Made by a program: the position numbers and the translations under genes | The notes under the pieces: model-generated | What the model was told of the DNA's origin: nothing | The model's input: only the letters and a program-made list of their open reading frames with translations | The model's database searches: none | NCBI GenBank assembly: GCA_947178105.1 | Contig: CAMWXD010000006.1 | Location: forward strand, 1 to 64,000 | Origin: an uncultured Eubacterium sp. | GTDB lineage: Bacteria; Bacillota; Clostridia; Lachnospirales; Lachnospiraceae | Direction: 5' to 3' | Length of the DNA: 64,000 bases | Shown here: positions 1 to 64,000 of the stretch, in pieces | Position numbering within the stretch: the stretch's first letter is position 1 | How the letters are laid out: each line of letters opens with the position of its first letter

Positions 1-75
1 TATTTATACACTATTAGAACATAAAGCACATAACAATTCTTTATAAAAAGTTATGCAGCCGATCCAAACCATCAA

Positions 76-219
76 CATAGCAAGGCTCTATCAAATGCAA
101 CCCAAATTTCCCAGCAACTTTTTACGAAAAGGAATTGTAATTTCCTTACAAACTTGTTAAAATACAAAAAAGCATATTTTTCTATCGGTTTCTTTTATCT
201 ACGACACATCCATACAAGG
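76..219. repeat. 144-bp direct repeat, copy A
   Basis: This segment matches 1948-2091 base for base except for two substitutions that I could find, with no insertions or deletions (constant offset of 1872). The repeat holds a short inverted element (GGAATTGTAATTTCC) and runs to a shared ACGACACATCCATACAAGG end. Copy A lies just upstream of the PD-(D/E)XK gene at 332, copy B after the debris behind it, so the pair brackets about 1.7 kb. It could be a mobile-element end, a duplicated regulatory leader or a recombination scar. I do not recognise the family. Confidence 0.85.
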
Positions 220-331
220 GCAATACTTCACCTGCCCTTTCAGAAAATTCGTGCTTTTTCCAACACAGGCAGGGGATTTTCTGATAAACAAAAGGAAACT
301 CTCCTGTATCTAAAAACAAAGGAGGTTTTCT

Positions 332-1417
332 ATGGAGCAAACGAAAACAGAAGCTGACAAAACTTACTGGCACCCTGCATTTTTTGCAGACATACAAATC
401 GAATTCAAAGATGACGCGGACAACCTGGAGTTTGAAAACGAGCATCAGCTTAGTACAAACCCAATGGAGATCGATGTACTGATTATTAAAAAAGAAAAAG
501 ACATTCCTGTAAAAAAGAATCTCGGGAAAATATTCAGAAAATACAATATCCTCGAATACAAAAGCCCTGATGATTCGCTGAGCGTGGACGATTTCTATAA
601 GGTATACGGCTACACCTGCTTTTACAAAGCCGATGTACCATACATAAACAGCATACCGATCCAGGAACTGACCATTACCTTTGTATCCGAAAAATACCCG
701 CAGAGCCTTATCCTGCACCTGCTGGAAGAAAGAAACTATAAAATCGAAAAGACAGAACCAGGCATCTATCTGGTACACGGGGATTTTATTCCAATCCAAA
801 TCCTTGTAACCAAACAATTATCCGAAAAAAACAACCTGTGGCTCAAAAGCTTGACCAATAAACTGCAAGACACAGGCAGCGCCCAGAAGCTGGTTGCAGA
901 CTATCTGGCACATCCAGACAACAAGCTGTACCGCTCCGTAATCGAGACGATTATACGGGCAAATAAAAAACTATTTCAGGAGGTAAACAGTATGGACGAT
1001 ATTGTAATGGAAATTGTACAGGAAAAATTTGATAAAAGGCTGAAAGAAGCTGTAGACCGCGAGGTAAAACTGATCATAGACCAGCGCACCGAAGAAGTTA
1101 CAAAACAGGTTACTCAACAAGTTACAAAGCAGGTTACTCAACAAGTTACAAAGCAGGTTACTCAACAAGTTACCCAACAAGTTACCCAACAAGTTACCCA
1201 ACAAGTTACAAAGCAGGTTACTCAACAAGTTACTCAAAAAACAAAACTCGTGGACATGATCTCACTCATCCAGATAAAATGCAGCAAAAACAAACCTCTG
1301 TCTGTCATTGCTGACGAACTCGAAACAGAGCCTAACGAACTGCTTTCTGTTTACAACCTAGTGCTGCAAAATCCTGGCAAGTCAGTGGATGAGCTTTATG
1401 AAATGACCGATAAATAG
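332..1417 (+). CDS. PD-(D/E)XK nuclease-like protein with VT[KQ]Q repeats (Rpn/transposase-like)
   Basis: A 361-residue protein with a likely PD-(D/E)XK nuclease fold near the N-terminus: D48 in PMEIDVLI is followed by E75 and K77 in ILEYKSP, the usual D...ExK spacing. This layout resembles the Rpn-like 'PD-(D/E)XK nuclease family transposase' proteins common in Clostridia, thought to act on DNA, though the function of this one is unproven. Residues 256-303 are 12 tandem VT[KQ]Q units, followed by a short C-terminal segment with LVDMISLIQ and DELYEMTDK. The ATG at 332 has an AAAGGAGG site 7 bases upstream. The 144-bp direct repeats flank it and the gene debris behind it. The family call is moderate; the nuclease motif is directly visible. 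Confidence 0.7.
   Translation: MEQTKTEADKTYWHPAFFADIQIEFKDDADNLEFENEHQLSTNPMEIDVLIIKKEKDIPVKKNLGKIFRKYNILEYKSPDDSLSVDDFYKVYGYTCFYKADVPYINSIPIQELTITFVSEKYPQSLILHLLEERNYKIEKTEPGIYLVHGDFIPIQILVTKQLSEKNNLWLKSLTNKLQDTGSAQKLVADYLAHPDNKLYRSVIETIIRANKKLFQEVNSMDDIVMEIVQEKFDKRLKEAVDREVKLIIDQRTEEVTKQVTQQVTKQVTQQVTKQVTQQVTQQVTQQVTQQVTKQVTQQVTQKTKLVDMISLIQIKCSKNKPLSVIADELETEPNELLSVYNLVLQNPGKSVDELYEMTDK
1097..1240 (+). repeat. 12 tandem 12-bp units coding VT[KQ]Q
   Basis: Inside the gene at 332 the bases GTTAC[AT/CC/AA]..CAA/CAG recur every 12 bp, twelve times, with a last imperfect unit. Because the unit is a multiple of three, copy-number change would lengthen or shorten the protein without a frameshift. 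Units differ mainly at synonymous or K/Q positions. Confidence 0.9.
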
Positions 1418-1550
1418 CAGTTTGCATTGATTTTTAACTCTTTCGGCATATTTTCTTTTGCAAAAAAGGTAACCTTTTCCCCGTATGTGATCTTTAAGCC
1501 GCCTCTTACTTAAAAAGATACCAAACGCTGAAAAAGTTACCTTTTAAATA

Positions 1551-1878
1551 CTATAACACACCTTTTCTTATATTTCTACACTGTTTGTAAAATTGTTTGA
1601 TTGTGGTTTTGGTAGTACCAGCACGCTTTCCAATATCACGGATTTATTTTTACAAGAACGATTAACCACGGACAAGCTGATTCTACCCATACATATGCTG
1701 CTTTTCCCCTCCCCCGTGTCAAAACAAGCTTTGTAAGCGTCCGCTTGTTCCAATGCTGCACATGGCCTGGCATATTTCCTAATCTGCTCCAATACTTTCC
1801 TCTTGCTATATTGAGTATCCGCCACAACGGTTCATCAGGCACCGTAAGAAACAGATACCCGTTGGAAGCCTCATTCAT
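1551..1878 (-). pseudogene. Decayed coding remnant, HTH-like 3' end
   Basis: Coding-like sequence is spread over three minus-strand frames: a start region reading MNEASNGYLFLTVPDEP, a middle part reading RKVLEQIRKYARPC in a second frame, and a 3' part reading IRDIGKRAGTTKTTIKQFYKQ in a third, ending at a TAG at 1551. The last piece looks like a helix-turn-helix. The frame changes suggest a frameshifted gene, possibly from a mobile element given the flanking direct repeats. The family is not recognised. The rest of 1418-1947 shows no gene. Confidence 0.35.
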
Positions 1879-1947
1879 TTATCGCTGTTACGTTCGTACC
1901 TGCTTCATCTCTATTTTTTTGTCCAATTTTTCATGATTCCATTTTTT

Positions 1948-2091
1948 CATAGCAAGGCTCTATCAAATGCAACCCAAATTTCCCAGCAACATTTTACGAA
2001 AAGGAATTGTAATTTCCTTACAAACTTGTTAAAATGCAAAAAAGCATATTTTTCTATCGGTTTCTTTTATCTACGACACATCCATACAAGG
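1948..2091. repeat. 144-bp direct repeat, copy B
   Basis: Second copy of the 76-219 repeat, with one A/T and one A/G difference. It ends about 50 bp before the promoter of the ABC-F gene at 2466, so whatever event made the duplication reached up to that gene's control region. Confidence 0.85.
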
Positions 2092-2141
2092 CTACCAATA
2101 AAATCGAACAAAAAACATAGAATCTTTTTCTGAAAATCCTC

Positions 2142-2169
2142 TTGCATTCCCAATGGTTTATGGTATAAT
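2142..2169 (+). promoter_or_regulatory. Sigma-A type promoter for the ABC-F gene
   Basis: A TTGCAT box at 2142-2147 is followed after 16 bases by a perfect TATAAT at 2164-2169. Transcription would start near 2176 and leave a leader of about 290 bases before the ATG at 2466, which is long for a housekeeping gene and fits leader-based control. Confidence 0.65.
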
Positions 2170-2418
2170 AAGGCTGATTACAAAGAAAGGGCACAGACGT
2201 GCAGGGTGAAAAAATGATTATTCGATAATTTAGTTTGGATTTCGCAACTGAAAAACTGCCTGGGCTGCTGGTGGATCTCACAAAACCAGAACGAACATCC
2301 AGGCGTATCTGCGTATGCCGAATTAGATTATCGCACTCTTTTGTCCCTTTTTGTATGTCTGTTTTCAGAATATATACAGGGTTTCTTTGTGTGAGTCTGT
2401 TTTCGGATACGGGAACGG

Positions 2419-2462
2419 GCTTTTTCTATTGGAAAAATTAGAAAAAGCCTCGAAAGGAGGCA
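2419..2462 (+). promoter_or_regulatory. Two mutually exclusive hairpins at the ABC-F ribosome binding site
   Basis: Hairpin 1 pairs GGCTTTTTCTA (2419-2429) perfectly with TAGAAAAAGCC (2440-2450). Hairpin 2 pairs GCCTC (2448-2452) with GAGGC (2458-2462), which buries the GGAGG Shine-Dalgarno. The two share GCC at 2448-2450 and so cannot form together: hairpin 1 frees the ribosome site, hairpin 2 hides it. This is the geometry of translational attenuation. An open frame in the leader (2235-2441) ends inside hairpin 1, so a ribosome there could bias the choice. Inference from sequence only. Confidence 0.5.
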
Positions 2463-2465
2463 CCT

Positions 2466-4004
2466 ATGCTTCAGATTAAGCATTTGAATATTGTACACAA
2501 AAAAGATTTCAGGACGCTTTTGGAGGATTTTAACCTTGTGCTGAATGACGGCGATAAAGCTGTTATCATCGGCGAAGAAGGAAACGGAAAGTCCACGCTT
2601 CTGCAATGGATCTATGAACCGGATTTGATCTCGGATTACTGCGAAGCTTCGGGGGAACGGATACTGGCAAACCAAAAGGCAGGATACCTGCCACAGGAGC
2701 TGCCGCTTTCGCACTGCGCAAAAAGCCTGTATGAATATTTTACAGAAGAACCGCTGTTTTGGGACCACACCCCGAAAGAGCTTGGACGAATGGCCGGAAG
2801 GTTCGGTCTTGCCGCAGATTTTTTTTACAGCAGCCAGCCCATGGGGACATTGTCAGGCGGTGAAAAGGTAAAGGCACAACTGCTGCGGATCCTGCTGTCA
2901 GAGCCGGATCTCCTGCTGCTGGACGAGCCGTCCAACGATATTGACCTGGAGACGCTGGAATGGCTGGAAGCATTTATTCTGGAATGGAAACAGATCGTGC
3001 TGTATATTTCCCATGATGAAACACTGATCGAGCATACCGCAAATGTCGTCGTCCATATCGAACAGATCCGGCATAAGACAAAATGCCGATATACGGCTGC
3101 ACGGATGCCGTACGAGCAATACCGCAGGGAACGGCTGAGCCAGTTTGAAAACCAGGCGCGCATGGCTGCAAATGACCGCCGTGAGAAAAAACTGCGCGAA
3201 GAAAAATTTGAACGGATCTATCAGAGCGTCGCTTGTGCGCAGGCAAACATATCCAGACAAAACCCTGCCAAAGCGCGGCTGCTGAAAAAGAAAATGCACG
3301 CAGTCAAATCGATGGAACGGCGTTTCGCGCGCGAGGATCAGGCGATGACGCAGATGCCTGAAGAAGAAAGCTCCTTGTTTTTTAAGCTTGGAGGAGAACA
3401 TGCAAAGATTCCTGCCGGAAAAACCGTCATCGATTATTCCCTGGAAAAGCTCTGCACACCCGACGGGGAACGAGTGTTAGCCAAACAGGTCAGGCTGCAT
3501 CTGCGCGGCGCACAAAAGCTGTGTATCGTCGGCGCAAACGGCGCCGGAAAAACGACGCTCCTTCACAAGATTGCCGCAGAGCTGCTTGCGCGGACAGACA
3601 TCCATGCGCAGTATATGCCGCAAAATTATGAGGAGCTGCTAAAACCCTCCATGACGCCGGTTGATTTTCTCGACCAATCTGGGGACAAAGAAACACGGAC
3701 AAAAATCCGCACGTATCTGGGCGCGTTAAAATATACCGCTGATGAAATGGAACATACGATCAGCGAGCTTTCAGGCGGACAAAAGGCAAAGATTTTCCTG
3801 TTAAAAATGAGCCTTTCCAACGCGGACGTATTGATCCTGGATGAACCGACCCGCAATTTCTCCCCGCTGTCCGGCCCAGTTATCCGGCAGCTACTAAAAG
3901 ATTTTCCGGGAGCCATTATCAGCATTTCCCATGACCGCAAATATATCAAGGAAGTCTGTGACAAGGTCTGCCTGCTGACGAAAGACGGGCTTTTGGAACA
4001 ATAG
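2466..4004 (+). CDS. ABC-F family ATPase (ribosome-protection/translation factor type)
   Basis: A 512-residue soluble protein with two ABC ATPase domains and no membrane segments, the ABC-F layout; such proteins act at the ribosomal E site and some give antibiotic resistance. Domain 1: Walker A GEEGNGKST near residue 38, signature LSGGEK near 128, Walker B LLLLDEPSND near 152. A charged linker (about 205-290) joins domain 2: Walker A GANGAGKTT near 356, LSGGQKAK near 436, Walker B VLILDEPTRNFSP near 455. The EPTRNFSP ending, without the usual N-H-L-D, is seen in a subset of Firmicute ABC-F proteins. The start has a GGAGG site that can be hidden by a hairpin, suggesting inducible expression. 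The target drug, if any, cannot be told. Confidence 0.9.
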   Translation: MLQIKHLNIVHKKDFRTLLEDFNLVLNDGDKAVIIGEEGNGKSTLLQWIYEPDLISDYCEASGERILANQKAGYLPQELPLSHCAKSLYEYFTEEPLFWDHTPKELGRMAGRFGLAADFFYSSQPMGTLSGGEKVKAQLLRILLSEPDLLLLDEPSNDIDLETLEWLEAFILEWKQIVLYISHDETLIEHTANVVVHIEQIRHKTKCRYTAARMPYEQYRRERLSQFENQARMAANDRREKKLREEKFERIYQSVACAQANISRQNPAKARLLKKKMHAVKSMERRFAREDQAMTQMPEEESSLFFKLGGEHAKIPAGKTVIDYSLEKLCTPDGERVLAKQVRLHLRGAQKLCIVGANGAGKTTLLHKIAAELLARTDIHAQYMPQNYEELLKPSMTPVDFLDQSGDKETRTKIRTYLGALKYTADEMEHTISELSGGQKAKIFLLKMSLSNADVLILDEPTRNFSPLSGPVIRQLLKDFPGAIISISHDRKYIKEVCDKVCLLTKDGLLEQ

Positions 4005-4009
4005 TTTCT

Positions 4010-4471
4010 TTATGCGTCTGACGGATGCTCTTTGATATATGCTTCCATCAGGCTTGCCGCAATCCCGATCATTTCCGGGCAGGGACGTTTTTTATAATAT
4101 TCGGCTGTACGCGCGCTTGGCTCGGGGCTGCTGTCTTTTCCCTCCAACCCCAGCAGCTCGCGGCAGACGATCGATCCGTTTTCCGCCCGAAACTGTGCGG
4201 CAAGCTCCTGGATCCTGGCATAATGCTCTTTTTTTGCCTGCATATCCTTCGGGTCATCGTAACCGTATAAAGCGCCTGCCACGAAAAACATCCCGCTGAC
4301 TGCCCCGCATACTTCCCGCATCCTGCCCATCCCTCCGCCAAACGAGGACACCATCCGCAGCAGCTTCGTTTTATCAATCCCGACCTCATCGCAAAACGCC
4401 AGCGCAACGGACTGCGAGCAGTTGTAGCCTTCTTTAAAAAATGCTTTTGCCTGTTCACCTTTTACCGACAT
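4010..4471 (-). CDS. C_GCAxxG_C_C family (redox-type Cys) protein
   Basis: A 153-residue protein with the cysteine pattern that names this family: GYNCSQSV near residue 17, CGAVSG near 55, a Cys in IVCRELLG near 103 and CPEM near 131. These proteins are common in Clostridia, are thought to carry redox-active or metal-binding cysteines, and are of unknown exact role. The gene ends six bases from the convergent ABC-F gene. A GGAAAGG site precedes the ATG by about ten bases. Confidence 0.85.
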   Translation of the reverse strand: MSVKGEQAKAFFKEGYNCSQSVALAFCDEVGIDKTKLLRMVSSFGGGMGRMREVCGAVSGMFFVAGALYGYDDPKDMQAKKEHYARIQELAAQFRAENGSIVCRELLGLEGKDSSPEPSARTAEYYKKRPCPEMIGIAASLMEAYIKEHPSDA

Positions 4472-4560
4472 CTTTTTTCATCCTTTCCATCATTCTATAT
4501 CTGTATATGAAAATCTGCTTTTTCTTCCTTATAGTTCCATCTTCCATCCATCTAACATCA

Positions 4561-4695
4561 TCAGCTTGATACCGATATGCGCACGACCTTGTTATTTTTC
4601 AGTTTCAGAATCAGCCCAAGCCCGGAATCTTTTACTTTTTCCAAATACGCTTTAAATTCCTTTTCAAACCTCCTCGTATTGATGAAACGATTGCC
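4561..4695 (-). other. Coding-like fragment without a start codon
   Basis: The 4472-4848 gap is mostly empty, but one minus-strand frame between stops at 4699 and 4561 reads like real protein (FEKEFKAYLEKVKDSGLGL followed by ILKLKNNKVVRI). There is no ATG; an AGGAGG at its 5' part lies inside the frame. It may be the tail of a degraded gene. Family unknown. Confidence 0.3.
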
Positions 4696-4775
4696 TTATT
4701 ACCTAAAGTATTATAGCACACTGAGGGCATCCTGTCATCCTGCGGTTTTCTAATTCTGCGCAGGCTAAATTAAAA

Positions 4776-4804
4776 TAGACTTCCTGCTCTGGCTGTGGTA
4801 TACT
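4776..4804 (+). promoter_or_regulatory. Promoter of the 63-residue small gene
   Basis: TAGACT at 4776-4781, 17 bases, then TATACT at 4799-4804. The leader would be about 40 bases, ending in a strong AGGAGGTGG ribosome site. Confidence 0.55.
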
Positions 4805-4848
4805 ATGGATAATTGAAAACATATTTCCATAACCCAGGAGGTGGTTCT

Positions 4849-5040
4849 ATGCCAAACGGTCTTGAAATCACACAAAAAGCGATTGATGATTTTCAGAAAA
4901 TTCAAAACCATATGAAAAATGCAAGAGAAGAAAATGCAATGAAAACATATGAGGGGCTGAAAAATGATTATTTGTCTCTCAAAGCCCTGCTAAATACTGC
5001 CGGTGTCAATTTAGCGGATATTGACAAAATAAAAGAATAG
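4849..5040 (+). CDS. Small hypothetical protein, 63 residues
   Basis: The ATG at 4849 sits five bases behind AGGAGGTGG, a better start than the in-frame ATG at 4813. The product is helical and charged (EITQKAIDDFQKIQNHMKNA, then a KTYEGLKNDYLSLKALL segment), without membrane segment or Cys, and could form a short coiled coil. It is a single-gene unit with its own promoter and a hairpin behind it. Not recognised. Confidence 0.6.
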   Translation: MPNGLEITQKAIDDFQKIQNHMKNAREENAMKTYEGLKNDYLSLKALLNTAGVNLADIDKIKE

Positions 5041-5049
5041 CGCAAAGCC

Positions 5050-5095
5050 CAAAAATCCAGCCCTGTTTTAGTTGTATCAAAAATCAGGGCTGGAT
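5050..5095 (-). terminator. Intrinsic terminator behind fucO (possibly bidirectional)
   Basis: An 11-bp perfect stem pairs 5055-5065 (ATCCAGCCCTG) with 5085-5095. On the minus strand it is followed by a T-run (5050-5054), so it ends the rhamnose operon; on the plus strand it could also serve the small gene at 4849. Confidence 0.75.
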
Positions 5096-5114
5096 GACTG
5101 TTTCTATAAAAGCT

Positions 5115-6260
5115 TTACATTAATTTACGGAACAGATTTTTCAAATCTTCTATATTCGTATCTTTTGGATTGCCTGGGCAGCAGGCGTCAGCAAATGCGG
5201 ATTCAGCAAGGAAATCCAGGTCTTCTTCCTTTAATGCTTCTAACTTCTGCGGAATCCCGACATCCTTGGACAATGAGCGGACTGCTTCTACTGCGGCAGC
5301 GCGGTATTCCTGCTGGGACATGTCGTCTACGCCTTTTACACCCATTGCGCGTGCGATCTCACGGTATTTTTCCCCGCTGCATTCTGCGTTGTACTCCATT
5401 ACAATCGGAAGCATCATCGCGCACGCTACGCCATGCGGCGTATCATAAGTCGCTCCTAACGTATGCGCCATAGAATGCGCTATGCCAAGCCCGACGTTGG
5501 AAAACGCCATGCCGGTCACATACTGTCCCAATGCCATGCCTTCGCGGCCTTCTTCGTCATTTTCCACAGCTCCCCGCAGGCTCTTTGCAATCAGGCGGAT
5601 TGCTTCGAGGTTCAGGCAGTCGGCAAGCTCCCATGCTGCTTTTGTCGTATACCCTTCGATCGCATGGGTCAGAGCATCCATACCTGTAGCGGCTGTCAGC
5701 CCTTTTGGCATCGTGGACATCATATCTGGGTCAATAATAGCGATATTTGGAATATCATTGACATCGACACATACGAACTTCCTTTTTTTCTCGACATCGG
5801 TAATGACATAGTTGATTGTTGCTTCCGCTGCTGTCCCTGCGGTCGTCGGTACTGCGATCGTAAATACCGTCGGATTTTTTGTCGGCGCGACGCCCTCTAA
5901 AGAGCGTACGTCTGCAAATTCCGGGTTGTTGATAATAATGCCGATTGCCTTTCCGGTATCCATGGAAGAGCCGCCGCCAATCGTAATCATATAATCGGCA
6001 CCCGATTTTTTGTAAGCTTCCACTCCGGCAATCACATTTTCAATCGTCGGGTTCGGCTTGATATCGGAATAGACTTCATAAGCCTGGTTTTTTGCATCCA
6101 TCAGGTCCGTTACCTTTTTAGTCACTCCGAATTTTACAAGATCCGGGTCAGATGCGATAAACGCCTTCTGAAAGCCCTTTGATTCAATGATTCCAGGGAT
6201 TTCATTGATCGCTCCTTTTCCATGATAAGAGATTCCATTCAGTACAAAACGATTCACCAT
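5115..6260 (-). CDS. fucO: Iron-type alcohol dehydrogenase, lactaldehyde reductase
   Basis: A 381-residue group III (Fe-dependent) alcohol dehydrogenase. Seen: the GGGSSMDTGKAIG nucleotide-binding loop near residue 96, PTTAGTAAEAT near 139, and metal-site histidines in DALTHAIEGY, GIAHSMAHTLGA and the nearby PHG. In the rhamnose pathway this enzyme reduces L-lactaldehyde, made by RhaD, to 1,2-propanediol with NADH. It is the last gene of the rha operon, 116 bases behind rhaD. The start at 6260 is chosen for its AGGAGG site; an upstream in-frame ATG lacks one. Substrate assignment rests on operon context. Confidence 0.85.
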   Translation of the reverse strand: MVNRFVLNGISYHGKGAINEIPGIIESKGFQKAFIASDPDLVKFGVTKKVTDLMDAKNQAYEVYSDIKPNPTIENVIAGVEAYKKSGADYMITIGGGSSMDTGKAIGIIINNPEFADVRSLEGVAPTKNPTVFTIAVPTTAGTAAEATINYVITDVEKKRKFVCVDVNDIPNIAIIDPDMMSTMPKGLTAATGMDALTHAIEGYTTKAAWELADCLNLEAIRLIAKSLRGAVENDEEGREGMALGQYVTGMAFSNVGLGIAHSMAHTLGATYDTPHGVACAMMLPIVMEYNAECSGEKYREIARAMGVKGVDDMSQQEYRAAAVEAVRSLSKDVGIPQKLEALKEEDLDFLAESAFADACCPGNPKDTNIEDLKNLFRKLM

Positions 6261-6376
6261 AATAATTTTCCTCCTGATAACTATTTTATTCCGTCTCCTG
6301 CCAGGCTTTGCCCACTGCCTAGCAGGATGTTGCAAAAGCTTTTGGAAATAACGCCTGCTTTCATTGTAACACTTCT

Positions 6377-7201
6377 TTATTTTTCATACAAGAACTCTTC
6401 CGGCAGATTTACTTTAAAATCAACGGCGAGGTCGCGGAAATTCTGCGGCGAGATCGTCTGGCGTTTCTGCGGCTGCATCGACAGCATTTTCACAAGTATT
6501 TCCGCAGATTTTTCCACCGTATGCATCAGGCCGAACGTCAGGTCAAAATCCTCGCCGGATGCAAACATGCCGTGATGCGCCCAGATCGCTACATCGTATT
6601 TTTTCATCAGCTCGCTCGTCGCTACTGCGATGTCCCGTCCGCCTGGCACCATCCACGGCACGACCCCGACGCCGTCTGGGAATACAACCGGACATTCGGT
6701 CGCCATTTCCCACAGTTCCCTTGTAAATACTTTATCCTCCAAAGGCAGTACAAACGTCAGTGCAATCACATTCGTCGTATGCGCATGATAGATCACGCGG
6801 TGTGCGCCGCCTGACGCAAGCATCTTGACCTCATGGTTCATCAGATGAGACGGCAGCTCCGAAGTCGGGCGCCCGCCGTTTACCAGACCCCAGACAATCC
6901 GGTAATTTTCCCCTTTTTCATCCAGCTCAATCATGCAAATCGAGTCTTCCGGCTTGATTATGACATTGCGGAAATATTTGCCGCTTCCGGTCACGAGAAA
7001 ATACTCGTTTGCAAGCTTTGGAACCGAAGTGCCGATTGGCTGCCAATCCTTTGGCTCAAAATTCTCTTTTACAGACGTTACCTCCTCCGGCTTTACGCGG
7101 TAAGAAAGGTTGCCTCCGTTTCTCTCATGCCATCCCTGCTCCCATCCGTCATTTGCCATGCGGATAAATCCCTGTACAAACTCTGCATCTAATAGTTTCA
7201 T
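6377..7201 (-). CDS. rhaD: Rhamnulose-1-phosphate aldolase
   Basis: 274 residues, the same length as the E. coli enzyme. Class II, zinc-dependent aldolase that splits L-rhamnulose 1-phosphate into dihydroxyacetone phosphate and L-lactaldehyde. Seen: WHERNGGNLSYR near residue 25, the HAHTTNVIAL metal-site motif near 141, and the AIWAHHGMFASG segment near 208. It lies between rhaA and fucO on the minus strand. The start at 7201 (MKLLDAEF) follows a GGAG-type site; the frame stays open further upstream but that part is Lys-rich and not family-like. Confidence 0.92.
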   Translation of the reverse strand: MKLLDAEFVQGFIRMANDGWEQGWHERNGGNLSYRVKPEEVTSVKENFEPKDWQPIGTSVPKLANEYFLVTGSGKYFRNVIIKPEDSICMIELDEKGENYRIVWGLVNGGRPTSELPSHLMNHEVKMLASGGAHRVIYHAHTTNVIALTFVLPLEDKVFTRELWEMATECPVVFPDGVGVVPWMVPGGRDIAVATSELMKKYDVAIWAHHGMFASGEDFDLTFGLMHTVEKSAEILVKMLSMQPQKRQTISPQNFRDLAVDFKVNLPEEFLYEK

Positions 7202-7295
7202 GTTTTTCTCCTTCTCTATTTTTCTTTTTCCTGGCTCTTTCTGGTTTTGAAATCTTCTTTTCTGTAACTGCTTCCTGCTGTTTTTTATTTTCTCT

Positions 7296-8558
7296 TTATT
7301 TTCTTTTTGCAAGCACCTGCGCTTCATACCGTTTTACTTCATCAAACCACTGCTCCTCTGAGGTGTTGCACTGTTCGCAATATGCACTCCATATGTCGCC
7401 AAACGGCAGTATTTTTAACGCTTCCTGGCGTACCATCAGCGCTGTCCAGTCTGCGGCATCCTGCAATTTTTTCAGCTCTTCATGCGGCGTGCACAATGCG
7501 GACAGCAAAGCCTTCTGCCAGCTCCGGAATCCAACCGTCCATGCCGAGATACGGTTGATGCTGGCGTCAAAATAATCGAGTGCCATATGGACTCTGCCTA
7601 ATGCACCGCAGCGCACGATTTCTTTTGCCATTTCCTTCGTCTCATCATCAAACAGCACGACATGATCGGAGTCCCATCTGACCGGACGGGTAATGTGCAG
7701 CGCGATCTCCGGGAAAAATGCAAGCAGAGCCGGGATCTTGTCAGATACGACCTCTGTCGGGTGATAATGCCCGTTGTCCATCAGCGGCAGGCAGCCTTCG
7801 TGCGTCGCCGCAAAGGATAAGGAAAATTCTGCGCTTCCTACCGTATACGATTCCACGCCGATACCGAATACTTTGGATTCGACACATGGCTTTACAAGCT
7901 GCGGGTCATGCGGCTGCGCAATGATCTCTTCAATCGCTGCCTTATAGCGCTCTCTTGGCGCAAGGCGGTCTGCCGGGATATCTTTGGCGCCGTCTCCCGT
8001 CCAGATATTCATGACACACGGTACGCCTGTTTCTTTTGCAAAATATTCAGAAATACGGATACATGCCTTGCCATGCTCGATCCAGAAGCGTCTCGTCTCT
8101 TCATCCGGGCTGGACAGTGTCAGGCCGTCCTTGATTTTATCATGGGAGAAAAAGGTCGGGTTAAAATCCAGCCCCATTCCGCGTGCCTTTGCAAATTCCA
8201 CCCATTTTTGAAAATGCTTTGGTTCGATCTTGTCTCTGTCTGCAAACTCCCCGTTTTCAAAAATCGCATAGCTGGCGTGCAGGTTCAGTTTCTTCTTACC
8301 AGGTGTCAGCTTTAATACTTCGTCGATATCCTGCATCAATTCTTCCGGCGTCCTCGCCTTGCCCGGATAATCCCCAGTTGTCTGTATCCCTCCGGTCAGC
8401 GGGCCCTTGTGGTCAAACCCGATCACGTCGTCGCCCTGCCAGCAGTGCAGCGATACTGGTATTTCTTTTAATTTTGCAATCGCTGCGTCAGTGTCTACCC
8501 CATATTTTGCATAAGCTTCTTTTGCAGATGCGTATCTTTCTTTTCCTGTCATTGTCAT
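7296..8558 (-). CDS. rhaA: L-rhamnose isomerase
   Basis: 420 residues, the family's usual size. Interconverts L-rhamnose and L-rhamnulose with Mn2+/Zn2+ in the cytoplasm. Family segments visible: SLHCWQGDDVIGFD near residue 36, LNLHASYA near 91, GLDFNPTFFSHDK near 131, MNIWTGDG near 183, MDNGHYHPTEVVSD near 255 and VRWDSDHVVLFD near 289, which carry metal and substrate ligands. It follows rhaB by 19 bases and precedes rhaD, a standard catabolic order. Confidence 0.95.
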   Translation of the reverse strand: MTMTGKERYASAKEAYAKYGVDTDAAIAKLKEIPVSLHCWQGDDVIGFDHKGPLTGGIQTTGDYPGKARTPEELMQDIDEVLKLTPGKKKLNLHASYAIFENGEFADRDKIEPKHFQKWVEFAKARGMGLDFNPTFFSHDKIKDGLTLSSPDEETRRFWIEHGKACIRISEYFAKETGVPCVMNIWTGDGAKDIPADRLAPRERYKAAIEEIIAQPHDPQLVKPCVESKVFGIGVESYTVGSAEFSLSFAATHEGCLPLMDNGHYHPTEVVSDKIPALLAFFPEIALHITRPVRWDSDHVVLFDDETKEMAKEIVRCGALGRVHMALDYFDASINRISAWTVGFRSWQKALLSALCTPHEELKKLQDAADWTALMVRQEALKILPFGDIWSAYCEQCNTSEEQWFDEVKRYEAQVLAKRK

Positions 8559-8577
8559 TCCTCCTGCTTTCTATGTA

Positions 8578-9990
8578 TTATTTTGTTGTTGGCTCGTAAC
8601 GCTTTATTCCAAATGAATCAAACACACACTTTCTTGCCTGCGCAAGGCTTTCAAGCTCCTTTTGGCATATCATCTGCGCCATCAGGTTGCCGATTGCCGT
8701 AGCTTCTCCCGGCCCTGCATAAACCGTCTTTCCAGTTGCATCCGCCGTAAGCTGGTTTAAATATGCCGCATTGGAGCCTCCGCCGATAATATGGATGCTT
8801 TCATACGCTTTCGCCGTATTTTTCTCCAGCTCCCGGACGGTCTTTCCATAGCACTGCGCCAGGCTCTGGTAAATGACCGCCGCGATCTCCCCTGTTGTCT
8901 GCGGCACACGCTGCCCGCTCGTGCGGCAAGCCTCCTGGACTGCCTGCGTCATATTTTCCGGCGCCAAAAACGCGTCGTCATTGACATCCACGCGGGACGG
9001 AAACGCACGGTCAGACTCAGCCATCTCACACAGCTCTGCAAACGAATATGCGTCTTGCAGTTCATGGCGGACAGACTGGATCATCCAAAGCCCCATAATA
9101 TTTTTCAAATACCGGAAACGGTATTCATAGCCGCCTTCATTTGTAAAATTCCCCTGCCGGCTTTCCTCTGTACAAATCGCTTCCGGCGCCTCAATGCCCA
9201 TCAGCGACCACGTCCCGGAGCTGATATACATGCCCCCGTCTGTTGCAACCGGCATTGCCATAACCGCCGAAGCCGTATCGTGGCTGGCGCAGAGCACTAC
9301 CTTGCAGTCAAAGCCGACTTCTTTTTGCAGCTCTTTTTTCAAGCTTCCCACCTCAGTGCCCGGCATTTGCAGCGGCAGGAATATTTCTTTCGGATAGCCA
9401 AGCATTGCAAGCAGCTCTTCGTCCCATTGCTTGTGAACCGGGCTTACAAGCTGTGTCGAAGTGGCGTTTGTATATTCCGATACTTTTTTTCCAGTCAGCA
9501 AAAACTGAAAATAATCCGGCAGCATTAAAAATGTCTTTGCTTTTTCCAAAAGCTGCGGCTCCTGTTTTTTCACTGCCATCAACTGGTAGATCGTGTTAAA
9601 GATTTGCTTTTGGATCCCTGTCCGTGCGTACAGCGCATCTTCCGGGATAATCCTGTACACCTCGCTGTCCATGCCGGCTGTCCGGCTGTCCCGATATCCG
9701 TAAGTATCTCCGAGCACCTTTTCTTCTGCATCCAGCAGCACATAATCAACCGCCCATGTATCAATCGACATGCTTACCGGGATTTTGCCTAATTCCCTGC
9801 ATCTTTTCATGCCGTTTACGATTTCTGCAAACAGGCGCTTTGTATCCCACAACAGCTTTCCTCCCTGCCTGTCCATGCCGTTTTCAAATCGGTAGATCTC
9901 TTCCAGCACCATTGTTCCGTTTTCCAGATGCCCAAGTATATGGCGTCCGCTGGAAGCCCCGATATCTACAGCCAGATAATATGCAGCCAT
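8578..9990 (-). CDS. rhaB: Rhamnulokinase
   Basis: A 470-residue FGGY-family sugar kinase that phosphorylates L-rhamnulose at position 1. Seen: the N-terminal LAVDIGASSGRH phosphate loop, SIDTWAVDYVLLD near residue 71 with the catalytic-type Asp, CASHDTASAV near 235, YISSGTWSLMG near 256, and the C-terminal IIGGGSNAAYLNQLTAD adenosine motif near 393. First gene of the operon. The ATG at 9990 has a GAGGAG site; an upstream in-frame ATG at 10023 does not. Confidence 0.94.
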   Translation of the reverse strand: MAAYYLAVDIGASSGRHILGHLENGTMVLEEIYRFENGMDRQGGKLLWDTKRLFAEIVNGMKRCRELGKIPVSMSIDTWAVDYVLLDAEEKVLGDTYGYRDSRTAGMDSEVYRIIPEDALYARTGIQKQIFNTIYQLMAVKKQEPQLLEKAKTFLMLPDYFQFLLTGKKVSEYTNATSTQLVSPVHKQWDEELLAMLGYPKEIFLPLQMPGTEVGSLKKELQKEVGFDCKVVLCASHDTASAVMAMPVATDGGMYISSGTWSLMGIEAPEAICTEESRQGNFTNEGGYEYRFRYLKNIMGLWMIQSVRHELQDAYSFAELCEMAESDRAFPSRVDVNDDAFLAPENMTQAVQEACRTSGQRVPQTTGEIAAVIYQSLAQCYGKTVRELEKNTAKAYESIHIIGGGSNAAYLNQLTADATGKTVYAGPGEATAIGNLMAQMICQKELESLAQARKCVFDSFGIKRYEPTTK

Positions 9991-10069
9991 TTGTCTCCTC
10001 CTCTCAGCCTGCAAAGGCAACATGCTGTTTTCCGTTACGTTTCAGGCTCCGTTTGTTTTAACTGTCTTG

Positions 10070-10157
10070 ATTATAGGGCAGCGGGCACTTTATTATAATG
10101 TTCCCTGTTAACTAAAATACTGTCCTTATTTTCTGTTTTGTTCAGAAAGCGCTAAAA
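10070..10157 (-). promoter_or_regulatory. rha operon control region with candidate CcpA (cre) site
   Basis: Reading toward rhaB, two perfect TATAAT boxes occur at 10092-10097 and 10070-10075, both with weak -35 sequences, as expected of an activated promoter. AGAAAGCGCTAAAA at 10144-10157 matches a cre consensus (TGAAAGCGCTAACA type) at 12 of 14 positions, suggesting catabolite control. No rhamnose regulator gene lies nearby. Confidence 0.4.
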
Positions 10158-10181
10158 AAGGACTTCCATATCGGAAGTCCT
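10153..10181 (-). terminator. Intrinsic terminator behind proA
   Basis: AGGACTTCC (10159-10167) pairs perfectly with GGAAGTCCT (10173-10181) around a five-base loop, followed on the minus strand by a T6 run. It separates proBA from the rhamnose operon, and its T-run overlaps the candidate cre site. Confidence 0.8.
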
Positions 10182-10236
10182 AACCTGGATGAAGTAGAAT
10201 TGTAACTATACAGACATCCTAAGCACCTAATACCCA

Positions 10237-11499
10237 TTACCGCACCTGCCCATCACCGCGGATCACATATTTATAAGTACACAGCTCCGCCAGCCCCATC
10301 GGCCCTCTTGCATGGAGCTTCTGCGTAGAAATCCCCATCTCGCAGCCCAGCCCAAACTCTCCGCCGTCGGTAAAGCGTGTCGAGGCATTGACATAGACCG
10401 CCGCGCTGTCTACGGCTGCTGTAAAGTGCTCCGCCGCTTTCTGGTCGGATGTAACGATCGCTTCGCTGTGCCCGGTGGAATGCAGGTTGATATGCTCTGC
10501 CGCTTCCTCTACGCTGTCTACGATCTTGACAGCCAGTATATAATCTAAAAATTCGGTGTCAAAATCTGCTTCGCCTGCCGGCGTGCCGCTTATGATGGCT
10601 GCCGCCTCTTCATCCAGCCGCAGCTCTACCGGCTGTCTGCCTGCTTCCTGGCGTTTCCGGCAAAGCGCCTCCTGCATCATCGGCAGAAACTGTGCCGCAA
10701 TCTGCCTGTGCACCAGGCATACTTCCTGTGCATTGCACACGCTTGGGCGGCTTGTTTTTGCATTTTCCACAATGCGTGCAGCCATCGAAAGGTCTGCCGC
10801 TCGGTCTACATAGATGTGGCAGATGCCTGTCCCAGTCTGGATGCATGGCACTGTCGCGTGCTCTACGCACGACCGGATCAGCCCTTTGCCGCCGCGCGGG
10901 ATTAAAAGGTCTACAAACCCTTCGGCAGTCATCAGCTCATTGGCGCTTACACGCGTCGTATCTTCGATTAAATTGACGGCGGTGCGCGGCATTCCCGCTT
11001 CCGTCAGCCCAATCTGCATCGCCTCAACAATCGCATGGCAGGTGCGCCACGCTTCCTTGCCGCTGCGCAGAATACAGACATTGCCGCTTTTAAGAGCAAG
11101 CGCTGCCGCATCGCTGGTTACATTCGGGCGGCTCTCATAGATAATCGCGATCACGCCCATCGGTACGGCTGTTTTTAAAATCCGCATCCCGTTTGGGCGT
11201 ACGATTTCCGACAACACTCTCCCGACTGGGTCTTTCAGTTTTGCGACCTCACGGATGCCTTCTGCCATAGCTTCTATCCGTTTTTCATCCAGCATCAGGC
11301 GATCCAGCATTACCTCCGATATCGTCCCCCTCGCTTCTTCCAGGTCACGTTTGTTGGCTTCTAATATCCTCGCTGCATGTTCTGGCTTTACAAGTGCGTC
11401 TGCCATTTTCAGCAAAGCTGTATTCTTTCGCGCGGTATCCGCCAGCATCAGCGCTGTTTTCGTCTCTTTTGCCTGTATTAAGATCTCCTGCGTCGTCAT
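10237..11499 (-). CDS. proA: Gamma-glutamyl phosphate reductase
   Basis: 420 residues of the aldehyde-dehydrogenase superfamily. Reduces gamma-glutamyl phosphate with NADPH to glutamate semialdehyde, second step of proline synthesis. Seen: the [20 protein letters not shown] segment near residue 113, [12 protein letters not shown] near 139, [14 protein letters not shown] near 241 with the catalytic Cys, and [18 protein letters not shown] near 379. It lies 15 bases behind proB, so the two are co-transcribed and co-translated from the same strand. Confidence 0.96.
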
Positions 11500-11514
11500 A
11501 GCTTCTCCTTTTCA

Positions 11515-12288
11515 TCATTTTTCTGTTTTCCCAAGAAACCGTGTCCCCACCGGTTCCCCTTCTACAATATTATAAAGCTTGCGCGGCCTTGCGCCGTTTG
11601 CAATGATCATATCCACACCGTGTTCCATGACAATCTCGGCTGCATGTAGCTTTGTCACCATGCCACCTGTACCGAGGCTGCTGCCTTTCCCGTCCGCCAG
11701 CTTCACAAGCGCAGGGGTGATCTGTTCCACTAGCGGAATCAACTGTGCGTCCTCACATTTATGCGGGTCTTTCGTATACAGCCCGTCAATATCGCTTAAC
11801 AGCACAAGCAGGTCGGCATTGACGCTGCACGCCACCATAGCCGCCAACGTATCGTTTTCTCCTACAGAGATCTCATCCGTAGCGATCGTATCATTTTCAT
11901 TGACTACCGGAATGACCCCAAGCTCGATCAGGCGCAGAATTGTATTTTCAAAATTCTGTTTGCGGTCTGCATGTGCAAAGTCCTCCCCCGTCAAAAGGAT
12001 CTGTCCGACGATATGGTTATATTCCCCAAACAGCCTGTCATACGTATACATCAGCTCGCATTGGCCTACCGAAGCCGCCGCCTGCTTGGTCGGCATATCC
12101 TCTGGCCTTTCCTTTAACGAAAGCCTGCCGGTTCCCATGCCGATTGCGCCGGATGATACAAGCACAATCTCATTTCCGGCATTTTTCAGGTCGCTCAGTG
12201 TCTTTACAAGAATTTCCACATGGCGGATGTCCAGGCAGCCGGTCGGATACGCCAGCGTGGATGTCCCTACTTTTACTACAATACGCAT
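11515..12288 (-). CDS. proB: Glutamate 5-kinase, short form without PUA domain
   Basis: 257 residues: only the amino acid kinase domain, where E. coli ProB has about 367 with a C-terminal PUA domain. Phosphorylates L-glutamate for proline synthesis. Seen: RIVVKVGTSTLAY at the N-terminus, LVSSGAIGMG near residue 43, PVVNENDTIA near 131, FGEN-like SVGENDTLAA near 146, LLSDIDGLYTKDP near 168 and GTGGMVTKLHAA near 211. PUA-less forms are usual in many Clostridia. First gene of proBA. Confidence 0.95.
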   Translation of the reverse strand: MRIVVKVGTSTLAYPTGCLDIRHVEILVKTLSDLKNAGNEIVLVSSGAIGMGTGRLSLKERPEDMPTKQAAASVGQCELMYTYDRLFGEYNHIVGQILLTGEDFAHADRKQNFENTILRLIELGVIPVVNENDTIATDEISVGENDTLAAMVACSVNADLLVLLSDIDGLYTKDPHKCEDAQLIPLVEQITPALVKLADGKGSSLGTGGMVTKLHAAEIVMEHGVDMIIANGARPRKLYNIVEGEPVGTRFLGKTEK

Positions 12289-12297
12289 ATTTCCTCC

Positions 12298-15200
12298 CTA
12301 AAAAATCAGCTCCTGCTGCCCCATCACCTCGATCTGGGACACGAGCACTGTCTCCGTCTCGTTCCCGCGCAGATGCTCCGCTTTTAAATACTGCATCCCA
12401 TTTTGCATACTGGCGGCGATCAGGTTTAATACATAAATATTGTCAAACCTGTCATAAATCGAATCTCCGCCAAGCCCTGACAGGCAGATCAACTGTGTGT
12501 TTGTCTTTGCCGCCATATCCATCAGCGGCTTGAGCAGATGCGCAGCGTTTGTCTGGGCAAACGGATTGTCCATCAGCAGCACCTTGCCTTCATTCTGGCC
12601 TGCAAACAAATCCGAATCATCTTTGCGCATATAATACAGCAGGCTGGAAAGTATGATAAAGGCAGATAAAAACCCTTCCCCGCCGGAATTGCGCGCCACT
12701 TGAGACCAGGGAATCATATACTCCCGCTGCGCTTCGACTTTGTGCAGGCGGATCTGTACGTTTTCGATGCCGACGATAGCCTCGTACAGATTTTTTGCCG
12801 TCATTGCCTTGCCTAAATATTCCTGTACATTTAAGTTTTGCTCTAACAATTCTATGCATTTTCCTGTCGTCTCATCCATAAAATCACGCAGCCTGATCTG
12901 GTACAGATTTTCGTTTTCCTCCCAGTCCGGCAGAGAGATTTTTAACATCTTGACCGGTTTTTCCCGGATTTGTATGGTAGAATTACGGTCGATGCGCCCC
13001 AGGTTTTTATGAATCTCCTGTACATATTCGCCCAACAGCTCTACAATGCGGTTCTTTTCCTCTTCCACGACAGAAATATCCACCCGGATCTTTTCCATCA
13101 GGCTTTCATAAGACTGCAACGTCGTATAAAGCTGCCGCAGTACCTGTCCCGCATGGTCTGTCAAAGACAGCATCGCTTCGATCGGCTTGCGGTAAAAATC
13201 TTCCGCAAAAGCCTCCCTGCGCACCATCTCGTTCAGCAGCATGGCAAGGTGTTCTTTCTGCTTCTGCCTGCTTTCCCTGCAATGGCTGTAATCCCGTATA
13301 AGCATCCCTTTTTTGCGCCGCAGCTCTTCCCAGGACAGCCGTTCCATTGCTTCCTGTAATGCCGTAATCATCTGCCATTCGCATTTTCTTGCAGAAGCAT
13401 CCTGCAGCTTTTGCCAAGGCATCTTTTCACTGCTTTCTATCTGTTTCTGCGCCTGCTGCCTGCCTAACCCAAATGCAGCCTCTTCCTGCTCCTGCTGCAA
13501 AGCCTCCCACATCCGCTTTTCTTCTTTTGTCATTACCAGATCAGACTCCAGCCCATGCCGGATAAATTCCCACAGTTGCTGCTCCTGAACCGGCAAAAAT
13601 TCGCTGTATTCCGCCAGCGCAGTCAGATGTTCCTCATACCAGCCCACCCGCTTTTGCTCAGACTGTACGGCTTGCTCCAGCTCCTTGCGCTGATGTTCTT
13701 TTTTACTGATCTCTGTGTCAAAATCAACCGGCTGGATCTCTTCTTTTGGAAGTGGCTGTTCTTTGCCGCATTTTTCCATCATCCTTTTTTTCTGCTGTTC
13801 CAGCCGTTGGCTCGCCAGCGCGGCATTTTTATCCGCCTCGTTCCACTGTGCTTTTTTGAGCTCGTACTGCTGCTCGCGGGCGGCTAATAACTGTTCCTGG
13901 TATTCCTCTGCTTTTGCGTCATACACCGTCTGTTCCCATTCCCCGTCCGCCAGCTTGTATTTTTTCTGCCGCCTTACAAGCTCTTTTTGCAGCCTGCGCT
14001 CCTTTTCCCGCGCCCCTTGCAGTAACCGCTCCAGTTCCTGCTGGTGCAGGGAGATCTGGCTTGTAATTGCCTGGTAACGGGTTTCCAGTTCTTCTATGCG
14101 ACTGCCTTGCTCGCTGCTGTATTCCATGCCGCTGCTTTGCTCGCCACTGTATTCCATGCCGCTGTCTTGCTCGCTGCTGCCTTCCGCCGTGTTTTCGGCC
14201 TTCTGCGCTTTTTCGTACTGCGCATAACATGCAGCCTTTTCGGATAAGTCTTCTGCAATGCGGGAAAGGCGGTCAAGCTCGATTTCCTGCTTTCTGGCAC
14301 GCTCCCGCAGCTTCTTTGCCGTAGCGCAGGAAAGCTGCTCTTTCTCCTTTGCCACTGCCATACTGTGCCGCAGTGTTTCAAACTGCTGCTTGTCCCTGAT
14401 ATAAGACTGGTACGCCTGTGTCAATCCTTTTAAGTCCTCCAGCCTGCGCTCTTTTTCACTCTGATCCTTCACGCAGGAACGCATCTGCTGCTGTAGCCTT
14501 TGCAGCTCGTCCGCGAGCCGTTTTGCCTGTTCTTTCTTTTTTAAGATTTCCTCTGTCAGATCTTGCAGCTTCTTTTCTGTCTGCTCTTGTGCTTTCAGCG
14601 CCTGCTCCTGCAACGGTCTGGTTACCGTCTGGCTGCGTAGCTGCTCTCTTTTCTCAAAATAAGACTCATATTCCTCCCGTCTAAGCTGGATCTGCTCTTT
14701 CTTTTTCGCAATCTGCTGCTCCATGGCGGACAGCATCTGCATTCGCCTTTCTTCATCTAGCAGATGCTCGTTAAACAGCAGGTAAAAACTGACCTCGCCG
14801 CATTCCAGCACGGGCTGTTTTTGCTGCGCAGCCTGCTGATCCAACTGTTCCCTTACCATCAGTGGGATCGGGAAAGGAGTATACGGCAGCCCTTTCTCCT
14901 CTGGCTCTTCCTGTATCTGCTTTAGCTTTTCCATATCCCGCGCGGACAGCAGCAGCGCATATGGCAAAAACGGATATGCACGGACAAAGCTTTTGTTTTC
15001 CTCCTGTGAATACGAGTTCTTTTTCAGCCATTCCATCCCATACACATACGTAATGCCAAGCTCTTCAAGCAGCTTTTCAAACGCCTCCGGCAGCTTTAAC
15101 ACCCTGCCCTGTGCCAGGCGCTGGTATTCCTTTTGGAGCTGGTCTTCTTCCTTTTCCAGCCTGCGCTTCGCCCATTCGATCTCGGACAGCTTGCGCCCTG

Positions 15201-17034
15201 CCGCATGGAGTATTTTTTCGGTATCATACAAATCCGCCTCCTCCTGCCCGGCAAGCCCAAAATAACGCATGATCTTACGCCGCTGCTGCAACTGCTGCTC
15301 ATACTGCGCGCATACCTCTTTCACATGCTCTGCTTCCTGCTCCTTCTGCATTTTCTCTTGGCGGATATCTTCTAGGTCTCGCTCGTTTTCCTTCTGCGCC
15401 CAGCTTCCTTCCTCCGCCGACTTTACCATCTGCCGATATTCTTTTTTCAGCCCGTCCAGTTCCTTTTCATATTCCTGCTGGCGGATCTCCAGCGCTGCCG
15501 GCTCATATTCTCCGAGGATATTGCGGATCAGCCCTGGCTGATAGCGCTGGTTATACGCAGCTTCTTTTCCGTCGTATTCCTGTATCCTTGCCTGTACGCT
15601 CCCGATCGAAGTACCCAGGCCCAGGATTTCCTCACGGCGCTTTTTCGCCTTTTCGTCTTCCGACACAGCCTGCGCCTGCAAGCTTTCCAGGTTTTCACGC
15701 GCTTCCTGCGCCTGCTCCTCGTTTTGCCTGCGTTCCCCTTCATAATACAGGCGCAGCGTATGCCCAATCCGGTTGCGCTCCGCACTAAAATCCTGTTCCT
15801 TTTGCCGCAGTACCGCAAGCTGCTGCTCATACTGCGTACATTCCGCCGTCTGCTCTGTAAGCTCCAACTGCTGCCTGGCAAGCTCGAAAAGATGCAGCGT
15901 ATGTTTTGCCTGCGCACACTCCTGCTCCTTTTCATCCCGTTCAAGCTGGATCATCTCGCGTTCCGCCCGCAAAGACCGCTCCTCATGCATCGCTTCATAC
16001 ACCGCTTTTGAAATCTGCTGGTACTGCAAATGCAATGCCTGTGCCAAAATTTGCTGCTGTTGTGCCAAAATACGTTCACAGCTTGCCTGTGCCGTCTCTT
16101 TTGCAGCCCCAAGCTGCCATAAAAAAACACCGATCTGCTCCTGGCGCAGCCGCAGCTCCTTTTCCACTGCCTCGTAGCTCTCGGCAGTTTCCCGGATTCC
16201 CTGCGCCTCCTGTGAAAACTGTCCAATCACATCCCTGCGCCTGATCTTTGACTGGTTGTCCTTGTACTGGCAGACATATTTTTCTACAATATTCTGAAAC
16301 TCCTTCACACGGTTTTTGTCTTTGTTCAGCTTGTTGGCAACGACATCCAGCAGCCAGTTTTCCACCAGCCCTTTCTCATCCTTGCTGTTTATAAACAAAT
16401 CCGACAGCCCGGACTCTTTCTCGTTGACCTTGCATATAATATGCTCCCATTCCTTATAATAAATCCGGTATTCCGCCAGCTTGTCAAAATACTGTCTCGC
16501 CTGCGCGCTGTTATTCATATCATAGCAAAAAAACTTCGCAGACGGGTCTTTTTTATAGCTCTCAAACAACTGCCTGCATGAAGCAAAGCTTTTGAGCACC
16601 ATTTCCTTTTTCCGCCTCTCCACAACCGGAAGATGATGGATATCATAAGGGCACTGCGTCTTATATTCGCTGATAAACTGCACGATCTCCAGATCATCAT
16701 TGGTATCCTGGGGATCTTCGCCGATCTCCTGGCGCCTGCGCACCATCATGCCAGCCATCGCATACCCGCCGCCCTGGCCAAGCGCCCACTCAACCAAAAG
16801 AAACGTCGGCTTTGCCGTCGTAAAATAGCTCGCAAACGGGCGGTCTTTCGCATCCCGAAACCGCTTGTGGACAAACGGCGCCATCATCATCTGCACCAGC
16901 ACCGACTTTCCGCCGCCGTTTTGCATAGACAGCAGCGTACTCCTGCCATTCATATGGAACGTCTCGTCGCTGATACGGATTGCATTGTTATTGTAGTTTA
17001 AGTTAATCATGCGGACTGCGTTGATTTTGCTCAT
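12298..17034 (-). CDS. jetC: Wadjet SMC-like ATPase JetC (MukB-like)
   Basis: 1578 residues, an SMC/MukB-type protein: an N-terminal ATPase half with Walker A MQNGGGKSVLVQ near residue 37, about 1100 residues of Glu/Gln/Lys-rich coiled coil, and a C-terminal half with the signature SGGEGFLSAF near 1450 and Walker B KVLLMDNPFAQ near 1485. The residue after the Walker B Asp is Asn, as is usual in MukB-like Wadjet ATPases. With JetA and JetB it forms a condensin-like complex that extrudes DNA and, with JetD, cuts small circular plasmids. Its ATG overlaps the jetB stop by four bases. A 30-bp tandem repeat lies in the second coiled-coil arm. Last gene of the operon; proB follows closely. Confidence 0.9.
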   Translation of the reverse strand: MSKINAVRMINLNYNNNAIRISDETFHMNGRSTLLSMQNGGGKSVLVQMMMAPFVHKRFRDAKDRPFASYFTTAKPTFLLVEWALGQGGGYAMAGMMVRRRQEIGEDPQDTNDDLEIVQFISEYKTQCPYDIHHLPVVERRKKEMVLKSFASCRQLFESYKKDPSAKFFCYDMNNSAQARQYFDKLAEYRIYYKEWEHIICKVNEKESGLSDLFINSKDEKGLVENWLLDVVANKLNKDKNRVKEFQNIVEKYVCQYKDNQSKIRRRDVIGQFSQEAQGIRETAESYEAVEKELRLRQEQIGVFLWQLGAAKETAQASCERILAQQQQILAQALHLQYQQISKAVYEAMHEERSLRAEREMIQLERDEKEQECAQAKHTLHLFELARQQLELTEQTAECTQYEQQLAVLRQKEQDFSAERNRIGHTLRLYYEGERRQNEEQAQEARENLESLQAQAVSEDEKAKKRREEILGLGTSIGSVQARIQEYDGKEAAYNQRYQPGLIRNILGEYEPAALEIRQQEYEKELDGLKKEYRQMVKSAEEGSWAQKENERDLEDIRQEKMQKEQEAEHVKEVCAQYEQQLQQRRKIMRYFGLAGQEEADLYDTEKILHAAGRKLSEIEWAKRRLEKEEDQLQKEYQRLAQGRVLKLPEAFEKLLEELGITYVYGMEWLKKNSYSQEENKSFVRAYPFLPYALLLSARDMEKLKQIQEEPEEKGLPYTPFPIPLMVREQLDQQAAQQKQPVLECGEVSFYLLFNEHLLDEERRMQMLSAMEQQIAKKKEQIQLRREEYESYFEKREQLRSQTVTRPLQEQALKAQEQTEKKLQDLTEEILKKKEQAKRLADELQRLQQQMRSCVKDQSEKERRLEDLKGLTQAYQSYIRDKQQFETLRHSMAVAKEKEQLSCATAKKLRERARKQEIELDRLSRIAEDLSEKAACYAQYEKAQKAENTAEGSSEQDSGMEYSGEQSSGMEYSSEQGSRIEELETRYQAITSQISLHQQELERLLQGAREKERRLQKELVRRQKKYKLADGEWEQTVYDAKAEEYQEQLLAAREQQYELKKAQWNEADKNAALASQRLEQQKKRMMEKCGKEQPLPKEEIQPVDFDTEISKKEHQRKELEQAVQSEQKRVGWYEEHLTALAEYSEFLPVQEQQLWEFIRHGLESDLVMTKEEKRMWEALQQEQEEAAFGLGRQQAQKQIESSEKMPWQKLQDASARKCEWQMITALQEAMERLSWEELRRKKGMLIRDYSHCRESRQKQKEHLAMLLNEMVRREAFAEDFYRKPIEAMLSLTDHAGQVLRQLYTTLQSYESLMEKIRVDISVVEEEKNRIVELLGEYVQEIHKNLGRIDRNSTIQIREKPVKMLKISLPDWEENENLYQIRLRDFMDETTGKCIELLEQNLNVQEYLGKAMTAKNLYEAIVGIENVQIRLHKVEAQREYMIPWSQVARNSGGEGFLSAFIILSSLLYYMRKDDSDLFAGQNEGKVLLMDNPFAQTNAAHLLKPLMDMAAKTNTQLICLSGLGGDSIYDRFDNIYVLNLIAASMQNGMQYLKAEHLRGNETETVLVSQIEVMGQQELIF
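14104..14193 (-). repeat. Three 30-bp tandem units inside jetC
   Basis: Units at 14104-14133, 14134-14163 and a degenerate 14164-14193 code for a ten-residue repeat (SSEQ.SGMEY type) at about residues 947-977 of JetC. They interrupt the charged coiled coil with a Ser/Gly-rich flexible stretch. The unit keeps the frame, so copy number could vary between strains. Confidence 0.8.
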
Positions 17035-17747
17035 CGTGATTCCTCCTCTATGCCCAGCACCCGCCGCACACGCATATAATGATTCTGGTTCAGCAGGTTC
17101 CAGTCCATAAAGTTGTCCAGCTTTTTCGTCGTCTGGATCATCTCATCCTCTTCCACATATTCAATCAGCCCCTGCTTTTCCAAAAACTTAAGTATATGGT
17201 GCAAAAAGCCTTCCTTTGTCGTCTTTGCCCTTGACCCTTTCTCGTCCGAGCGCAGCGCCTCATAAGCTTCATACATTGCCGCAAAGGCAATCCCCTGCTC
17301 CGACTGCTCCTGTTCACTGCTGCCTGCCCCTGCCTTTAAATAGGCGCTGATGCTGTTTTGCACTTCCCCGACCCGCAGAAAATCCCTTGCCTTGCTGCTC
17401 CTGCCCTGCCCGTCATAAAACTCGGTAAGCAGCGTCAGGATGACAAACTGCGACAGAAAATAATCCCGGTCTGTCCCGCCGGACTTGCAGAGCGCCGCCT
17501 TGAGCTGTGCTTTGGAAAAGCCGAGAAAATGATTTTCCTCCTGCGGGATCAGATAAATCACCTCTCCGTAACGCTCGATACTGCTGGATGCCATTTCGCC
17601 CTGCGATTTGACCAGATTTTGTATCTGTTCATTTTCCGCATATGCCTGATAGAGCCTGCTTTCCGCCTCCTCACGGATCTCATGGTGCTCTAACAGGTAA
17701 TAAAATATCTCCTGGCTGATGCGGATATCCTCCATTTCATATGCCAT
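17031..17747 (-). CDS. jetB: Wadjet MukE-like subunit JetB
   Basis: 238 residues, predicted winged-helix (KITE/MukE-like) accessory protein of the Wadjet condensin. Seen: DIRISQEIFYYLLEHHEIRE at the start, a LSQFVILTLLTEFYDGQG core near 98, and a C-terminal helical part FLHHILKFLEKQGLIEYVEE near 183 typical of a winged helix. Identification rests on position between JetA and JetC and on size. The stop overlaps the jetC start (ATGA-type coupling), implying linked translation. Confidence 0.82.
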   Translation of the reverse strand: MAYEMEDIRISQEIFYYLLEHHEIREEAESRLYQAYAENEQIQNLVKSQGEMASSSIERYGEVIYLIPQEENHFLGFSKAQLKAALCKSGGTDRDYFLSQFVILTLLTEFYDGQGRSSKARDFLRVGEVQNSISAYLKAGAGSSEQEQSEQGIAFAAMYEAYEALRSDEKGSRAKTTKEGFLHHILKFLEKQGLIEYVEEDEMIQTTKKLDNFMDWNLLNQNHYMRVRRVLGIEEESR

Positions 17748-17842
17748 AAAACCTTCCTGCCCTTTCTATTTTCCCACTTTATCTTTTGTCTTTTTTCTTC
17801 CCGCTTTTCCTGCATCTGGCGGCTGCTTTTGTCTGTTCTGCT

Positions 17843-19501
17843 TTATTCATACTCCGCCTGAAACAGCAGGTTCGAGCAGCGGATCGTCTTTTCCCTGCCA
17901 TCGGCGTCGCATACTCCGTCAAACACCACCGCCGTCCCGTCCGATATCCGGCTGACTCTAATAAGCCGAAGCTGCCTGTCCTGCAAATGTCCCGAAAAGC
18001 CTTCTATCAAAGCCGGGTCCTCTAAAATCTGCAGCAGCATCTCATTGACCTGAAAGCCCTCTGACGCTTCCTGGATATAATCCCGCCGTTCCTTTTTCAG
18101 TACAGGTATATCAAATTCCCTTCCCCGGATCAGCTCTACCATCACTTCTTTAAAGATCTCCACATTTGGAATCAGCTTCTTTCGAAGCTCCGGCTCGCCT
18201 GACGTATCGTCTCTGCATTCTGCCAAAGTAAATTCCCCGGCAGCAAAAAGCCGCCCCAGCAAATACCCAAGGCAGTTTTGATATCTTTCCAGCTTTTTCA
18301 ACCGCAGGCGTTCCTGCTCCTTTAACCATGCATCCTCATCAAAATCAATCTGTTCCTCGCTGTCTTTTTCTATCTTTCTGCGTGCCGCCTGCTGCGGCTC
18401 CAGCGCTTTGTTCAGGTTATAGATTTTATCCGGCCCCTGCAAAAACAGCGGTCGGAAAAAAAGCTCCATCCTCGCAAGCGCGCCGGGGTTTTCCAAAACC
18501 TTGTCAAACAGCTCGCTGCGCAGTGAAAACCTCTGGATCAGCGACATCTGTGACAGCCCTTCCAGTTCCTTTGTGTACAATGCTTTCAAGTCCAGGTGGT
18601 TATTTAAGATTTTCTGGTGCTCATCGATCGCGCGGTTTAAATAGCTTTCGATCACACGCAGGTTGCCCAGATTTTCCTCTTCCTTTTCATTCAGCTTCTG
18701 TATGTTGATATGCTTTTCCTCAAGCTCCGCCGCCCGCGTCTTTACAAGCTCTCGGTACTCCAAAAACTTTTTCCTTGTATCCCGTACGATATCCATATCT
18801 TCTTCCAGAATCTGCTGGTATTCCGCGACCGAATAATTCAGCGCATTTCTGCGCACCTTGTCCATGGCTTCCTGAATCTTCTGCAACTGGATCTGAAGCT
18901 GCTGAAATACATTTTTAATGGCATCCGCAGCCTTGTCATAGCTCTGCTTTTCCAGATGAAGCTGAAAGATCATCTCCTGGATCGTCAGTTTCATATTATT
19001 TTCGACCTCAAGCGTGCCGAGCAGCAGATTATACCCATCGTCGGTCAGACGGTAAGAAGTCCGCTTTACCCCCGTATCCAGATAAACGATCTCATTGGAG
19101 ACATAGCTGATATGCATTTTTTGAAATTCCCGCCGTTCAAAATCATAGCCTTCAAAATACATCGGGCGCCCGTCGTTGGACAAGACCGCATTGACAATGA
19201 AATCACCCAGCTTTCGGCAATCCTCATAAGACATTGGCTTTTCGAACGACGACGTATTGATCGTATCAATGTAAGCCCCGATATCGTCCATCAGGCAGTT
19301 TTCTTTTTTTAACGACTGCTCCATCAGATACAGCATGACCGCAAAGAGCACGTTGAGCTGCTCGTTTACCCCGTCAAACCCATACTGCTTCCACGTCGTT
19401 TTCTGGCTGCTGTTTCCAAATAAAAGGGCGTACAGCCCTACGTTTTTCATCCGCTTTGGGAATTGCTTTAAAAATTCGTACTGCATGTCAGTCCCTTTCA
19501 A
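17843..19501 (-). CDS. jetA: Wadjet kleisin-like subunit JetA (MukF-like)
   Basis: 552 residues, predicted kleisin that bridges the JetC heads. The N-terminal part is helical and winged-helix-like (FKQFPKRMKNVGLYALLFG); the middle (about 170-330) is a helical bundle/coiled coil; the C-terminal part ends in a winged-helix-like IRVSRISDGTAVVFDG. It matches the size of the DUF5716-type JetA of Clostridia, from memory. Its ATG overlaps the jetD stop by four bases. A 95-base purine-rich gap (sense strand) separates it from jetB, the only spacing in the operon. Confidence 0.82.
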   Translation of the reverse strand: MKGTDMQYEFLKQFPKRMKNVGLYALLFGNSSQKTTWKQYGFDGVNEQLNVLFAVMLYLMEQSLKKENCLMDDIGAYIDTINTSSFEKPMSYEDCRKLGDFIVNAVLSNDGRPMYFEGYDFERREFQKMHISYVSNEIVYLDTGVKRTSYRLTDDGYNLLLGTLEVENNMKLTIQEMIFQLHLEKQSYDKAADAIKNVFQQLQIQLQKIQEAMDKVRRNALNYSVAEYQQILEEDMDIVRDTRKKFLEYRELVKTRAAELEEKHINIQKLNEKEEENLGNLRVIESYLNRAIDEHQKILNNHLDLKALYTKELEGLSQMSLIQRFSLRSELFDKVLENPGALARMELFFRPLFLQGPDKIYNLNKALEPQQAARRKIEKDSEEQIDFDEDAWLKEQERLRLKKLERYQNCLGYLLGRLFAAGEFTLAECRDDTSGEPELRKKLIPNVEIFKEVMVELIRGREFDIPVLKKERRDYIQEASEGFQVNEMLLQILEDPALIEGFSGHLQDRQLRLIRVSRISDGTAVVFDGVCDADGREKTIRCSNLLFQAEYE

Positions 19502-20487
19502 AAATCACCGATATTTATAATTTCCTGCGGAATATACCGCCCATCCTCCAATAACTGCTTCATGCCGCCTGCTGCCTGCGCGGTAAAAAAGGAAAAGAAA
19601 TGTCCTGATATGCTCCGGTTCTGCTTTTCCTTTGTAAACGGAAGCGAAGAAACGCTATGGGCTTTTTCCAACATTTTTTCATATGCCCGTACAAACGGCA
19701 GGATCTGATACCCCTGCTGCAAAAAGGATTCCGCCAGGCGCTCATAAATGCCGATCCCTTCATAATCCAAATCCCCAAAATAATAGATCTCATTTTCCTG
19801 CGCCCGCATATACGGCTCCACACAAAAAGAAAAATCCTGAAACGACCGCAGGATTCCCTTTCCCGCACCATAGACCAGCGTCCCAAAGGGCACGCCCAGA
19901 ATCTGTTCCTTTTGCTCCAGCAAATGGCGGCGCATACTGTAAAAGGTATCTTTATTTTCCAATATCAGCAGGTTTTGCGGCGTATTACGGTGGCTGCTGT
20001 AATACGCAAGCGGCTCAGAGGTCTCATAAATGGAAAGCTCCGCCATATCGATCCCGCATCGTTTTAGGATCTTTTTGCCCTGCTCCTGCTGTAAAAATTT
20101 TTCACGCCCCCAGATCTGAAAGCTGCGCTCGTTTTTCGAAATCGGCTCCTGCCTGCTGCCCTGCGTTTTCTGCATATATGCGTTGAGCATCTGCACCCAT
20201 TCCCGGTCTTTGCTGTACTGGTCTAAGTGGCGCAAATAATAGTCTACTGACAATTTCGTATTCATTTTATATTGCAGTTCTTCTTTATAAGCCATATCAT
20301 GCAGCGCCTGCGGCATGTCCGTAATCCAATATTCCTCGTATAATGCAGGCTTTTTGCCGTTCGTTTTAGAAGCCTTTACCGGCTTTAGGCTGCCGCTTTC
20401 AACCTGCCCGTAAATATGCCTGCAAAGCTCTTCATAAGACGCAGCATGTAGTTTTTGTTCTATTTTTTCCAGTGAAATCCGTTTCAT
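19498..20487 (-). CDS. jetD: Wadjet nuclease JetD (Toprim)
   Basis: 329 residues. The C-terminal half carries a Toprim fold: a Glu in NLLILENKDTF near residue 173 and the DxD motif in IYYFGDLDYEGIGIY near 239, the metal-binding residues that cut DNA in topoisomerase VI and JetD. The N-terminal half should be the arm that contacts JetABC. First gene of the operon in transcription order D-A-B-C, which I believe from memory fits type II Wadjet. The upstream promoter was not clearly seen. All motifs needed for activity appear intact. Confidence 0.87.
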   Translation of the reverse strand: MKRISLEKIEQKLHAASYEELCRHIYGQVESGSLKPVKASKTNGKKPALYEEYWITDMPQALHDMAYKEELQYKMNTKLSVDYYLRHLDQYSKDREWVQMLNAYMQKTQGSRQEPISKNERSFQIWGREKFLQQEQGKKILKRCGIDMAELSIYETSEPLAYYSSHRNTPQNLLILENKDTFYSMRRHLLEQKEQILGVPFGTLVYGAGKGILRSFQDFSFCVEPYMRAQENEIYYFGDLDYEGIGIYERLAESFLQQGYQILPFVRAYEKMLEKAHSVSSLPFTKEKQNRSISGHFFSFFTAQAAGGMKQLLEDGRYIPQEIINIGDF

Positions 20488-20601
20488 ACGTATTCCATTC
20501 CCGCCGTTTTTCCTTTTCTTGACAGCTCTAGTATACTCTATCGCTGGATCTTTTTCAAATCTTTTTTAGAATGCACGCCTTTTTTTATTTGACTTTTTTA
20601 T

Positions 20602-20631
20602 TTGACTTTTCCTTCTGTGACACGATATAAT
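20602..20631 (+). promoter_or_regulatory. Strong promoter with almost no 5' leader
   Basis: TTGACT (20602-20607), 18 bases, TATAAT (20626-20631). The expected transcription start, about 20638, falls at the AAGGAGG ribosome site (20638-20644) of the gene at 20653, so the leader would be only about 15 bases. Confidence 0.65.
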
Positions 20632-20652
20632 GACAAAAAGGAGGCTATCACA

Positions 20653-22281
20653 ATGGGAATGTATATAAACAGCAGCATACCATACGCAGTCTATAAAGAA
20701 ATCCTGCTGGATCCGTATTTTGTTGATAAATCCAGCCTAATCGACGAGCTGATCCCTGTTCTCGGAAAAAGAGACCGGTATATCTGCATTACCAGGCCCA
20801 GGCGCTTTGGAAAAACAGTTATGGCAGCTATGATTGCCGCCTTTTTTGGAACAGCAGGGCCAGAAGGCGACGGCTCGCTGTTTGACCACCTGGAAATTGC
20901 AAGCTCCAAAAATTATGCCGCTCATCTGCACAAGCACCCTGTGATCTATATTGATTTCAGCCGTACGCCGGAAACATGCAGCAGCTACCTGTCCTATATT
21001 TCACGTATTATAAATGGCATAAAGGAAGATTTGCTGGATGCATTTCCGACACTTTCCATAGACCCGGCAAAGCCTTTATGGGATATGATGCAGTATATTT
21101 TTGAAAAAACAAAAAGCAGATTTATTTTTGTGCTGGACGAATGGGACGCCGTATTCCATATGCCCTTTCTTTCGAAAAAAGACCAGGCAGAATACCTGCT
21201 GTTTTTAAAAAATTTATTAAAAGACCAGATCTATGCCGAGCTTGCCTATATGACAGGGATTCTCCCCATTGCCCAATACTCCAGCGGCTCACAGCTCAAT
21301 ATGTTTGTAGAATATGATATGGCAGGCTCCGAAAAATTCTGCGAATACTTTGGCTTTTTAAATACAGAAGTCGACCGGCTGTACCATGCCTACCTGCATA
21401 CAGCCTCACAGAAAAAGATTACAAGACAAGACCTGCGCAACTGGTATGACGGCTACCATACGGCTACCGGAAAAAGGCTGTATAATCCACGTTCTGTCGT
21501 ACTGGCGCTGACAGACAATCAGCTTCGCAGCTACTGGACCAGCGCAGGGCCTTATGATGAGATCTTTTATTATATCCGCAATAACATTGATTCTGTCAGA
21601 GACGACCTTGCACTGCTGGCAGCAGGAGAACATATCAGTGCCAAAATCGGGCAGTTTACTGCTGTTTCGATGGAGTTGGAAACACGGGAACAGATTTACT
21701 CCGCTATGGTCGTTTACGGGCTTTTAACTTATGAAGACGGTGAGGTATTTATCCCAAATAAAGAGCTGATGGATAAATACAATGAGCTTCTTTTGTCAAA
21801 AGATTCGCTTGGATACGTATACAGGCTTGCAAAAAAATCCGAAATCATGCTGCGGGCAACAATCAACGGTGATACAAAAACAATGGAAGAAATCTTACAG
21901 TTTGCCCACCATACCGAAGCCCCGATTCTTTCCTACAACAATGAAACCGAACTGTCAGCCGTTGTCAATCTCTGTTATCTGGCTGCAAGAGACAGTTACC
22001 GGATTGAGCGCGAAGATAAAGCGGGAAAAGGATACGTAGATTTTATTTTTTATCCGCAGGGAAAACATCTGGACGGAATCATCCTGGAACTAAAGGTGGA
22101 CAGCACCCCGCAAGAAGCAATCCGCCAGATCAAAGAAAAGCAATATGCTTTCCGTTTTCAGGGCACCCTCGCTGAAAAAAACAAATTGACATGCCGGATT
22201 TTGGCTGTCGGTATCAGCTACAGCAAGAAAACGAAAGAACACCATTGTAAAATAGAAATACTGCATGAGCCGTCTCAATAA
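20653..22281 (+). CDS. AAA-ATPase-like / PD-(D/E)XK nuclease fusion
   Basis: 542 residues with the two-part layout of AAA-ATPase-like (PF09820) plus PDDEXK_9 (PF08011), recognised by memory. Seen: the family's atypical P-loop ITRPRRFGKTV near residue 43, Walker B FIFVLDEWDAVF near 160, then a C-terminal nuclease with GYVDFIFYP near 459 and ILELKVDS near 477 (D...E-x-K) and QIKEKQYA. Such proteins are numerous in gut anaerobes; the role is unknown, with mobile-element or defence links suggested. It sits directly beside the Wadjet operon, divergent from jetD. The start at 20653 has AAGGAGG; an earlier ATG at 20602 would overlap the -35 box. Confidence 0.85.
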   Translation: MGMYINSSIPYAVYKEILLDPYFVDKSSLIDELIPVLGKRDRYICITRPRRFGKTVMAAMIAAFFGTAGPEGDGSLFDHLEIASSKNYAAHLHKHPVIYIDFSRTPETCSSYLSYISRIINGIKEDLLDAFPTLSIDPAKPLWDMMQYIFEKTKSRFIFVLDEWDAVFHMPFLSKKDQAEYLLFLKNLLKDQIYAELAYMTGILPIAQYSSGSQLNMFVEYDMAGSEKFCEYFGFLNTEVDRLYHAYLHTASQKKITRQDLRNWYDGYHTATGKRLYNPRSVVLALTDNQLRSYWTSAGPYDEIFYYIRNNIDSVRDDLALLAAGEHISAKIGQFTAVSMELETREQIYSAMVVYGLLTYEDGEVFIPNKELMDKYNELLLSKDSLGYVYRLAKKSEIMLRATINGDTKTMEEILQFAHHTEAPILSYNNETELSAVVNLCYLAARDSYRIEREDKAGKGYVDFIFYPQGKHLDGIILELKVDSTPQEAIRQIKEKQYAFRFQGTLAEKNKLTCRILAVGISYSKKTKEHHCKIEILHEPSQ

Positions 22282-22286
22282 GACAT

Positions 22287-22339
22287 GAAAAAACAGGCTG
22301 ACGAACAGGGATCTGATGTATTCCTGTCCGCCAGCCTGT
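22287..22339 (-). terminator. Terminator behind the FprA flavoprotein gene
   Basis: ACAGGCTG (22293-22300) pairs with CAGCCTGT (22332-22339), with inner AACAGG/CCTGT pairing, and a T-rich tract follows on the minus strand (22287-22293). Confidence 0.65.
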
Positions 22340-22391
22340 ACCGTTCTTTCTGCATTTTCTTGCGCTATCTATGCAAGCTTATTATGCAAAC

Positions 22392-23567
22392 TTATACTCC
22401 AGCATTTACAATCGCATCTGCCAGTGCTTCCAGATCTGCCATATTCTCTTCTTTTAATGTAGACCTGATCGTTACCACCGGCTCCACAATTGATATATTT
22501 TTCATCGTTTCAAGGACAGCCTTCATCGTCCTTGCAGCCGTCGGCCCCCAGGACCCGTTTTCTAAAATCCCAACCGTCCGTTTCTGATAAGCCTTGCTCT
22601 GCAAATGGTGCAGGAAATCCTGCATACATGGAAATACACCGCCGTCATAGCTGGCTGCTGCCAGGATCATGCGGTCATAGCGGAAGGCGTCTTCAATCAC
22701 CTCTGCCATATCCTCCCTTGCAAGGTCGCTGACGACTACCTTTTCCACGCCTTTTTCGCGCAGCATTTCCGCGAGCTTTTTCGCCGCCTTTGCCGTATTG
22801 CCATGAATCGACGCATATGCTACAAGCACGCCTTTATTTTCCGCTCGGTAGCTGCTCCATGTATCGTACAGGCCGATATAGTAGCCCAGGTTCTCTTTTA
22901 AGATCGGGCCATGCAGCGGGCAGATCATCGCTATATCCAGCTTTGCCGCCTTTTTTAAAAGTGCCTGTACCGAAGTCCCGTATTTGCCGACAATATTAAA
23001 ATAATATCTTCTTGCCTCACATGCCCAGCCTTCGTCATCCTCTGTGTCCATCGCTCCAAACTTGCCGAAACCATCGGCGGAAAACAGTACCTTTTCACTG
23101 CTTTCATAAGTAACCATAACCTCCGGCCAATGTACCATCGGCGCCATATAAAAATGCAATGTATGTGAACCGAGCGACAGCGTATCGCCTTCTTTTACCT
23201 CAATCGACCGGTCGTCCAGCTCTACCTGAAAAAACTGCGGCAGCATTTGAAACGTTTTCGCATTTCCTACAATCACAACCTGCGGATACAGCTCCAGCAG
23301 CCTGCCAATGCTTCCCGCATGATCCGGCTCCAGATGCGAAATCACCAGAAAATCCAGCGTCCTGCCGTCCAGCGCAGCCTGTAAATTCTGCTCCCATTCC
23401 TTCATCCCTCTGGCATCTACCGTATCCATCAGCGCTGTCTTTTCATCCAGGATCAAATAAGAGTTGTACGTCACACCGTCCGGCACGACATATTGGCTCT
23501 CAAACAAGTCAATCTCCCTGTCGTCCACTCCGATATATTTGATCGAATCTGAAATTGTTACCTGCAT
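22392..23567 (-). CDS. FprA-type A flavoprotein (O2/NO-reducing)
   Basis: 391 residues: an N-terminal metallo-beta-lactamase-like di-iron domain with the ligand motif ISHLEPDHAGSI near residue 76 and further His at HWPEV and PLHGP, then a C-terminal flavodoxin domain starting with VAYASIHGNTAKAAK near 252 that binds FMN. In Clostridia these enzymes reduce oxygen to water or nitric oxide to N2O and protect anaerobes. It is a single-gene unit with AAAGGAG before the ATG and a hairpin behind it. Whether it prefers O2 or NO cannot be read. Confidence 0.92.
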   Translation of the reverse strand: MQVTISDSIKYIGVDDREIDLFESQYVVPDGVTYNSYLILDEKTALMDTVDARGMKEWEQNLQAALDGRTLDFLVISHLEPDHAGSIGRLLELYPQVVIVGNAKTFQMLPQFFQVELDDRSIEVKEGDTLSLGSHTLHFYMAPMVHWPEVMVTYESSEKVLFSADGFGKFGAMDTEDDEGWACEARRYYFNIVGKYGTSVQALLKKAAKLDIAMICPLHGPILKENLGYYIGLYDTWSSYRAENKGVLVAYASIHGNTAKAAKKLAEMLREKGVEKVVVSDLAREDMAEVIEDAFRYDRMILAAASYDGGVFPCMQDFLHHLQSKAYQKRTVGILENGSWGPTAARTMKAVLETMKNISIVEPVVTIRSTLKEENMADLEALADAIVNAGV

Positions 23568-23701
23568 ATTCCTTCTCCTTTCAAGTGTTTTCCAAAATTA
23601 ATAAGAAACGTTTCTGAAGTATATTTCTCACATGGTTTATAGTATAACCTATGCCTACATGTTTTTCAAACATTTTCTGTGTTAATTTTGAGATTTTAAT
23701 T

Positions 23702-24294
23702 TTTGCATACGGAAATGCCTGCCATGATATCCGTGCACTGGCCAGGCAGGTTGAAGAATTTAAATTCGGGGAAAAATATGTTAAAATAGAAACGGATTAT
23801 AAAAAACTTCAGAGGCAAAGGGCAGACTGAAAGAACGCACACAGCAGTATTATGCCATGGCATCTGAACTGGAAGAGGAACGCGGGAAGAACAAAAAACA
23901 GAAAGCTGGAAAGGGAAGACCGGCTGAAAAGGTATCTGTATGGCAGTATGCTGGAGAGCGGAAACCAGAAACAGCAAAAAGAGATCGTACAGGAGTTGAT
24001 TTCCGATATAGCCCACCAGACGCTGACGCCGACTGCTAAGTAGGTGCACAGACTTATACGTTTTTTGTGAGAATAGATATCAGCGATAACGGCATCGGCA
24101 TTGCGCAGGAGGAATGTGTGAAAATATTTGCCAGGTTTTACCGCAGTTTTGAGGTGGCGGATGAACCGGGAGTGGGCATCGGGCTTTATCTGGCCAGGGA
24201 ATTGATACAGGCGCAGAAAGGGTATATCAAGGTGAAGGCGGAAAAAGGAAAAGGGTGTTTGTTTTCTGTTTTTCTGCCGGCAGGAAAGCAGTAA
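23702..24294 (+). pseudogene. Degenerate sensor histidine kinase with internal deletion
   Basis: Three coding-like pieces lie in line. 23702-23829 reads as a charged coiled coil (FKFGEKYVKIETDYKKLQ) ending in a stop. 23855-24040 reads MLESGNQKQQKEIVQEL then ISDIAHQTLTPTA, a histidine-kinase dimerisation H-box, then stop. 24067-24294 reads ISDNGIGIAQEE and GVGIGLYLARE, the G1 and G2 boxes of the kinase ATPase domain. The N-box and most of the catalytic domain are missing, so the kinase is dead. The first piece may be from another gene. No response regulator remains. Confidence 0.7.
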
Positions 24295-24384
24295 ATAAAT
24301 GGGGTGAGAGATTGGCCCCAAATATGATATCTAGAAGTTGCAGTTCAACTGGCATGGGTGTGAGCTGTATTCCTAGATCTATAT

Positions 24385-24430
24385 ATCTATAAAAATATAG
24401 ATTGTTGTTTTTGGCAGACTTGTGTATAAT
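24385..24430 (+). promoter_or_regulatory. Promoter and candidate autoregulatory operator of the toxin-antitoxin pair
   Basis: TTGTTG (24402-24407), 17 bases, TATAAT (24425-24430). An inverted repeat ATCTATA-4-TATAGAT (24385-24402) touches the -35 box and would suit binding by an antitoxin dimer. Confidence 0.5.
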
Positions 24431-24454
24431 GGAAATAGAAAAGGAGGGCGGTAT

Positions 24455-24781
24455 ATGAGTGAATTGTCAATTTTGGGCGTTATGAAAGCCATCGTTCCGA
24501 TTACCCGGTTCAATAAAGGCGAGGCAAATCGGATTTTTGATGAGGTAGAGGCTGGAGGAACGAAGGTTGTGATGAAGAATAACCGGCCTGCCTGTGTCCT
24601 GATGTCTCCAAGCCAGTATGAGTCTCTGATGGAAATGCTTTCTGACTATATTATGCAGGAAGAGGCGGAAAACAGGATGGTATACTACAATCCGAAAGAA
24701 TCTCTGTCTCATGAGGATATGATGAGGGAGCTGGATATCACAGAGGAGGAACTGGATGGCATAGAGGTGGAGATTGAGTGA
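24455..24781 (+). CDS. Type II antitoxin, Phd/YefM-RelB type
   Basis: 108 residues. The N-terminal part has the Phd/YefM DNA-binding arrangement: IVPITRFNKGEANRIFDEV, then VVMKNNRPACVLMSPSQYE near residue 44, where repressors of this family typically have the 'V..N..P.AVL.s..eY' pattern. The acidic C-terminal tail (ITEEELDGIEVEIE) should wrap and block the toxin. It lies 12 bases before the toxin gene. The ATG at 24455 has AAAGGAGG; an in-frame ATG at 24422 overlaps the -10 box. Confidence 0.85.
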   Translation: MSELSILGVMKAIVPITRFNKGEANRIFDEVEAGGTKVVMKNNRPACVLMSPSQYESLMEMLSDYIMQEEAENRMVYYNPKESLSHEDMMRELDITEEELDGIEVEIE

Positions 24782-24793
24782 GGGATTGTATGG

Positions 24794-25132
24794 ATGAACT
24801 GGAATATTGAGTATATGAAAGAAGCGCAGCGTGATTTAAAACGGCTAGATCCTTATAATCGGAAAATTATACTGAAAGCGATTGAAAAAACGGCAGAACG
24901 TCCGTTGCCCCCGCCAGATGGAATCGGGAAACCGCTTGGGAACCATGCCGGTTCCAGACTGAGCGGGTATTATAAGATTAAACTGCGTGGTCTCGGATAT
25001 CGGGTTGTGTATCAGCTGGTAACAGATGGAGAGACTATGAGGATTATCGTGATATCTGTCCGTGATGACGAAACTGTTTATAAAGAAGCAGAGCGGAGAA
25101 TTCATGATTTTATAAAACGAAGCGTACAATGA
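24794..25132 (+). CDS. RelE/ParE-type toxin
   Basis: 112 residues of the RelE/ParE superfamily, usually a ribosome-dependent mRNA interferase. Seen: EYMKEAQRDLKRLDPYNRKI helix pair, GIGKPLGNHAGSRLSGYYKI, then the RGLGYRVVYQLV strand and IIVISVRDDETVYKEAERR ending, matching RelE/StbE. The basic and Tyr residues needed are present, so it looks functional. Its antitoxin is directly upstream. The pair sits between remnants of a dead kinase and a dead permease, so it may have inserted there or survived their decay. Confidence 0.85.
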   Translation: MNWNIEYMKEAQRDLKRLDPYNRKIILKAIEKTAERPLPPPDGIGKPLGNHAGSRLSGYYKIKLRGLGYRVVYQLVTDGETMRIIVISVRDDETVYKEAERRIHDFIKRSVQ

Positions 25133-25285
25133 GAGATCCAAGCAGGGACGTAATTCATGTGGGAGTTTTCGTTTGGATCGCCGGATGGGTAAGCAGCAGG
25201 AAATCATATGTAGAGAGAGGCATCTTGGAGTAGAATCTAAGGTGCTTTTTTGCTGTCCATCCGCCCGACGTACTCGTGAGCAGCA

Positions 25286-25642
25286 GTGGAATTATATCAA
25301 AACTGTAATATTTGCGCTCGCAGCCAAGCCGAGCATTCAAACAGCCCGGAAAATATAAAAATTGCCGGATTTGCAGAAATTACCGTTTCTGCTGCATTTA
25401 CTGTATCTACAGGCTGTATATATCTGGGCGGGACATTTGTACTGGCAGTGCTTGTCGTATGCACATGCGCGGAACGACTGCTGGCATCTACGCTGGGCAA
25501 TACGTTTTTCTTTCGGATGCAGCTGACCGTGCTGCCATGCGTGGCAATGCTGCCGGTGCTGGCGGCAGTCGCCTATGTGATACCGAAGTAGCAATTTGCG
25601 AAAATGAGCAGAGAAAGCGTGGTGGAGCGTATCAGGAGCTGA
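25286..25642 (+). pseudogene. 3' remnant of an FtsX-type ABC permease
   Basis: One frame reads a hydrophobic stretch (CIYLGGTFVLAVLVVC, later LTVLPCVAMLPVLAAVAYVI) and then, past a TAG stop after VIPK, MSRESVVERIRS and a final TGA at 25640. The ending 'IP....MS+ESVVERIR' is typical of FtsX/MacB-like (BceB-type) permeases. Only the last membrane helices remain and an in-frame stop breaks them. Together with the kinase remnant at 23.7-24.3 kb this suggests a lost peptide-sensing two-component/ABC system. The stretch 25133-25285 shows nothing else. Confidence 0.5.
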
Positions 25643-25692
25643 AGATGCAATAACATCCGGACTGGCAGCAGCATGAGCGAATTTGTTCATAC

Positions 25693-25728
25693 CAAAAAAT
25701 GAGGCTCTGAAAAAACTTCAAAGCCTCA
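25693..25728 (-). terminator. Terminator behind the Rrf2 regulator gene
   Basis: TGAGGCT (25700-25706) pairs with AGCCTCA (25722-25728); a T6 run follows on the minus strand. Confidence 0.65.
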
Positions 25729-25740
25729 AATTCCAGTTGC

Positions 25741-26169
25741 TCAGATTAATTTCTTTGTATCCCGCATAATATCTTCCATGGTGATCGAAGAAAGCTCATC
25801 CTCCATTGCCTTTTGCACCCGCATCAGCTTATCATCCAAAACCACATGGATATTCTTTCCCACCGGACAGTCTGCATTTGGATTCTCATGAAAATGAAAC
25901 AGCTCTCCATTTTCAATACATGCAACAGCATTGTATATATCCAAAAAAGAAATCTCATTCAGAGGCTTACAGATCGAAGCCCCGCCAGAGCCTCTTGCTA
26001 CCTCCACAAGCCCTGCTGCTTTTAATTGCCCCAGAATCTTACGTACAATCACCGGATTCACATTTGTGCTGCCAGCCAAAAAATCACTTGTTACTTTATA
26101 TTCATCCTGAAATACATCGATACAGGCAAAGATATGGACGGCAAGCGTAAATCTGCTTGAAATCTGCAT
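25741..26169 (-). CDS. Rrf2-family transcriptional regulator
   Basis: 142 residues. The N-terminal winged helix is clear: RFTLAVHIFACIDVF, the recognition part NVNPVIVRKILGQLKAAGLV near residue 37, and the wing GSGGASICKPLNEIS near 61. Two Cys in the sensor half (ACIENGE and ADCPVG) fall short of the three of Fe-S-binding IscR/NsrR, so it may sense thiols or something else, as in YwnA-like members. ATG at 26169 has a GAGAGG site. It lies 61 bases behind the SGNH gene, same strand. Target genes unknown. Confidence 0.88.
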   Translation of the reverse strand: MQISSRFTLAVHIFACIDVFQDEYKVTSDFLAGSTNVNPVIVRKILGQLKAAGLVEVARGSGGASICKPLNEISFLDIYNAVACIENGELFHFHENPNADCPVGKNIHVVLDDKLMRVQKAMEDELSSITMEDIMRDTKKLI

Positions 26170-26230
26170 GGTAAACACCTCTCTTTCGTACCATATTTGA
26201 TCTTTTATAAACGGATGGCTGCATGTTATT

Positions 26231-27625
26231 TCAGGCGCCTGTCTTTTTGTTCCGATGAACTCTCTTCCCCTTTTCAAAGCCGGCGCCGTCAATCACGCCC
26301 TTTGCGGCCTTATCATATACCAGTACATTCATTCCCTGTTCCGTATACGTATAATCCCTGCGGTCGACCATTACGGACAGCCCTGCGGCATCCCTTTTCA
26401 CCGCAAGGTCTGAATAATCCAGGTCAAAATGCTGTAAAAAAGCCTCTGCTTCCCCGTTTTTTCCATTCGTAGCTGTACTTGAAAATGCCAGCTTACCATC
26501 CTCGTACACAGCCGCTGCGCCCTGTGGCTTTTCATAAAAGACGACAACGCATTCATCCAGCTTCTGCACGGCTTCCAGGTAATCCGAAGCATTTTCCAGC
26601 TTTGCAAGCTCCCTGCCGTAAAGCTCTGTATGCCGGAACTTCCGGCTCGCCTCTTCCCAGCTTTGATAACGTTGGGCTGCGCGCCTGTCTGGGATCTCAT
26701 AGTGGGATTTCATCCATTTTGCGAGATAATCTGTATATTTCACGCTGCCGTAATAGTTCAGATGCGACGGCTCCAGCAAGTCCGTAGAAAAATCGATCTG
26801 CATTTCTTCCACAAAATTACTGTCCAGAAACGGGATCCCATACTCCTTTGCAATCGCAAATACATAATTATACGCTTTCTGCTTTTCCTCCGTCTGGTTT
26901 AAATACGGGGAATTTACGAACATTAACGGAATCTTTTTTTCCCTGCATAATCCGATCAGTTTGCGTAGATACAATTCCGTCCGCTCGCTGACCGGCTCCA
27001 TCTTGTCAAAATTGGAACGGTCTACCTTCGCCCACTGCGCCAGCTCCCGCTTGGATATTACCTGGAAATCCGGCTTATATCCATGATACCTGACCCGCTT
27101 TGTATTTTCATAATCCTGCCTGGTCAGCTCGTTATATCTTGTATGGTAATAAGGAAACGAAAAAAACGCGCCGACTGCGTCCAACAGCTTCTCTTCCTGA
27201 TTGACCGCCAAGATTGCCTTCCACTTTTCACGGGAAGGCTTCATGCTGATCAGGCTCGGCCATGACGCAGCTCCCATATCGCTCTGCCTTTGATAGAGCG
27301 TACAGACGTCAAAGACCACCAGCTTTGGCGACTGCGTCTTAAGCGCTTCTTCCAGAAAATAATAACTGATCCATACCGGCTGTGCAGGCGACGCCAGAAG
27401 ATAGCTTGCCATACCATAATCGTCATACAGCTTACATGTATTGATGCTGTAATACACATGGCTGCTGCCGACACACAGCACATCTACCGTATTCTCTTCC
27501 AGCTTATAAAAATCAGCCAACTGGATGCAGCCTGCATCCGTCCGGTTCAGCGTTGCCCTGCCGAGCACCGTGGCAATCCCAGCAAACATGCACAGCAGAA
27601 ATAATGTACTGAATAGCTTTTTCAT
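26231..27625 (-). CDS. Exported SGNH-hydrolase-like protein
   Basis: 464 residues. An N-terminal hydrophobic segment (LFSTLFLLCMFAGIATVLG) serves as signal anchor or signal peptide. VDVLCVGSSHVYYSINT near residue 48 fits the nucleophile block (GSSH) of DHHW/AlgX-like SGNH proteins, and LEPSHLNYYGSVKY near 262 fits the catalytic His block. Related proteins act with MBOAT acyltransferases on cell-surface polymers, but none is adjacent here. The C-terminal 170 residues form a separate part without a recognised motif. Exact substrate unknown. Confidence 0.7.
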   Translation of the reverse strand: MKKLFSTLFLLCMFAGIATVLGRATLNRTDAGCIQLADFYKLEENTVDVLCVGSSHVYYSINTCKLYDDYGMASYLLASPAQPVWISYYFLEEALKTQSPKLVVFDVCTLYQRQSDMGAASWPSLISMKPSREKWKAILAVNQEEKLLDAVGAFFSFPYYHTRYNELTRQDYENTKRVRYHGYKPDFQVISKRELAQWAKVDRSNFDKMEPVSERTELYLRKLIGLCREKKIPLMFVNSPYLNQTEEKQKAYNYVFAIAKEYGIPFLDSNFVEEMQIDFSTDLLEPSHLNYYGSVKYTDYLAKWMKSHYEIPDRRAAQRYQSWEEASRKFRHTELYGRELAKLENASDYLEAVQKLDECVVVFYEKPQGAAAVYEDGKLAFSSTATNGKNGEAEAFLQHFDLDYSDLAVKRDAAGLSVMVDRRDYTYTEQGMNVLVYDKAAKGVIDGAGFEKGKRVHRNKKTGA

Positions 27626-27722
27626 AAATCCACCTCTGGGAAACAGTGTTCCCAGAAGCAGCGTATTTTATACAAGCCTTCTTAAGACAGGCTTTCTTAT
27701 GACAAGCTTTTTGTATCATACT

Positions 27723-28775
27723 CTAAAAATACTTCGAATATTTAATATCCTCCTTCGGAAAATCCGCTTCCGTCCACACATGCTGCTCCCGCATCTTCTT
27801 TTCGGAAACAGCAAAATAATCATTGCGGATCTCATCTCCGTCATCCGGGTCATCCCATGTACAGTCAATATAACTGTACTTGCTGCCCAGCTTCGCATAC
27901 GTCCACGCATGTGCAACGCCCCCTGCCGTTCCGCAGACAGACATCGACTGCAATCCGCACTTTTTTGCCATCAGGTTAAAAGCCGCCGCATATCCCTGGC
28001 AGACTGCGGAGCCTTCCACAAGCGCACCGTACGCCGTAAACGCATCGTCATACTTGTTTCCCAGAATTTCCGCCGCCTTTTTATCATAAGTACAATTTAA
28101 AATCAGATAGTCGTGGATCGCCTTTGCCTTTTGTTTGCCCGACATTCCGGATTTGATGCATTTCTTCACCGCATCCTGTGCCGCCTTGTCTGCTGCATTG
28201 ACTTTCTCGTCCTGCTGCTCTTTCGTCAAAGACCTGCCGACCTGGTAGCCATAAGCGCCGCCTGTATTTCGCCAGACGACCGTATTGTAATTATACTCTG
28301 GATGCTGCTGGAGCATTTTTACAAAAATTTCATAATAAGACGTGTCGCTGTAATAGCTTTCGGAATAATCCCTGTCCTTTAGCGCCTTTGCCGCAGCTTT
28401 TCTGGCTGCGGCTTCTGATTTGAGCCGCTTGACCTTAATAAACGCGTCTTTGGATAGCTCAACCGTATATTTCGCATTTGTGCTTGCACTGTTTGTCTGC
28501 TTCCGAAACTGGACGCTGCCTGCTAACATGCGGTTCTGGCTCTTTGCTGCCTGTTCCAGCGCATTTTTGATCTGGGCTGTCGAATAACTCGCAGGCGCCG
28601 TAAACGTAACCGACTGTTTTCCTTTTTTTATTGCCTGCGCAAAGGTCTGCTGAATTTGCTTCAAATCCAATACGTCGGACGCGGCAGCAGCCTGTTTCGG
28701 GGCTCTTAAGCTAATTCCCGCCAATAACAGCAAAAAGCAAATGACAGTTGTAATAATCCTCTTTTTGGCTTTCAT
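27723..28775 (-). CDS. Exported transglutaminase-like protein
   Basis: 350 residues. A signal peptide (ICFLLLLAGISLRAPKQAAA) opens the protein. The C-terminal half is a transglutaminase-like (papain-fold) domain with the triad in order: Cys in GSAVCQGYAAAF, His in GVAHAWTYAKLG, Asp in YSYIDCTWDDPDD. Such secreted proteins in Clostridia are often called 'transglutaminase domain protein' and may act as proteases or cross-linkers at the wall. The start at 28775 is favoured because AAAGGGG is ten bases upstream; the ATG at 28784 is only one base from it. Confidence 0.85.
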   Translation of the reverse strand: MKAKKRIITTVICFLLLLAGISLRAPKQAAAASDVLDLKQIQQTFAQAIKKGKQSVTFTAPASYSTAQIKNALEQAAKSQNRMLAGSVQFRKQTNSASTNAKYTVELSKDAFIKVKRLKSEAAARKAAAKALKDRDYSESYYSDTSYYEIFVKMLQQHPEYNYNTVVWRNTGGAYGYQVGRSLTKEQQDEKVNAADKAAQDAVKKCIKSGMSGKQKAKAIHDYLILNCTYDKKAAEILGNKYDDAFTAYGALVEGSAVCQGYAAAFNLMAKKCGLQSMSVCGTAGGVAHAWTYAKLGSKYSYIDCTWDDPDDGDEIRNDYFAVSEKKMREQHVWTEADFPKEDIKYSKYF

Positions 28776-28845
28776 CAATGACATTCCCCTTTCTGTTGCT
28801 TTTCTATGTTTCTGATTCCTGTTTGTGATTCCTTATCGTTACTTA

Positions 28846-28890
28846 TACTTAGTACATCAATACTTAGTACATCAATACTTAGTACATCAA
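28846..28890. repeat. Three perfect 15-bp tandem repeats at the greA stop codon
   Basis: TACTTAGTACATCAA occurs three times without change at 28846-28860, 28861-28875 and 28876-28890. On the sense strand of the GreA-family gene the first copy begins at its TGA, so each unit carries another TGA in the 3' untranslated RNA. No hairpin of terminator quality is seen there. Confidence 0.95.
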
Positions 28891-29390
28891 AATTTCCGCA
28901 GCTTGTCTGTCCCATCATCCACCGTATTTTCGATCGACTTGATCACCACGTCGTAGCTGTAATCCTGGTTTACCTTTACCGATACCCGATCTCCCACCTT
29001 ATGTCCCAAAATCGCCTTCCCAATCGGAGAATCAATGCTGATCATCCCCTTGAGCGAATTGCCGCGCACAGTTGTAACCAGCTTAAACGTCTCTGTCTCA
29101 TCGTCCTCTTCAAAATAAACCGTCACCGTATTGTCCAGCCCGACCTCATCCGCATCAGACTCCGTCTCTATAATCTGCGCCGTCTTAATCATCCTTTCCA
29201 GATAGCGGATTCTGCTCTCATTCTGGTTTTTGTCCTTTTTCGCCGCATGGTATTCAAAGTTTTCACTCAGGTCTCCATGCGCCCTTGCTTCCTTTACCGC
29301 CTCCAGCGCTTCCTTTCGAACTACAAGCTTGCGATACTCAATCTCCTCCTCCATACGTGCAATATCTTTTTTGGTCATTTTATCATACAT
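28887..29390 (-). CDS. greA: GreA-family transcription elongation factor
   Basis: 167 residues, close to GreA size. The N-terminal coiled coil (TKKDIARMEEEIEYRKLVVR) ends in the family loop AHGDLSENFEYHAAKKDKN near residue 45, with the acidic tip residues that enter the RNA polymerase channel and help cut backtracked RNA. The C-terminal FKBP-like domain contains SIDSPIGKAILGHKVGDRVSV near 128. The gene is alone between copA and the exported transglutaminase. It may be a second GreA paralogue, since the core greA usually sits elsewhere; that cannot be judged here. Start 29390 has GAGGAAAAG. Confidence 0.85.
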   Translation of the reverse strand: MYDKMTKKDIARMEEEIEYRKLVVRKEALEAVKEARAHGDLSENFEYHAAKKDKNQNESRIRYLERMIKTAQIIETESDADEVGLDNTVTVYFEEDDETETFKLVTTVRGNSLKGMISIDSPIGKAILGHKVGDRVSVKVNQDYSYDVVIKSIENTVDDGTDKLRKF

Positions 29391-29449
29391 ACTTTTCCTC
29401 TTTCTTGTCCCATTGCCTGCTGCCCTAAAACCAATACAAACAGGAAAAG

Positions 29450-29473
29450 CGGAAGAAGCCTTTCCTTCTTCCG
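29450..29473 (-). terminator. Hairpin between copA and greA
   Basis: CGGAAGAAG (29450-29458) pairs with CTTCTTCCG (29465-29473) around a six-base loop, extendable by three more pairs; a TTTTCC tract follows on the minus strand. Likely ends the copA transcript. Confidence 0.5.
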
Positions 29474-29552
29474 TTTCCCATAAAGCCACGCCTGCCGGAT
29501 CCAATTTTCCTTATCATCCTGTTTCCAGCCTGCCAGATCCCTGTTTTCCAGC

Positions 29553-29762
29553 CTACTGGATCTGCGTTACCTTATAATCCTGCTCTTCCACTGTCTTGCG
29601 CAGCACTTCGTCGGCGATTTCGGCATTCAGCTTTAAAACTGCCGTCCCGGCTTCATGGCTGACAGCAGCCTCATCCACCTGTGCAAGCGCCTCCAGGCAT
29701 TTCTTAACCCTTGCCTCACAGTGTCCGCACATCATTCCTTCGATCTTCATTGTCTTTTCCAT
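29553..29762 (-). CDS. Possible internal start for a CopZ-like copper chaperone (C-terminal HMA of CopA)
   Basis: Within copA, in frame, an ATG at 29762 lies eight bases behind a GGAGG. From there the 69 residues form a complete HMA domain ([18 protein letters not shown]). It could therefore be made both as the C-terminal domain of CopA and as a free copper chaperone, or copA and a former copZ gene have fused. Same frame, no stop between the parts. Inference. Confidence 0.4.
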
Positions 29763-32084
29763 TGTCCATTCCTCCATTTTTTGTTTTCTGTTTTTGGATT
29801 GTATTCTTTTTTTATCTTTACTGGCGTCGTGGATCGATACCAGGTTCAGGCGCAGCGCATTTGTCACGACGCAGAAGCTGGAAAGGCTCATCGCCGCCGC
29901 GCCGAACATCGGATTGAGCTGCCAGTGAAACAGCGGGATCCAGACTCCTGCTGCAAGCGGGATTCCGATAATATTGTAAATAAACGCCCAGAACAGGTTT
30001 TCATGAATATTGCGCAGCGTCGCCCGGCTCAGGCGGATTGCCGCCGGCACGTCAAGGAGGCTGCTCTTCATCAATACGACATCCGCCGCGTCGATCGCAA
30101 TATCTGTCCCCGCTCCAATCGCGATGCCGATATCCGCCCTGGTCAGCGCAGGCGCATCATTCATGCCGTCTCCGACCATCGCGGTCTTTCCCTGTCCTTT
30201 CAGCTTTCGGATCACACTTTCCTTGCCATCCGGCAGTACGCCAGCAACTACCTCGTCCACGCCTGCCTGCCTGCCGATCGCTTTTGCTGTCCGTTCATTG
30301 TCACCGGTCAGCATCACGACACGGATGCCCATATTCTGCAGCTCGCGGATGGCATGTGGACTGTCTTCCTTTATCACGTCCGCTACGGCAATCAGCCCTG
30401 CCATCTGCCCGTCCTTTGCAAAAAACAAAGGCGTCTTCCCTTCCTCTGCAAGCTGCTGCGATTGTTTCATAAGCGCCTTGGAAATCTCTGCCTGGCTGCT
30501 GATAAACGAGCCGTTTCCTCCGGCAAGTTTTGCCCCCTGGCTAACGCCTGTCAGCCCGTTTCCCGGCAAAGCTGCAAAGTCTTCCAGTTCAGCAGGCTTT
30601 AACCCTTTTTGCGCTGCATATTCCAGCACAGCCTTCGCAAGCGGATGCTCGCTCTTATATTCCAGCGTATTTGCCAACTCCAGCAGTTGTTCTTCTGTGA
30701 TACCCTCCGCAGGTATCACGTCTGTAACCTTTGGCATCCCATTTGTAATCGTCCCGGTTTTATCAAGGGCGACAATCTCGGTCTTGCCTGCTTCCTCCAG
30801 CGAAACAGCCGTCTTAAACATGATACCGTTTTTCGCTCCGACGCCGTTGCCTACCATAATCGCCACCGGCGTCGCCAGCCCCAGCGCACAGGGACAGCTA
30901 ATGACAAGCACAGAGATCCCTCTTGCAAGCGCAAACCCGATGCCCTCTCCCGCAAACAGCCATACCGCAATCGTTACAAGCGCAACCGCAATGACTGCCG
31001 GTACAAACACCCCCGACACCCGGTCAGCCACTTTTGCAATCGGCGCCTTAGTCGCCGCCGCGTCACTGACCATGCGGATAATCTGGGACAGCGTCGTGTC
31101 CTCGCCCACTCTGACCGCCTCGCATTTTAAAAACCCGGACTGGTTGACCGTCGCCGCCGATACAGCATCGCCCTGCGCTTTATCCACCGGAATGCTTTCT
31201 CCGGTGAGCGCTGCTTCATTGACCGCACTGCTGCCCTCCAGTACCACGCCGTCCACCGGAATATTCTCCCCGGGACGCACGACAAAGAGATCTCCCTTTT
31301 TTACCTGCTCAATCGGCACCTGCACCTCGGCGCCTGCCCTGATGACGGCCGCTGTCTTTGGGGCAAGCTTCATCAGCCCTTTTAACGCGTCTGTCGTCTT
31401 GCCCTTCGAACGCGCCTCCAGCATCTTGCCTACCGTAATCAGCGTTAAAATCATAGCCGCCGACTCAAAGTAAAACTCGTGCATAAAAGCCATCACGCCG
31501 TCCATATCCCCGCGCACCTGCGCATCGGTCATCGCAAACAGCGCATAGGTGCTGTACACAAATGCCGCCGATGAGCCAAGCGCCACCAGCGTATCCATAT
31601 TTGGCGCCCTGTGCCACAGGCTCTTAAAACCGCTGATAAAAAATTTCTGGTTCACCACCATAATTATAACGGTTAACAGCAGTTGGATCAACCCCATTGC
31701 CACATGATTTTTACCCAAAAATGCCGGAACCGGCCATCCCCACATCATATTGCCCATAGACAGGTACATCAATGCCGCTAAAAATCCCAGCGATGCAAGC
31801 AGCCTCTGCTTTAGCACCGGCGTATCATGATCTGCCAGCAGCTCTTCTTCCCCTGCCGCAGCCCTGCCAGGCGCATCCGCCGCCGCATGTTTTTGGGAAG
31901 CGCCATATCCCGCGCCCTCCACGGCACGGATCACGTCGCCCGCGTCAGCCGTCCCTTCCACTCCCATAGAATTCGTAAGCAGGCTGACCGAACATGCCGT
32001 AACGCCAGGCACCTTCGATACTGCCTTTTCCACACGCGCGCTGCACGCAGCGCAGCTCATCCCAGTTACTGTATATTGTTCCAA
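29553..32084 (-). CDS. copA: Copper-exporting P1B-type ATPase with HMA domains at both ends
   Basis: About 843 residues. N-terminal heavy-metal domain with [13 protein letters not shown]; eight membrane helices; the CPCALGLA metal-site motif; phosphorylation site [27 protein letters not shown]; hinge [11 protein letters not shown]. The last 69 residues are a second HMA domain ([14 protein letters not shown]), fused at the C-terminus, which is not the usual CopA plan. It pumps Cu+ out of the cytoplasm. The start is taken as TTG at 32084, eight bases from GGGAGG and giving the family-like [14 protein letters not shown]; an in-frame ATG at 32108 lacks a site. csoR lies just upstream, same strand. 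Confidence 0.94.
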
Positions 32085-32130
32085 ACCAAACAGCCTCCCT
32101 TCCTGCAACTAACTTTTTCTCAGGTTTGCA

Positions 32131-32505
32131 TTATTTCATCAGCTTCTGCAAAACCGCTACAAGCTCATCCACGGTCTCCTCTTTTCCTTCACGGATATCC
32201 CTCGTCACGCAGGTCTTGATGTGATTTGCCAGCAGTACTTTGTTAAAGCTGTTGAGCGCTGCATTCACAGCAGCCACCTGCACAAGAATATCTGTACAAT
32301 AGGCATCCTTTTCCACCATCCCCTTAATCCCGCGCACCTGTCCTTCGATCCGGTTTAGCCTGTGGATCAGGTCTGTGTATTCTCTGCTGGTACGTTCCTT
32401 TATCTTCGCCGTGTCCGCACATTGGCAGCACCCGCTGCTTTCGCCTGTATGTGCTGTATTGGTTTTGTTTTGTATGTCAGATACTGTATTTGTTTTTATC
32501 TCCAC
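32131..32505 (-). CDS. csoR: Copper-sensing repressor CsoR
   Basis: 124 residues of the CsoR/RcnR all-helical family. The Cu(I) ligands are in place: C70 in DAYCTDIL, H95 and C99 in NHIKTC; HRLNRIEGQVRGIKGMVE near residue 48 is the DNA-binding helix. An unusual N-terminal tail of about 40 residues carries GCCQCAD, three extra Cys that may bind copper or another thiophilic metal. It precedes copA by 46 bases. When copper binds, it leaves the operator at 32586-32606 and copA is made. Confidence 0.93.
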   Translation of the reverse strand: MEIKTNTVSDIQNKTNTAHTGESSGCCQCADTAKIKERTSREYTDLIHRLNRIEGQVRGIKGMVEKDAYCTDILVQVAAVNAALNSFNKVLLANHIKTCVTRDIREGKEETVDELVAVLQKLMK

Positions 32506-32582
32506 ATTTTCTCCTTCCTTCCAGCTTTCTATGCAGCCGGTTTCATTTTATCTGCCTTCTGCTGCTTTCCTGTTCGATTGTT

Positions 32583-32611
32583 ATTATATACCCCCATAGG
32601 GTATATTGCAA
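32583..32611 (-). promoter_or_regulatory. csoR-copA promoter with CsoR operator in the spacer
   Basis: On the minus strand: TTGCAA (32606-32611), a 17-base spacer, TATAAT (32583-32588). The spacer and its edges form ATATACCC...GGGTATAT (32586-32606), the GC-centred palindrome typical of CsoR sites. Repressor and polymerase would bind the same face, giving simple exclusion. Confidence 0.8.
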
Positions 32612-32784
32612 GCATTTTTTTTATTTTTTTTAAGCTATTTTTTAAAAAGCTTGTTTTGCACACAAAAACAGTCTTTTCACATAGAGCAAAACCTGGTATC
32701 ATAAAAGTAATCATACAAAATGATCATACAAAGCAATCATGCAAAGCAACTATAAACAATCCCTCAGATAAGGAGCTTTTACAT

Positions 32785-33762
32785 ATGAAAGTACAGGAAT
32801 TAAGAGAATTATTAAGATCAGCAGACAGGCCCCTGCTGGAGAAAGCCTTTACGGAAATCTATAAACAGTTTCGCAAAAACCAAAAAGAAGATATCGATCA
32901 GATCATACAAAATATCCTGAGCGGAAAAGAAACAGAAAAAGCAAAACCCGTTTCTGCACTCGATTTTGATAAACTGGAACAGGAAATCCTTTTTTTCCTG
33001 GAAAATGCCTATGCCCAGAATTATTTTGTACCAAACCGCACAATCCCGAAAAACCAGCGTCCTAAATGGCGGTTTCTTTTGAAAAACTATCTCAAAGAAC
33101 TGGAAAAAATACCTGTGGAAAATGAAAATTACGGAAAATCTGTAGAATTGATGACAAAATTATATACGATGCTCTGCGACGCGTGCTGTCAATACCTTTT
33201 CTCCACCGAAGACCCATTCCGTTCCATCGGCTGGCAGCAGCAGGATTTATTTCAGGTGCTCGTGAAAAAAACCTTTGCAGCAGGCTATACCCGTGAAAAT
33301 ATATCCGCTCTGCTACAGCTTGCAGTCTGCGACGGCTTAAGCATGGAATCCATGCACATCGATCAGGAAACCGCATTTGTCTGGGCACTAAAAACTGCCG
33401 ACGCAAAATATATGGCGCTGGAAGAGGCAAAAAAACTTGCCGAAGAAAAAAAGCTCGCGCTTGCAGAGCCTGGCCTGCATTCGAACAGGCAATATACCTT
33501 CGAAGAAGCAATCAACCATCTGTGCGAAATCATCCTGCTCATTTCCATTGCGCTTGCAGAGCCAGACACAGGCATCAAATACTTTTTCAAAAATTTCCGT
33601 AAACCGACAAAGGAAGTCGTCTTGTACTATGCGCTTGACCTGATCGACCTTGCGGAAGACGACGCTTTATGGATCAAGGTCTACGAGGACGGAACCCGCC
33701 GGAAAATCAAACCGCGCGAATCCCTGCAGCAAGCGTATCTTGAAAAGAAAAACATGGCGTAA
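32785..33762 (+). CDS. Hypothetical protein, 325 residues
   Basis: A soluble, helix-rich protein. The start at 32785 has AAGGAG; the frame is open far upstream but crosses csoR and its promoter. Visible: VQELRELLRSADRPLLEKAF at the start, FVPNRTIPKNQRPKWRFLLK near residue 75, an Ala/Lys/Glu-rich stretch near 210-230, and YYALDLIDLAEDDALWIKVY near 284. No membrane segment, catalytic motif or Cys pattern that I know. Divergent from csoR, with about 280 bases between. Looks like a family of its own; no function proposed. Confidence 0.75.
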   Translation: MKVQELRELLRSADRPLLEKAFTEIYKQFRKNQKEDIDQIIQNILSGKETEKAKPVSALDFDKLEQEILFFLENAYAQNYFVPNRTIPKNQRPKWRFLLKNYLKELEKIPVENENYGKSVELMTKLYTMLCDACCQYLFSTEDPFRSIGWQQQDLFQVLVKKTFAAGYTRENISALLQLAVCDGLSMESMHIDQETAFVWALKTADAKYMALEEAKKLAEEKKLALAEPGLHSNRQYTFEEAINHLCEIILLISIALAEPDTGIKYFFKNFRKPTKEVVLYYALDLIDLAEDDALWIKVYEDGTRRKIKPRESLQQAYLEKKNMA

Positions 33763-33843
33763 AGCTTGCATAAACTGCTGCTGGCAGCCGCGCAGTGTTC
33801 CACTGCCCTGCAACAAATATCTGCTGCCAGCTTTGCAGCATTT

Positions 33844-34806
33844 CTACTGCCCTGCCAAAGATTCCAGCAGCGCGTCAATCTTTGCACGCCCTGCAAGCCA
33901 GGAAGTAAACGCAGTCGCACTTCCAGCCGCCGTGCCATACAGCAGCGCTTTCTCATAACTGCCGGTTGTCAAATAGCCTGCCAAAAATCCGGCTACCATG
34001 GAATCCCCTGCGCCAACCGAATTTACCACGGTGCCCTTTGGCGGCAGGCGCTTCCATACCTCTTTGTGTTCGTCCACCAGAATCGCGCCGTCGCCAGCCA
34101 TCGACACAAGCACATTGCGGGCGCCCATTTCCTGTAACTTTTTGGCGTATTCGATCACCTGCTCGTCTGACGTCAGCGTAACTCCAAACATTTCTCCCAG
34201 CTCGTGGTTGTTCGGCTTAATTAAAAATGGATGGTATTTTAATACGTTCAGCAGCAGCTTTTGTGTCGCGTCTACCGCAATACGCACTCCTATTTTGTCC
34301 AGCCGCTTCATAATCTGCTCATATATATCATCCGGAAGCGTATTTGGAATACTGCCGGAAAGCACCAGCACATCCTCTTTTTCCAGAGCATCCAGCCTGT
34401 CAAAAAGCTGACTGATCTTTTCCTGCGGAATCTGCGGTCCCTGTCCGTTAATCTCAAATTCCTGATCTTTTGCTTTGTTGTGATCCTGTTTTCCGCTTGC
34501 CTGTTTTTTTGATGTCTCCGACTTTACTTTAACATTGATCCGCGTCATCCCCTCATCCAGAGGAATAAAATCCGTATCACAGCCATATTCCCTTAACATC
34601 TGCTCCATCGCAATCCCGGTAAATCCTGCGCGAAATCCAAGCGCGCGGCTTTTCAGCCCCAAATTTGAGATGACCACTGCCACATTATTCCCCTTGCCTC
34701 CGGCATAGACATGCTCTGACAACGTACGATTGACGGCATCGTCTTTAAAGTCCTCGACCTGTACGACATAATCCAGCGATGGATTAAATGTCACTGTATA
34801 AATCAT
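33844..34806 (-). CDS. fruK: 1-Phosphofructokinase (PfkB family)
   Basis: 320 residues, PfkB sugar kinase that turns fructose 1-phosphate from FruA into fructose 1,6-bisphosphate. Seen: MIYTVTFNPSLDYVV start, YAGGKGNNVAVVISNLG near residue 35, LSGSIPNTLPDD near 142, and the signature VNSVGAGDSMVAGFLAGYL near 253. A Lys/Gln/Asn-rich insert of about 25 residues (SKKQASGKQDHNKAKDQ, around 104-120) interrupts the lid region where the family has a short loop. Last gene of the fructose operon. ATG 34806 has GGGGAG. Confidence 0.9.
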   Translation of the reverse strand: MIYTVTFNPSLDYVVQVEDFKDDAVNRTLSEHVYAGGKGNNVAVVISNLGLKSRALGFRAGFTGIAMEQMLREYGCDTDFIPLDEGMTRINVKVKSETSKKQASGKQDHNKAKDQEFEINGQGPQIPQEKISQLFDRLDALEKEDVLVLSGSIPNTLPDDIYEQIMKRLDKIGVRIAVDATQKLLLNVLKYHPFLIKPNNHELGEMFGVTLTSDEQVIEYAKKLQEMGARNVLVSMAGDGAILVDEHKEVWKRLPPKGTVVNSVGAGDSMVAGFLAGYLTTGSYEKALLYGTAAGSATAFTSWLAGRAKIDALLESLAGQ

Positions 34807-34880
34807 ATTCTGCACTCCCCTTTCCATTTCATCGAATTTAAATATTTTTCAGGCACGCTCCAAGCATAACCCAAACATCC

Positions 34881-35852
34881 CTACTCAAACGGATATCTTA
34901 TTCCCCACTGGCTGCGCACCGTCGTCAACGTCTGCATGACATCTCTGACAATCCTCAGATTTTCCTTTCCGTCCTTGCTGCGTACATACTCCTGCATATC
35001 CTGTACTTCATACAGCAGCGCATCCTCTGTCCTGCCAGCCTCGATAATTTCTGTGCGCCCATCTTCCGTATAGGTAATGGATGCTTTCTGCGCCCTTGGA
35101 TAGTTGTTGATCTCAATAAAGCCCTTTTCCCCTGCAATCACGCCCCGCTTCGGCTGCTTTGCACGCATCGTAAGAGCCATAACAGCCATCTCGCCATCAG
35201 GATTTTTCAAAAGGATCCCACTCGTCTCATCTACTCCAGTTTCAAAATAATTCGCAGTCGTCAGCACGACATCCGGCATACTCTTCATAAAAAACCTTGC
35301 AAACGACACCGCATACACACCGATATCCAACAGTGCCCCGCCAGCCAGCTCCTTTGAAAAAAAGCGGTTGTTTACGTCATATTCCTTACAGCTACCAAAA
35401 TTGACCTGCACCATTTTCACAGCCCCGATCGCTCCGTCTTCCACCATCTGCTTTAGCTTTTTGTATAAAGGCATATGCAGCAGTGTCGTCCCGTCACAGA
35501 TCACAAGCCCTTTTTCCTCTGCAACAGCAGCACATTCCTCCAACTGCCTGCTGTTAACTGTGATCGATTTTTCGCAGAACACATGCTTTCCCGCCTTTAA
35601 TGCGGACAGCATCCATGTATAATGCGAACTGTGCGGCGTCGCAATATATACAATATCCACCTTTTCATCCGCAAGCAGCTCTTTTGCATCGCCATAAGCT
35701 TTTGTAACCTCATACTCTTCCTTAAATTTTTCTGCTTTTGCAAGGCTTGTGCCGCACACAGCATAGATTTCCCCGTTCACTGCCTTTAGCGCGGCGCCCA
35801 TCTCATGGGCAATCAGCCCTGTCCCTAAAATACCCCAGTTTAAATTTGCCAT
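34881..35852 (-). CDS. Gfo/Idh/MocA-family oxidoreductase
   Basis: 323 residues. N-terminal Rossmann fold with WGILGTGLIAHEMGAALKAV, the HVFCEKSITV motif near residue 87 (the conserved EKP-type Lys), and a C-terminal domain with GALLDIGVYAVSF near 172. These enzymes use NAD(P)H on sugars or sugar-like cyclic compounds; the substrate is unknown. It lies 24 bases behind rpiA and 74 before fruK, so it belongs to the fructose operon, where it is not a usual member. Start 35852 is chosen for its spacing from GAGGG. Confidence 0.87.
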   Translation of the reverse strand: MANLNWGILGTGLIAHEMGAALKAVNGEIYAVCGTSLAKAEKFKEEYEVTKAYGDAKELLADEKVDIVYIATPHSSHYTWMLSALKAGKHVFCEKSITVNSRQLEECAAVAEEKGLVICDGTTLLHMPLYKKLKQMVEDGAIGAVKMVQVNFGSCKEYDVNNRFFSKELAGGALLDIGVYAVSFARFFMKSMPDVVLTTANYFETGVDETSGILLKNPDGEMAVMALTMRAKQPKRGVIAGEKGFIEINNYPRAQKASITYTEDGRTEIIEAGRTEDALLYEVQDMQEYVRSKDGKENLRIVRDVMQTLTTVRSQWGIRYPFE

Positions 35853-35876
35853 ATTCATCCCTCAGCTTTCTATCAA

Positions 35877-36575
35877 TTAATTGCTGTTTTCCGGCTTTTC
35901 CAAAATCTTTATTTTGATTTCTCCTTTGATTTCTCCTCCATCTGCCTTTGCAATCACCGCTTTTGACGCAGCTTGGTAAAACAGCGAATGCCCGACCATT
36001 CCCGGTATCCGGTCTAAAGCTGCGCAAAGCGCCTCTACATCGTCTATATCATGGAACTTTGCCTCCAGCAGATAATTTCCATCCTCACTGACCAGGATTC
36101 CTGCTTTGCCGTCCGAACGCCGCTCCGTGACCTGTGCGCCCATCTGCACCAGGCATTTCTTTACATAGCTGACAGATGCACGAAGCACCTCTACGGTTAC
36201 CGGATAAGCAAAGGACAGCCGTTCCCTGCACTTTCCTTCATCCGCCAGCAGCACATACTCCTTTGCCATAGCAGCAACCAGCTTTTCCCTCGTGTGAATC
36301 CCGCCGCAGCTTTTCAAAGCGTTTAACTGCATATCCAGCTCATCGCACCCGTCAAATGCCAGATCCAGCGTATCCGTCATTTCCAGCGGCAGCACCGGGA
36401 TATGGTGCTCCATACACAGCCGGAGCGTATCCTGTGACGGTGTGACTGCCTGTATTTTTTTCTTGTTTTTTTCGATCTCACCGATCAGGAGGGCGACCGT
36501 AGAGCCGCCTCCCAATCCGATCGTCATTCCGTCTTCAATCATTTCCAATGCTTTTTGCGCACATTTCTGCTTCAT
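35877..36575 (-). CDS. rpiA: Ribose-5-phosphate isomerase A
   Basis: 232 residues, near the usual 220-230. Interconverts ribose 5-phosphate and ribulose 5-phosphate. Seen: MTIGLGGGSTVALLIGEI near residue 17, TDTLDLAFDGCDELDMQLN near 67 with the catalytic Asp pair, KSCGGIHTREKLVAAMA near 88 with the active Lys, and GMVGHSLFYQAASKAVIA near 196. Sits between fruA and the oxidoreductase. In this context it may act on a related phosphosugar. The long upstream open frame overlaps fruA and is not used; ATG 36575 has GGAG. Confidence 0.88.
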   Translation of the reverse strand: MKQKCAQKALEMIEDGMTIGLGGGSTVALLIGEIEKNKKKIQAVTPSQDTLRLCMEHHIPVLPLEMTDTLDLAFDGCDELDMQLNALKSCGGIHTREKLVAAMAKEYVLLADEGKCRERLSFAYPVTVEVLRASVSYVKKCLVQMGAQVTERRSDGKAGILVSEDGNYLLEAKFHDIDDVEALCAALDRIPGMVGHSLFYQAASKAVIAKADGGEIKGEIKIKILEKPENSN

Positions 36576-36601
36576 AAAAATCTCCATCCTGCTTTTTGTG
36601 T

Positions 36602-38518
36602 TTACCCATTTTTCAGAGGCTTTTTCAGCACTGCAAGGATCAGGCAGCCAACCACAGATCCAATGAAAATCGCCAGTGCATACATCATCGGGTTTCCGAT
36701 CGTCGGCAGTACAAAAATGCCGCCATGCGGAGCCCGCAGCGTACATCCAAACAGCATGGACAGCCCGCCGGCTGTTGCAGAGCCTGCGATACACGACGGA
36801 ATGACACGAAGCGGGTCATTTGCCGCAAACGGAATCGCCCCTTCCGTAATGAAAGACAGCCCGAGCAGATAGTTTACCATACCGGATTCTCTTTCTTTCT
36901 GCGTAAAACGGTTTTTAAAAAATGTCGTACACAATGCAATCACTATTGGCGGGACCATTCCGCCTGCCATAACCGATGCCATAATCTCAAAATTTCCTTC
37001 TGCAAGCTGGGACGTCCCAAATACATAAGCGGTCTTGTTAAACGGGCCTCCCATGTCGATTGCCTCCATCCCTGCCACTACCATCCCAAGCAGCACTTTA
37101 CTCGTTCCATGCATACTGTTTAACACTCCGGTAAGCCCGTCATTGATCATTCCCATCAGCGGATTAATCAAGGTCGTAACTACCGATCCGGACAAAATCC
37201 CAAATACCGGATAAATAATCATCGGGCGCACACTGTTTAACGACTGCGGAAGCTTTGCAGTCAGCTTTTTCAGCAGCAGCACCAGATATCCAGCAGCAAA
37301 GCCTGCAAACAAAGCCCCTAAAAATCCCGCGTTTACTTCTCCGCCTGCCGGATTTGCAAACGTAGACCCGCTTTTTGCTACAAGCCCTGCTACAAACCCA
37401 ACGGCAAGCCCCGGCCTGTCTGCGATGCTCATTGCAATGTAGCCGGATAATACCGGAAACATCATGCCAAACGAAAACTCACCGACTGTCTTTAAATAGG
37501 CTGCAACAGGCGTATTTTTACCAAAATTGGCAGGGTCAATGCTGTAATCATCCAGTAAAAATGCCAGAGCGATTAATATACCGCCGCCAATTACAAACGG
37601 CAGCATATGCGAGACGCCGTTCATCAGGTTTTTATAAATCCGCCGCCCAACACTCTCTGCTTCGTCCGCATCATCCGCTGCCTGCGCCGCCCCAGAGTGG
37701 TGATATGTAGGCACATTGCCGCTGACCGCCTGATGAATCAGCTCTTCTGCCTTATGGATGCCGTCAGCAACTTTGGTAATAATGACCGGCTTACCGTCAA
37801 ACCTCGCCAGGTCTACCTTTTTATCCGCTGCGATAATAATACATTCCGCATCCGCTACATCCTGTGCCGTCAGTACATTCTTAGCCCCATCTGCACCCTG
37901 CGTCTCTACTTTAATCGAAATCCCAAGCTCCTTGCCTTTCATATCCAGGCTTTCCGCCGCCATAAACGTATGCGCAATCCCGGTCGGGCAGGCTGTAATC
38001 GCAAGTACCCGGTATCCGCCCTTTCCCGCTTCCTGTGCCTTTTTCTCATTCTTTCCGTCCAGCTCATCTTCCTTTTGGTCAATCAGGCCGATAAACTGTT
38101 CTGCGGTTTCCGCTTTCACCAGCGTTTCCTTAAATTCTGTATCCATCAGAATCGTAGACAATTTCGCAAGCGCTTCCAGATGCACATTTGCCCCGGTCTC
38201 CGGCGCGGCAATCATAAAAATCAAATCCGCCGGCTCATCATCCAAAGACTCATAATCCACGCCATCCCTTACTACCATGGCGGCAAGCCCAGCGCGCTTT
38301 ACGGCTGCACATTTCGAATGCGGGATTGCAATTCCTTCCCCGATCCCTGTCGTCCCTTCCTCTTCCCTTGCCAGGACGCCTTTTTTGTACGCTTCCCTGT
38401 CGCTTAAGTTTCCCGACTTTTCCATCAGGCGCGTCATGTAGTCGATCGCCTCCGCCTTAGAAGCAACGCTGGCATTCACATCGATTGCCTGTAAGCTGAG
38501 TAATTCGCTAATCCTCAT
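36602..38518 (-). CDS. fruA: Fructose-specific PTS permease EIIABC
   Basis: 638 residues with three PTS parts in order A-B-C. IIA: residues 1-150 with GIGEGIAIPHSK near 58 (phosphorylated His). IIB: about 170-270 with LAITACPTGIAHTFMAAE (phosphorylated Cys). IIC: from about 300, eight to ten membrane helices starting MNGVSHMLPFVIGGGILIAL and including FAGFAAGYLVLLLKKL. Imports fructose as fructose 1-phosphate. First gene of the operon, with the promoter at 38619-38646 and RpiR upstream. Confidence 0.95.
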   Translation of the reverse strand: MRISELLSLQAIDVNASVASKAEAIDYMTRLMEKSGNLSDREAYKKGVLAREEEGTTGIGEGIAIPHSKCAAVKRAGLAAMVVRDGVDYESLDDEPADLIFMIAAPETGANVHLEALAKLSTILMDTEFKETLVKAETAEQFIGLIDQKEDELDGKNEKKAQEAGKGGYRVLAITACPTGIAHTFMAAESLDMKGKELGISIKVETQGADGAKNVLTAQDVADAECIIIAADKKVDLARFDGKPVIITKVADGIHKAEELIHQAVSGNVPTYHHSGAAQAADDADEAESVGRRIYKNLMNGVSHMLPFVIGGGILIALAFLLDDYSIDPANFGKNTPVAAYLKTVGEFSFGMMFPVLSGYIAMSIADRPGLAVGFVAGLVAKSGSTFANPAGGEVNAGFLGALFAGFAAGYLVLLLKKLTAKLPQSLNSVRPMIIYPVFGILSGSVVTTLINPLMGMINDGLTGVLNSMHGTSKVLLGMVVAGMEAIDMGGPFNKTAYVFGTSQLAEGNFEIMASVMAGGMVPPIVIALCTTFFKNRFTQKERESGMVNYLLGLSFITEGAIPFAANDPLRVIPSCIAGSATAGGLSMLFGCTLRAPHGGIFVLPTIGNPMMYALAIFIGSVVGCLILAVLKKPLKNG

Positions 38519-38618
38519 GCTTATTTCCTCCTCGCTTTTTTCTATTTTTTGTTTTCCTGTTCGATTTTTTCATTTTCTTTTTCAATTTTTATATCGCGAT
38601 ATCAATTTTTGTATCTTA

Positions 38619-38646
38619 AGTATAACACGATATTTATTATTGTCAA
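38619..38646 (-). promoter_or_regulatory. fruA operon promoter
   Basis: On the minus strand TTGACA (38641-38646), 16 bases, TATACT (38619-38624). Transcription would start near 38612, giving a leader of about 95 bases. Confidence 0.75.
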
Positions 38647-38658
38647 TTCAATTTTTGC

Positions 38659-38772
38659 GAAAATAATTTTTTCCACAATTTAAACAATACTAGGCACTTA
38701 TACTCCTGTTTTCAGCAGATAAATTTGTCTATTTTGCCTATACAATGCTGGCATAATCAAAATAATTATTTT
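38659..38772. promoter_or_regulatory. Two palindromes, candidate RpiR operators
   Basis: GAAAATAATTTTTTC at 38659-38673 lies 13 bases upstream of the fruA -35 box, and a perfect 14-bp palindrome AAAATAATTATTTT lies at 38759-38772. Both are of the GAAAA/TTTTC dyad type bound by RpiR/MurR regulators; one is encoded next door. The rest of 38519-38885 is AT-rich without a gene. Confidence 0.5.
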
Positions 38773-38820
38773 CACAGTATCCTGTATTCAGAAATATCGT
38801 GAAAATAGCACACCACATAC

Positions 38821-38857
38821 AAAAAGGCAGCTATAAACCATTCCGTTTATAACTGCC
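38821..38857 (-). terminator. Terminator behind the RpiR gene
   Basis: GGCAGCTATAAAC (38826-38838) pairs with GTTTATAACTGCC (38845-38857), with one mismatch, and a T5 run follows on the minus strand. It isolates the regulator from fruA. Confidence 0.75.
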
Positions 38858-38885
38858 TGTATCATCTGCTTGCGGCACCATCCTC

Positions 38886-39737
38886 TCACAGCTTTTCATC
38901 CGCAATCAGGCTCTCACACCGGCTCATGCGGTCATAGCTGCGTTCCTGCCCTACAGTGAGAAACAAATAAAGCACCTCGATGACTGTCATCGCCGATACT
39001 CTCGAAAAGCAAATTTCATTCGAAAACAGCCGCTCCCTTGTTGCTGTCTGGATATGATAGTCCACACATTTTCCTACTGTAGAATTCGGATTATTCGTAA
39101 TGCCGACCGTAACTACATTATTTTCCTTTGCCTGCTGCACCATCTTTACGACCTGCCTTGACTCCCCGGAATTGGAAATAGCAATCATGATATCGTCCCT
39201 GCCCAGAGATAACGAAAACGCAAGCTGTGTCTCCCAAATCGTCCCGGCTGCCGCTTTAATGCCGATCTCATTGAATTTAAACGCGCCGTCTAACGCAACT
39301 GGTATCGTATTCCCTACCGCCACAAACTGGACAATCCTTGCTGATTTTATGTAATCCAATATCGTATTAAGCTGTTTTTCATCGATCAGCGATATCGTCT
39401 GGCGGATTTCCTCGATTTTATTTGCCAAGATATTCTGTAAAGACTGCCCGATCTGAGACCTGGAAATATGGTTGGAAACAGGCATCCCCGTCCCGCTGTC
39501 GGCAATCTCTTTCGCCAGCATAATCTTGAGCTGATGAAAGCCGTCCACCCCGCATTTACGGCAAAACCTGGACACTGTCGCTACGCTTGTCCCGCAGGCA
39601 TCCGCCAGTTCGCCAATCGTCATATTAATCACCTGCGTGTGGTCTTTGATAATATAGTTTGCAATCTTTTTTTCCTGCTCAAAAAAGCTTTGATATAAAA
39701 TATGGATCGTATCCATGACCGTCTGCTGTTTTTCCAT
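38886..39737 (-). CDS. RpiR/MurR-family regulator of the fructose operon
   Basis: 283 residues. N-terminal HTH_6 domain: EKKIANYIIKDHTQVINMTI, then the HTH ELADACGTSVATVSRFCRKCG near residue 44. C-terminal SIS domain: VQFVAVGNTIPVALDGAFKF near 136, IMIAISNSGESRQVVKMV near 180 with the SGES sugar-phosphate loop. Such regulators sense phosphosugars; fructose 1-phosphate or a pentose phosphate are natural guesses with rpiA in the operon. Lies upstream of fruA on the same strand, with its own terminator. Confidence 0.88.
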   Translation of the reverse strand: MEKQQTVMDTIHILYQSFFEQEKKIANYIIKDHTQVINMTIGELADACGTSVATVSRFCRKCGVDGFHQLKIMLAKEIADSGTGMPVSNHISRSQIGQSLQNILANKIEEIRQTISLIDEKQLNTILDYIKSARIVQFVAVGNTIPVALDGAFKFNEIGIKAAAGTIWETQLAFSLSLGRDDIMIAISNSGESRQVVKMVQQAKENNVVTVGITNNPNSTVGKCVDYHIQTATRERLFSNEICFSRVSAMTVIEVLYLFLTVGQERSYDRMSRCESLIADEKL

Positions 39738-39775
39738 CGTATTCCTCCTGCACGAAACTTTTTTTCATGCATTTA

Positions 39776-40411
39776 TCATAACGAATTTTCAGTAATTGTC
39801 AATACCTCGCGAAAAAACTCCAGCATCCCATCTACGTCCCGCATCCATTCCGTATCTGACAGGTCATTAAAATATTTCCCTGTCCGTACGTCCACCGACA
39901 GGCAGTCAAGCGGATACCCCTGCTCTAAGATCCCATCCCGGTGCGGCTTGTCCGTAAGTAAAAACTCCCTGCTTTGCATAGAATCCGTCATCGCCTCATA
40001 ACGATGCTGTGCATCCAAAACAAAACAGACCGCATTTCGATACCTGGCTCTTAATCCCCCATACTGCGACGCCAGCCCTGCATAGTATACAAGCATTTCC
40101 TGATCCGTCAGGTGTTTCCCATGTACCCTGCGCACATGGACGCCAGGCTGTATTTCATCCGGAACATTGTCAAAATACAACCCGGTATCACACGAAAACA
40201 CTGGTATCTGAAATGCCTTGTAATAAGCCTCCGCTTTTTTCCTCGCATTCTCCAGCGGCGTGCGCCCGTTTTCACATACGTTCGGGGTCTCCATGCCAAG
40301 ATCTTGCAGTCCAATACATTCTATTTTTTCAGACAGGCTGCTCAGCCTTTTTTTCATATCAGACAATTTCGCCTGATTGCCTGTTCCGTATAATATTTTC
40401 ATCTTTCCCAT
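39776..40411 (-). CDS. RdgB/HAM1-family non-canonical NTP pyrophosphatase
   Basis: 211 residues. Start MKILYGTGNQAKLSDMKKRL carries the family's substrate-binding GTGNxxK. ENGRTPLENARKKAEAYY near residue 47 and VFSCDTGLYFDNVP near 70, with the catalytic Asp, follow; PGVHVRRVHGKHLTD replaces the usual SARY/G segment. It hydrolyses dITP/XTP-like nucleotides to clean the pool. The sequence is more divergent than a core RdgB, so it may have another substrate. It lies 38 bases from the RpiR gene. Confidence 0.78.
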   Translation of the reverse strand: MGKMKILYGTGNQAKLSDMKKRLSSLSEKIECIGLQDLGMETPNVCENGRTPLENARKKAEAYYKAFQIPVFSCDTGLYFDNVPDEIQPGVHVRRVHGKHLTDQEMLVYYAGLASQYGGLRARYRNAVCFVLDAQHRYEAMTDSMQSREFLLTDKPHRDGILEQGYPLDCLSVDVRTGKYFNDLSDTEWMRDVDGMLEFFREVLTITENSL

Positions 40412-40627
40412 TTTCTGATTCTCCTGACTGCCGGCTTATCTTCTCTTTCCATCATACACGAATACAGAAAAAAAGCAATGCTGTCTATTGTTTTTTTACA
40501 GTGTTGTAGTAAAATGAAAACCGTACAGGCAAGCCGCGCCATTTCCATGGATTTTTGCGTATCCAAAGTTTGTCTGCGATACTTGCAACAGAACAACTGT
40601 TCTTAGATTCAGAAAGGAAGAAGCCTT

Positions 40628-41803
40628 ATGTTTACCAAAAACAATACCTTTGACCAGATCATGCATACCGAGCCTATCCAAAAAGCGATCGGAAACCTGT
40701 TTCCATCCTGCTGGACGCAGCAAATCCTCCCGCGGTACGCTGCGCATACGATGCAGCAAATCGAATCCGAAGTCCAGATGGAATGGGGCGTTCCGTTTTT
40801 CTCAGACGCCTTTGTAGAAAGCGCCAATATCCTTATGGACACCGTGCAAAACGAGCGCTTTGTTTTTATCCCGCTCTGGCAGGAACCGGAAATTAGCGCC
40901 GCATCCGACAGCCTCGCGCCATGGATTCCCGACTCAGATCAAAACGATACGCGCCATGTATGGCTGTTTACCGGAAACCCCCAAAAAGACCTTACCGCGT
41001 TTGCACATACTTCCGGCAGCGGCTCCGTCCCACCCTACCCGTCCCATGCGGTACCTGACGGCAAATACGATAAGACTTCCGTACGCCCTGCCGTCATTAT
41101 CTGTCCTGGCGGCGGATATGAGATGCTTTCCACGTATTCCGAGGGCATCCAGCTTGCCCAGCGGATGGAACGCGACGGCGGATACAAGGCATTTGTGCTG
41201 AACTACCGAATCGCGCCGCATTCCTATCCTCTCCCGCAGACAGACCTTGCACTGGCAATTATGCATGTCCGCATTCACGCCGCACAGTACCGGATTGACC
41301 CAAACCGCATCCTTATTATCGGTTCCAGCGCCGGAGGCCACCTGTGCGCCAGCGAAGCCGCGCTGCATGAAACATTAAAGCAGGAAGCCCTCTCCCGGCT
41401 GCGCCAGGGCGCCGCATCTTCTGACATCCTGAAAACATATGAAAGCGTGTCTGCGCGCCCGGACGGCATCGGGCTTTTATATCCTGTGGTCAGCTTTTTA
41501 TCCGAGTACCACGAAGGCAGCTACTTAAACCTTACAAACGACAAACCAGGGCTGCGGGAAGCGCTCTCTGTAGAAAAGCATATCACCTCCGATTATCCTG
41601 CCACCTATGCTTTTGCAAACAAAGACGACGATTGCGTGCCTGCCAGCAATACAACACGCCTGGAGCAAGCGCTGGCAAAAGCCGGCGTCGCGCATTTATG
41701 CGAGATCTATCCGACTGGAGGCCATGGGGTCGGGCTTGGTTATGACTGCTCTTGCAGTATGTGGAGTGAGCGGATGCTGGAGTTTTTTGAACAGGTATTT
41801 TAA
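40628..41803 (+). CDS. Alpha/beta hydrolase, carbohydrate-esterase-like
   Basis: 391 residues, no signal peptide. The C-terminal 270 residues form an alpha/beta hydrolase: oxyanion block VIICPGGGYEML near residue 155, nucleophile elbow IIGSSAGGHLCA near 235, acid in AFANKDDDCVP near 330 and His in YPTGGHGVGLG near 365. Similar intracellular enzymes remove acetyl groups from oligosaccharides. The N-terminal 150 residues (MFTKNNTFDQIM onward) are an extension with no motif I know. It ends 41 bases before the restriction gene, which therefore may be read from its promoter. Confidence 0.82.
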   Translation: MFTKNNTFDQIMHTEPIQKAIGNLFPSCWTQQILPRYAAHTMQQIESEVQMEWGVPFFSDAFVESANILMDTVQNERFVFIPLWQEPEISAASDSLAPWIPDSDQNDTRHVWLFTGNPQKDLTAFAHTSGSGSVPPYPSHAVPDGKYDKTSVRPAVIICPGGGYEMLSTYSEGIQLAQRMERDGGYKAFVLNYRIAPHSYPLPQTDLALAIMHVRIHAAQYRIDPNRILIIGSSAGGHLCASEAALHETLKQEALSRLRQGAASSDILKTYESVSARPDGIGLLYPVVSFLSEYHEGSYLNLTNDKPGLREALSVEKHITSDYPATYAFANKDDDCVPASNTTRLEQALAKAGVAHLCEIYPTGGHGVGLGYDCSCSMWSERMLEFFEQVF

Positions 41804-41844
41804 AAAATGCAAAGAAGATTTTACGAAAAGGAGATTTTTATGAT

Positions 41845-42396
41845 ATGGCTTACTACGACCAGCAACATCGCGAAAAAATAACTTATTTTAATTCCATGTG
41901 GTCAAAGCTTGATGGAATTGAAAAACTTGCACGTATTTACAAAATAAACGATATTGCACAAGATAATAACCTAAAGCTGCTGCAAACCCTTGTACTTTTT
42001 GATTTTCAGAACCAGCCAGGACGCGAAGGCAGCGACGCAATCGACCGTTATGGCAACGCATGGGAATTAAAAACTGTAAATATTGATCTTACAAGCAGTT
42101 TTTCAACGAACCATCACACAAACTTAGAAAGAATCGCTGTGTTCCGTCAAGAACGCTGGTTATTTAGTACTTACCGGGGAATTTCTTTGCAAGAGGTTTA
42201 TGCCGTTAGTCCTGCCGCCCTTGAACAATATTTCACGAAATGGGAAGAAGCCATACGAGAGAAGATGGCGGAGAACAATAAAAACGTACACTTGAATAAT
42301 CCTAAAATCCCCTTAAAGTATGTGCATCAAGTTGGTATAAAGGTTTATCCTGTTGACAGTCCAATTGACCCCGCCAAGGTATTACAGGTTTTGTAA
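41845..42396 (+). CDS. PvuII-like type II restriction endonuclease
   Basis: 183 residues. From memory the match to R.PvuII (157 residues, cuts CAGCTG) is close and collinear: DIAQDNNLKLLQTLV, QPGREGSDAIDRYGNAWELK, TVNIDLTSSFSTNHHTN, FSTYRGIS, and NPKIPLKYV. The catalytic triad corresponds to D64, E74 and K76; the paired His that read the site in PvuII are present in STNHHTN. Thus likely active with the same or a similar site. It has extra residues at both ends. The gene runs toward its methylase and overlaps it by 15 bases. The ribosome site is also well placed for an out-of-frame ATG at 41840. Confidence 0.92.
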   Translation: MAYYDQQHREKITYFNSMWSKLDGIEKLARIYKINDIAQDNNLKLLQTLVLFDFQNQPGREGSDAIDRYGNAWELKTVNIDLTSSFSTNHHTNLERIAVFRQERWLFSTYRGISLQEVYAVSPAALEQYFTKWEEAIREKMAENNKNVHLNNPKIPLKYVHQVGIKVYPVDSPIDPAKVLQVL

Positions 42397-43359
42397 TATT
42401 TCCATTTGCTGTAGCGTCGGTATTACAATATCTTTGCCGGAAAGAATTTCCGTGTAATACCGATGCGCCTGTTCTTCATTTTCAGCAAACCGGAACACGC
42501 TGTTTGCTACATAATCCATACTCAAATCAATGCTTAACCATTTACGCCCTAACTCTTCCGCGACTTTGCCTGTTGTATTACTGCCGCTGAAAATATCAAC
42601 AACAAAGTCGTCATGATCGGTCAGCATTTTGATAAAAAATTCGGGCAGCTTTGCGGGGAACCGCGCCGGATGGCCTTTCATCCCTATTGCTTTACAATAT
42701 CGTAAATATTGACTATTACTTTCACTGTTACTAATCTGCAAGAGGTTAGAAGGAATTGCACCGCCATTATCTTTTGCCCATGACTTCATGCCCATCACAT
42801 GGCCTGACGGACGGACTGTTCCCTCTTCTTTCACAAAACTCCTTGGATTATGAATAAGGCTTTTCATCCTTGAAGAATAAGGTACCAATACTTTTCTAAT
42901 ATCTGCTTTTGGTAAATTACTTTTTGAAAACCACCAAACTGTATTGACCGACGTTTTGCAGCGCATTTTTCTCTTATTCACCCATTCAATAGGAGTGGGA
43001 AGTGCAGACGGATTATGCCAATACATATCCTGCGCTAAGTGATAACCTATTTCATCACACATTTTGAGCATAAAACGAAAAGGATAAAGCGCTTTCACAG
43101 GATGTCCTTTCTGATATGCCCCACCAAGATCGATCACAAAAGACCCTGTTTCTTTTAACTTGACATATGCTTCTCTGCCAAACTGTAACAGCCAATCTAC
43201 ATATTCATCCTGTCCTACTTCTCCATAACTTTTATGCCGCTGTAAGCTGAACGGCGGTGAAGTCATAATCAAATCAACGCTGCTGTCATCAAGCGTGCCC
43301 AATACCTCAAGGCTATCACCTTGCATACATGTTCCCAATTGTGTCCTATATCCTGCCAT
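42382..43359 (-). CDS. PvuII-like N4-cytosine DNA methyltransferase
   Basis: 325 residues, beta-class amino-MTase: catalytic motif IV TSPPFSLQR at residue 33 comes first, AdoMet motif I DIFSGSNTTGKVAEEL near 254 last, the order of M.PvuII. It protects the host by methylating the inner C of the site. Transcribed with the small HTH gene, four bases behind it, and converging on the endonuclease. In the PvuII system R and M are divergent with a C gene; here the order is different. The overlap of R and M ends at 42382-42396 makes antisense transcription likely. Confidence 0.92.
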   Translation of the reverse strand: MAGYRTQLGTCMQGDSLEVLGTLDDSSVDLIMTSPPFSLQRHKSYGEVGQDEYVDWLLQFGREAYVKLKETGSFVIDLGGAYQKGHPVKALYPFRFMLKMCDEIGYHLAQDMYWHNPSALPTPIEWVNKRKMRCKTSVNTVWWFSKSNLPKADIRKVLVPYSSRMKSLIHNPRSFVKEEGTVRPSGHVMGMKSWAKDNGGAIPSNLLQISNSESNSQYLRYCKAIGMKGHPARFPAKLPEFFIKMLTDHDDFVVDIFSGSNTTGKVAEELGRKWLSIDLSMDYVANSVFRFAENEEQAHRYYTEILSGKDIVIPTLQQMEILQNL

Positions 43360-43363
43360 ATGA

Positions 43364-43567
43364 TCACCTTTCTATATGTTCGATCACGCTTTCAACATTA
43401 CTATCCAAACAAGAACAAATACGATCGATAATATTCATTGAAACCTGTTCTCCGCGAGCCATCTTATCCATTGTTGATTTTGAAATTCCTGTTGCCTGCA
43501 TCAGTTGCTTTTTTGTCATATCCTTATCAATCAGGAGTTTCCAAAGCGGTTTATAAGAAAACGCCAT
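43364..43567 (-). CDS. Small XRE/Cro-type HTH regulator of the R-M system
   Basis: 67 residues with one HTH: MTKKQLMQATGISKSTMDKM near residue 17, then ARGEQVSMNIIDRICSCL. It takes the place of a controller (C) protein, but precedes the methylase, not the endonuclease. The ATG at 43567 follows AAAGGTGG by eight bases; a GTG at 43579 is less likely. The HTH gene and the methylase gene are four bases apart. It probably represses its own promoter through the dyad at 43606-43625 and so sets methylase level. Confidence 0.85.
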   Translation of the reverse strand: MAFSYKPLWKLLIDKDMTKKQLMQATGISKSTMDKMARGEQVSMNIIDRICSCLDSNVESVIEHIER

Positions 43568-43592
43568 CGTTTGCACCACCTTTCAATATGGA

Positions 43593-43625
43593 ATGTTACA
43601 ACAAAAGTATTGTAAAGTCAATACT
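43593..43625 (-). promoter_or_regulatory. HTH-methylase promoter with dyad operator
   Basis: Minus strand: TTGACT (43616-43621), 17 bases, TAACAT (43593-43598). The inverted repeat AGTATTG-6-CAATACT (43606-43612 and 43619-43625) covers the -35 box, so a bound HTH dimer would block the promoter. 43626-43844 shows nothing more. Confidence 0.65.
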
Positions 43626-43844
43626 ATTTCATTTAGAATTCAAAAATAATTGTCAGATCAAACACTCCATAGCATCTAGAAAGCATTTCACAGCAAACAG
43701 AATGAGTTCTCTGCACAGAATGTCCACAAATAATAACAGGAATTGGATTGGAACTGATCTTGGCAGGAGTTATTGAGCCGCTATTTGACATATCTCTATA
43801 CACTTTTCATCAGAGTACAGGTAAGTTGTTTCGAGGACAGTTTT

Positions 43845-44414
43845 TTAGATATTTTTCAGTTTCTGAAACGTTCCAAATATCATTTCATACGTATTTTCAC
43901 GATTAATATCCACTAAAGGGCAAACTTTACATACGATCCGGTTTACACCCCAATGCTTTCTTGATACCTCTTCTGGCATTTCTGCAACTAATATCTCATC
44001 TTCCAATTCATCATACTCCACATCATATAACGGTTCCGTAAAATGCCAATAACTTGCAGGCGATACCCCTGGAGAAAAATCCCTTATATTTTCATATTCA
44101 AATTTCGCAAGTTCTATCATAGGCTCTTCATAAGCATCTGAATATAACACAATTTCCAAAACATAGATCGGGCCATTCCGCCATCCATTCTTAAGCTTTC
44201 GATCCTTTGTATCTTGGAAAAGCAAAAACAACTGGTTTATATTCCATCCCCAATAATCCGTATCTGACTTATATCTTAAAAATTTAGGAGACATAATTTC
44301 AAACTCTTCTGTCTCCTCCGTCAACACTTTACTGTATTCAATTAACTTTGCAACATTTTCATGCGTTTTATTAACTATCTCAAACGCGCGATAAATATTT
44401 TTACCTATATTCAT
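43845..44414 (-). CDS. Hypothetical protein, 189 residues, partner of the nuclease-like gene
   Basis: An acidic soluble protein. Visible: IYRAFEIVNKTHENVAKLIE helix at the start, YKSDTDYWGWNINQLFLLF near residue 48, PIYVLEIVLYSDAYEEP near 81, YWHFTEPLYDVEYDELEDE near 121 and a C-terminal KVCPLVDINRENTYEMIF. No motif known to me. The start overlaps the end of the upstream nuclease-like gene by 14 bases, so the two are translationally coupled. Lies beside the PvuII-like R-M genes, same strand as the methylase. Function unknown; a defence role is a guess from place. Confidence 0.75.
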   Translation of the reverse strand: MNIGKNIYRAFEIVNKTHENVAKLIEYSKVLTEETEEFEIMSPKFLRYKSDTDYWGWNINQLFLLFQDTKDRKLKNGWRNGPIYVLEIVLYSDAYEEPMIELAKFEYENIRDFSPGVSPASYWHFTEPLYDVEYDELEDEILVAEMPEEVSRKHWGVNRIVCKVCPLVDINRENTYEMIFGTFQKLKNI

Positions 44415-45141
44415 AGTACTGTTCCTCCACCATTTCGTGAAAACAAAAAGAAAAGGAATCCTCTGTTAACGAATCTTCATCTATACGAAATTGCCAATAA
44501 TCCTCATCCAAAACCTCAGGCATCTGCAACTCGAACCCAGAAAATCTTAAAAACCCCTTTTTTTCCAATAAATCAATCAGATCAGATACGATTAACTGTT
44601 CAAATCGGTTCAATTCCTTTAGCTCCTTTAGCTGAATCAACACCTCTTGCCAGGATAAATACCCCAACTGAACGCCATCTACCACATTTATTCCCTTTAT
44701 AGTATCCGCACAAACAAACTCATCTGCCAGCAAAAGCAGTAATTTTTTCTTACCAGCGCCAACTGCTTTCAAAACCCTCGCTTCTCTGCTCAGTTGATTG
44801 ATCGAATCTTCAGCCGATCTATCCTCCCAGTCCTCCCCATCCTCAGAAGATAGCCCGCTTTTGTATTTTACCTCTATGCCAACCACAACTGACTGAAAAT
44901 CCAACCGCGCATCCAACTCTGTAAACCTGTCATTCTCTTTAACCCTTTCCCAAAGAAATAAACAATCATCCCAATATTGCTCGTTGACTGAATCAATCAT
45001 TCTTTGCAACTTTATAGGACGTATACCATTTCTTAAAATTTTTTTCATACCTTTCTGAAAAGAAATGTAACGTAAATTTCCAAAAAAATTCCCTGTCAAC
45101 TCATCCTCTTCTTTTACTTTTCCTCTTATTTCTGCAATCAT
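44401..45141 (-). CDS. Predicted PD-(D/E)XK nuclease of unknown family
   Basis: 246 residues. EEDELTGNFFGNLRYIS near residue 11 gives the alpha-A Glu, FTELDARLDF has D77, and VVGIEVKYKSG has E90-V-K92: together a PD-(D/E)XK core (D-x12-E-x-K), followed by SINQLSREARVLKA near 113 as in many restriction-type nucleases. The C-terminal part is helical (EVLIQLKELKELNRFEQLIV). It begins with ATGA, overlapping the stop of a frameshifted small frame upstream, and has no good ribosome site of its own, pointing to coupled translation. Overlaps the 189-residue gene. Likely a nuclease or nuclease-derived module of a defence operon. Confidence 0.72.
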   Translation of the reverse strand: MIAEIRGKVKEEDELTGNFFGNLRYISFQKGMKKILRNGIRPIKLQRMIDSVNEQYWDDCLFLWERVKENDRFTELDARLDFQSVVVGIEVKYKSGLSSEDGEDWEDRSAEDSINQLSREARVLKAVGAGKKKLLLLLADEFVCADTIKGINVVDGVQLGYLSWQEVLIQLKELKELNRFEQLIVSDLIDLLEKKGFLRFSGFELQMPEVLDEDYWQFRIDEDSLTEDSFSFCFHEMVEEQYYEYR

Positions 45142-45285
45142 ATTAAATTTTTCCGAAGCTCCTCCATGATTTTTGTTTCATCTGCAAGGGCAAGCGCCTC
45201 ACAGGTGCGTATTACGTCTGCACTTTCATAATCGACACATCATACTGCACAGTTCCGCCCGGTTTTCCATATCTGTCTTATCCAT
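45138..45285 (-). pseudogene. Small frameshifted gene heading the nuclease operon
   Basis: From an ATG at 45285 the frame reads MDKTDMENRAELCSMM and then hits a stop; one base over, the frame continues CVDYESADVIRTCEALALAD then ETKIMEELRKNLI to a TGA that overlaps the ATG of the nuclease gene (ATGA). 148 bases is 49 codons plus one. The codon-like second half and the tight coupling say this was a gene of about 49 residues. Frameshift, sequencing error or programmed shift are all possible; no slippery run was seen. Confidence 0.5.
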
Positions 45286-45314
45286 TCTATCAAAGATATT
45301 GTCTTTTATCAACC

Positions 45315-47108
45315 TTACACCAGCCCCACATCAAACTGCGCCATATACAGCTGATAATAAGCCCCCTTCTTCTCCATCAGCTCCTTCGCACTTCCCTGTT
45401 CCAAAATCCCGCCCTTGTCAATGACAAAAATCCGATCCGCATTCTGGATCGTGGACAGCCTGTGGGCAATGACAAAGCTGGTGCGCCCTTTTAACAGCGC
45501 TTCAATCCCTTCCTGCACGAGCAGCTCTGTGTGGGTATCGATGCTTGACGTCGCTTCGTCCAGAATCAGGATCTTCGGCATGGATACCATTGTACGCGCA
45601 AACGCAATCAACTGCCGCTGCCCGATCGAAAGCCCTGCGCCCTGTTCTTTCAGCTCCGTATCATAACCGTGCTCCATCTTCATAATAAAATCGTGCGCAT
45701 TGACCGCCTTTGCCGCCGCAATCATTTCCTTCTCTGTGGCATCCAGCTTGCCATATAAAATATTGTCCCGTATCGTTCCATGAAAGATAAAATTGTCCTG
45801 CGTCATTACGCCCATCTGCCTGCGGAAGCTCTCGATCGAGACTTTTGTCAGGTCATACCCATCTACCGAGATCACGCCCTCTTCGATATCATAAAACCGG
45901 CTGATCAAGTTTACAATCGTTGTTTTTCCTGCTCCGGTCGGCCCTACCAGGGCGATCGTCTCGCCCGGGCGCACTCGAAAGCTCACATCAGACAGCACTT
46001 TTGTCTCCGCAGGCGTCCCTTTGTCATACGTAAAGCTGACATGGGAAAACTCGACGCTCCCTTTGATCGGCGGCAGCTCCTGCACCAGCTCGCCGTCCGT
46101 AATATCCGGTTCTGTATCCAAAATGTCAAAAATCCGTTCTGCTGCTGTCAGGTTTGTAATCAGGCTGTTATAAAAATTGCTCAGATTTAAAATCGGGTTC
46201 CAAAACATATTAATATAACTGCCAAACGCAACAAGCAGCCCCACAGACTCATGTCCAATGCCGATGATGCGGATTCCGACCAGATAGAGCATCATCGCCC
46301 CGATGCCCCAGCACAAATCGACTACTGGCCCGAACATGTCCGCAAACCTGCACGCATCCTGGAAAGAATCCCTGTGCTCGTCTGTCAGCCTTCCAAATAT
46401 CTCACTCGTCTCGTCCTGTGCACGAAAGCTCTGCACGACACGCATCCCTGCAATATCCTCATGGACATAAGCATTCAGGTTTGACGCTTTTTTTCGAAAA
46501 ATCCGCCACCGCTTATGGGAAGCCGACTGCACTGCCCAGACTCCCGCTGCCATCACAGGAATCGTACTGAGCGATGCTGCCGCCAGGCGCCAGTCTTTGA
46601 GCACCATAATCACAACAACCCCCAGTACTGTAATAAACTCTGGTATCAGCGTCGTGACTGAATTGACAAACACATCCTTTAATGCATTGACATCGCCGAT
46701 AATCCGCGCCAGTATCTTTCCTGTCGGCCTGCTGTCAAAAAAGGAAAACGACAGCGTCTGGATATGCTCATACAGATCCTGCCGGATTTCCAGCAATATT
46801 TTATTCGAAACGACTGACATCACATACATCCGCAGCTTTACCAGCACAATATAAATCAGGTTCAGTACCAAAGCAAAGATGCCCAGCTTTAACAGCCCGT
46901 CAAAATCCCGCTGCGCAATATAGTGATCCAGCGCTTCTTCGATCAGAAGCGGATTCAGCAGCGAAATGCCGATCGCTCCCGCCATAAACGCCAACACGCC
47001 AAAAACAGCCCCTTTATACGCGGCAAGATAACGCAGCAGCCTCTGCATAATCTTTTTCCTGCTCGTATTGTCCATCTGCTCATCATCCCGATATGAATTT
47101 ACAGCCAT
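45315..47108 (-). CDS. ABC exporter half-transporter (catalytically competent Walker B)
   Basis: 597 residues: six membrane helices in the first 330 (AVFGVLAFMAGAIGISLL, LIPEFITVLGVVVIMVL and others) and an ATPase with Walker A GPTGAGKTT near 400, signature LSIGQRQLIAFART near 496, Walker B ILILDEATSSID near 521 and a switch His in VIAHRLSTI. The signature has Ile for the first Gly, so this half is degenerate there. It pairs with the half at 47177, 68 bases away, to form a heterodimer of the LmrCD/YheIH type that exports drugs or lipids. Second gene in the pair. Confidence 0.92.
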   Translation of the reverse strand: MAVNSYRDDEQMDNTSRKKIMQRLLRYLAAYKGAVFGVLAFMAGAIGISLLNPLLIEEALDHYIAQRDFDGLLKLGIFALVLNLIYIVLVKLRMYVMSVVSNKILLEIRQDLYEHIQTLSFSFFDSRPTGKILARIIGDVNALKDVFVNSVTTLIPEFITVLGVVVIMVLKDWRLAAASLSTIPVMAAGVWAVQSASHKRWRIFRKKASNLNAYVHEDIAGMRVVQSFRAQDETSEIFGRLTDEHRDSFQDACRFADMFGPVVDLCWGIGAMMLYLVGIRIIGIGHESVGLLVAFGSYINMFWNPILNLSNFYNSLITNLTAAERIFDILDTEPDITDGELVQELPPIKGSVEFSHVSFTYDKGTPAETKVLSDVSFRVRPGETIALVGPTGAGKTTIVNLISRFYDIEEGVISVDGYDLTKVSIESFRRQMGVMTQDNFIFHGTIRDNILYGKLDATEKEMIAAAKAVNAHDFIMKMEHGYDTELKEQGAGLSIGQRQLIAFARTMVSMPKILILDEATSSIDTHTELLVQEGIEALLKGRTSFVIAHRLSTIQNADRIFVIDKGGILEQGSAKELMEKKGAYYQLYMAQFDVGLV

Positions 47109-47176
47109 AAGAAATCTCCTTTCTCAATGAATTTTTTAACCCCTCATTTCATCCGTTTTACACCATCACCAGACTG

Positions 47177-48910
47177 TCACGCCCTGCGCTGCTCGCCCAA
47201 AAATGCCCCATACTGCGCCTGGAACGTCTGATAATACAGCCCGCGCTTTTCCATCAGCTCCTGGTGCGTCCCGCGCTCTGCGATGCAGCCGTTTTCCAGA
47301 TAAATAATCTCATCTGCATGACAGACTGCGGAGATCCGGTGCGCAATAATGATTTTCGTCGTACCGTCAAGCCCGTCCAGCATCTTTTGGATTTCATGTT
47401 CCGTCTCCATATCAAGCGCAGAGGTCGAGTCGTCCATCACGAGGATCGGGCTCTTTTTGGATAAAGCCCTTGCAATGCTGATACGCTGCTTTTGACCGCC
47501 GGAAAGCCCGACGCCGCGCTCGCCGATTACGGTCTGGTACTGTTCCTCCATCTCTTCGATAAATCCGCTCGCCTGTGCGTCCTGCGCCGCCTTTCTTACG
47601 TCCTTCATCGCAAGCTGGCTGCGTTTTCCCATTTTGATATTTTCCTCAATCGTGTCTGAGAACAAAAACACATCCTGCAAGACGACGTTTACGCTGCCGC
47701 GTAGCTGGCGCAGGGTAAGCGAGCGGACATCCGTCCCGTCCAGGCGCACCGTCCCTTTGTCTGCGTCATAAAAACGCTGTAACAGATATATAAGCGAAGA
47801 TTTGCCGGAGCCGGTCGCCCCCATAATCCCGAGCGTATGCCCAGCCGGTATGCGAAAATCAATATCCGTTAAAATCTGCTTCCCATCCAGCCCAAAGGAT
47901 ACGTGCTCAAACGCAACTTCTCCCCTGACCTGCTCCAGCACACGCGCATCCGCACTGTCCGTAATCTCCGCTTTCTCGTCAAAGATTTTTTGCAGCTTTT
48001 TATAAGATGCCACTGCCGCAGACAGGTCATTTGTCAGCCATCCCATCATTTCCATCGGCCAGGTGCAGTTGCGGCTGTATTCAATAAATGCCACCAGCGC
48101 ACCAAGCGTCAGCTCCCCGCGCATCACCATACCGCCGCCTAATACCGCCATACACACCGGCAGCGCTTTTCCGATAAACTGGAAATACGGATAAAAACGC
48201 ACCAGAATTTTTGATTGTGTAATATTCAGCTCATAATATCTTTCATTGTGTGATAAAAATTTTTGTATCTCAAATTTTTCCCTTGCAAACGCCTTCACTG
48301 TACGCACACCAGCCAGATTTTCTTCCGCAACGGTCGTCAGCACCGCATTTTCTTCACTGATTTGTTCATATACCGTATCCAACCTGCGCTCCATGATAAC
48401 GGCAGTCACCCCGCAGACAAACATCGCCGCAAGCGGCACAAGCGCCAGCCGGAAACTCAGCCGGAACATGCACGCCAGCACAAACGTCACATGGACTGCC
48501 ACCTCAACTGTCAGCATCCCGACAAATCCAAGCGCATTCCAGATCTTATCCACGTCATCCTTCACACGCGCCATCAGCTCCCCGGTATTCGCATTATCAA
48601 AATATCGCGCCGACAGCGTTTGAATATGCCCAAACAAATCTTTACGAAGCTGCGAGCCTATTTTTGAACACAACACGTCAAACAGGTATTCCTTCCCATA
48701 TCCGCACACACTGCGCCCGATTCCGACAATTACGATCCCAGCCAGCAGCTTCACCAGCAATTCCTGCCGCCCGTCTAAAATCACATCGTCGACGATGCTC
48801 TGCGTAATGACCGGATACAGCATATCCAGAATAATTGCACTTGCCATACATGCAAATGCTATCAAATACATATGCCAGTTTTTCCAAATGTAAACACGTA
48901 CTCTCTCCAT
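47177..48910 (-). CDS. ABC exporter half-transporter (degenerate Walker B)
   Basis: 577 residues: six membrane helices (MYLIAFACMASAIILDML and on) and an ATPase with Walker A GATGSGKSS near 363, canonical signature LSGGQKQRISIARAL near 467, but Walker B ILVMDDSTSALD near 489 with Asp in place of the catalytic Glu. The partner at 45315 has the normal Glu and the bent signature. That is the standard asymmetric heterodimer: one full and one impaired ATP site. First gene of the pair, with a very long leader (promoter at 49449). Confidence 0.92.
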   Translation of the reverse strand: MERVRVYIWKNWHMYLIAFACMASAIILDMLYPVITQSIVDDVILDGRQELLVKLLAGIVIVGIGRSVCGYGKEYLFDVLCSKIGSQLRKDLFGHIQTLSARYFDNANTGELMARVKDDVDKIWNALGFVGMLTVEVAVHVTFVLACMFRLSFRLALVPLAAMFVCGVTAVIMERRLDTVYEQISEENAVLTTVAEENLAGVRTVKAFAREKFEIQKFLSHNERYYELNITQSKILVRFYPYFQFIGKALPVCMAVLGGGMVMRGELTLGALVAFIEYSRNCTWPMEMMGWLTNDLSAAVASYKKLQKIFDEKAEITDSADARVLEQVRGEVAFEHVSFGLDGKQILTDIDFRIPAGHTLGIMGATGSGKSSLIYLLQRFYDADKGTVRLDGTDVRSLTLRQLRGSVNVVLQDVFLFSDTIEENIKMGKRSQLAMKDVRKAAQDAQASGFIEEMEEQYQTVIGERGVGLSGGQKQRISIARALSKKSPILVMDDSTSALDMETEHEIQKMLDGLDGTTKIIIAHRISAVCHADEIIYLENGCIAERGTHQELMEKRGLYYQTFQAQYGAFLGEQRRA

Positions 48911-49448
48911 TGTCTATCCTCCTTCACCAGATCGATCTCACACATCCCACGCTTCTAAAACAGCTTCCTGCCAGAAATAACCACAAAAAAACCATGCAGA
49001 CTGCCTACAAAGCAACTGCACGGTCTCCATTCATATCCCTGCCGCCCGATCACACACCGATTTCCGCAAACAAATCCCGCCAAAACGTAAAAAAACATGA
49101 CCTGCTGCCATGCTTTTTTCACCATTGCGGAATCGCTGCACGATATCTGCACAATAAACGCACACTCATCACGATCCGCCTGCGGCACTGTTCCAAATTT
49201 ACTGCAAAACAACCGCAAACGATAGGAAACATATGTAAGCACTTTGTAAGGCAAATGCACCGGCAAAATTGCCGATAAAAAGGACTCACCTGCAAAACCT
49301 TCGCCAAATCCGGCGCAGGCTTCACCAATGACAAGGCAATCCTTCTGCAACTATTTAGTTTGCACCATTCTCCATTACGATGATATAGCTAAACATATGA
49401 TTCTCTCCATTTTTCAACCTTTTTAGAAGGCGTTTTTCTGATGCAGTT
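48911..49448 (-). other. Long untranslated leader of the ABC exporter, with a 13-residue leader peptide
   Basis: The best promoter for the exporter pair starts transcription near 49442, 530 bases before the first ATG. In this leader ATG 49396 to TAA 49355 encodes MFSYIIVMENGAN behind GGAGAG. Another open frame covers 48955-49350 but has no ribosome site or family-like sequence. No other gene is supported. A leader peptide plus long leader before a drug exporter suggests attenuation; inference only. Confidence 0.4.
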
Positions 49449-49477
49449 ATCATAAACCATATCATAACATATGTCAA
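49449..49477 (-). promoter_or_regulatory. Promoter for the ABC exporter transcript
   Basis: Minus strand TTGACA (49472-49477), 17 bases, TATGAT (49449-49454). Confidence 0.65.
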
Positions 49478-49515
49478 TATGGAATTGTAAAATTTACCAA
49501 TATGCTGAAAATTTC

Positions 49516-49551
49516 AGGGGCGATGTGACTCGTATGAATCACATCGCCCCT
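49516..49551. terminator. Strong hairpin upstream of the exporter promoter
   Basis: AGGGGCGATGTGA (49516-49528) pairs perfectly with TCACATCGCCCCT (49539-49551), 13 bp with a ten-base loop, then TTGCTTTTGA. No gene ends here now on either strand, so it may mark a lost gene or insulate the two divergent promoters. Confidence 0.5.
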
Positions 49552-49659
49552 TGCTTTTGACTATCTATTTCCCAACAGCCCCTTTCGGCGTGCTTTTTAG
49601 TAGGGTATCTGAACTGTTTTATATAATTACAAAACATAGTAATAATCGTAATTATACTA

Positions 49660-49804
49660 TTGACATTTTTATAAGCATATAGTAAATTGACTGTATACGA
49701 TCTGCATTAAAAACGCCAAAATTTGCTTATAGAATTAGTATGATTCTACATATTTATGAGGGGAGGGGAGGTGAGGGAAATGGGTAAACTGTAGTAAATG
49801 ATAA
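49660..49804 (+). promoter_or_regulatory. Promoter and G-rich leader of the 193-residue membrane protein gene
   Basis: TTGACA (49660-49665), 17 bases, TAAATT (49683-49688). Downstream at 49768-49788 is GAGGGGAGGGGAGGTGAGGG, then ATG 49790 with only four codons (MGKL, stop at 49802). The purine run is a very strong ribosome site for a tiny frame and could also form a G-quadruplex. The gene itself starts at 49883. Confidence 0.4.
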
Positions 49805-49882
49805 AGCGTGCAGAGACGTTGTATTAAATTCCTTGATTTATTATAAAAAATATTTGACTAAATTTAGAAAGGATATGATATT

Positions 49883-50464
49883 ATGAATTTAAAAAAAGTA
49901 TTATATAATAAATTTTTAATATCAGCAGCTTGTATTTTAATTGCCTACCTTCTCATCCTCGTTCCGTATATGGGATATTTTATACGAAGCGTATCTTATG
50001 ACCCATCATTGGGAATGCCGATGGATCATGTAGATGCTTTTTATCCGACATACAGCAGCTTCATCTGGTCAGCATTTGTGGGTATTTTATTCTATACTTT
50101 CTTGCAGGGCAGGAAAAATATGCAGCAGATACCTGAGAGGGAAAATGATAGAAAGAAGCTGCTTTTACACACTGTGGCTGGTACGGTATGTATTGTTGCA
50201 ATCGGCTTTGGGCTGGAATGGTATCATGGAGTAATAGAAAATTCTATTTTTGCTAATATTTATTATGCCATCAGTAACACAGGCCAGATCATCGCTACCG
50301 GCTCAGAGGAACAGTTCATGCATATTACAATTATCGCACAATATTTTGAACGTGCCATAATTCCAAATTTTCTGAAAATGATGAATTTACTGGTTGTGTT
50401 CCTGTCTTACCAGGGTCTGCAGATTCTGTCTGCCGTACATGTAAACGATGCTGCAACTGTCTGA
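49883..50464 (+). CDS. Hypothetical membrane protein, 193 residues
   Basis: Four hydrophobic segments: FLISAACILIAYLLILVPYM (residues 11-30), FIWSAFVGILFYTFL near 60, TVAGTVCIVAIGFGLEW near 97, and NFLKMMNLLVVFLSYQGL near 166. The outside loop after helix 1 holds SVSYDPSLGMPMDHVDAFYP. No motif known. GAAAGGA precedes the ATG. A hairpin follows the gene, so it is a single unit. Lower GC and AT-rich surroundings than its neighbours may mean recent arrival. Confidence 0.75.
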   Translation: MNLKKVLYNKFLISAACILIAYLLILVPYMGYFIRSVSYDPSLGMPMDHVDAFYPTYSSFIWSAFVGILFYTFLQGRKNMQQIPERENDRKKLLLHTVAGTVCIVAIGFGLEWYHGVIENSIFANIYYAISNTGQIIATGSEEQFMHITIIAQYFERAIIPNFLKMMNLLVVFLSYQGLQILSAVHVNDAATV

Positions 50465-50528
50465 AATTCTGTTAAATTGAGAAATATTTTAACATTTTTC
50501 ATTCTTGTCTTATGATAAATCATCAGGG

Positions 50529-50566
50529 GCTGTCGCTTTAAGAAATAAATTTCATGGAGCGACAGC
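50529..50566 (+). terminator. Hairpin behind the membrane protein gene
   Basis: GCTGTCGCT (50529-50537) pairs with AGCGACAGC (50558-50566), with an inner GAAAT/ATTTC stem; TTCGTTTCT follows. Moderately T-rich. Confidence 0.5.
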
Positions 50567-50738
50567 TTCGTTTCTAATCAGATCATGACTGGACTGACAC
50601 TGTCCTGTCATTTCTTATATTCCATAAGCTCCAATATATCACAGTCCAGAATCTCGCCAGCACCTTACTGTTTCTGGGGGACGGCGCATTCTGGAACGGA
50701 CGCCGTCAGACCGGGCAGATTCCCTCTTCCAGCGCCAG

Positions 50739-51716
50739 TCAGCCAATATGTAACACATGATCTGAACTGTTACACAAAATATACTCATACTTTTTTAAAA
50801 TCCCTACCCCAATCGGATACGGGCCAGTATGCACACCTACGGTTGCCCCGATCTGATGGATTTCCAGCTTTTCTTTCCAGTCTGCATCCGTCTGCGCGTT
50901 TTGCCCCTGCTGCGCGGCACATGCCGCAAGCGACCGGGCCACCTGCTCCCGAAATGTGGCCGCCTCTTCATAGTCATAGCCATACCCGATATTGACAGCA
51001 TACTGCTCTGCCTGTTCCCCGCTTTCCCTGAAATGCGTACAGATTAGATCCAGCACCTTGTCCCTGGATTTCTTTCTGCTCCTTGCTATGCCAGACGGAA
51101 AAATCTCTCCATCCTTCATCGTAATAAGCGGTCGGATATTTAACGTACTTGCCGCAAGCCCCATCAGCTTCCCGACTCTGCCGCCATGTACAAGGTAAGA
51201 CATGCCGCCCACCGTAAATAAAATCCGACCGGTTTCCCGCATTTGAAGCAGCCTTTCAACGGTATCCTCATAAGACAAGCCATCCTTTTTCATACGTGCA
51301 GCTTCCCGTACAAACATGCCTTCCAATACGGTATTGAGCGTAGAGTCAATTACCGTAATAACCGCAGCCGGGTAATCCTCCTGTATCATCCCGGCAGCCG
51401 TTACCGCCGACTGGTAAGATCCCGAAAACTTTGCTGTAATGCAAATACAGATCACCGGTATCCCCGCCTTTGCATACGGTTCAAATGCATCGATATAATC
51501 CTGTACCGAAGGCATCGAGGTCTTTGGAAATACTTTTGGATAGTCGATCATTTTCTGGTAAAACTCGCGAATATCCACTTCGACGATCTCCTTACGATAT
51601 GTTTCATTATCAAATGATACATAAAACGGCACAACATCCACATCATTGTCCCGCGCACCCTGTGCCCCCAGATCCGCCGCTCCATCTGCTATGATTTTAT
51701 ACTCTTTTGTTTCCAT
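50739..51716 (-). CDS. DegV-family fatty-acid-binding protein
   Basis: 325 residues, DegV fold; binds a fatty acid, in known relatives as the FakB subunit that presents it to the FakA kinase. Seen: YKIIADGAADLG start, FPKTSMPSVQDYIDAFEPY near residue 65, CITAKFSGSYQSAVTAAGM near 93, VIDSTLNTVLEGMFVREA near 123, YLVHGGRVGKLMGLAAS near 172 and TVGVHTGPYPIGVGIL near the end (TxGxHTGPG-like). An insert rich in Ala/Gln near 275-290 makes it longer than usual. ATG 51716 has GGGAG. Confidence 0.88.
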   Translation of the reverse strand: METKEYKIIADGAADLGAQGARDNDVDVVPFYVSFDNETYRKEIVEVDIREFYQKMIDYPKVFPKTSMPSVQDYIDAFEPYAKAGIPVICICITAKFSGSYQSAVTAAGMIQEDYPAAVITVIDSTLNTVLEGMFVREAARMKKDGLSYEDTVERLLQMRETGRILFTVGGMSYLVHGGRVGKLMGLAASTLNIRPLITMKDGEIFPSGIARSRKKSRDKVLDLICTHFRESGEQAEQYAVNIGYGYDYEEAATFREQVARSLAACAAQQGQNAQTDADWKEKLEIHQIGATVGVHTGPYPIGVGILKKYEYILCNSSDHVLHIG

Positions 51717-51840
51717 CCTTTTTCTCCCATACACTGTTCATGTCTTGACCACTATACATAGTTTTCAACTCTACATACAGTATACTCCTTCTTGGTGAAA
51801 TTGTATAGAAAAACAGAAAAAACTTTCTTCATTTTTGTTG

Positions 51841-51884
51841 TTGACAATTCCAATATTTTGCATTATTATGTAGCTTGCTACATA
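51841..51884 (+). promoter_or_regulatory. marR-MATE promoter with dyad operator
   Basis: TTGACA (51841-51846), 17 bases, TATTAT (51864-51869). TATGTAGC-TT-GCTACATA (51867-51884) overlaps the -10 box and start site, a typical MarR-type dyad for autorepression. Confidence 0.75.
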
Positions 51885-51905
51885 TATGAGAGGAAGGATC
51901 TTGGG

Positions 51906-52340
51906 ATGAATGAAATCAAATGCTATTTTAAAAAAATCCATCTCCTGCTGGAAGCCGGCTTTACCCGCGCATTACGCAGTTACGGGCTGACCTGCACCCA
52001 GTTTGACATCCTCGCCTATCTGGCACAGGAGAAGGATGTCCCGCATACGCTGACCGCTATTTCCACGCACTTTGGCGTCAAGCATACAAGTGTGATCCAT
52101 GTGCTGAAAATACTGGAAAAAAATGGATTTATCTATAAAAGCGCTTCTGCTGACGCCCGCGCAAAAACAATCCTGCTGACGAGCCATGCGCATCAGGTTC
52201 TTGCAGAGCTTAGAAAAAACAGCCCTTTACTGAACGAAATCCTATTTGCAGGCTTGTCCGAAGATGACCTGCACCGCCTGGAACGGATGCTCAGGCAAAT
52301 CTACGCCAATCTGGAATCCGATGCATTTCAAAACTTTTAA
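51906..52340 (+). CDS. MarR-family repressor
   Basis: 144 residues with the MarR winged helix: AGFTRALRSYGLTCTQFDIL, the HTH TLTAISTHFGVKHTSVIHVLKILEKNGFI near residue 56, and the wing SADARAKTILLTSHAHQVL near 90. It precedes the MATE gene by 76 bases on the same strand and has a palindrome in its promoter, so it probably controls itself and the pump in response to a small aromatic or drug-like ligand. ATG 51906 follows GAGAGGAAGG with some spacing; the longer open frame upstream covers the promoter. Confidence 0.9.
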   Translation: MNEIKCYFKKIHLLLEAGFTRALRSYGLTCTQFDILAYLAQEKDVPHTLTAISTHFGVKHTSVIHVLKILEKNGFIYKSASADARAKTILLTSHAHQVLAELRKNSPLLNEILFAGLSEDDLHRLERMLRQIYANLESDAFQNF

Positions 52341-52416
52341 AATGAAGACAGGCTTTATAGTACAAAACATTTTTCATAAATACATACAGAGTATACAATA
52401 CGAAAGGAGACTACAT

Positions 52417-53769
52417 ATGAAAGACAAAACAACTGAAATTTTCCGGAATGCCCCTGTGCCAAAGGCAGTTATCAGCAACGTCATCCCATCCATCATCAGT
52501 ATGATTATGGTGCTGATTTATAATCTGGCGGATACGTTTTTTATCGGCCAGACAAAGGACGCCTATATGGTAGCCGCTGTATCTGTCGCAACTCCGGCAT
52601 TCCTGCTGTTTATGGCAGTCGGTATGCTGTTCGGTATCGGCGGCACCTCCCTGATCTCAAGGACACTTGGCGAAGGCAATGCAGACAAAGCAAAAAACGC
52701 TTCTTCGTTCTGCTTCTGGACAGGGCTTTGCATCGGCATTATTGCTATGGCCGTCATTTTTCTCTTTGCTTCGCCAGTCAGCATGGCAATCGGGGCAAGT
52801 GATGATACAGTCGGCTATGCTTCGCAGTACCTGCGTATCGTTTCCACCGCCATCCCGTTTTTGATCGTCAGCAACAGCTTTAGCAATATCATCCGTGCGG
52901 AAGGCAATGCGCAGGTCGCTATGATCGGAATGATCGTCGGCAACTTGATCAATATTATCCTCGACCCTGTGATGATCCTTGGATTTGGCTGGAATGTAGC
53001 TGGAGCTGCGATCGCAACCGTACTCGGCAATGTATTTGCGGCTGGCTATTATATTTATCATCTGCTGTCCAAAAAAGCGATGCTGTCCATCCATCCGAAA
53101 TATTACCTTGCAGGAAACGGCATTGCCGCCGGCGTCTTTGCGATCGGTATTCCGGCATCGTTAAACAGCATCCTAATGAGCCTGTCGAATATTATTGTCA
53201 ACAATATTATGTCCAGCTATGGAGATATGGCAGTCGCAGGGCTCGGTGTCGCGATGAAAGTAAATATGATCGTCGTTATGCTCCTGATTGGGCTTGGCAC
53301 CGGAATCCAGCCGATTTTAGGCTACTGCTTCGGCGCCGGAAACCGGGAACGCTACCTTGCCGTTATGAAATTTTCCATGATACTTGCCTTTGCAATCAGC
53401 GCTGTCATGACCGTCGTCTGCTACTGCGGAGCCGACCCTCTCGTACACGCCTTTTTGGAAGATGCGGACGCATTTACTTACGGCATGTCCTTTGCCCGCA
53501 TCTATATTTATTCCGGCCCGGTCATCGGCATGATGTTTGTATTTGTCAATGCCATACAGTCCACAGGCGCAGCGCTGCCGGCACTGATCCTCTCGATCAG
53601 CCGCCAGGGGCTTATTTACCTCCCGGTTCTGTTCCTGTTCCGCCGTATTTTCAACTCTGCCACAATGCTTGCAGCGGCACAGCCGATTACGGACTACCTG
53701 ACGACAGCACTGGCGATTGTATTATTCATCTTTACTTTTAAGAAATATTTTCCAAAACAGGCGGCATAA
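52417..53769 (+). CDS. MATE-family multidrug efflux transporter
   Basis: 450 residues, 12 membrane helices, Na+- or H+-driven antiporter that expels cationic drugs. Seen: SIISMIMVLIYNLADTFFIG near residue 20, SRTLGEGNADKAKNASSFCF near 80, GNLINIILDPVMI near 176 (NxxxDP), and the second-half repeat SSYGDMAVAGLGVAMKV near 266 with TGIQPILGYCFGAGNRE near 300. It follows its likely repressor. ATG 52417 has AAAGGAG. Confidence 0.93.
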   Translation: MKDKTTEIFRNAPVPKAVISNVIPSIISMIMVLIYNLADTFFIGQTKDAYMVAAVSVATPAFLLFMAVGMLFGIGGTSLISRTLGEGNADKAKNASSFCFWTGLCIGIIAMAVIFLFASPVSMAIGASDDTVGYASQYLRIVSTAIPFLIVSNSFSNIIRAEGNAQVAMIGMIVGNLINIILDPVMILGFGWNVAGAAIATVLGNVFAAGYYIYHLLSKKAMLSIHPKYYLAGNGIAAGVFAIGIPASLNSILMSLSNIIVNNIMSSYGDMAVAGLGVAMKVNMIVVMLLIGLGTGIQPILGYCFGAGNRERYLAVMKFSMILAFAISAVMTVVCYCGADPLVHAFLEDADAFTYGMSFARIYIYSGPVIGMMFVFVNAIQSTGAALPALILSISRQGLIYLPVLFLFRRIFNSATMLAAAQPITDYLTTALAIVLFIFTFKKYFPKQAA

Positions 53770-53791
53770 AACAGCCGAAGCAATATGCCCG

Positions 53792-53838
53792 AAAAAACCC
53801 GATGAACTGTGACCGCTTTGTCACAATTCCATCGGGTT
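53792..53838 (-). terminator. Terminator shared by MATE and ECF genes
   Basis: AACCCGATG (53796-53804) pairs with CATCGGGTT (53830-53838), with inner TGTGAC/GTCACA; a T6 run follows on the minus strand. It serves the convergent genes, best the ECF side. Confidence 0.7.
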
Positions 53839-53855
53839 AGTATTTGCACGCCTGT

Positions 53856-54374
53856 TCAGCTTTTTTGCGCATACCGTTCTGCAAGACGCAATACCGTAAT
53901 GATCGGCACAATCAAAATCCCGCAGAAAAAATTACTGACTCCATGCAGAAAATCCCACGGCAGCCCCGCAGCAATCCACGCAATCATCCCCTTCAGGCTA
54001 AGCCCGAACATCACCGCCTGCACCGGCGCATACAACGTCCCAAATAAAAATCCATGTACCGCACAGACTGCCATATAAACAGCCGGCTGTATAAGCCGCG
54101 GCATTCTCCTTGGCAGCAGCATCACGATCCCCCACAGCACTGTCCATATGTACAAATAGGGAACCCACCATGCCGAAAAGCCTGAAAACAAACCGTTTAA
54201 AAACACATAAATATAAATCGGGTACAGCGCTTTTTTTCGGTACACTACCGTATACGAAATCGTAAAAACTCCAAGCAGATGGATATTCGGCGCAAATTCC
54301 AGAATGATCTTCGAGGCATACATCACCGCCCCAAGCATCGCAAAAACCGTCAGCTCCCTTGTCGTCAGCCTCAT
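53856..54374 (-). CDS. ECF transporter S-component, predicted corrinoid uptake
   Basis: 172 residues with five to six membrane helices (TVFAMLGAVMYASKIIL, YPIYIYVFLNGLFSGFSAWW, MIAWIAAGLPWDFLHGVSNF), the shape of an ECF substrate-binding subunit that borrows a shared EcfAAT module. The substrate is guessed as cobalamin or a relative, because a cobalamin riboswitch heads the operon. The gene overlaps the lipoprotein gene by four bases. The start is MRLTTRELTVF at 54374. Confidence 0.8.
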   Translation of the reverse strand: MRLTTRELTVFAMLGAVMYASKIILEFAPNIHLLGVFTISYTVVYRKKALYPIYIYVFLNGLFSGFSAWWVPYLYIWTVLWGIVMLLPRRMPRLIQPAVYMAVCAVHGFLFGTLYAPVQAVMFGLSLKGMIAWIAAGLPWDFLHGVSNFFCGILIVPIITVLRLAERYAQKS

Positions 54375-54931
54375 GCTTTTTCCATCTTAAACGAATAGCT
54401 GTCCCCTTCCGTAACCTGGGTAGCATCGACGCCTGTCTGCGCATATTCCTCATTGATATAAAATGCCCAGTACATCCCGTCTTTATCATAATCAGCCGTG
54501 ATTCCATTCACCGTCTTTACATAAAGCCCGTACTCACTTTCATCGCCTTCAATCAGCCCAAGCGCAGACAACGCGTCTCCAACCGTTTCTTCGTCCGTAT
54601 GGATTTCAAACTGTGTCTGTACTCCTTCTTTATCCACAACCGTAAAAGAAAAAACCTTGCTGCCTTCCCCGAGCACACCGCCGTCTGCACTGGCATCCGA
54701 TCCGGCTGCGTCAGCGTTTGCTTCCGCGTCTGTCCCGGTTCCGTCAGCGTTTGCTTCCGTATTGCCATCCGGCGCATCTGCATCCGTCTGGACATTCGCT
54801 TGTGTTCCGCCCGCAGCGGAATCTTCTTTTTGAGTACTGCCATTACAGCCAGTTGTAAACAGTGCCATAACCACAATCAGCACGATACAAAGGATGCATG
54901 ACGAAAATTGTTTCCTGCATTTTTTTTGCAT
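54371..54931 (-). CDS. DUF4430-type lipoprotein of a cobalamin-controlled operon
   Basis: 186 residues. Signal peptide and lipobox: MALFTTGCNGS near residue 22-31, Cys 29 the lipidation site. Then a 60-residue Asp/Ala/Gly/Asn-rich linker, and a C-terminal DUF4430-like domain with TVGDALSALGLIEG near 115, TVNGITADYDKDGMYWAFYI and DATQVTEGDSYSFKME. DUF4430 is related to the cobalamin-binding fold of transcobalamin/intrinsic factor, so it may present corrinoid to the ECF S-subunit encoded next. AGGAG precedes ATG 54931. Confidence 0.82.
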   Translation of the reverse strand: MQKKCRKQFSSCILCIVLIVVMALFTTGCNGSTQKEDSAAGGTQANVQTDADAPDGNTEANADGTGTDAEANADAAGSDASADGGVLGEGSKVFSFTVVDKEGVQTQFEIHTDEETVGDALSALGLIEGDESEYGLYVKTVNGITADYDKDGMYWAFYINEEYAQTGVDATQVTEGDSYSFKMEKA

Positions 54932-54994
54932 ATTTTAAATCTCCTTTGTCTTTATTTCCCCTGTCTGCCGGCGCCCGCGGCTTTTTAAGAGGAC

Positions 54995-55230
54995 TGGATC
55001 ACCTGGATATTCCGGCTTGGCACTTTCCCGCAGACCAGCCTTCTCAGATCTCTCCAATGGCTTTTCTCCCAGACTGTGGCATTTTGCCAGGCTGTCCTGT
55101 TTTAGCAGGCACCATAGCTGTCTGTCCAGATCCGCAGTATGTGATTGCTTATTTTGTGCCTTACGGCGACGGGCTCGCACAGGCATCACACCTGTTTCCC
55201 CAGATCATCCGGTATCTATCTTATCCTTTT
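54995..55230 (-). promoter_or_regulatory. Cobalamin riboswitch
   Basis: Reading the minus strand: GGGGAAACAGGTGTGATGCC, then TGTGCGAGCCCGTCGCCGTAA, which follow the conserved core (GGGAA-GGTG-nAA-CC-GC-CCCGC-ACTGT); then GCCATTGGAGAGATCTGAG AAGGC; and the B12 box form AAGCCGGAATATCC (55005-55020). Behind it, pairing of CCAGGTGATCC and the GC-rich CCGCGGGCGCCGGC may form the switching stem before the ribosome site. With vitamin B12 bound, expression of the lipoprotein and ECF genes should stop. The rest of 55231-55345 shows nothing. Confidence 0.88.
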
Positions 55231-55345
55231 GTATCTGTTCCGTCAACTGAAAATTTCAAGCTGTTTATATCTTTTGCTCTGACAAACCGCACCAAACGAC
55301 CCTGTCTTGAATTTCTTGCATTTAGTAAATCAATTTAAGAAACAT

Positions 55346-55678
55346 TTATCGTGAAAGATTCTCAAAATCCTGTAAGTCGTGGTACACTGCGTCTACATAA
55401 ACGATACTATCCTCTATCCGGTAAAGCATAAAATACCTGTGATGTTTAAAGTGGATTGTCCGGTAGCCAAGGCTGCGCAGTTTAGCGTCATCGCACAGTT
55501 TTAAGCTTCCTGCTATGCGTGAAAGCCTTTGTTTGGTATCTTTCATGTCAGACTTCATACTTTGCGCTGCCTGGTCATTTCCTAACTCCTGCTTTAGATA
55601 CCGCAAGATCTGCGTAAGCTGTGCCTTGGCATCGTGTGTTATGACTACTTTATATTCCGAGTTCAAGGCAGATTTCAT
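55346..55678 (-). CDS. RelE/ParE-type toxin (second TA pair)
   Basis: 110 residues. YKVVITHDAKAQLTQILRYL start, then a helix pair and the strands SLGYRTIHFKHHRYFMLYRIE and IVYVDAVYHDLQDFENLSR, with the fold and end pattern of the RelE/ParE superfamily. Overlaps the antitoxin gene by about 29 bases. ATG 55678 follows GGGGG; a TTG one codon earlier is possible. Its target (ribosome or gyrase) cannot be told. Confidence 0.82.
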   Translation of the reverse strand: MKSALNSEYKVVITHDAKAQLTQILRYLKQELGNDQAAQSMKSDMKDTKQRLSRIAGSLKLCDDAKLRSLGYRTIHFKHHRYFMLYRIEDSIVYVDAVYHDLQDFENLSR

Positions 55679-55889
55679 CAACTGCTTCCCCCATCTCCTG
55701 GTATTCTCCTGCTGTAGCCTGTTTTCTGGAATTTTCCAGATCTTTATATATCTCTTGCCTGCTCTTTAACGGGAACGGACAAACAGCACGCCTACTGTTG
55801 AATAATTTCAATGTAAGGCTCTGTATTTCAAGCAAATCAGACTCTGGCAATGTCCTCATCATTGCAACTGTATTCTCCAGAGTACTCAT
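55650..55889 (-). CDS. Antitoxin of the second TA pair
   Basis: 79 residues. MSTLENTVAMMRTLPESDL and IYKDLENSRKQATAGEYQEMGEAVDEICLELGI: a short N-terminal helix region and an acidic C-terminal helix typical of small RelB-like antitoxins. No clear HTH. Follows AAGGAGGAG. The overlap with the toxin implies the usual antitoxin-first coupling. Confidence 0.75.
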   Translation of the reverse strand: MSTLENTVAMMRTLPESDLLEIQSLTLKLFNSRRAVCPFPLKSRQEIYKDLENSRKQATAGEYQEMGEAVDEICLELGI

Positions 55890-55970
55890 GACACTCCTCC
55901 TTATTTATCAATTATATCTTAATCATTATTGTATTTTGGTCTATTATATCATTTTTCCTTCTATAAGTAG

Positions 55971-56007
55971 AAAGAAAAAAGTCCGTGAACCTGATACGCC
56001 CACGGAC
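55971..56007 (-). terminator. Terminator behind tRNA-Leu
   Basis: GTCCGTG (55981-55987) pairs with CACGGAC (56001-56007); TTTTTTCTTTC follows on the minus strand (55971-55980). Ends the tRNA transcript. Confidence 0.8.
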
Positions 56008-56016
56008 AACTCTCTA

Positions 56017-56098
56017 TGCGGAATGAGGGACTTGAACCCTCACGCCTCTCAGCACAAGAACCTAAATCTTGCATGTCTGCCAATTCCATCAATTCCGC
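56017..56098 (-). tRNA. tRNA-Leu (anticodon TAG)
   Basis: 82 bases. Acceptor stem GCGGAAT/ATTCCGC with discriminator A; anticodon stem CAAGA/TCTTG around TTTAGGT, anticodon TAG (reads CTA); a class II variable arm (GCTGAGAGGCG); T arm GAGGG-TTCAAGT-CCCTC. CCA is not encoded. Confidence 0.93.
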
Positions 56099-56183
56099 TT
56101 CACAAATGCTATTATAACGGAATTTGATGTCATTCGCAAGCTATTTTACAAAAAATATGCAAAAAGTTTATCGCAAAAATAGG

Positions 56184-57368
56184 TTATTTGATTTTCACTG
56201 TCTTCACCGTACTCCACGCGCTGTAATAAGTAGCCGCTCCCGCTTTTTTATAACACCGGATACGGACATAATAGGTTTTCTTTCGTGTCAGCTTTGTAAA
56301 TGCCTGGGACGTCTTTTTCACGGATTTCACGTTCTTTGTTACCTTCTGCTTCTTAAAATCAGCAGACCTCGCATACTGAATCTGATATCCGGTTGCTTGT
56401 TTATTCTGCTTCCATGTCACAAGCATCTTCGCTGCTGCTTTGCTGGCTGGAGCTGACAGCGCTGGAGCTGTCAGGCGGCGAATCTTTAATCCTTCTTTGT
56501 CATAAGCGCTGGCTTTTTTGCCGTTATACGCCTTTACGGTATAAGTATACGTCTTGCCGTTTTTGGACTTGACCGATTGATCTGTATAGCTTACCTTTGT
56601 CCTGCCGGTTACTTCCGCAATCCGCCTCCAGCGCCCGCTTGCCGTCTTACGGTATACATAATAACCCACTGCGTTTGATGATTCCGACCATTTAATAGTC
56701 ACTCCTGAGGCTGTATTCTGCACTTTTAACAAACCCGGCATAAAGATCTCCTGTCCAGCCGCAGGCTCTTCGACTGGTGTCTCAGGCTCATCTGGATCTA
56801 CCAGCGGGAACTCTGGATCTTTTGGTTCCTGCGGCTGTTGTCCTCCCGGAGCCGGCAGTCCGGGATTATACACTCCCTGACTGCCGTTTTCCCCAAAAGA
56901 AATCTCCACAAGATTGGACAGATTCAGATCTTCTACTGACGTCCCGCGCACGACCTTCACATCTTTGCACTGCACGATCCCGGCTAAAGCCAAACTGCCG
57001 TCTGCTTTTACCTGAATACTGCCGACGGTCAGAGTATCACCTGTAAACAACGCCTCTGTCCCGGCAATATAAAGATTTGTCTGACTGCGGTTCTGATCGT
57101 AATATGCCTCGTATACCTTTGCCCTGCCGGTTACCTGCTGGTCAAACTGAAAATCAGAAAATGCGCCAGTATCCAGGCTCAGGCTCAACTGCACGGAAGA
57201 AAGCAAATCATATTTTGCATTCGGCAGCTTTAATTTGACAATAAGCGTATTCCCCGACGTCTCCAATATCAGATCATCCTCTTCATTTCCGGCTGCAAAC
57301 GCCTGGAGAGGCAGTATTGTGAGCAGGAGGGAACACACGATGATAATTGCTGTGATCTTTTTTTTCAT
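56184..57368 (-). CDS. Secreted protein with cohesin-like domain and two Fn3 domains
   Basis: 394 residues. Signal peptide (IIIVCSLLLTILPLQAFA). Residues about 28-150 form a beta-rich domain (LIVKLKLPNAKYDLLSSVQL, YIAGTEALFTGDTLTVGSIQVK) with the pattern of cohesin modules. A Pro/Glu linker follows, then two fibronectin type III domains (GVTIKWSESSNAVGYYVYRK near 220; MLVTWKQNKQATGYQIQYAR near 315). The end is Lys-rich without LPxTG. It lies 39 bases behind the dockerin-bearing M60 protease, same strand, so it may dock that enzyme. Cohesin call is inference. Confidence 0.75.
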   Translation of the reverse strand: MKKKITAIIIVCSLLLTILPLQAFAAGNEEDDLILETSGNTLIVKLKLPNAKYDLLSSVQLSLSLDTGAFSDFQFDQQVTGRAKVYEAYYDQNRSQTNLYIAGTEALFTGDTLTVGSIQVKADGSLALAGIVQCKDVKVVRGTSVEDLNLSNLVEISFGENGSQGVYNPGLPAPGGQQPQEPKDPEFPLVDPDEPETPVEEPAAGQEIFMPGLLKVQNTASGVTIKWSESSNAVGYYVYRKTASGRWRRIAEVTGRTKVSYTDQSVKSKNGKTYTYTVKAYNGKKASAYDKEGLKIRRLTAPALSAPASKAAAKMLVTWKQNKQATGYQIQYARSADFKKQKVTKNVKSVKKTSQAFTKLTRKKTYYVRIRCYKKAGAATYYSAWSTVKTVKIK

Positions 57369-57407
57369 TGATTGCTCCTTATATCCTTTTGAACCTTTTC
57401 CATCGTC

Positions 57408-60400
57408 TCAGTTTTGCGGCGGGTTTATATGAATCCGATCCAAATCGCTGATACTCTGCATCTGTTTTAGCTTTAACGGCAATGTGTCGCTGACATACCG
57501 CTGCCCTTCGAGTGTAAACGGATCGTCTACACGATATAATTCCGCCCGGATTTCCTTTCCAGACAGCTCTTTGATTACGCTGTCAAGGTTCTGACCCGGT
57601 TCAATCCAATAGACCCATGTACCTTCTGACACATCCTGTATCTTGCCCGTCTTTGGTACTTCCGCAAAAATAATCTGGCTTGCTGCACCATCGCCGTTTG
57701 TATCCGTACCAAGAATCCGTTTTCCATCCTTATGAAACAGGCTAACCACATTATAGGCAGGATTTCCTTTATAAGAACCGACAAACACCAAAGAGCCTTG
57801 CGGTATTTTCTGGTTATTTCCATACGAAACGTCACTGTCCAGTATCCCAATCGCCGGCTGGTCCTGAAAAGTTCCTTCAAACTCCACATTATCTCCCGAA
57901 ATGCCTCTGACATCCAGCTCCGCAATCGACACCGTTGTCTGGCCCGAGATTACAAGCTTGACTGCCGTCGTCTGATATTTCGCAATATTCTTTTCATCCT
58001 TTTCTTCTGCAAAGTAAACGCCTTTTCCATCTGTGTCATCGTTTCCGGAAAAACTGCCGGCTTTCACCCATGCGCCATTCATATCGCGTACATATAGGTC
58101 ATAACTGCCAATCGCAGCTCCCGTATACTGAAATCCGGTAACCGCATGTGACCGATTGAATTCCAGAATGATTTCCGCCTGGGCTCCTTCTACGTTTGCT
58201 GTAAAGGAGGTTCCTGAATCATTGTCAATCATCTTGCCAAGCTCTTTTTCAAGCGCTCTTCTCGCAAGCTCTTTTTTCGCATCCACACCGCATGGCACAT
58301 CTGCTTCGCCTTCATTGTAAATGCTGCCGTCTGCATCTTCATTTTGTTTTGCATCTGCCTGCGGCACCGAGATTTGATTTGTGCTGATTGTCCAGCCCGC
58401 TTTATCGATAAAATCTTCATGGCAGATCTTGATCGGCGCGAGCGTTTTCTCATCCACAATACACAAATACTTGTCAATCAGCCTTACCTTATAAGTAACG
58501 GCACGGTTATTGATCGTCGACACCGTGTCTGTAAATACCACTTCTTCTTTGCCATTGCCCATTTTAAAGCCGGCAAATTCTTCATCATAGGCTAAGCCGT
58601 TGCTCTTATCCTCTGATACTGTGCACCGTACAATCTCATATCCAAGCACGTCGCCTGCCGTTGCAATTCCTGGTGCTGACAGGCGGATCTCGACCTGATT
58701 GCTTGTCTTATCACTGTTTTTATAATTTCTGCTTGCCGCCAAAGCGTTACTGTTTGCTCCTGAGCCTGTACCGCCGTTTGTCAGACGATAAGCACGCGCT
58801 TCGTCATTCGCATAATAAATCGCCCGTTCTTCTTTCTCAAACTGCTCTGCATACTTGATCGTTCCTTCATCCGGCGTCATACCCCACCGTTCAAAAAACT
58901 CCAACAGATCTTTCTTTGCCGCCGCACAAGCAAGCCGCATCAGGTTCTGGTCGGTATCTCCTGGAAGTGTCAGTGCCACACCGCCTGGCTTTGGCGCCCG
59001 ATCCGGCTTTCTTGCATAGGAATCCACCCTTGCAAAGAACAAGCGATCCAACTGCGTCTGATGGTCGTCGTATGTCTTATAGTTATATCCGTCGTCATAT
59101 GCCAGATGCAACTGCCAGTACATACCGAGCTGTGTAAATACATTGGATGCACGTCCTTTTGTATTGGAAGTCACCTTTCCAAACACCGTGTTCGCAGGAT
59201 TTTCTTCATTATAATATACAAAACGCACACTGCTGTTTGTTTCTTTTGCCTGTGCAAGCACAGAGAAATAATTATTTGTAATCTCTGCAATCGAATAAGC
59301 GCCCTGGTTGATGCAGTGCCCGATCTCATGGGCAATGCCCCAGCCAAAATACTGTCCGCTGACCCAACGCCCGTTTTCATCCTTCTGCACCGGCTTTCCA
59401 CTTACCATACCAGCCGTTGAGCCATATTCGATTCCGATATGGTTGCCGGACGCATACATAAACGCTCCCGCAAACATCCGCTGGTAACGGATATTCTGAT
59501 GCCCTTTTGGAATCTGGTCGATTGCTTCCTTTGCATTTTTGTTCAGCCCCTTATGCTGATAAAACAGATACATCATCTCTTCCATTGCGTTCATGGACTG
59601 TGAAAGCGTCTCTGCATTGCTTTTGCTTCCGCTCAGTACCTGTGCCGCAGGCAGCGACAGCATCATGGTATCCAGCAGGATATCGGTTGCCCCAAGAATA
59701 CAATTCTTTTCATCATATGCTTTGTGTACATTCAGGTTTGCTGACGCCTCATGTACTTCACGGTGTTTTGCCTGCATCTGGCTGACATAGCTTCCCAGAT
59801 CAGCCAGATATTTGCTGATCCGCGCCATCCGCTCTGTCTGATCCGTTACCTGATACAGATCCAGCACCGGTACTTCCACGCCGCCGCTGACACGCACTGC
59901 ATATTCATCCTCAGCGCCGCCGCTGCCGGTATACTGTACGTACAGCGCGCCGCCCAGTTCAAAGTCTCCTGACCAGATCTTTGGAATCACGATGTCGTTT
60001 CTTCCTATTTTAAGAGTCTTGACTACCTGGGACATAGAAGCTGCTTCCGCATGATACTGGGTTGCGACAAGCTGCAAGCTCGTGTTATCTCCGGTACGCT
60101 TGTAGCCATGCCCTACATACACGGTAATTTGTTCTCCGGCAGCGGCTGTGATCCCAAGCGGCTGCCATGCATTCAGCCCGCCGAATCCGCGCCCTACGTC
60201 CTTTGTCGTAATGCCGCTGTGAATATGTACAGGTGTGTTCAGCTTAGAATCCAAAATATCCTCCGCGGTCTTTAACTCCCGCTCCAAAAGATCCCGGTCT
60301 GGATGGTACTCGCCGCTTTCTGCTTCTTTTGTATTGATGCGCACCCGCAGCGCATCGATCGTATCATGCGTCACATCGCTTCTTAATACAGTGTGCAGGT

Positions 60401-62672
60401 CATCCGTATAAAGCCCCATAATATCGTCCTCTACTGGGTCATACTCATAAAAATACATTTCAGCAACCGTAATCGTACCTGAAGCTACGCTGCGTGCAAG
60501 CCCGATCTGGATTTTTTTTGCAGTAACCGCACGGTCAAAACGGAGCATATAATACACTCTTCCTTCGGCATCCGTTTTTCTTAGGACAGCAATATTGCCG
60601 TTTCCCAAAGTATGCGGCTGATTGTCCGCGTCCCAATACTGGATCTTTGCGTAACCATAACTGGTATCCTGGTCAATCGGCTCCTGCAAAGCGATCATCT
60701 TGATTTGATACGCCTGGTCAAATTCATAAATCAGCCCGCGTCCGCCCAGGCTGTTATAACCGCCGCCGTCCCAGGTTGCCATCTCATAATAGGAGTTTGC
60801 GTTGTTGTCCACGCTTCCCCAGGCTGTCCCTGCCTCGGTATCCTTCGGGCTGCTCTTCATCCCGCCGCTTCCTGTTGCAGCATGAACAATCTTCGGGCTG
60901 ACAGCGCCGTTTTCCGCCTTATTGATTAGCCTATAGCGCGGCACCTTTGCCAGATCCATATCCTTTGTCATCGCTGCGGCAGTCAGTGAAGGCGCGCCTT
61001 CCCCGAGTTCATTGACGCCTGTGACATAAAATAAATATTTTGTCAGGTTTTCCAGATTTTCTACAGTATAAAAATTGTCCGAAATACCTTCGATCTTCGT
61101 ATACTCTGCCGCATTTTCTTTCTTATAGTACAAATTATACGTTACCGTATTTTTCATCATCTTCCAAGATACTCTTACTGCCTGATATTGTCCGGCTGCT
61201 TTTACATAATCCGGCGCATCCGGTTTTTTCGTTGGCTTTGGCTCTGCGCTCACTTCCGCGCTGTAGCCGCTGCGCCACATACCGTTTACAGAACGCACTT
61301 TCGCCTTATATTTTTTGTAGTTTTCAATCTTTGTACGATCATCCAGCGAAGAAACCGTCAAAGTCGTGCCTGTTACCTGCCTGACGTATTCCTTTTTTTC
61401 TGCTCCTGCTTGATCGGTATCTTCCCATACGCATACTTCATATCCGGTAACATTGTCGCACTTACTCCAGCTCAACGTAAAAGAAGCACTGCCGTTTTCC
61501 GCCTTCACATTTGCCGGAATGTCTGCCGCTGGTTCCGGGATACGGCTTGCCATATCGTCGAGGAACGTGACCTTGGAGATTTCAGCCAGGCTGTTCTTAT
61601 CCTTTTCCATCCCGGTCACGCGAAATGTTACTTTTTTGACCGCAACCTGTTTGCCAAGTTGAATGCAGATCGTGCCGTTAGCATCTTTTGCCGCGGTTAC
61701 ACTGCCCTTGTCCAGACTGCGAAGCCCGGTATTCGGAACGTTCAATGTCATGATATTGCCATCCGCCTCAGTAATCTCAACCTCCGCCGTACTGACCGGA
61801 TACTCTGTACCTGTCTCAAATACCATGCCTTCCATCTGGCTGTTATCAAATGCAAAGTCTACGGAAACCGGATTCTGCGGCGATATCGGCAGTCCATTTG
61901 ACGCAGATAGCTGCACTCCCATACCTCTGTTATTAAACAGGTCTTCTATGCTTCCTTTATTCGTTTTTGTGTTACTGCCAGTTGCCGCCTTCACTTTAGA
62001 AGAAGGAATGCTGGCCTCCACCGAAGATTCGACCGGCGCAGCCTGATAGCTCTTCGTAAAATACTCCAGATCCGCAAGATCCACCTTGCCGTCCCGGTTC
62101 AGGTCAGCCCGCTTTGATTCTTCATCCAGATTTTGCTCCGGCGTTTCCGTTTCTGCTTCTTGGTTTTGTGTTGACGCCGCAATGCTGCCTGACTCATCCA
62201 AAATATCGGTGATAAGCTTTTTGTCTTCAACATCGATCTGTCCATCCCCGTTGACATCGCCAATCCGAAGCACGCCCGGATGCGCCTGTGTCTGCGCGGC
62301 GCCTAAGTCAATATCCCCTGTCATCAGCTTTACGCCATAAGCCTTGTCTCCCACCTGGATTTTCTGCTCATAACGTGCAAATCCGTCCGCCTGTACCGTC
62401 AGGGTATATGTTCCCTGCTCTAAATTTTCATAAACTGTCCCTGTTTTAGACGGCAGGAGTTCACCTGTATCCTTTTCCAGATTCAATATTCTTTCGTCTT
62501 TTCCACTCAGTGATACGGTAAAGTCCACATCATCTTCCAGCCGCAGCGCTGAAATAATCGTTACGTTTACCTGCCCTGGCGGCGCTGATGCCGCACCCTT
62601 TGCAATCATTGCCTGCTGGCTGGATAAAAACACCAGAATCACCGCAAGCAGGCTTGAAATGTACCGCTTCAT
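57408..62672 (-). CDS. Giant secreted M60-type metalloprotease with dockerin, Fn3 and discoidin-like domains
   Basis: 1754 residues. Signal peptide (SLLAVILVFLSSQQAMIAKG). A carboxypeptidase-regulatory-like domain (35-115) is followed by two EF-hand-like dockerin repeats, GDVNGDGQIDVEDKKLI near 138 and ADLNRDGKVDLADLEYF near 190. Then a cohesin-like stretch, two Fn3 domains (SFTLSWSKCDNVTGYEV near 400), and a discoidin-like part (YAKIQYWDADNQPH). The M60 core has WGIAHEIGHCINQGAYSI near 1108 (HEIGH zinc site). The C-terminal part holds further beta domains (EIILEFNRSHAVTGFQY). M60 enzymes cut mucin-type O-glycoproteins. RBS GAAAGGAG at 62672. First of the two-gene unit. Confidence 0.9.
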   Translation of the reverse strand: MKRYISSLLAVILVFLSSQQAMIAKGAASAPPGQVNVTIISALRLEDDVDFTVSLSGKDERILNLEKDTGELLPSKTGTVYENLEQGTYTLTVQADGFARYEQKIQVGDKAYGVKLMTGDIDLGAAQTQAHPGVLRIGDVNGDGQIDVEDKKLITDILDESGSIAASTQNQEAETETPEQNLDEESKRADLNRDGKVDLADLEYFTKSYQAAPVESSVEASIPSSKVKAATGSNTKTNKGSIEDLFNNRGMGVQLSASNGLPISPQNPVSVDFAFDNSQMEGMVFETGTEYPVSTAEVEITEADGNIMTLNVPNTGLRSLDKGSVTAAKDANGTICIQLGKQVAVKKVTFRVTGMEKDKNSLAEISKVTFLDDMASRIPEPAADIPANVKAENGSASFTLSWSKCDNVTGYEVCVWEDTDQAGAEKKEYVRQVTGTTLTVSSLDDRTKIENYKKYKAKVRSVNGMWRSGYSAEVSAEPKPTKKPDAPDYVKAAGQYQAVRVSWKMMKNTVTYNLYYKKENAAEYTKIEGISDNFYTVENLENLTKYLFYVTGVNELGEGAPSLTAAAMTKDMDLAKVPRYRLINKAENGAVSPKIVHAATGSGGMKSSPKDTEAGTAWGSVDNNANSYYEMATWDGGGYNSLGGRGLIYEFDQAYQIKMIALQEPIDQDTSYGYAKIQYWDADNQPHTLGNGNIAVLRKTDAEGRVYYMLRFDRAVTAKKIQIGLARSVASGTITVAEMYFYEYDPVEDDIMGLYTDDLHTVLRSDVTHDTIDALRVRINTKEAESGEYHPDRDLLERELKTAEDILDSKLNTPVHIHSGITTKDVGRGFGGLNAWQPLGITAAAGEQITVYVGHGYKRTGDNTSLQLVATQYHAEAASMSQVVKTLKIGRNDIVIPKIWSGDFELGGALYVQYTGSGGAEDEYAVRVSGGVEVPVLDLYQVTDQTERMARISKYLADLGSYVSQMQAKHREVHEASANLNVHKAYDEKNCILGATDILLDTMMLSLPAAQVLSGSKSNAETLSQSMNAMEEMMYLFYQHKGLNKNAKEAIDQIPKGHQNIRYQRMFAGAFMYASGNHIGIEYGSTAGMVSGKPVQKDENGRWVSGQYFGWGIAHEIGHCINQGAYSIAEITNNYFSVLAQAKETNSSVRFVYYNEENPANTVFGKVTSNTKGRASNVFTQLGMYWQLHLAYDDGYNYKTYDDHQTQLDRLFFARVDSYARKPDRAPKPGGVALTLPGDTDQNLMRLACAAAKKDLLEFFERWGMTPDEGTIKYAEQFEKEERAIYYANDEARAYRLTNGGTGSGANSNALAASRNYKNSDKTSNQVEIRLSAPGIATAGDVLGYEIVRCTVSEDKSNGLAYDEEFAGFKMGNGKEEVVFTDTVSTINNRAVTYKVRLIDKYLCIVDEKTLAPIKICHEDFIDKAGWTISTNQISVPQADAKQNEDADGSIYNEGEADVPCGVDAKKELARRALEKELGKMIDNDSGTSFTANVEGAQAEIILEFNRSHAVTGFQYTGAAIGSYDLYVRDMNGAWVKAGSFSGNDDTDGKGVYFAEEKDEKNIAKYQTTAVKLVISGQTTVSIAELDVRGISGDNVEFEGTFQDQPAIGILDSDVSYGNNQKIPQGSLVFVGSYKGNPAYNVVSLFHKDGKRILGTDTNGDGAASQIIFAEVPKTGKIQDVSEGTWVYWIEPGQNLDSVIKELSGKEIRAELYRVDDPFTLEGQRYVSDTLPLKLKQMQSISDLDRIHINPPQN

Positions 62673-62880
62673 ATATTTCTCCTTTCTAAAAATAACACCT
62701 GCTATGTAACACAGTATCTTATCGGTAAAGATTGCCCCTATTGTATCCTCTTTGGGAAATGTTGACAATACTGGAAATCTCACAACGCTGATTTTGGAAC
62801 TTCTTTCTATTTACACATGCCATGTAAAATCAAAGAAATTTTTAGGAATCTTGCAAACACAATCTGTTTCTGTGATATAA

Positions 62881-62926
62881 AAAATCACTGTAAACGCCCA
62901 TTTCAGGGGCTTTACAGCGATTTTTA
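62881..62926 (-). terminator. Hairpin between ybaK and the M60 gene
   Basis: AAATCACTGTAAA (62882-62894) pairs with TTTACAGCGATTT (one mismatch), with GCCC/GGGG inner pairing. T-runs stand on both sides, so it can work both ways; it ends the ybaK transcript. Confidence 0.7.
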
Positions 62927-62952
62927 GCTCCAACTATTTTAATATATGTCAT

Positions 62953-63432
62953 TTACTGCCCACAAAGATCTGCTGTCACAAACGCTATCGCCTTCTCCAA
63001 TTCTCGCAAAGACACCTCTACCTGGCAGCCGATCTTCCCTCCGCTGACCATAATCGTTTCCTGCTGCAGGCTGCTTTCATCAATGACCGTTGGAAATACC
63101 TTCTTCATCCCGACCGGGGAACAGCCGCCATGTACATACCCAGTCAGCGGCAACAGTTCTTTCTCCTTTATCATTTCGATCTTTTTTTCTCCGACCGCTT
63201 CCGCCGCTTTTTTCAAATTCAGCTCTTGCGTCACCGGGACTACAAACACATAGTGCCCGCCCGATTTTCCAACTGTCACAAGCGTCTTAAATACCTGCTC
63301 TGGATTCTGTCCCAAAACTGTGGCTACCTCACGCCCTGCAACTGCCCCGGCAGCCGTATAAAAATGGCTTGTATAAGTTATTTTATGCTTGTCAAACAGG
63401 CGCATAACATTGGTTTTCTCGTTTTTTTTCAT
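62953..63432 (-). CDS. ybaK: YbaK/EbsC-type Cys-tRNA(Pro) deacylase
   Basis: 159 residues, the full YbaK length. It hydrolyses mischarged Cys-tRNA(Pro). Seen: LGQNPEQVFKTLVTVGKSGG near residue 40 with the catalytic Lys, YVFVVPVTQELNLKKAAEAV near 62, GYVHGGCSPVGMKKVFPTVID near 98 and IMVSGGKIGCQVEVSLREL near 127. It lies 18 bases behind the signal peptidase gene and has a hairpin at its end. Confidence 0.92.
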   Translation of the reverse strand: MKKNEKTNVMRLFDKHKITYTSHFYTAAGAVAGREVATVLGQNPEQVFKTLVTVGKSGGHYVFVVPVTQELNLKKAAEAVGEKKIEMIKEKELLPLTGYVHGGCSPVGMKKVFPTVIDESSLQQETIMVSGGKIGCQVEVSLRELEKAIAFVTADLCGQ

Positions 63433-63450
63433 AACTGCACACCTGGTTTC

Positions 63451-64000
63451 TTAAATATTCAAAAACAAATGAAACTTCGGATAATACTTAAGCACCGCCC
63501 TCCCGATCAGTTGATCCTTGTGCACATACGTATAAGCCTGCGCTTCTTCCTTATTATCTGCCACGCCGTCATCGATCGCACACTGTGCCCAGTATCTTGC
63601 ATCTTCTGAAATATTCCGGTTATCTCCCAGCATCAGGTAATGGTCTGTTGGCACTTCAAAAAAGTAGCCGTCATTTCCTTCCACCCACTCCTCCGGCAGA
63701 TAGTTTTCCTCGATCGGCGTATCTGACCCGTCAATATAGATGCCGCCGTCTTTGATCTCCACCGTCTCGCCAGGAAGCCCGATCACACGCTTGATGTAAA
63801 TGGTATCCTCATGAACTGGATATTTAAACATAACGACGTCATACCGCTGCGGCTCCCCAAACAGATAAGAAAGCTTGCAGCCAAATATCCGGTCGTCCAC
63901 CTGTAACAGGTTTTCCATTGATTCAGACGGTATTTCCGCATTGATCAGCACATACCGGTTGACCAGCAGCGCCAGAGCACATGCAAATACAATCATCCAT
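63451..64000 (-). CDS. lepB: Signal peptidase I (partial, 5' end beyond the window)
   Basis: At least 183 residues; the frame is open through the window edge and the first ATG in it (63996) lies inside the membrane segment, so the real start lies outside. Seen: membrane helix MIVFACALALLVNRYVLINA, the catalytic Ser in IPSESM, the catalytic Lys in DTIYIKRVIGLPGETVEI, and DHYLMLGDNRNISEDARYW. It cleaves signal peptides, e.g. of the secreted proteins in this window. Confidence 0.9.
   Translation of the reverse strand, partial: WMIVFACALALLVNRYVLINAEIPSESMENLLQVDDRIFGCKLSYLFGEPQRYDVVMFKYPVHEDTIYIKRVIGLPGETVEIKDGGIYIDGSDTPIEENYLPEEWVEGNDGYFFEVPTDHYLMLGDNRNISEDARYWAQCAIDDGVADNKEEAQAYTYVHKDQLIGRAVLKYYPKFHLFLNI

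Follow-up and report, generated by a model that had tools for sequence, protein, structure and literature searches.

A nuclease-like protein and a predicted TY-chaperone-fold partner form a candidate two-gene defence module beside a PvuII-like restriction-modification system

Proteins of the TY-chaperone group (the YbjN/T3SS chaperone superfamily) occur in ARG-centred conflict operons, and those operons may hold REase-fold effectors, as set out in part of their description (PMC9503650). A chaperone also has a role in CmdTAC, where it senses a phage capsid protein and controls an effector (PMC11618068). Here we describe a pair of overlapping genes, A and B, which shares with the ARG-centred operons the same predicted chaperone fold but differs from them in that only two genes recur, that no ARG, phosphatase or Nudix/WYL regulator is seen as a steady neighbour, and that B has no Pfam chaperone match. 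The likeness to CmdTAC would lie in the way of working, with a chaperone acting as phage sensor over an effector, and we claim no homology; CmdT is an mRNA ADP-ribosyltransferase and CmdTAC has three genes, whereas no set of toxin, antitoxin and chaperone was found here, as only A and B stay together. Unlike the CRISPR ancillary nucleases Can2/Card1, A has no CARF domain that we could recognise and is coupled to B instead. The A/B pair was not named in the literature searched for the system.

The pair lies on the minus strand of the window, by which we mean the whole stretch of 64,000 nucleotides that was analysed, in an uncultured Eubacterium sp. of the Lachnospiraceae. The features of the locus are as follows.

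41845 to 42396, plus strand: neighbouring PvuII-family restriction endonuclease (PF09225, E 6.7e-39)
42382 to 43359, minus strand: DNA methyltransferase adjoining the PvuII-like endonuclease (Pfam and PADLOC matches)
43364 to 43579, minus strand: small Cro/C1-type HTH protein adjoining the methyltransferase (PF13443, E 1.4e-15)
43845 to 44414, minus strand: gene B, 189 aa, predicted type III secretion chaperone/YbjN (TY-chaperone) fold
44401 to 44414, minus strand: A/B overlap of 14 nt, with a GGAGG stretch inside A just 5' of the B start codon
44401 to 45141, minus strand: gene A, 246 aa, PD-(D/E)XK-fold nuclease-like
45312 to 45284, minus strand: promoter-like site TTGATA-N17-TAGAAT upstream of A (10/12, consensus match only)

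A preliminary description of this DNA had reported proteins of 246 and 189 residues overlapping by 14 bases next to a PvuII-like restriction-modification (R-M) system, and both the open reading frames and the PvuII-family neighbour were confirmed. The longest open reading frame in 2000 first-order Markov simulations of the A/B stretch was 135 codons, so A and B are not due to chance. The endonuclease and methyltransferase genes are convergent with an overlap of 15 bp, and the small HTH gene lies 5' of the methyltransferase gene in the same direction (41845-43579). We do not regard A and B as part of the PvuII-type system, since the latter has endonuclease, methyltransferase and HTH genes of its own and since the neighbours of the pair vary between loci.

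The preliminary description had seen three overlapping frames, the third being a frameshifted small gene upstream of A. While A, B and their 14-nt overlap are real, the small gene was rejected, and with it a supposed 4-nt ATGA overlap that stems from one of its pieces. It falls into two pieces that differ in frame, the first ending in a stop and the second open as far as A, with an ATG nine codons before its end as sole start codon; when compared with 10 loci of genus relatives neither piece scored better than E 1.9, and the ATG of the first piece (45285) falls inside the -10 box of the promoter-like site. In the best relative, whose sequence extends just 223 bases upstream of A, the part that can be aligned with the window lies wholly inside A and B. 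The promoter-like site is one of two scoring 10/12, tied best in the region, and the only one with TG preceding the -10 box. Since the scan gave 11 sites where shuffles gave 7.0 (sd 2.9), and such sites are thus not clearly commoner than in shuffled sequence, a promoter upstream of A is offered as a suggestion; the stretch can be read as a leader, probably containing a promoter.

The core residues of A are E12, D77, E90, K92 and Q116. A nuclease core of D77/E90/K92 had been proposed, with numbering that proved right, and all five residues are invariant in 47/47 aligned A sequences, so that the D ... (D/E)xK signature of the PD-(D/E)XK superfamily is conserved. The predicted structure contains the alpha-beta core of this superfamily, and its best PDB matches, among the matches listed, are mostly PD-(D/E)XK enzymes; confidence in the model is low after about residue 200. 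These results support A as a PD-(D/E)XK nuclease-like protein, which by its sequence and predicted fold would cut DNA. Two other matches of A, to Pfam AAA_24 (E 0.0089, below cut-off) and to PHROG 26806 (E 0.065), were taken as chance.

The statement that no described system has such a make-up has to be amended, as A from the window matches three PDC-M15A models (E 9.8e-8, 4e-6 and 2.1e-5; PADLOC library used without cut-off), and the pair thus contains a component of the PADLOC candidate family PDC-M15A. The term PDC-M15 was not found in the literature searched. The likeness extends across the family, with 44 of 46 aligned A members matching PDLC04456 at E 0.01, but the match of A from the window is weak. 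Moreover, B matches no PADLOC model, and neither do its 38 aligned relatives, if matches of single members at E 0.004 and weaker are set aside; such matches of single B relatives, to JetA and AbiEi among others (E 0.004-0.06), were taken as chance.

B had no match in Pfam, PADLOC, NCBIfam or PHROGs at the thresholds used. With 45 members as queries, Pfam yielded neither chaperone nor YbjN families, and PDB sequences likewise gave no such match. In the structural search, 28 of the first 31 matches listed agree on the fold assignment, and the order of DSSP elements in the model was compared with the topology given in part of PMC3575483, B having two short extra elements. Against viral models nothing was found below E 0.28. 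B is accordingly predicted to adopt the TY-chaperone (T3SS class I chaperone/YbjN) fold, a build that in the model would be that of a protein holding a partner's flexible chain.

A scan of genome contigs with A gave 36 loci. The expectation that homologues recur as a pair was borne out far beyond the genome of the window, B being present in 34 of these loci; the two exceptions, L034 and L040, have a broken A. Adding the window, a plasmid copy and five more genomes gives 43 close-group loci, or 40 pairs once the broken loci L034, L039 and L040 are subtracted. From the wider collection, L001-L004, L054-L056 and L058-L061 were left out as duplicates of kept loci and L005, L034, L039 and L040 as broken; L062 (stop inside A) is in no alignment and L006 is not in the structure predictions, while L011 was kept in spite of its short A. 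Distances among A sequences track those among B sequences (r 0.854, against at most 0.282 in 2000 permutations), as expected of any pair inherited together.

The two genes are separate in 34 pairs. Their overlap is exactly 14 nt in 22 of these, and the frame relation is kept in 31 (overlap 14, 17, 20 or 23 nt), the remaining three having an overlap of 4 nt (L015) or gaps (L011 and L038); gene calls were made with a simple script of our own, and B starts were taken as the nearest Met before a conserved motif. In most pairs purine-rich, ribosome-binding-like stretches lie just 5' of the B start within the last codons of A. The earlier suggestion that A and B are made together is in line with this, and joint translation is supported by the conserved overlap and the ribosome-binding-like stretch inside A. 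We also considered the tail of A as a peptide bound by B; this idea is weakened because the conserved end of A encodes the ribosome-binding stretch and start of B.

In the other six pairs A and B form one fused open reading frame (L018, L022, L023, L026, L037, L047). Fusion into one polypeptide also allows the main rival to our preferred reading, in which B is a permanent targeting or specificity subunit guiding A to foreign or modified DNA, so that AB would restrict constitutively as a nuclease without a methyltransferase of its own. The structural matches of A, which include McrC, BspD6I and EcoT38I, are in keeping with such a role, as are the R-M genes adjoining the pair in the window and the MTase_II, type IIG, type I and type IV genes near it in L018, L025, L034 and L038 (in L034 A is broken and B gone). 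We consider this explanation unlikely, though it deserves to be weighed.

No unbroken close-group A was found without B among the 43 loci, and decayed copies consist of B with a broken A (L039) or of fragments (L005, L034, L040). This is what would be expected of a plain toxin-antitoxin or addiction pair, with A as toxin and B as antitoxin, which keeps a mobile stretch in place and senses no phage. A patchy occurrence, in 2 of the order's 392 genomes with that of the window counted, and one copy on a mobilizable plasmid also fit. Against this, 72,556 plasmid records gave no second match, we recognised in B no DNA-binding domain that could serve autoregulation, and other defence genes are found among the neighbours. 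On balance an addiction pair seems decidedly unlikely.

As to the decaying copies themselves, A is shortened, truncated, split or fragmentary in L011, L034, L039 and L040; in L011 it ends early, at 230 aa. One locus (L005/L077; G326:C21:42695-42853) holds a 55-codon remnant of B and no A, next to a gene which we take to be Fic-like.

As labelled, the 36 loci are mostly from Bacillota (Lachnospiraceae, Clostridium, Bacillaceae, Trichococcus, Exiguobacterium and Selenomonadales), together with a Gastranaerophilales bin and a Hyd24-12 bin. The pair in the Gastranaerophilales bin and that in Hominisplanchenecus murintestinalis (L030 and L031) look similar, A being 208 aa in both, so that the contig of the former may be misassigned. 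When 398 phylum genomes were searched with a profile of A, 12 matched, six of them close-group (that of the window included); a profile of B, also run on 398 phylum genomes, matched six, and among the matches listed these are the same six genomes as those with close-group A. The plasmid copy is from Niallia. A phage or viral home of the pair was rejected: at the sensitivity used, neither A from the window nor a B relative (L013) matched phage records, and no A/B relatives were confirmed in viral contigs. To judge from these sequences, the pair is rare and scattered, yet constant as a pair.

The pair has a GC content of 0.366, whereas the window as a whole has 0.471, and the flanking ABC transporter genes and esterase gene have 0.503 and 0.54, respectively; together with the PvuII-family system it sits between the esterase gene (ending at 41803) and the ABC transporter gene (ending at 45315). 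Among 10 genus-relative loci examined, only one (L090, genome G787) shows both flanking genes together, 77% and 92% identical to those of the window, and there they enclose about 2 kb with a single 590-codon open reading frame, presumably an AAA-ATPase-like protein. This frame (1500-3272) starts MIAEIKGKV, nine codons that match the start of gene A, and the 32 bp at its start are 90.6% identical to that of A; the sibling species may therefore retain a stub of A where another gene came in. The low GC relative to the flanks and the different gene at the same site speak against a host DNA repair or stress factor, in which A would be an EndoMS-like repair nuclease and B a YbjN-like partner of single-strand binding protein (compare DR1245/DdrB). 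So does the rarity of the pair, found in 6 of 398 genomes of the phylum as in 2 of 392 of the order, and we hold this explanation to be very improbable.

More distant relatives of A also have a B-like neighbour. Seven of eight (L063-L070) are followed immediately downstream by a B-like gene of 177-263 codons, that of L069 being judged by eye, while the eighth has a stop inside A. Six of these B-like proteins gave no PADLOC model match, and in one comparison their profile aligned with the B profile along its length (probability 93.9, E 1.6e-7). A B-type partner may thus be a general companion of PDC-M15A-like nucleases.

No third gene is steady beside the pair: BLAST grouping of 221 neighbour proteins from 42 loci gave one group that covers 5 loci, another that covers 3 and otherwise groups of 2, several of the last linking sister species (L019/L020, L022/L023). 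At E 1e-10, PADLOC matched 159 families with 112 upstream neighbours and 166 with 109 downstream ones (no more than three genes per side, at least 70 aa, the 42 loci other than the window), and 122 outer genes (rank 7-10, 32 loci) used as a control gave 113. Among the matches listed, the three-gene flanks include type I and IV restriction, Thoeris, Leo, HerA, DUF4297 and type IIG families; some of the families matched, Cas12f and WYL for instance, could represent generic proteins. We give no enrichment statistic because the families are redundant, 25 were listed per scan and matches were not tied to members.

Of 10 single proteins picked by eye from 9 loci, nine matched, in every locus except L011: Leo (L010), DUF4297 (L015), Orf5/HEC-06 (L016), PDC-M26A (L017), a methyltransferase (L018), type IIG (L025), type I (L034, where the pair is broken) and type IV (L038). 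With the window counted, defence genes are near the pair in at least 9 of 43 loci, but the outer control genes match many PADLOC families too; we therefore claim recurrence near defence genes and no enrichment. Additionally, two genes 5' of the pair in Bacillus sp. FJAT-29790 (L013, 7580-8984) look to us like Thoeris ThsA and ThsB, matches of which kind are among those listed for the upstream neighbours and may stem from this locus, and those downstream of the pair in L073 (10629-15256) presumably form a CRISPR-Cas operon.

The reading we tentatively prefer, at somewhat short of an even chance, is that A and B form a self-contained module in which a PD-(D/E)XK nuclease is held inactive by a chaperone-like B and is freed by a foreign trigger. 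B, peptide-holding and chaperone-like, would bind A as A is made and keep it folded but inactive; A would be released when a foreign protein engages B or when B is lost, and would then cleave either the invader's DNA or the cell's own. Pairing, fusions, overlap and invariant residues come from sequence, and both folds are predicted. Restraint of A by B is the simplest reading because B by its build would hold a flexible chain, and A is nuclease-like and, within the close group, was not found unbroken without B. A foreign protein as trigger is proposed by analogy to CmdTAC, and phage or plasmid would be the likely target. The narrower proposal, that AB is a hitherto undescribed anti-phage system whose TY-chaperone-fold B restrains the nuclease and senses a phage protein competing for its peptide-binding surface, is more doubtful.

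The A/B module thus appears to be a relative of a candidate defence family already listed, while its second member seems, from sequence comparison, new to the libraries used. For the PDC-M15A family it supplies a candidate partner, along with well-defined invariant residues for mutation, and as a minimal unit of nuclease and chaperone-like protein it would be a simple test case for a secretion-chaperone fold recruited as immunity sensor or restraint.
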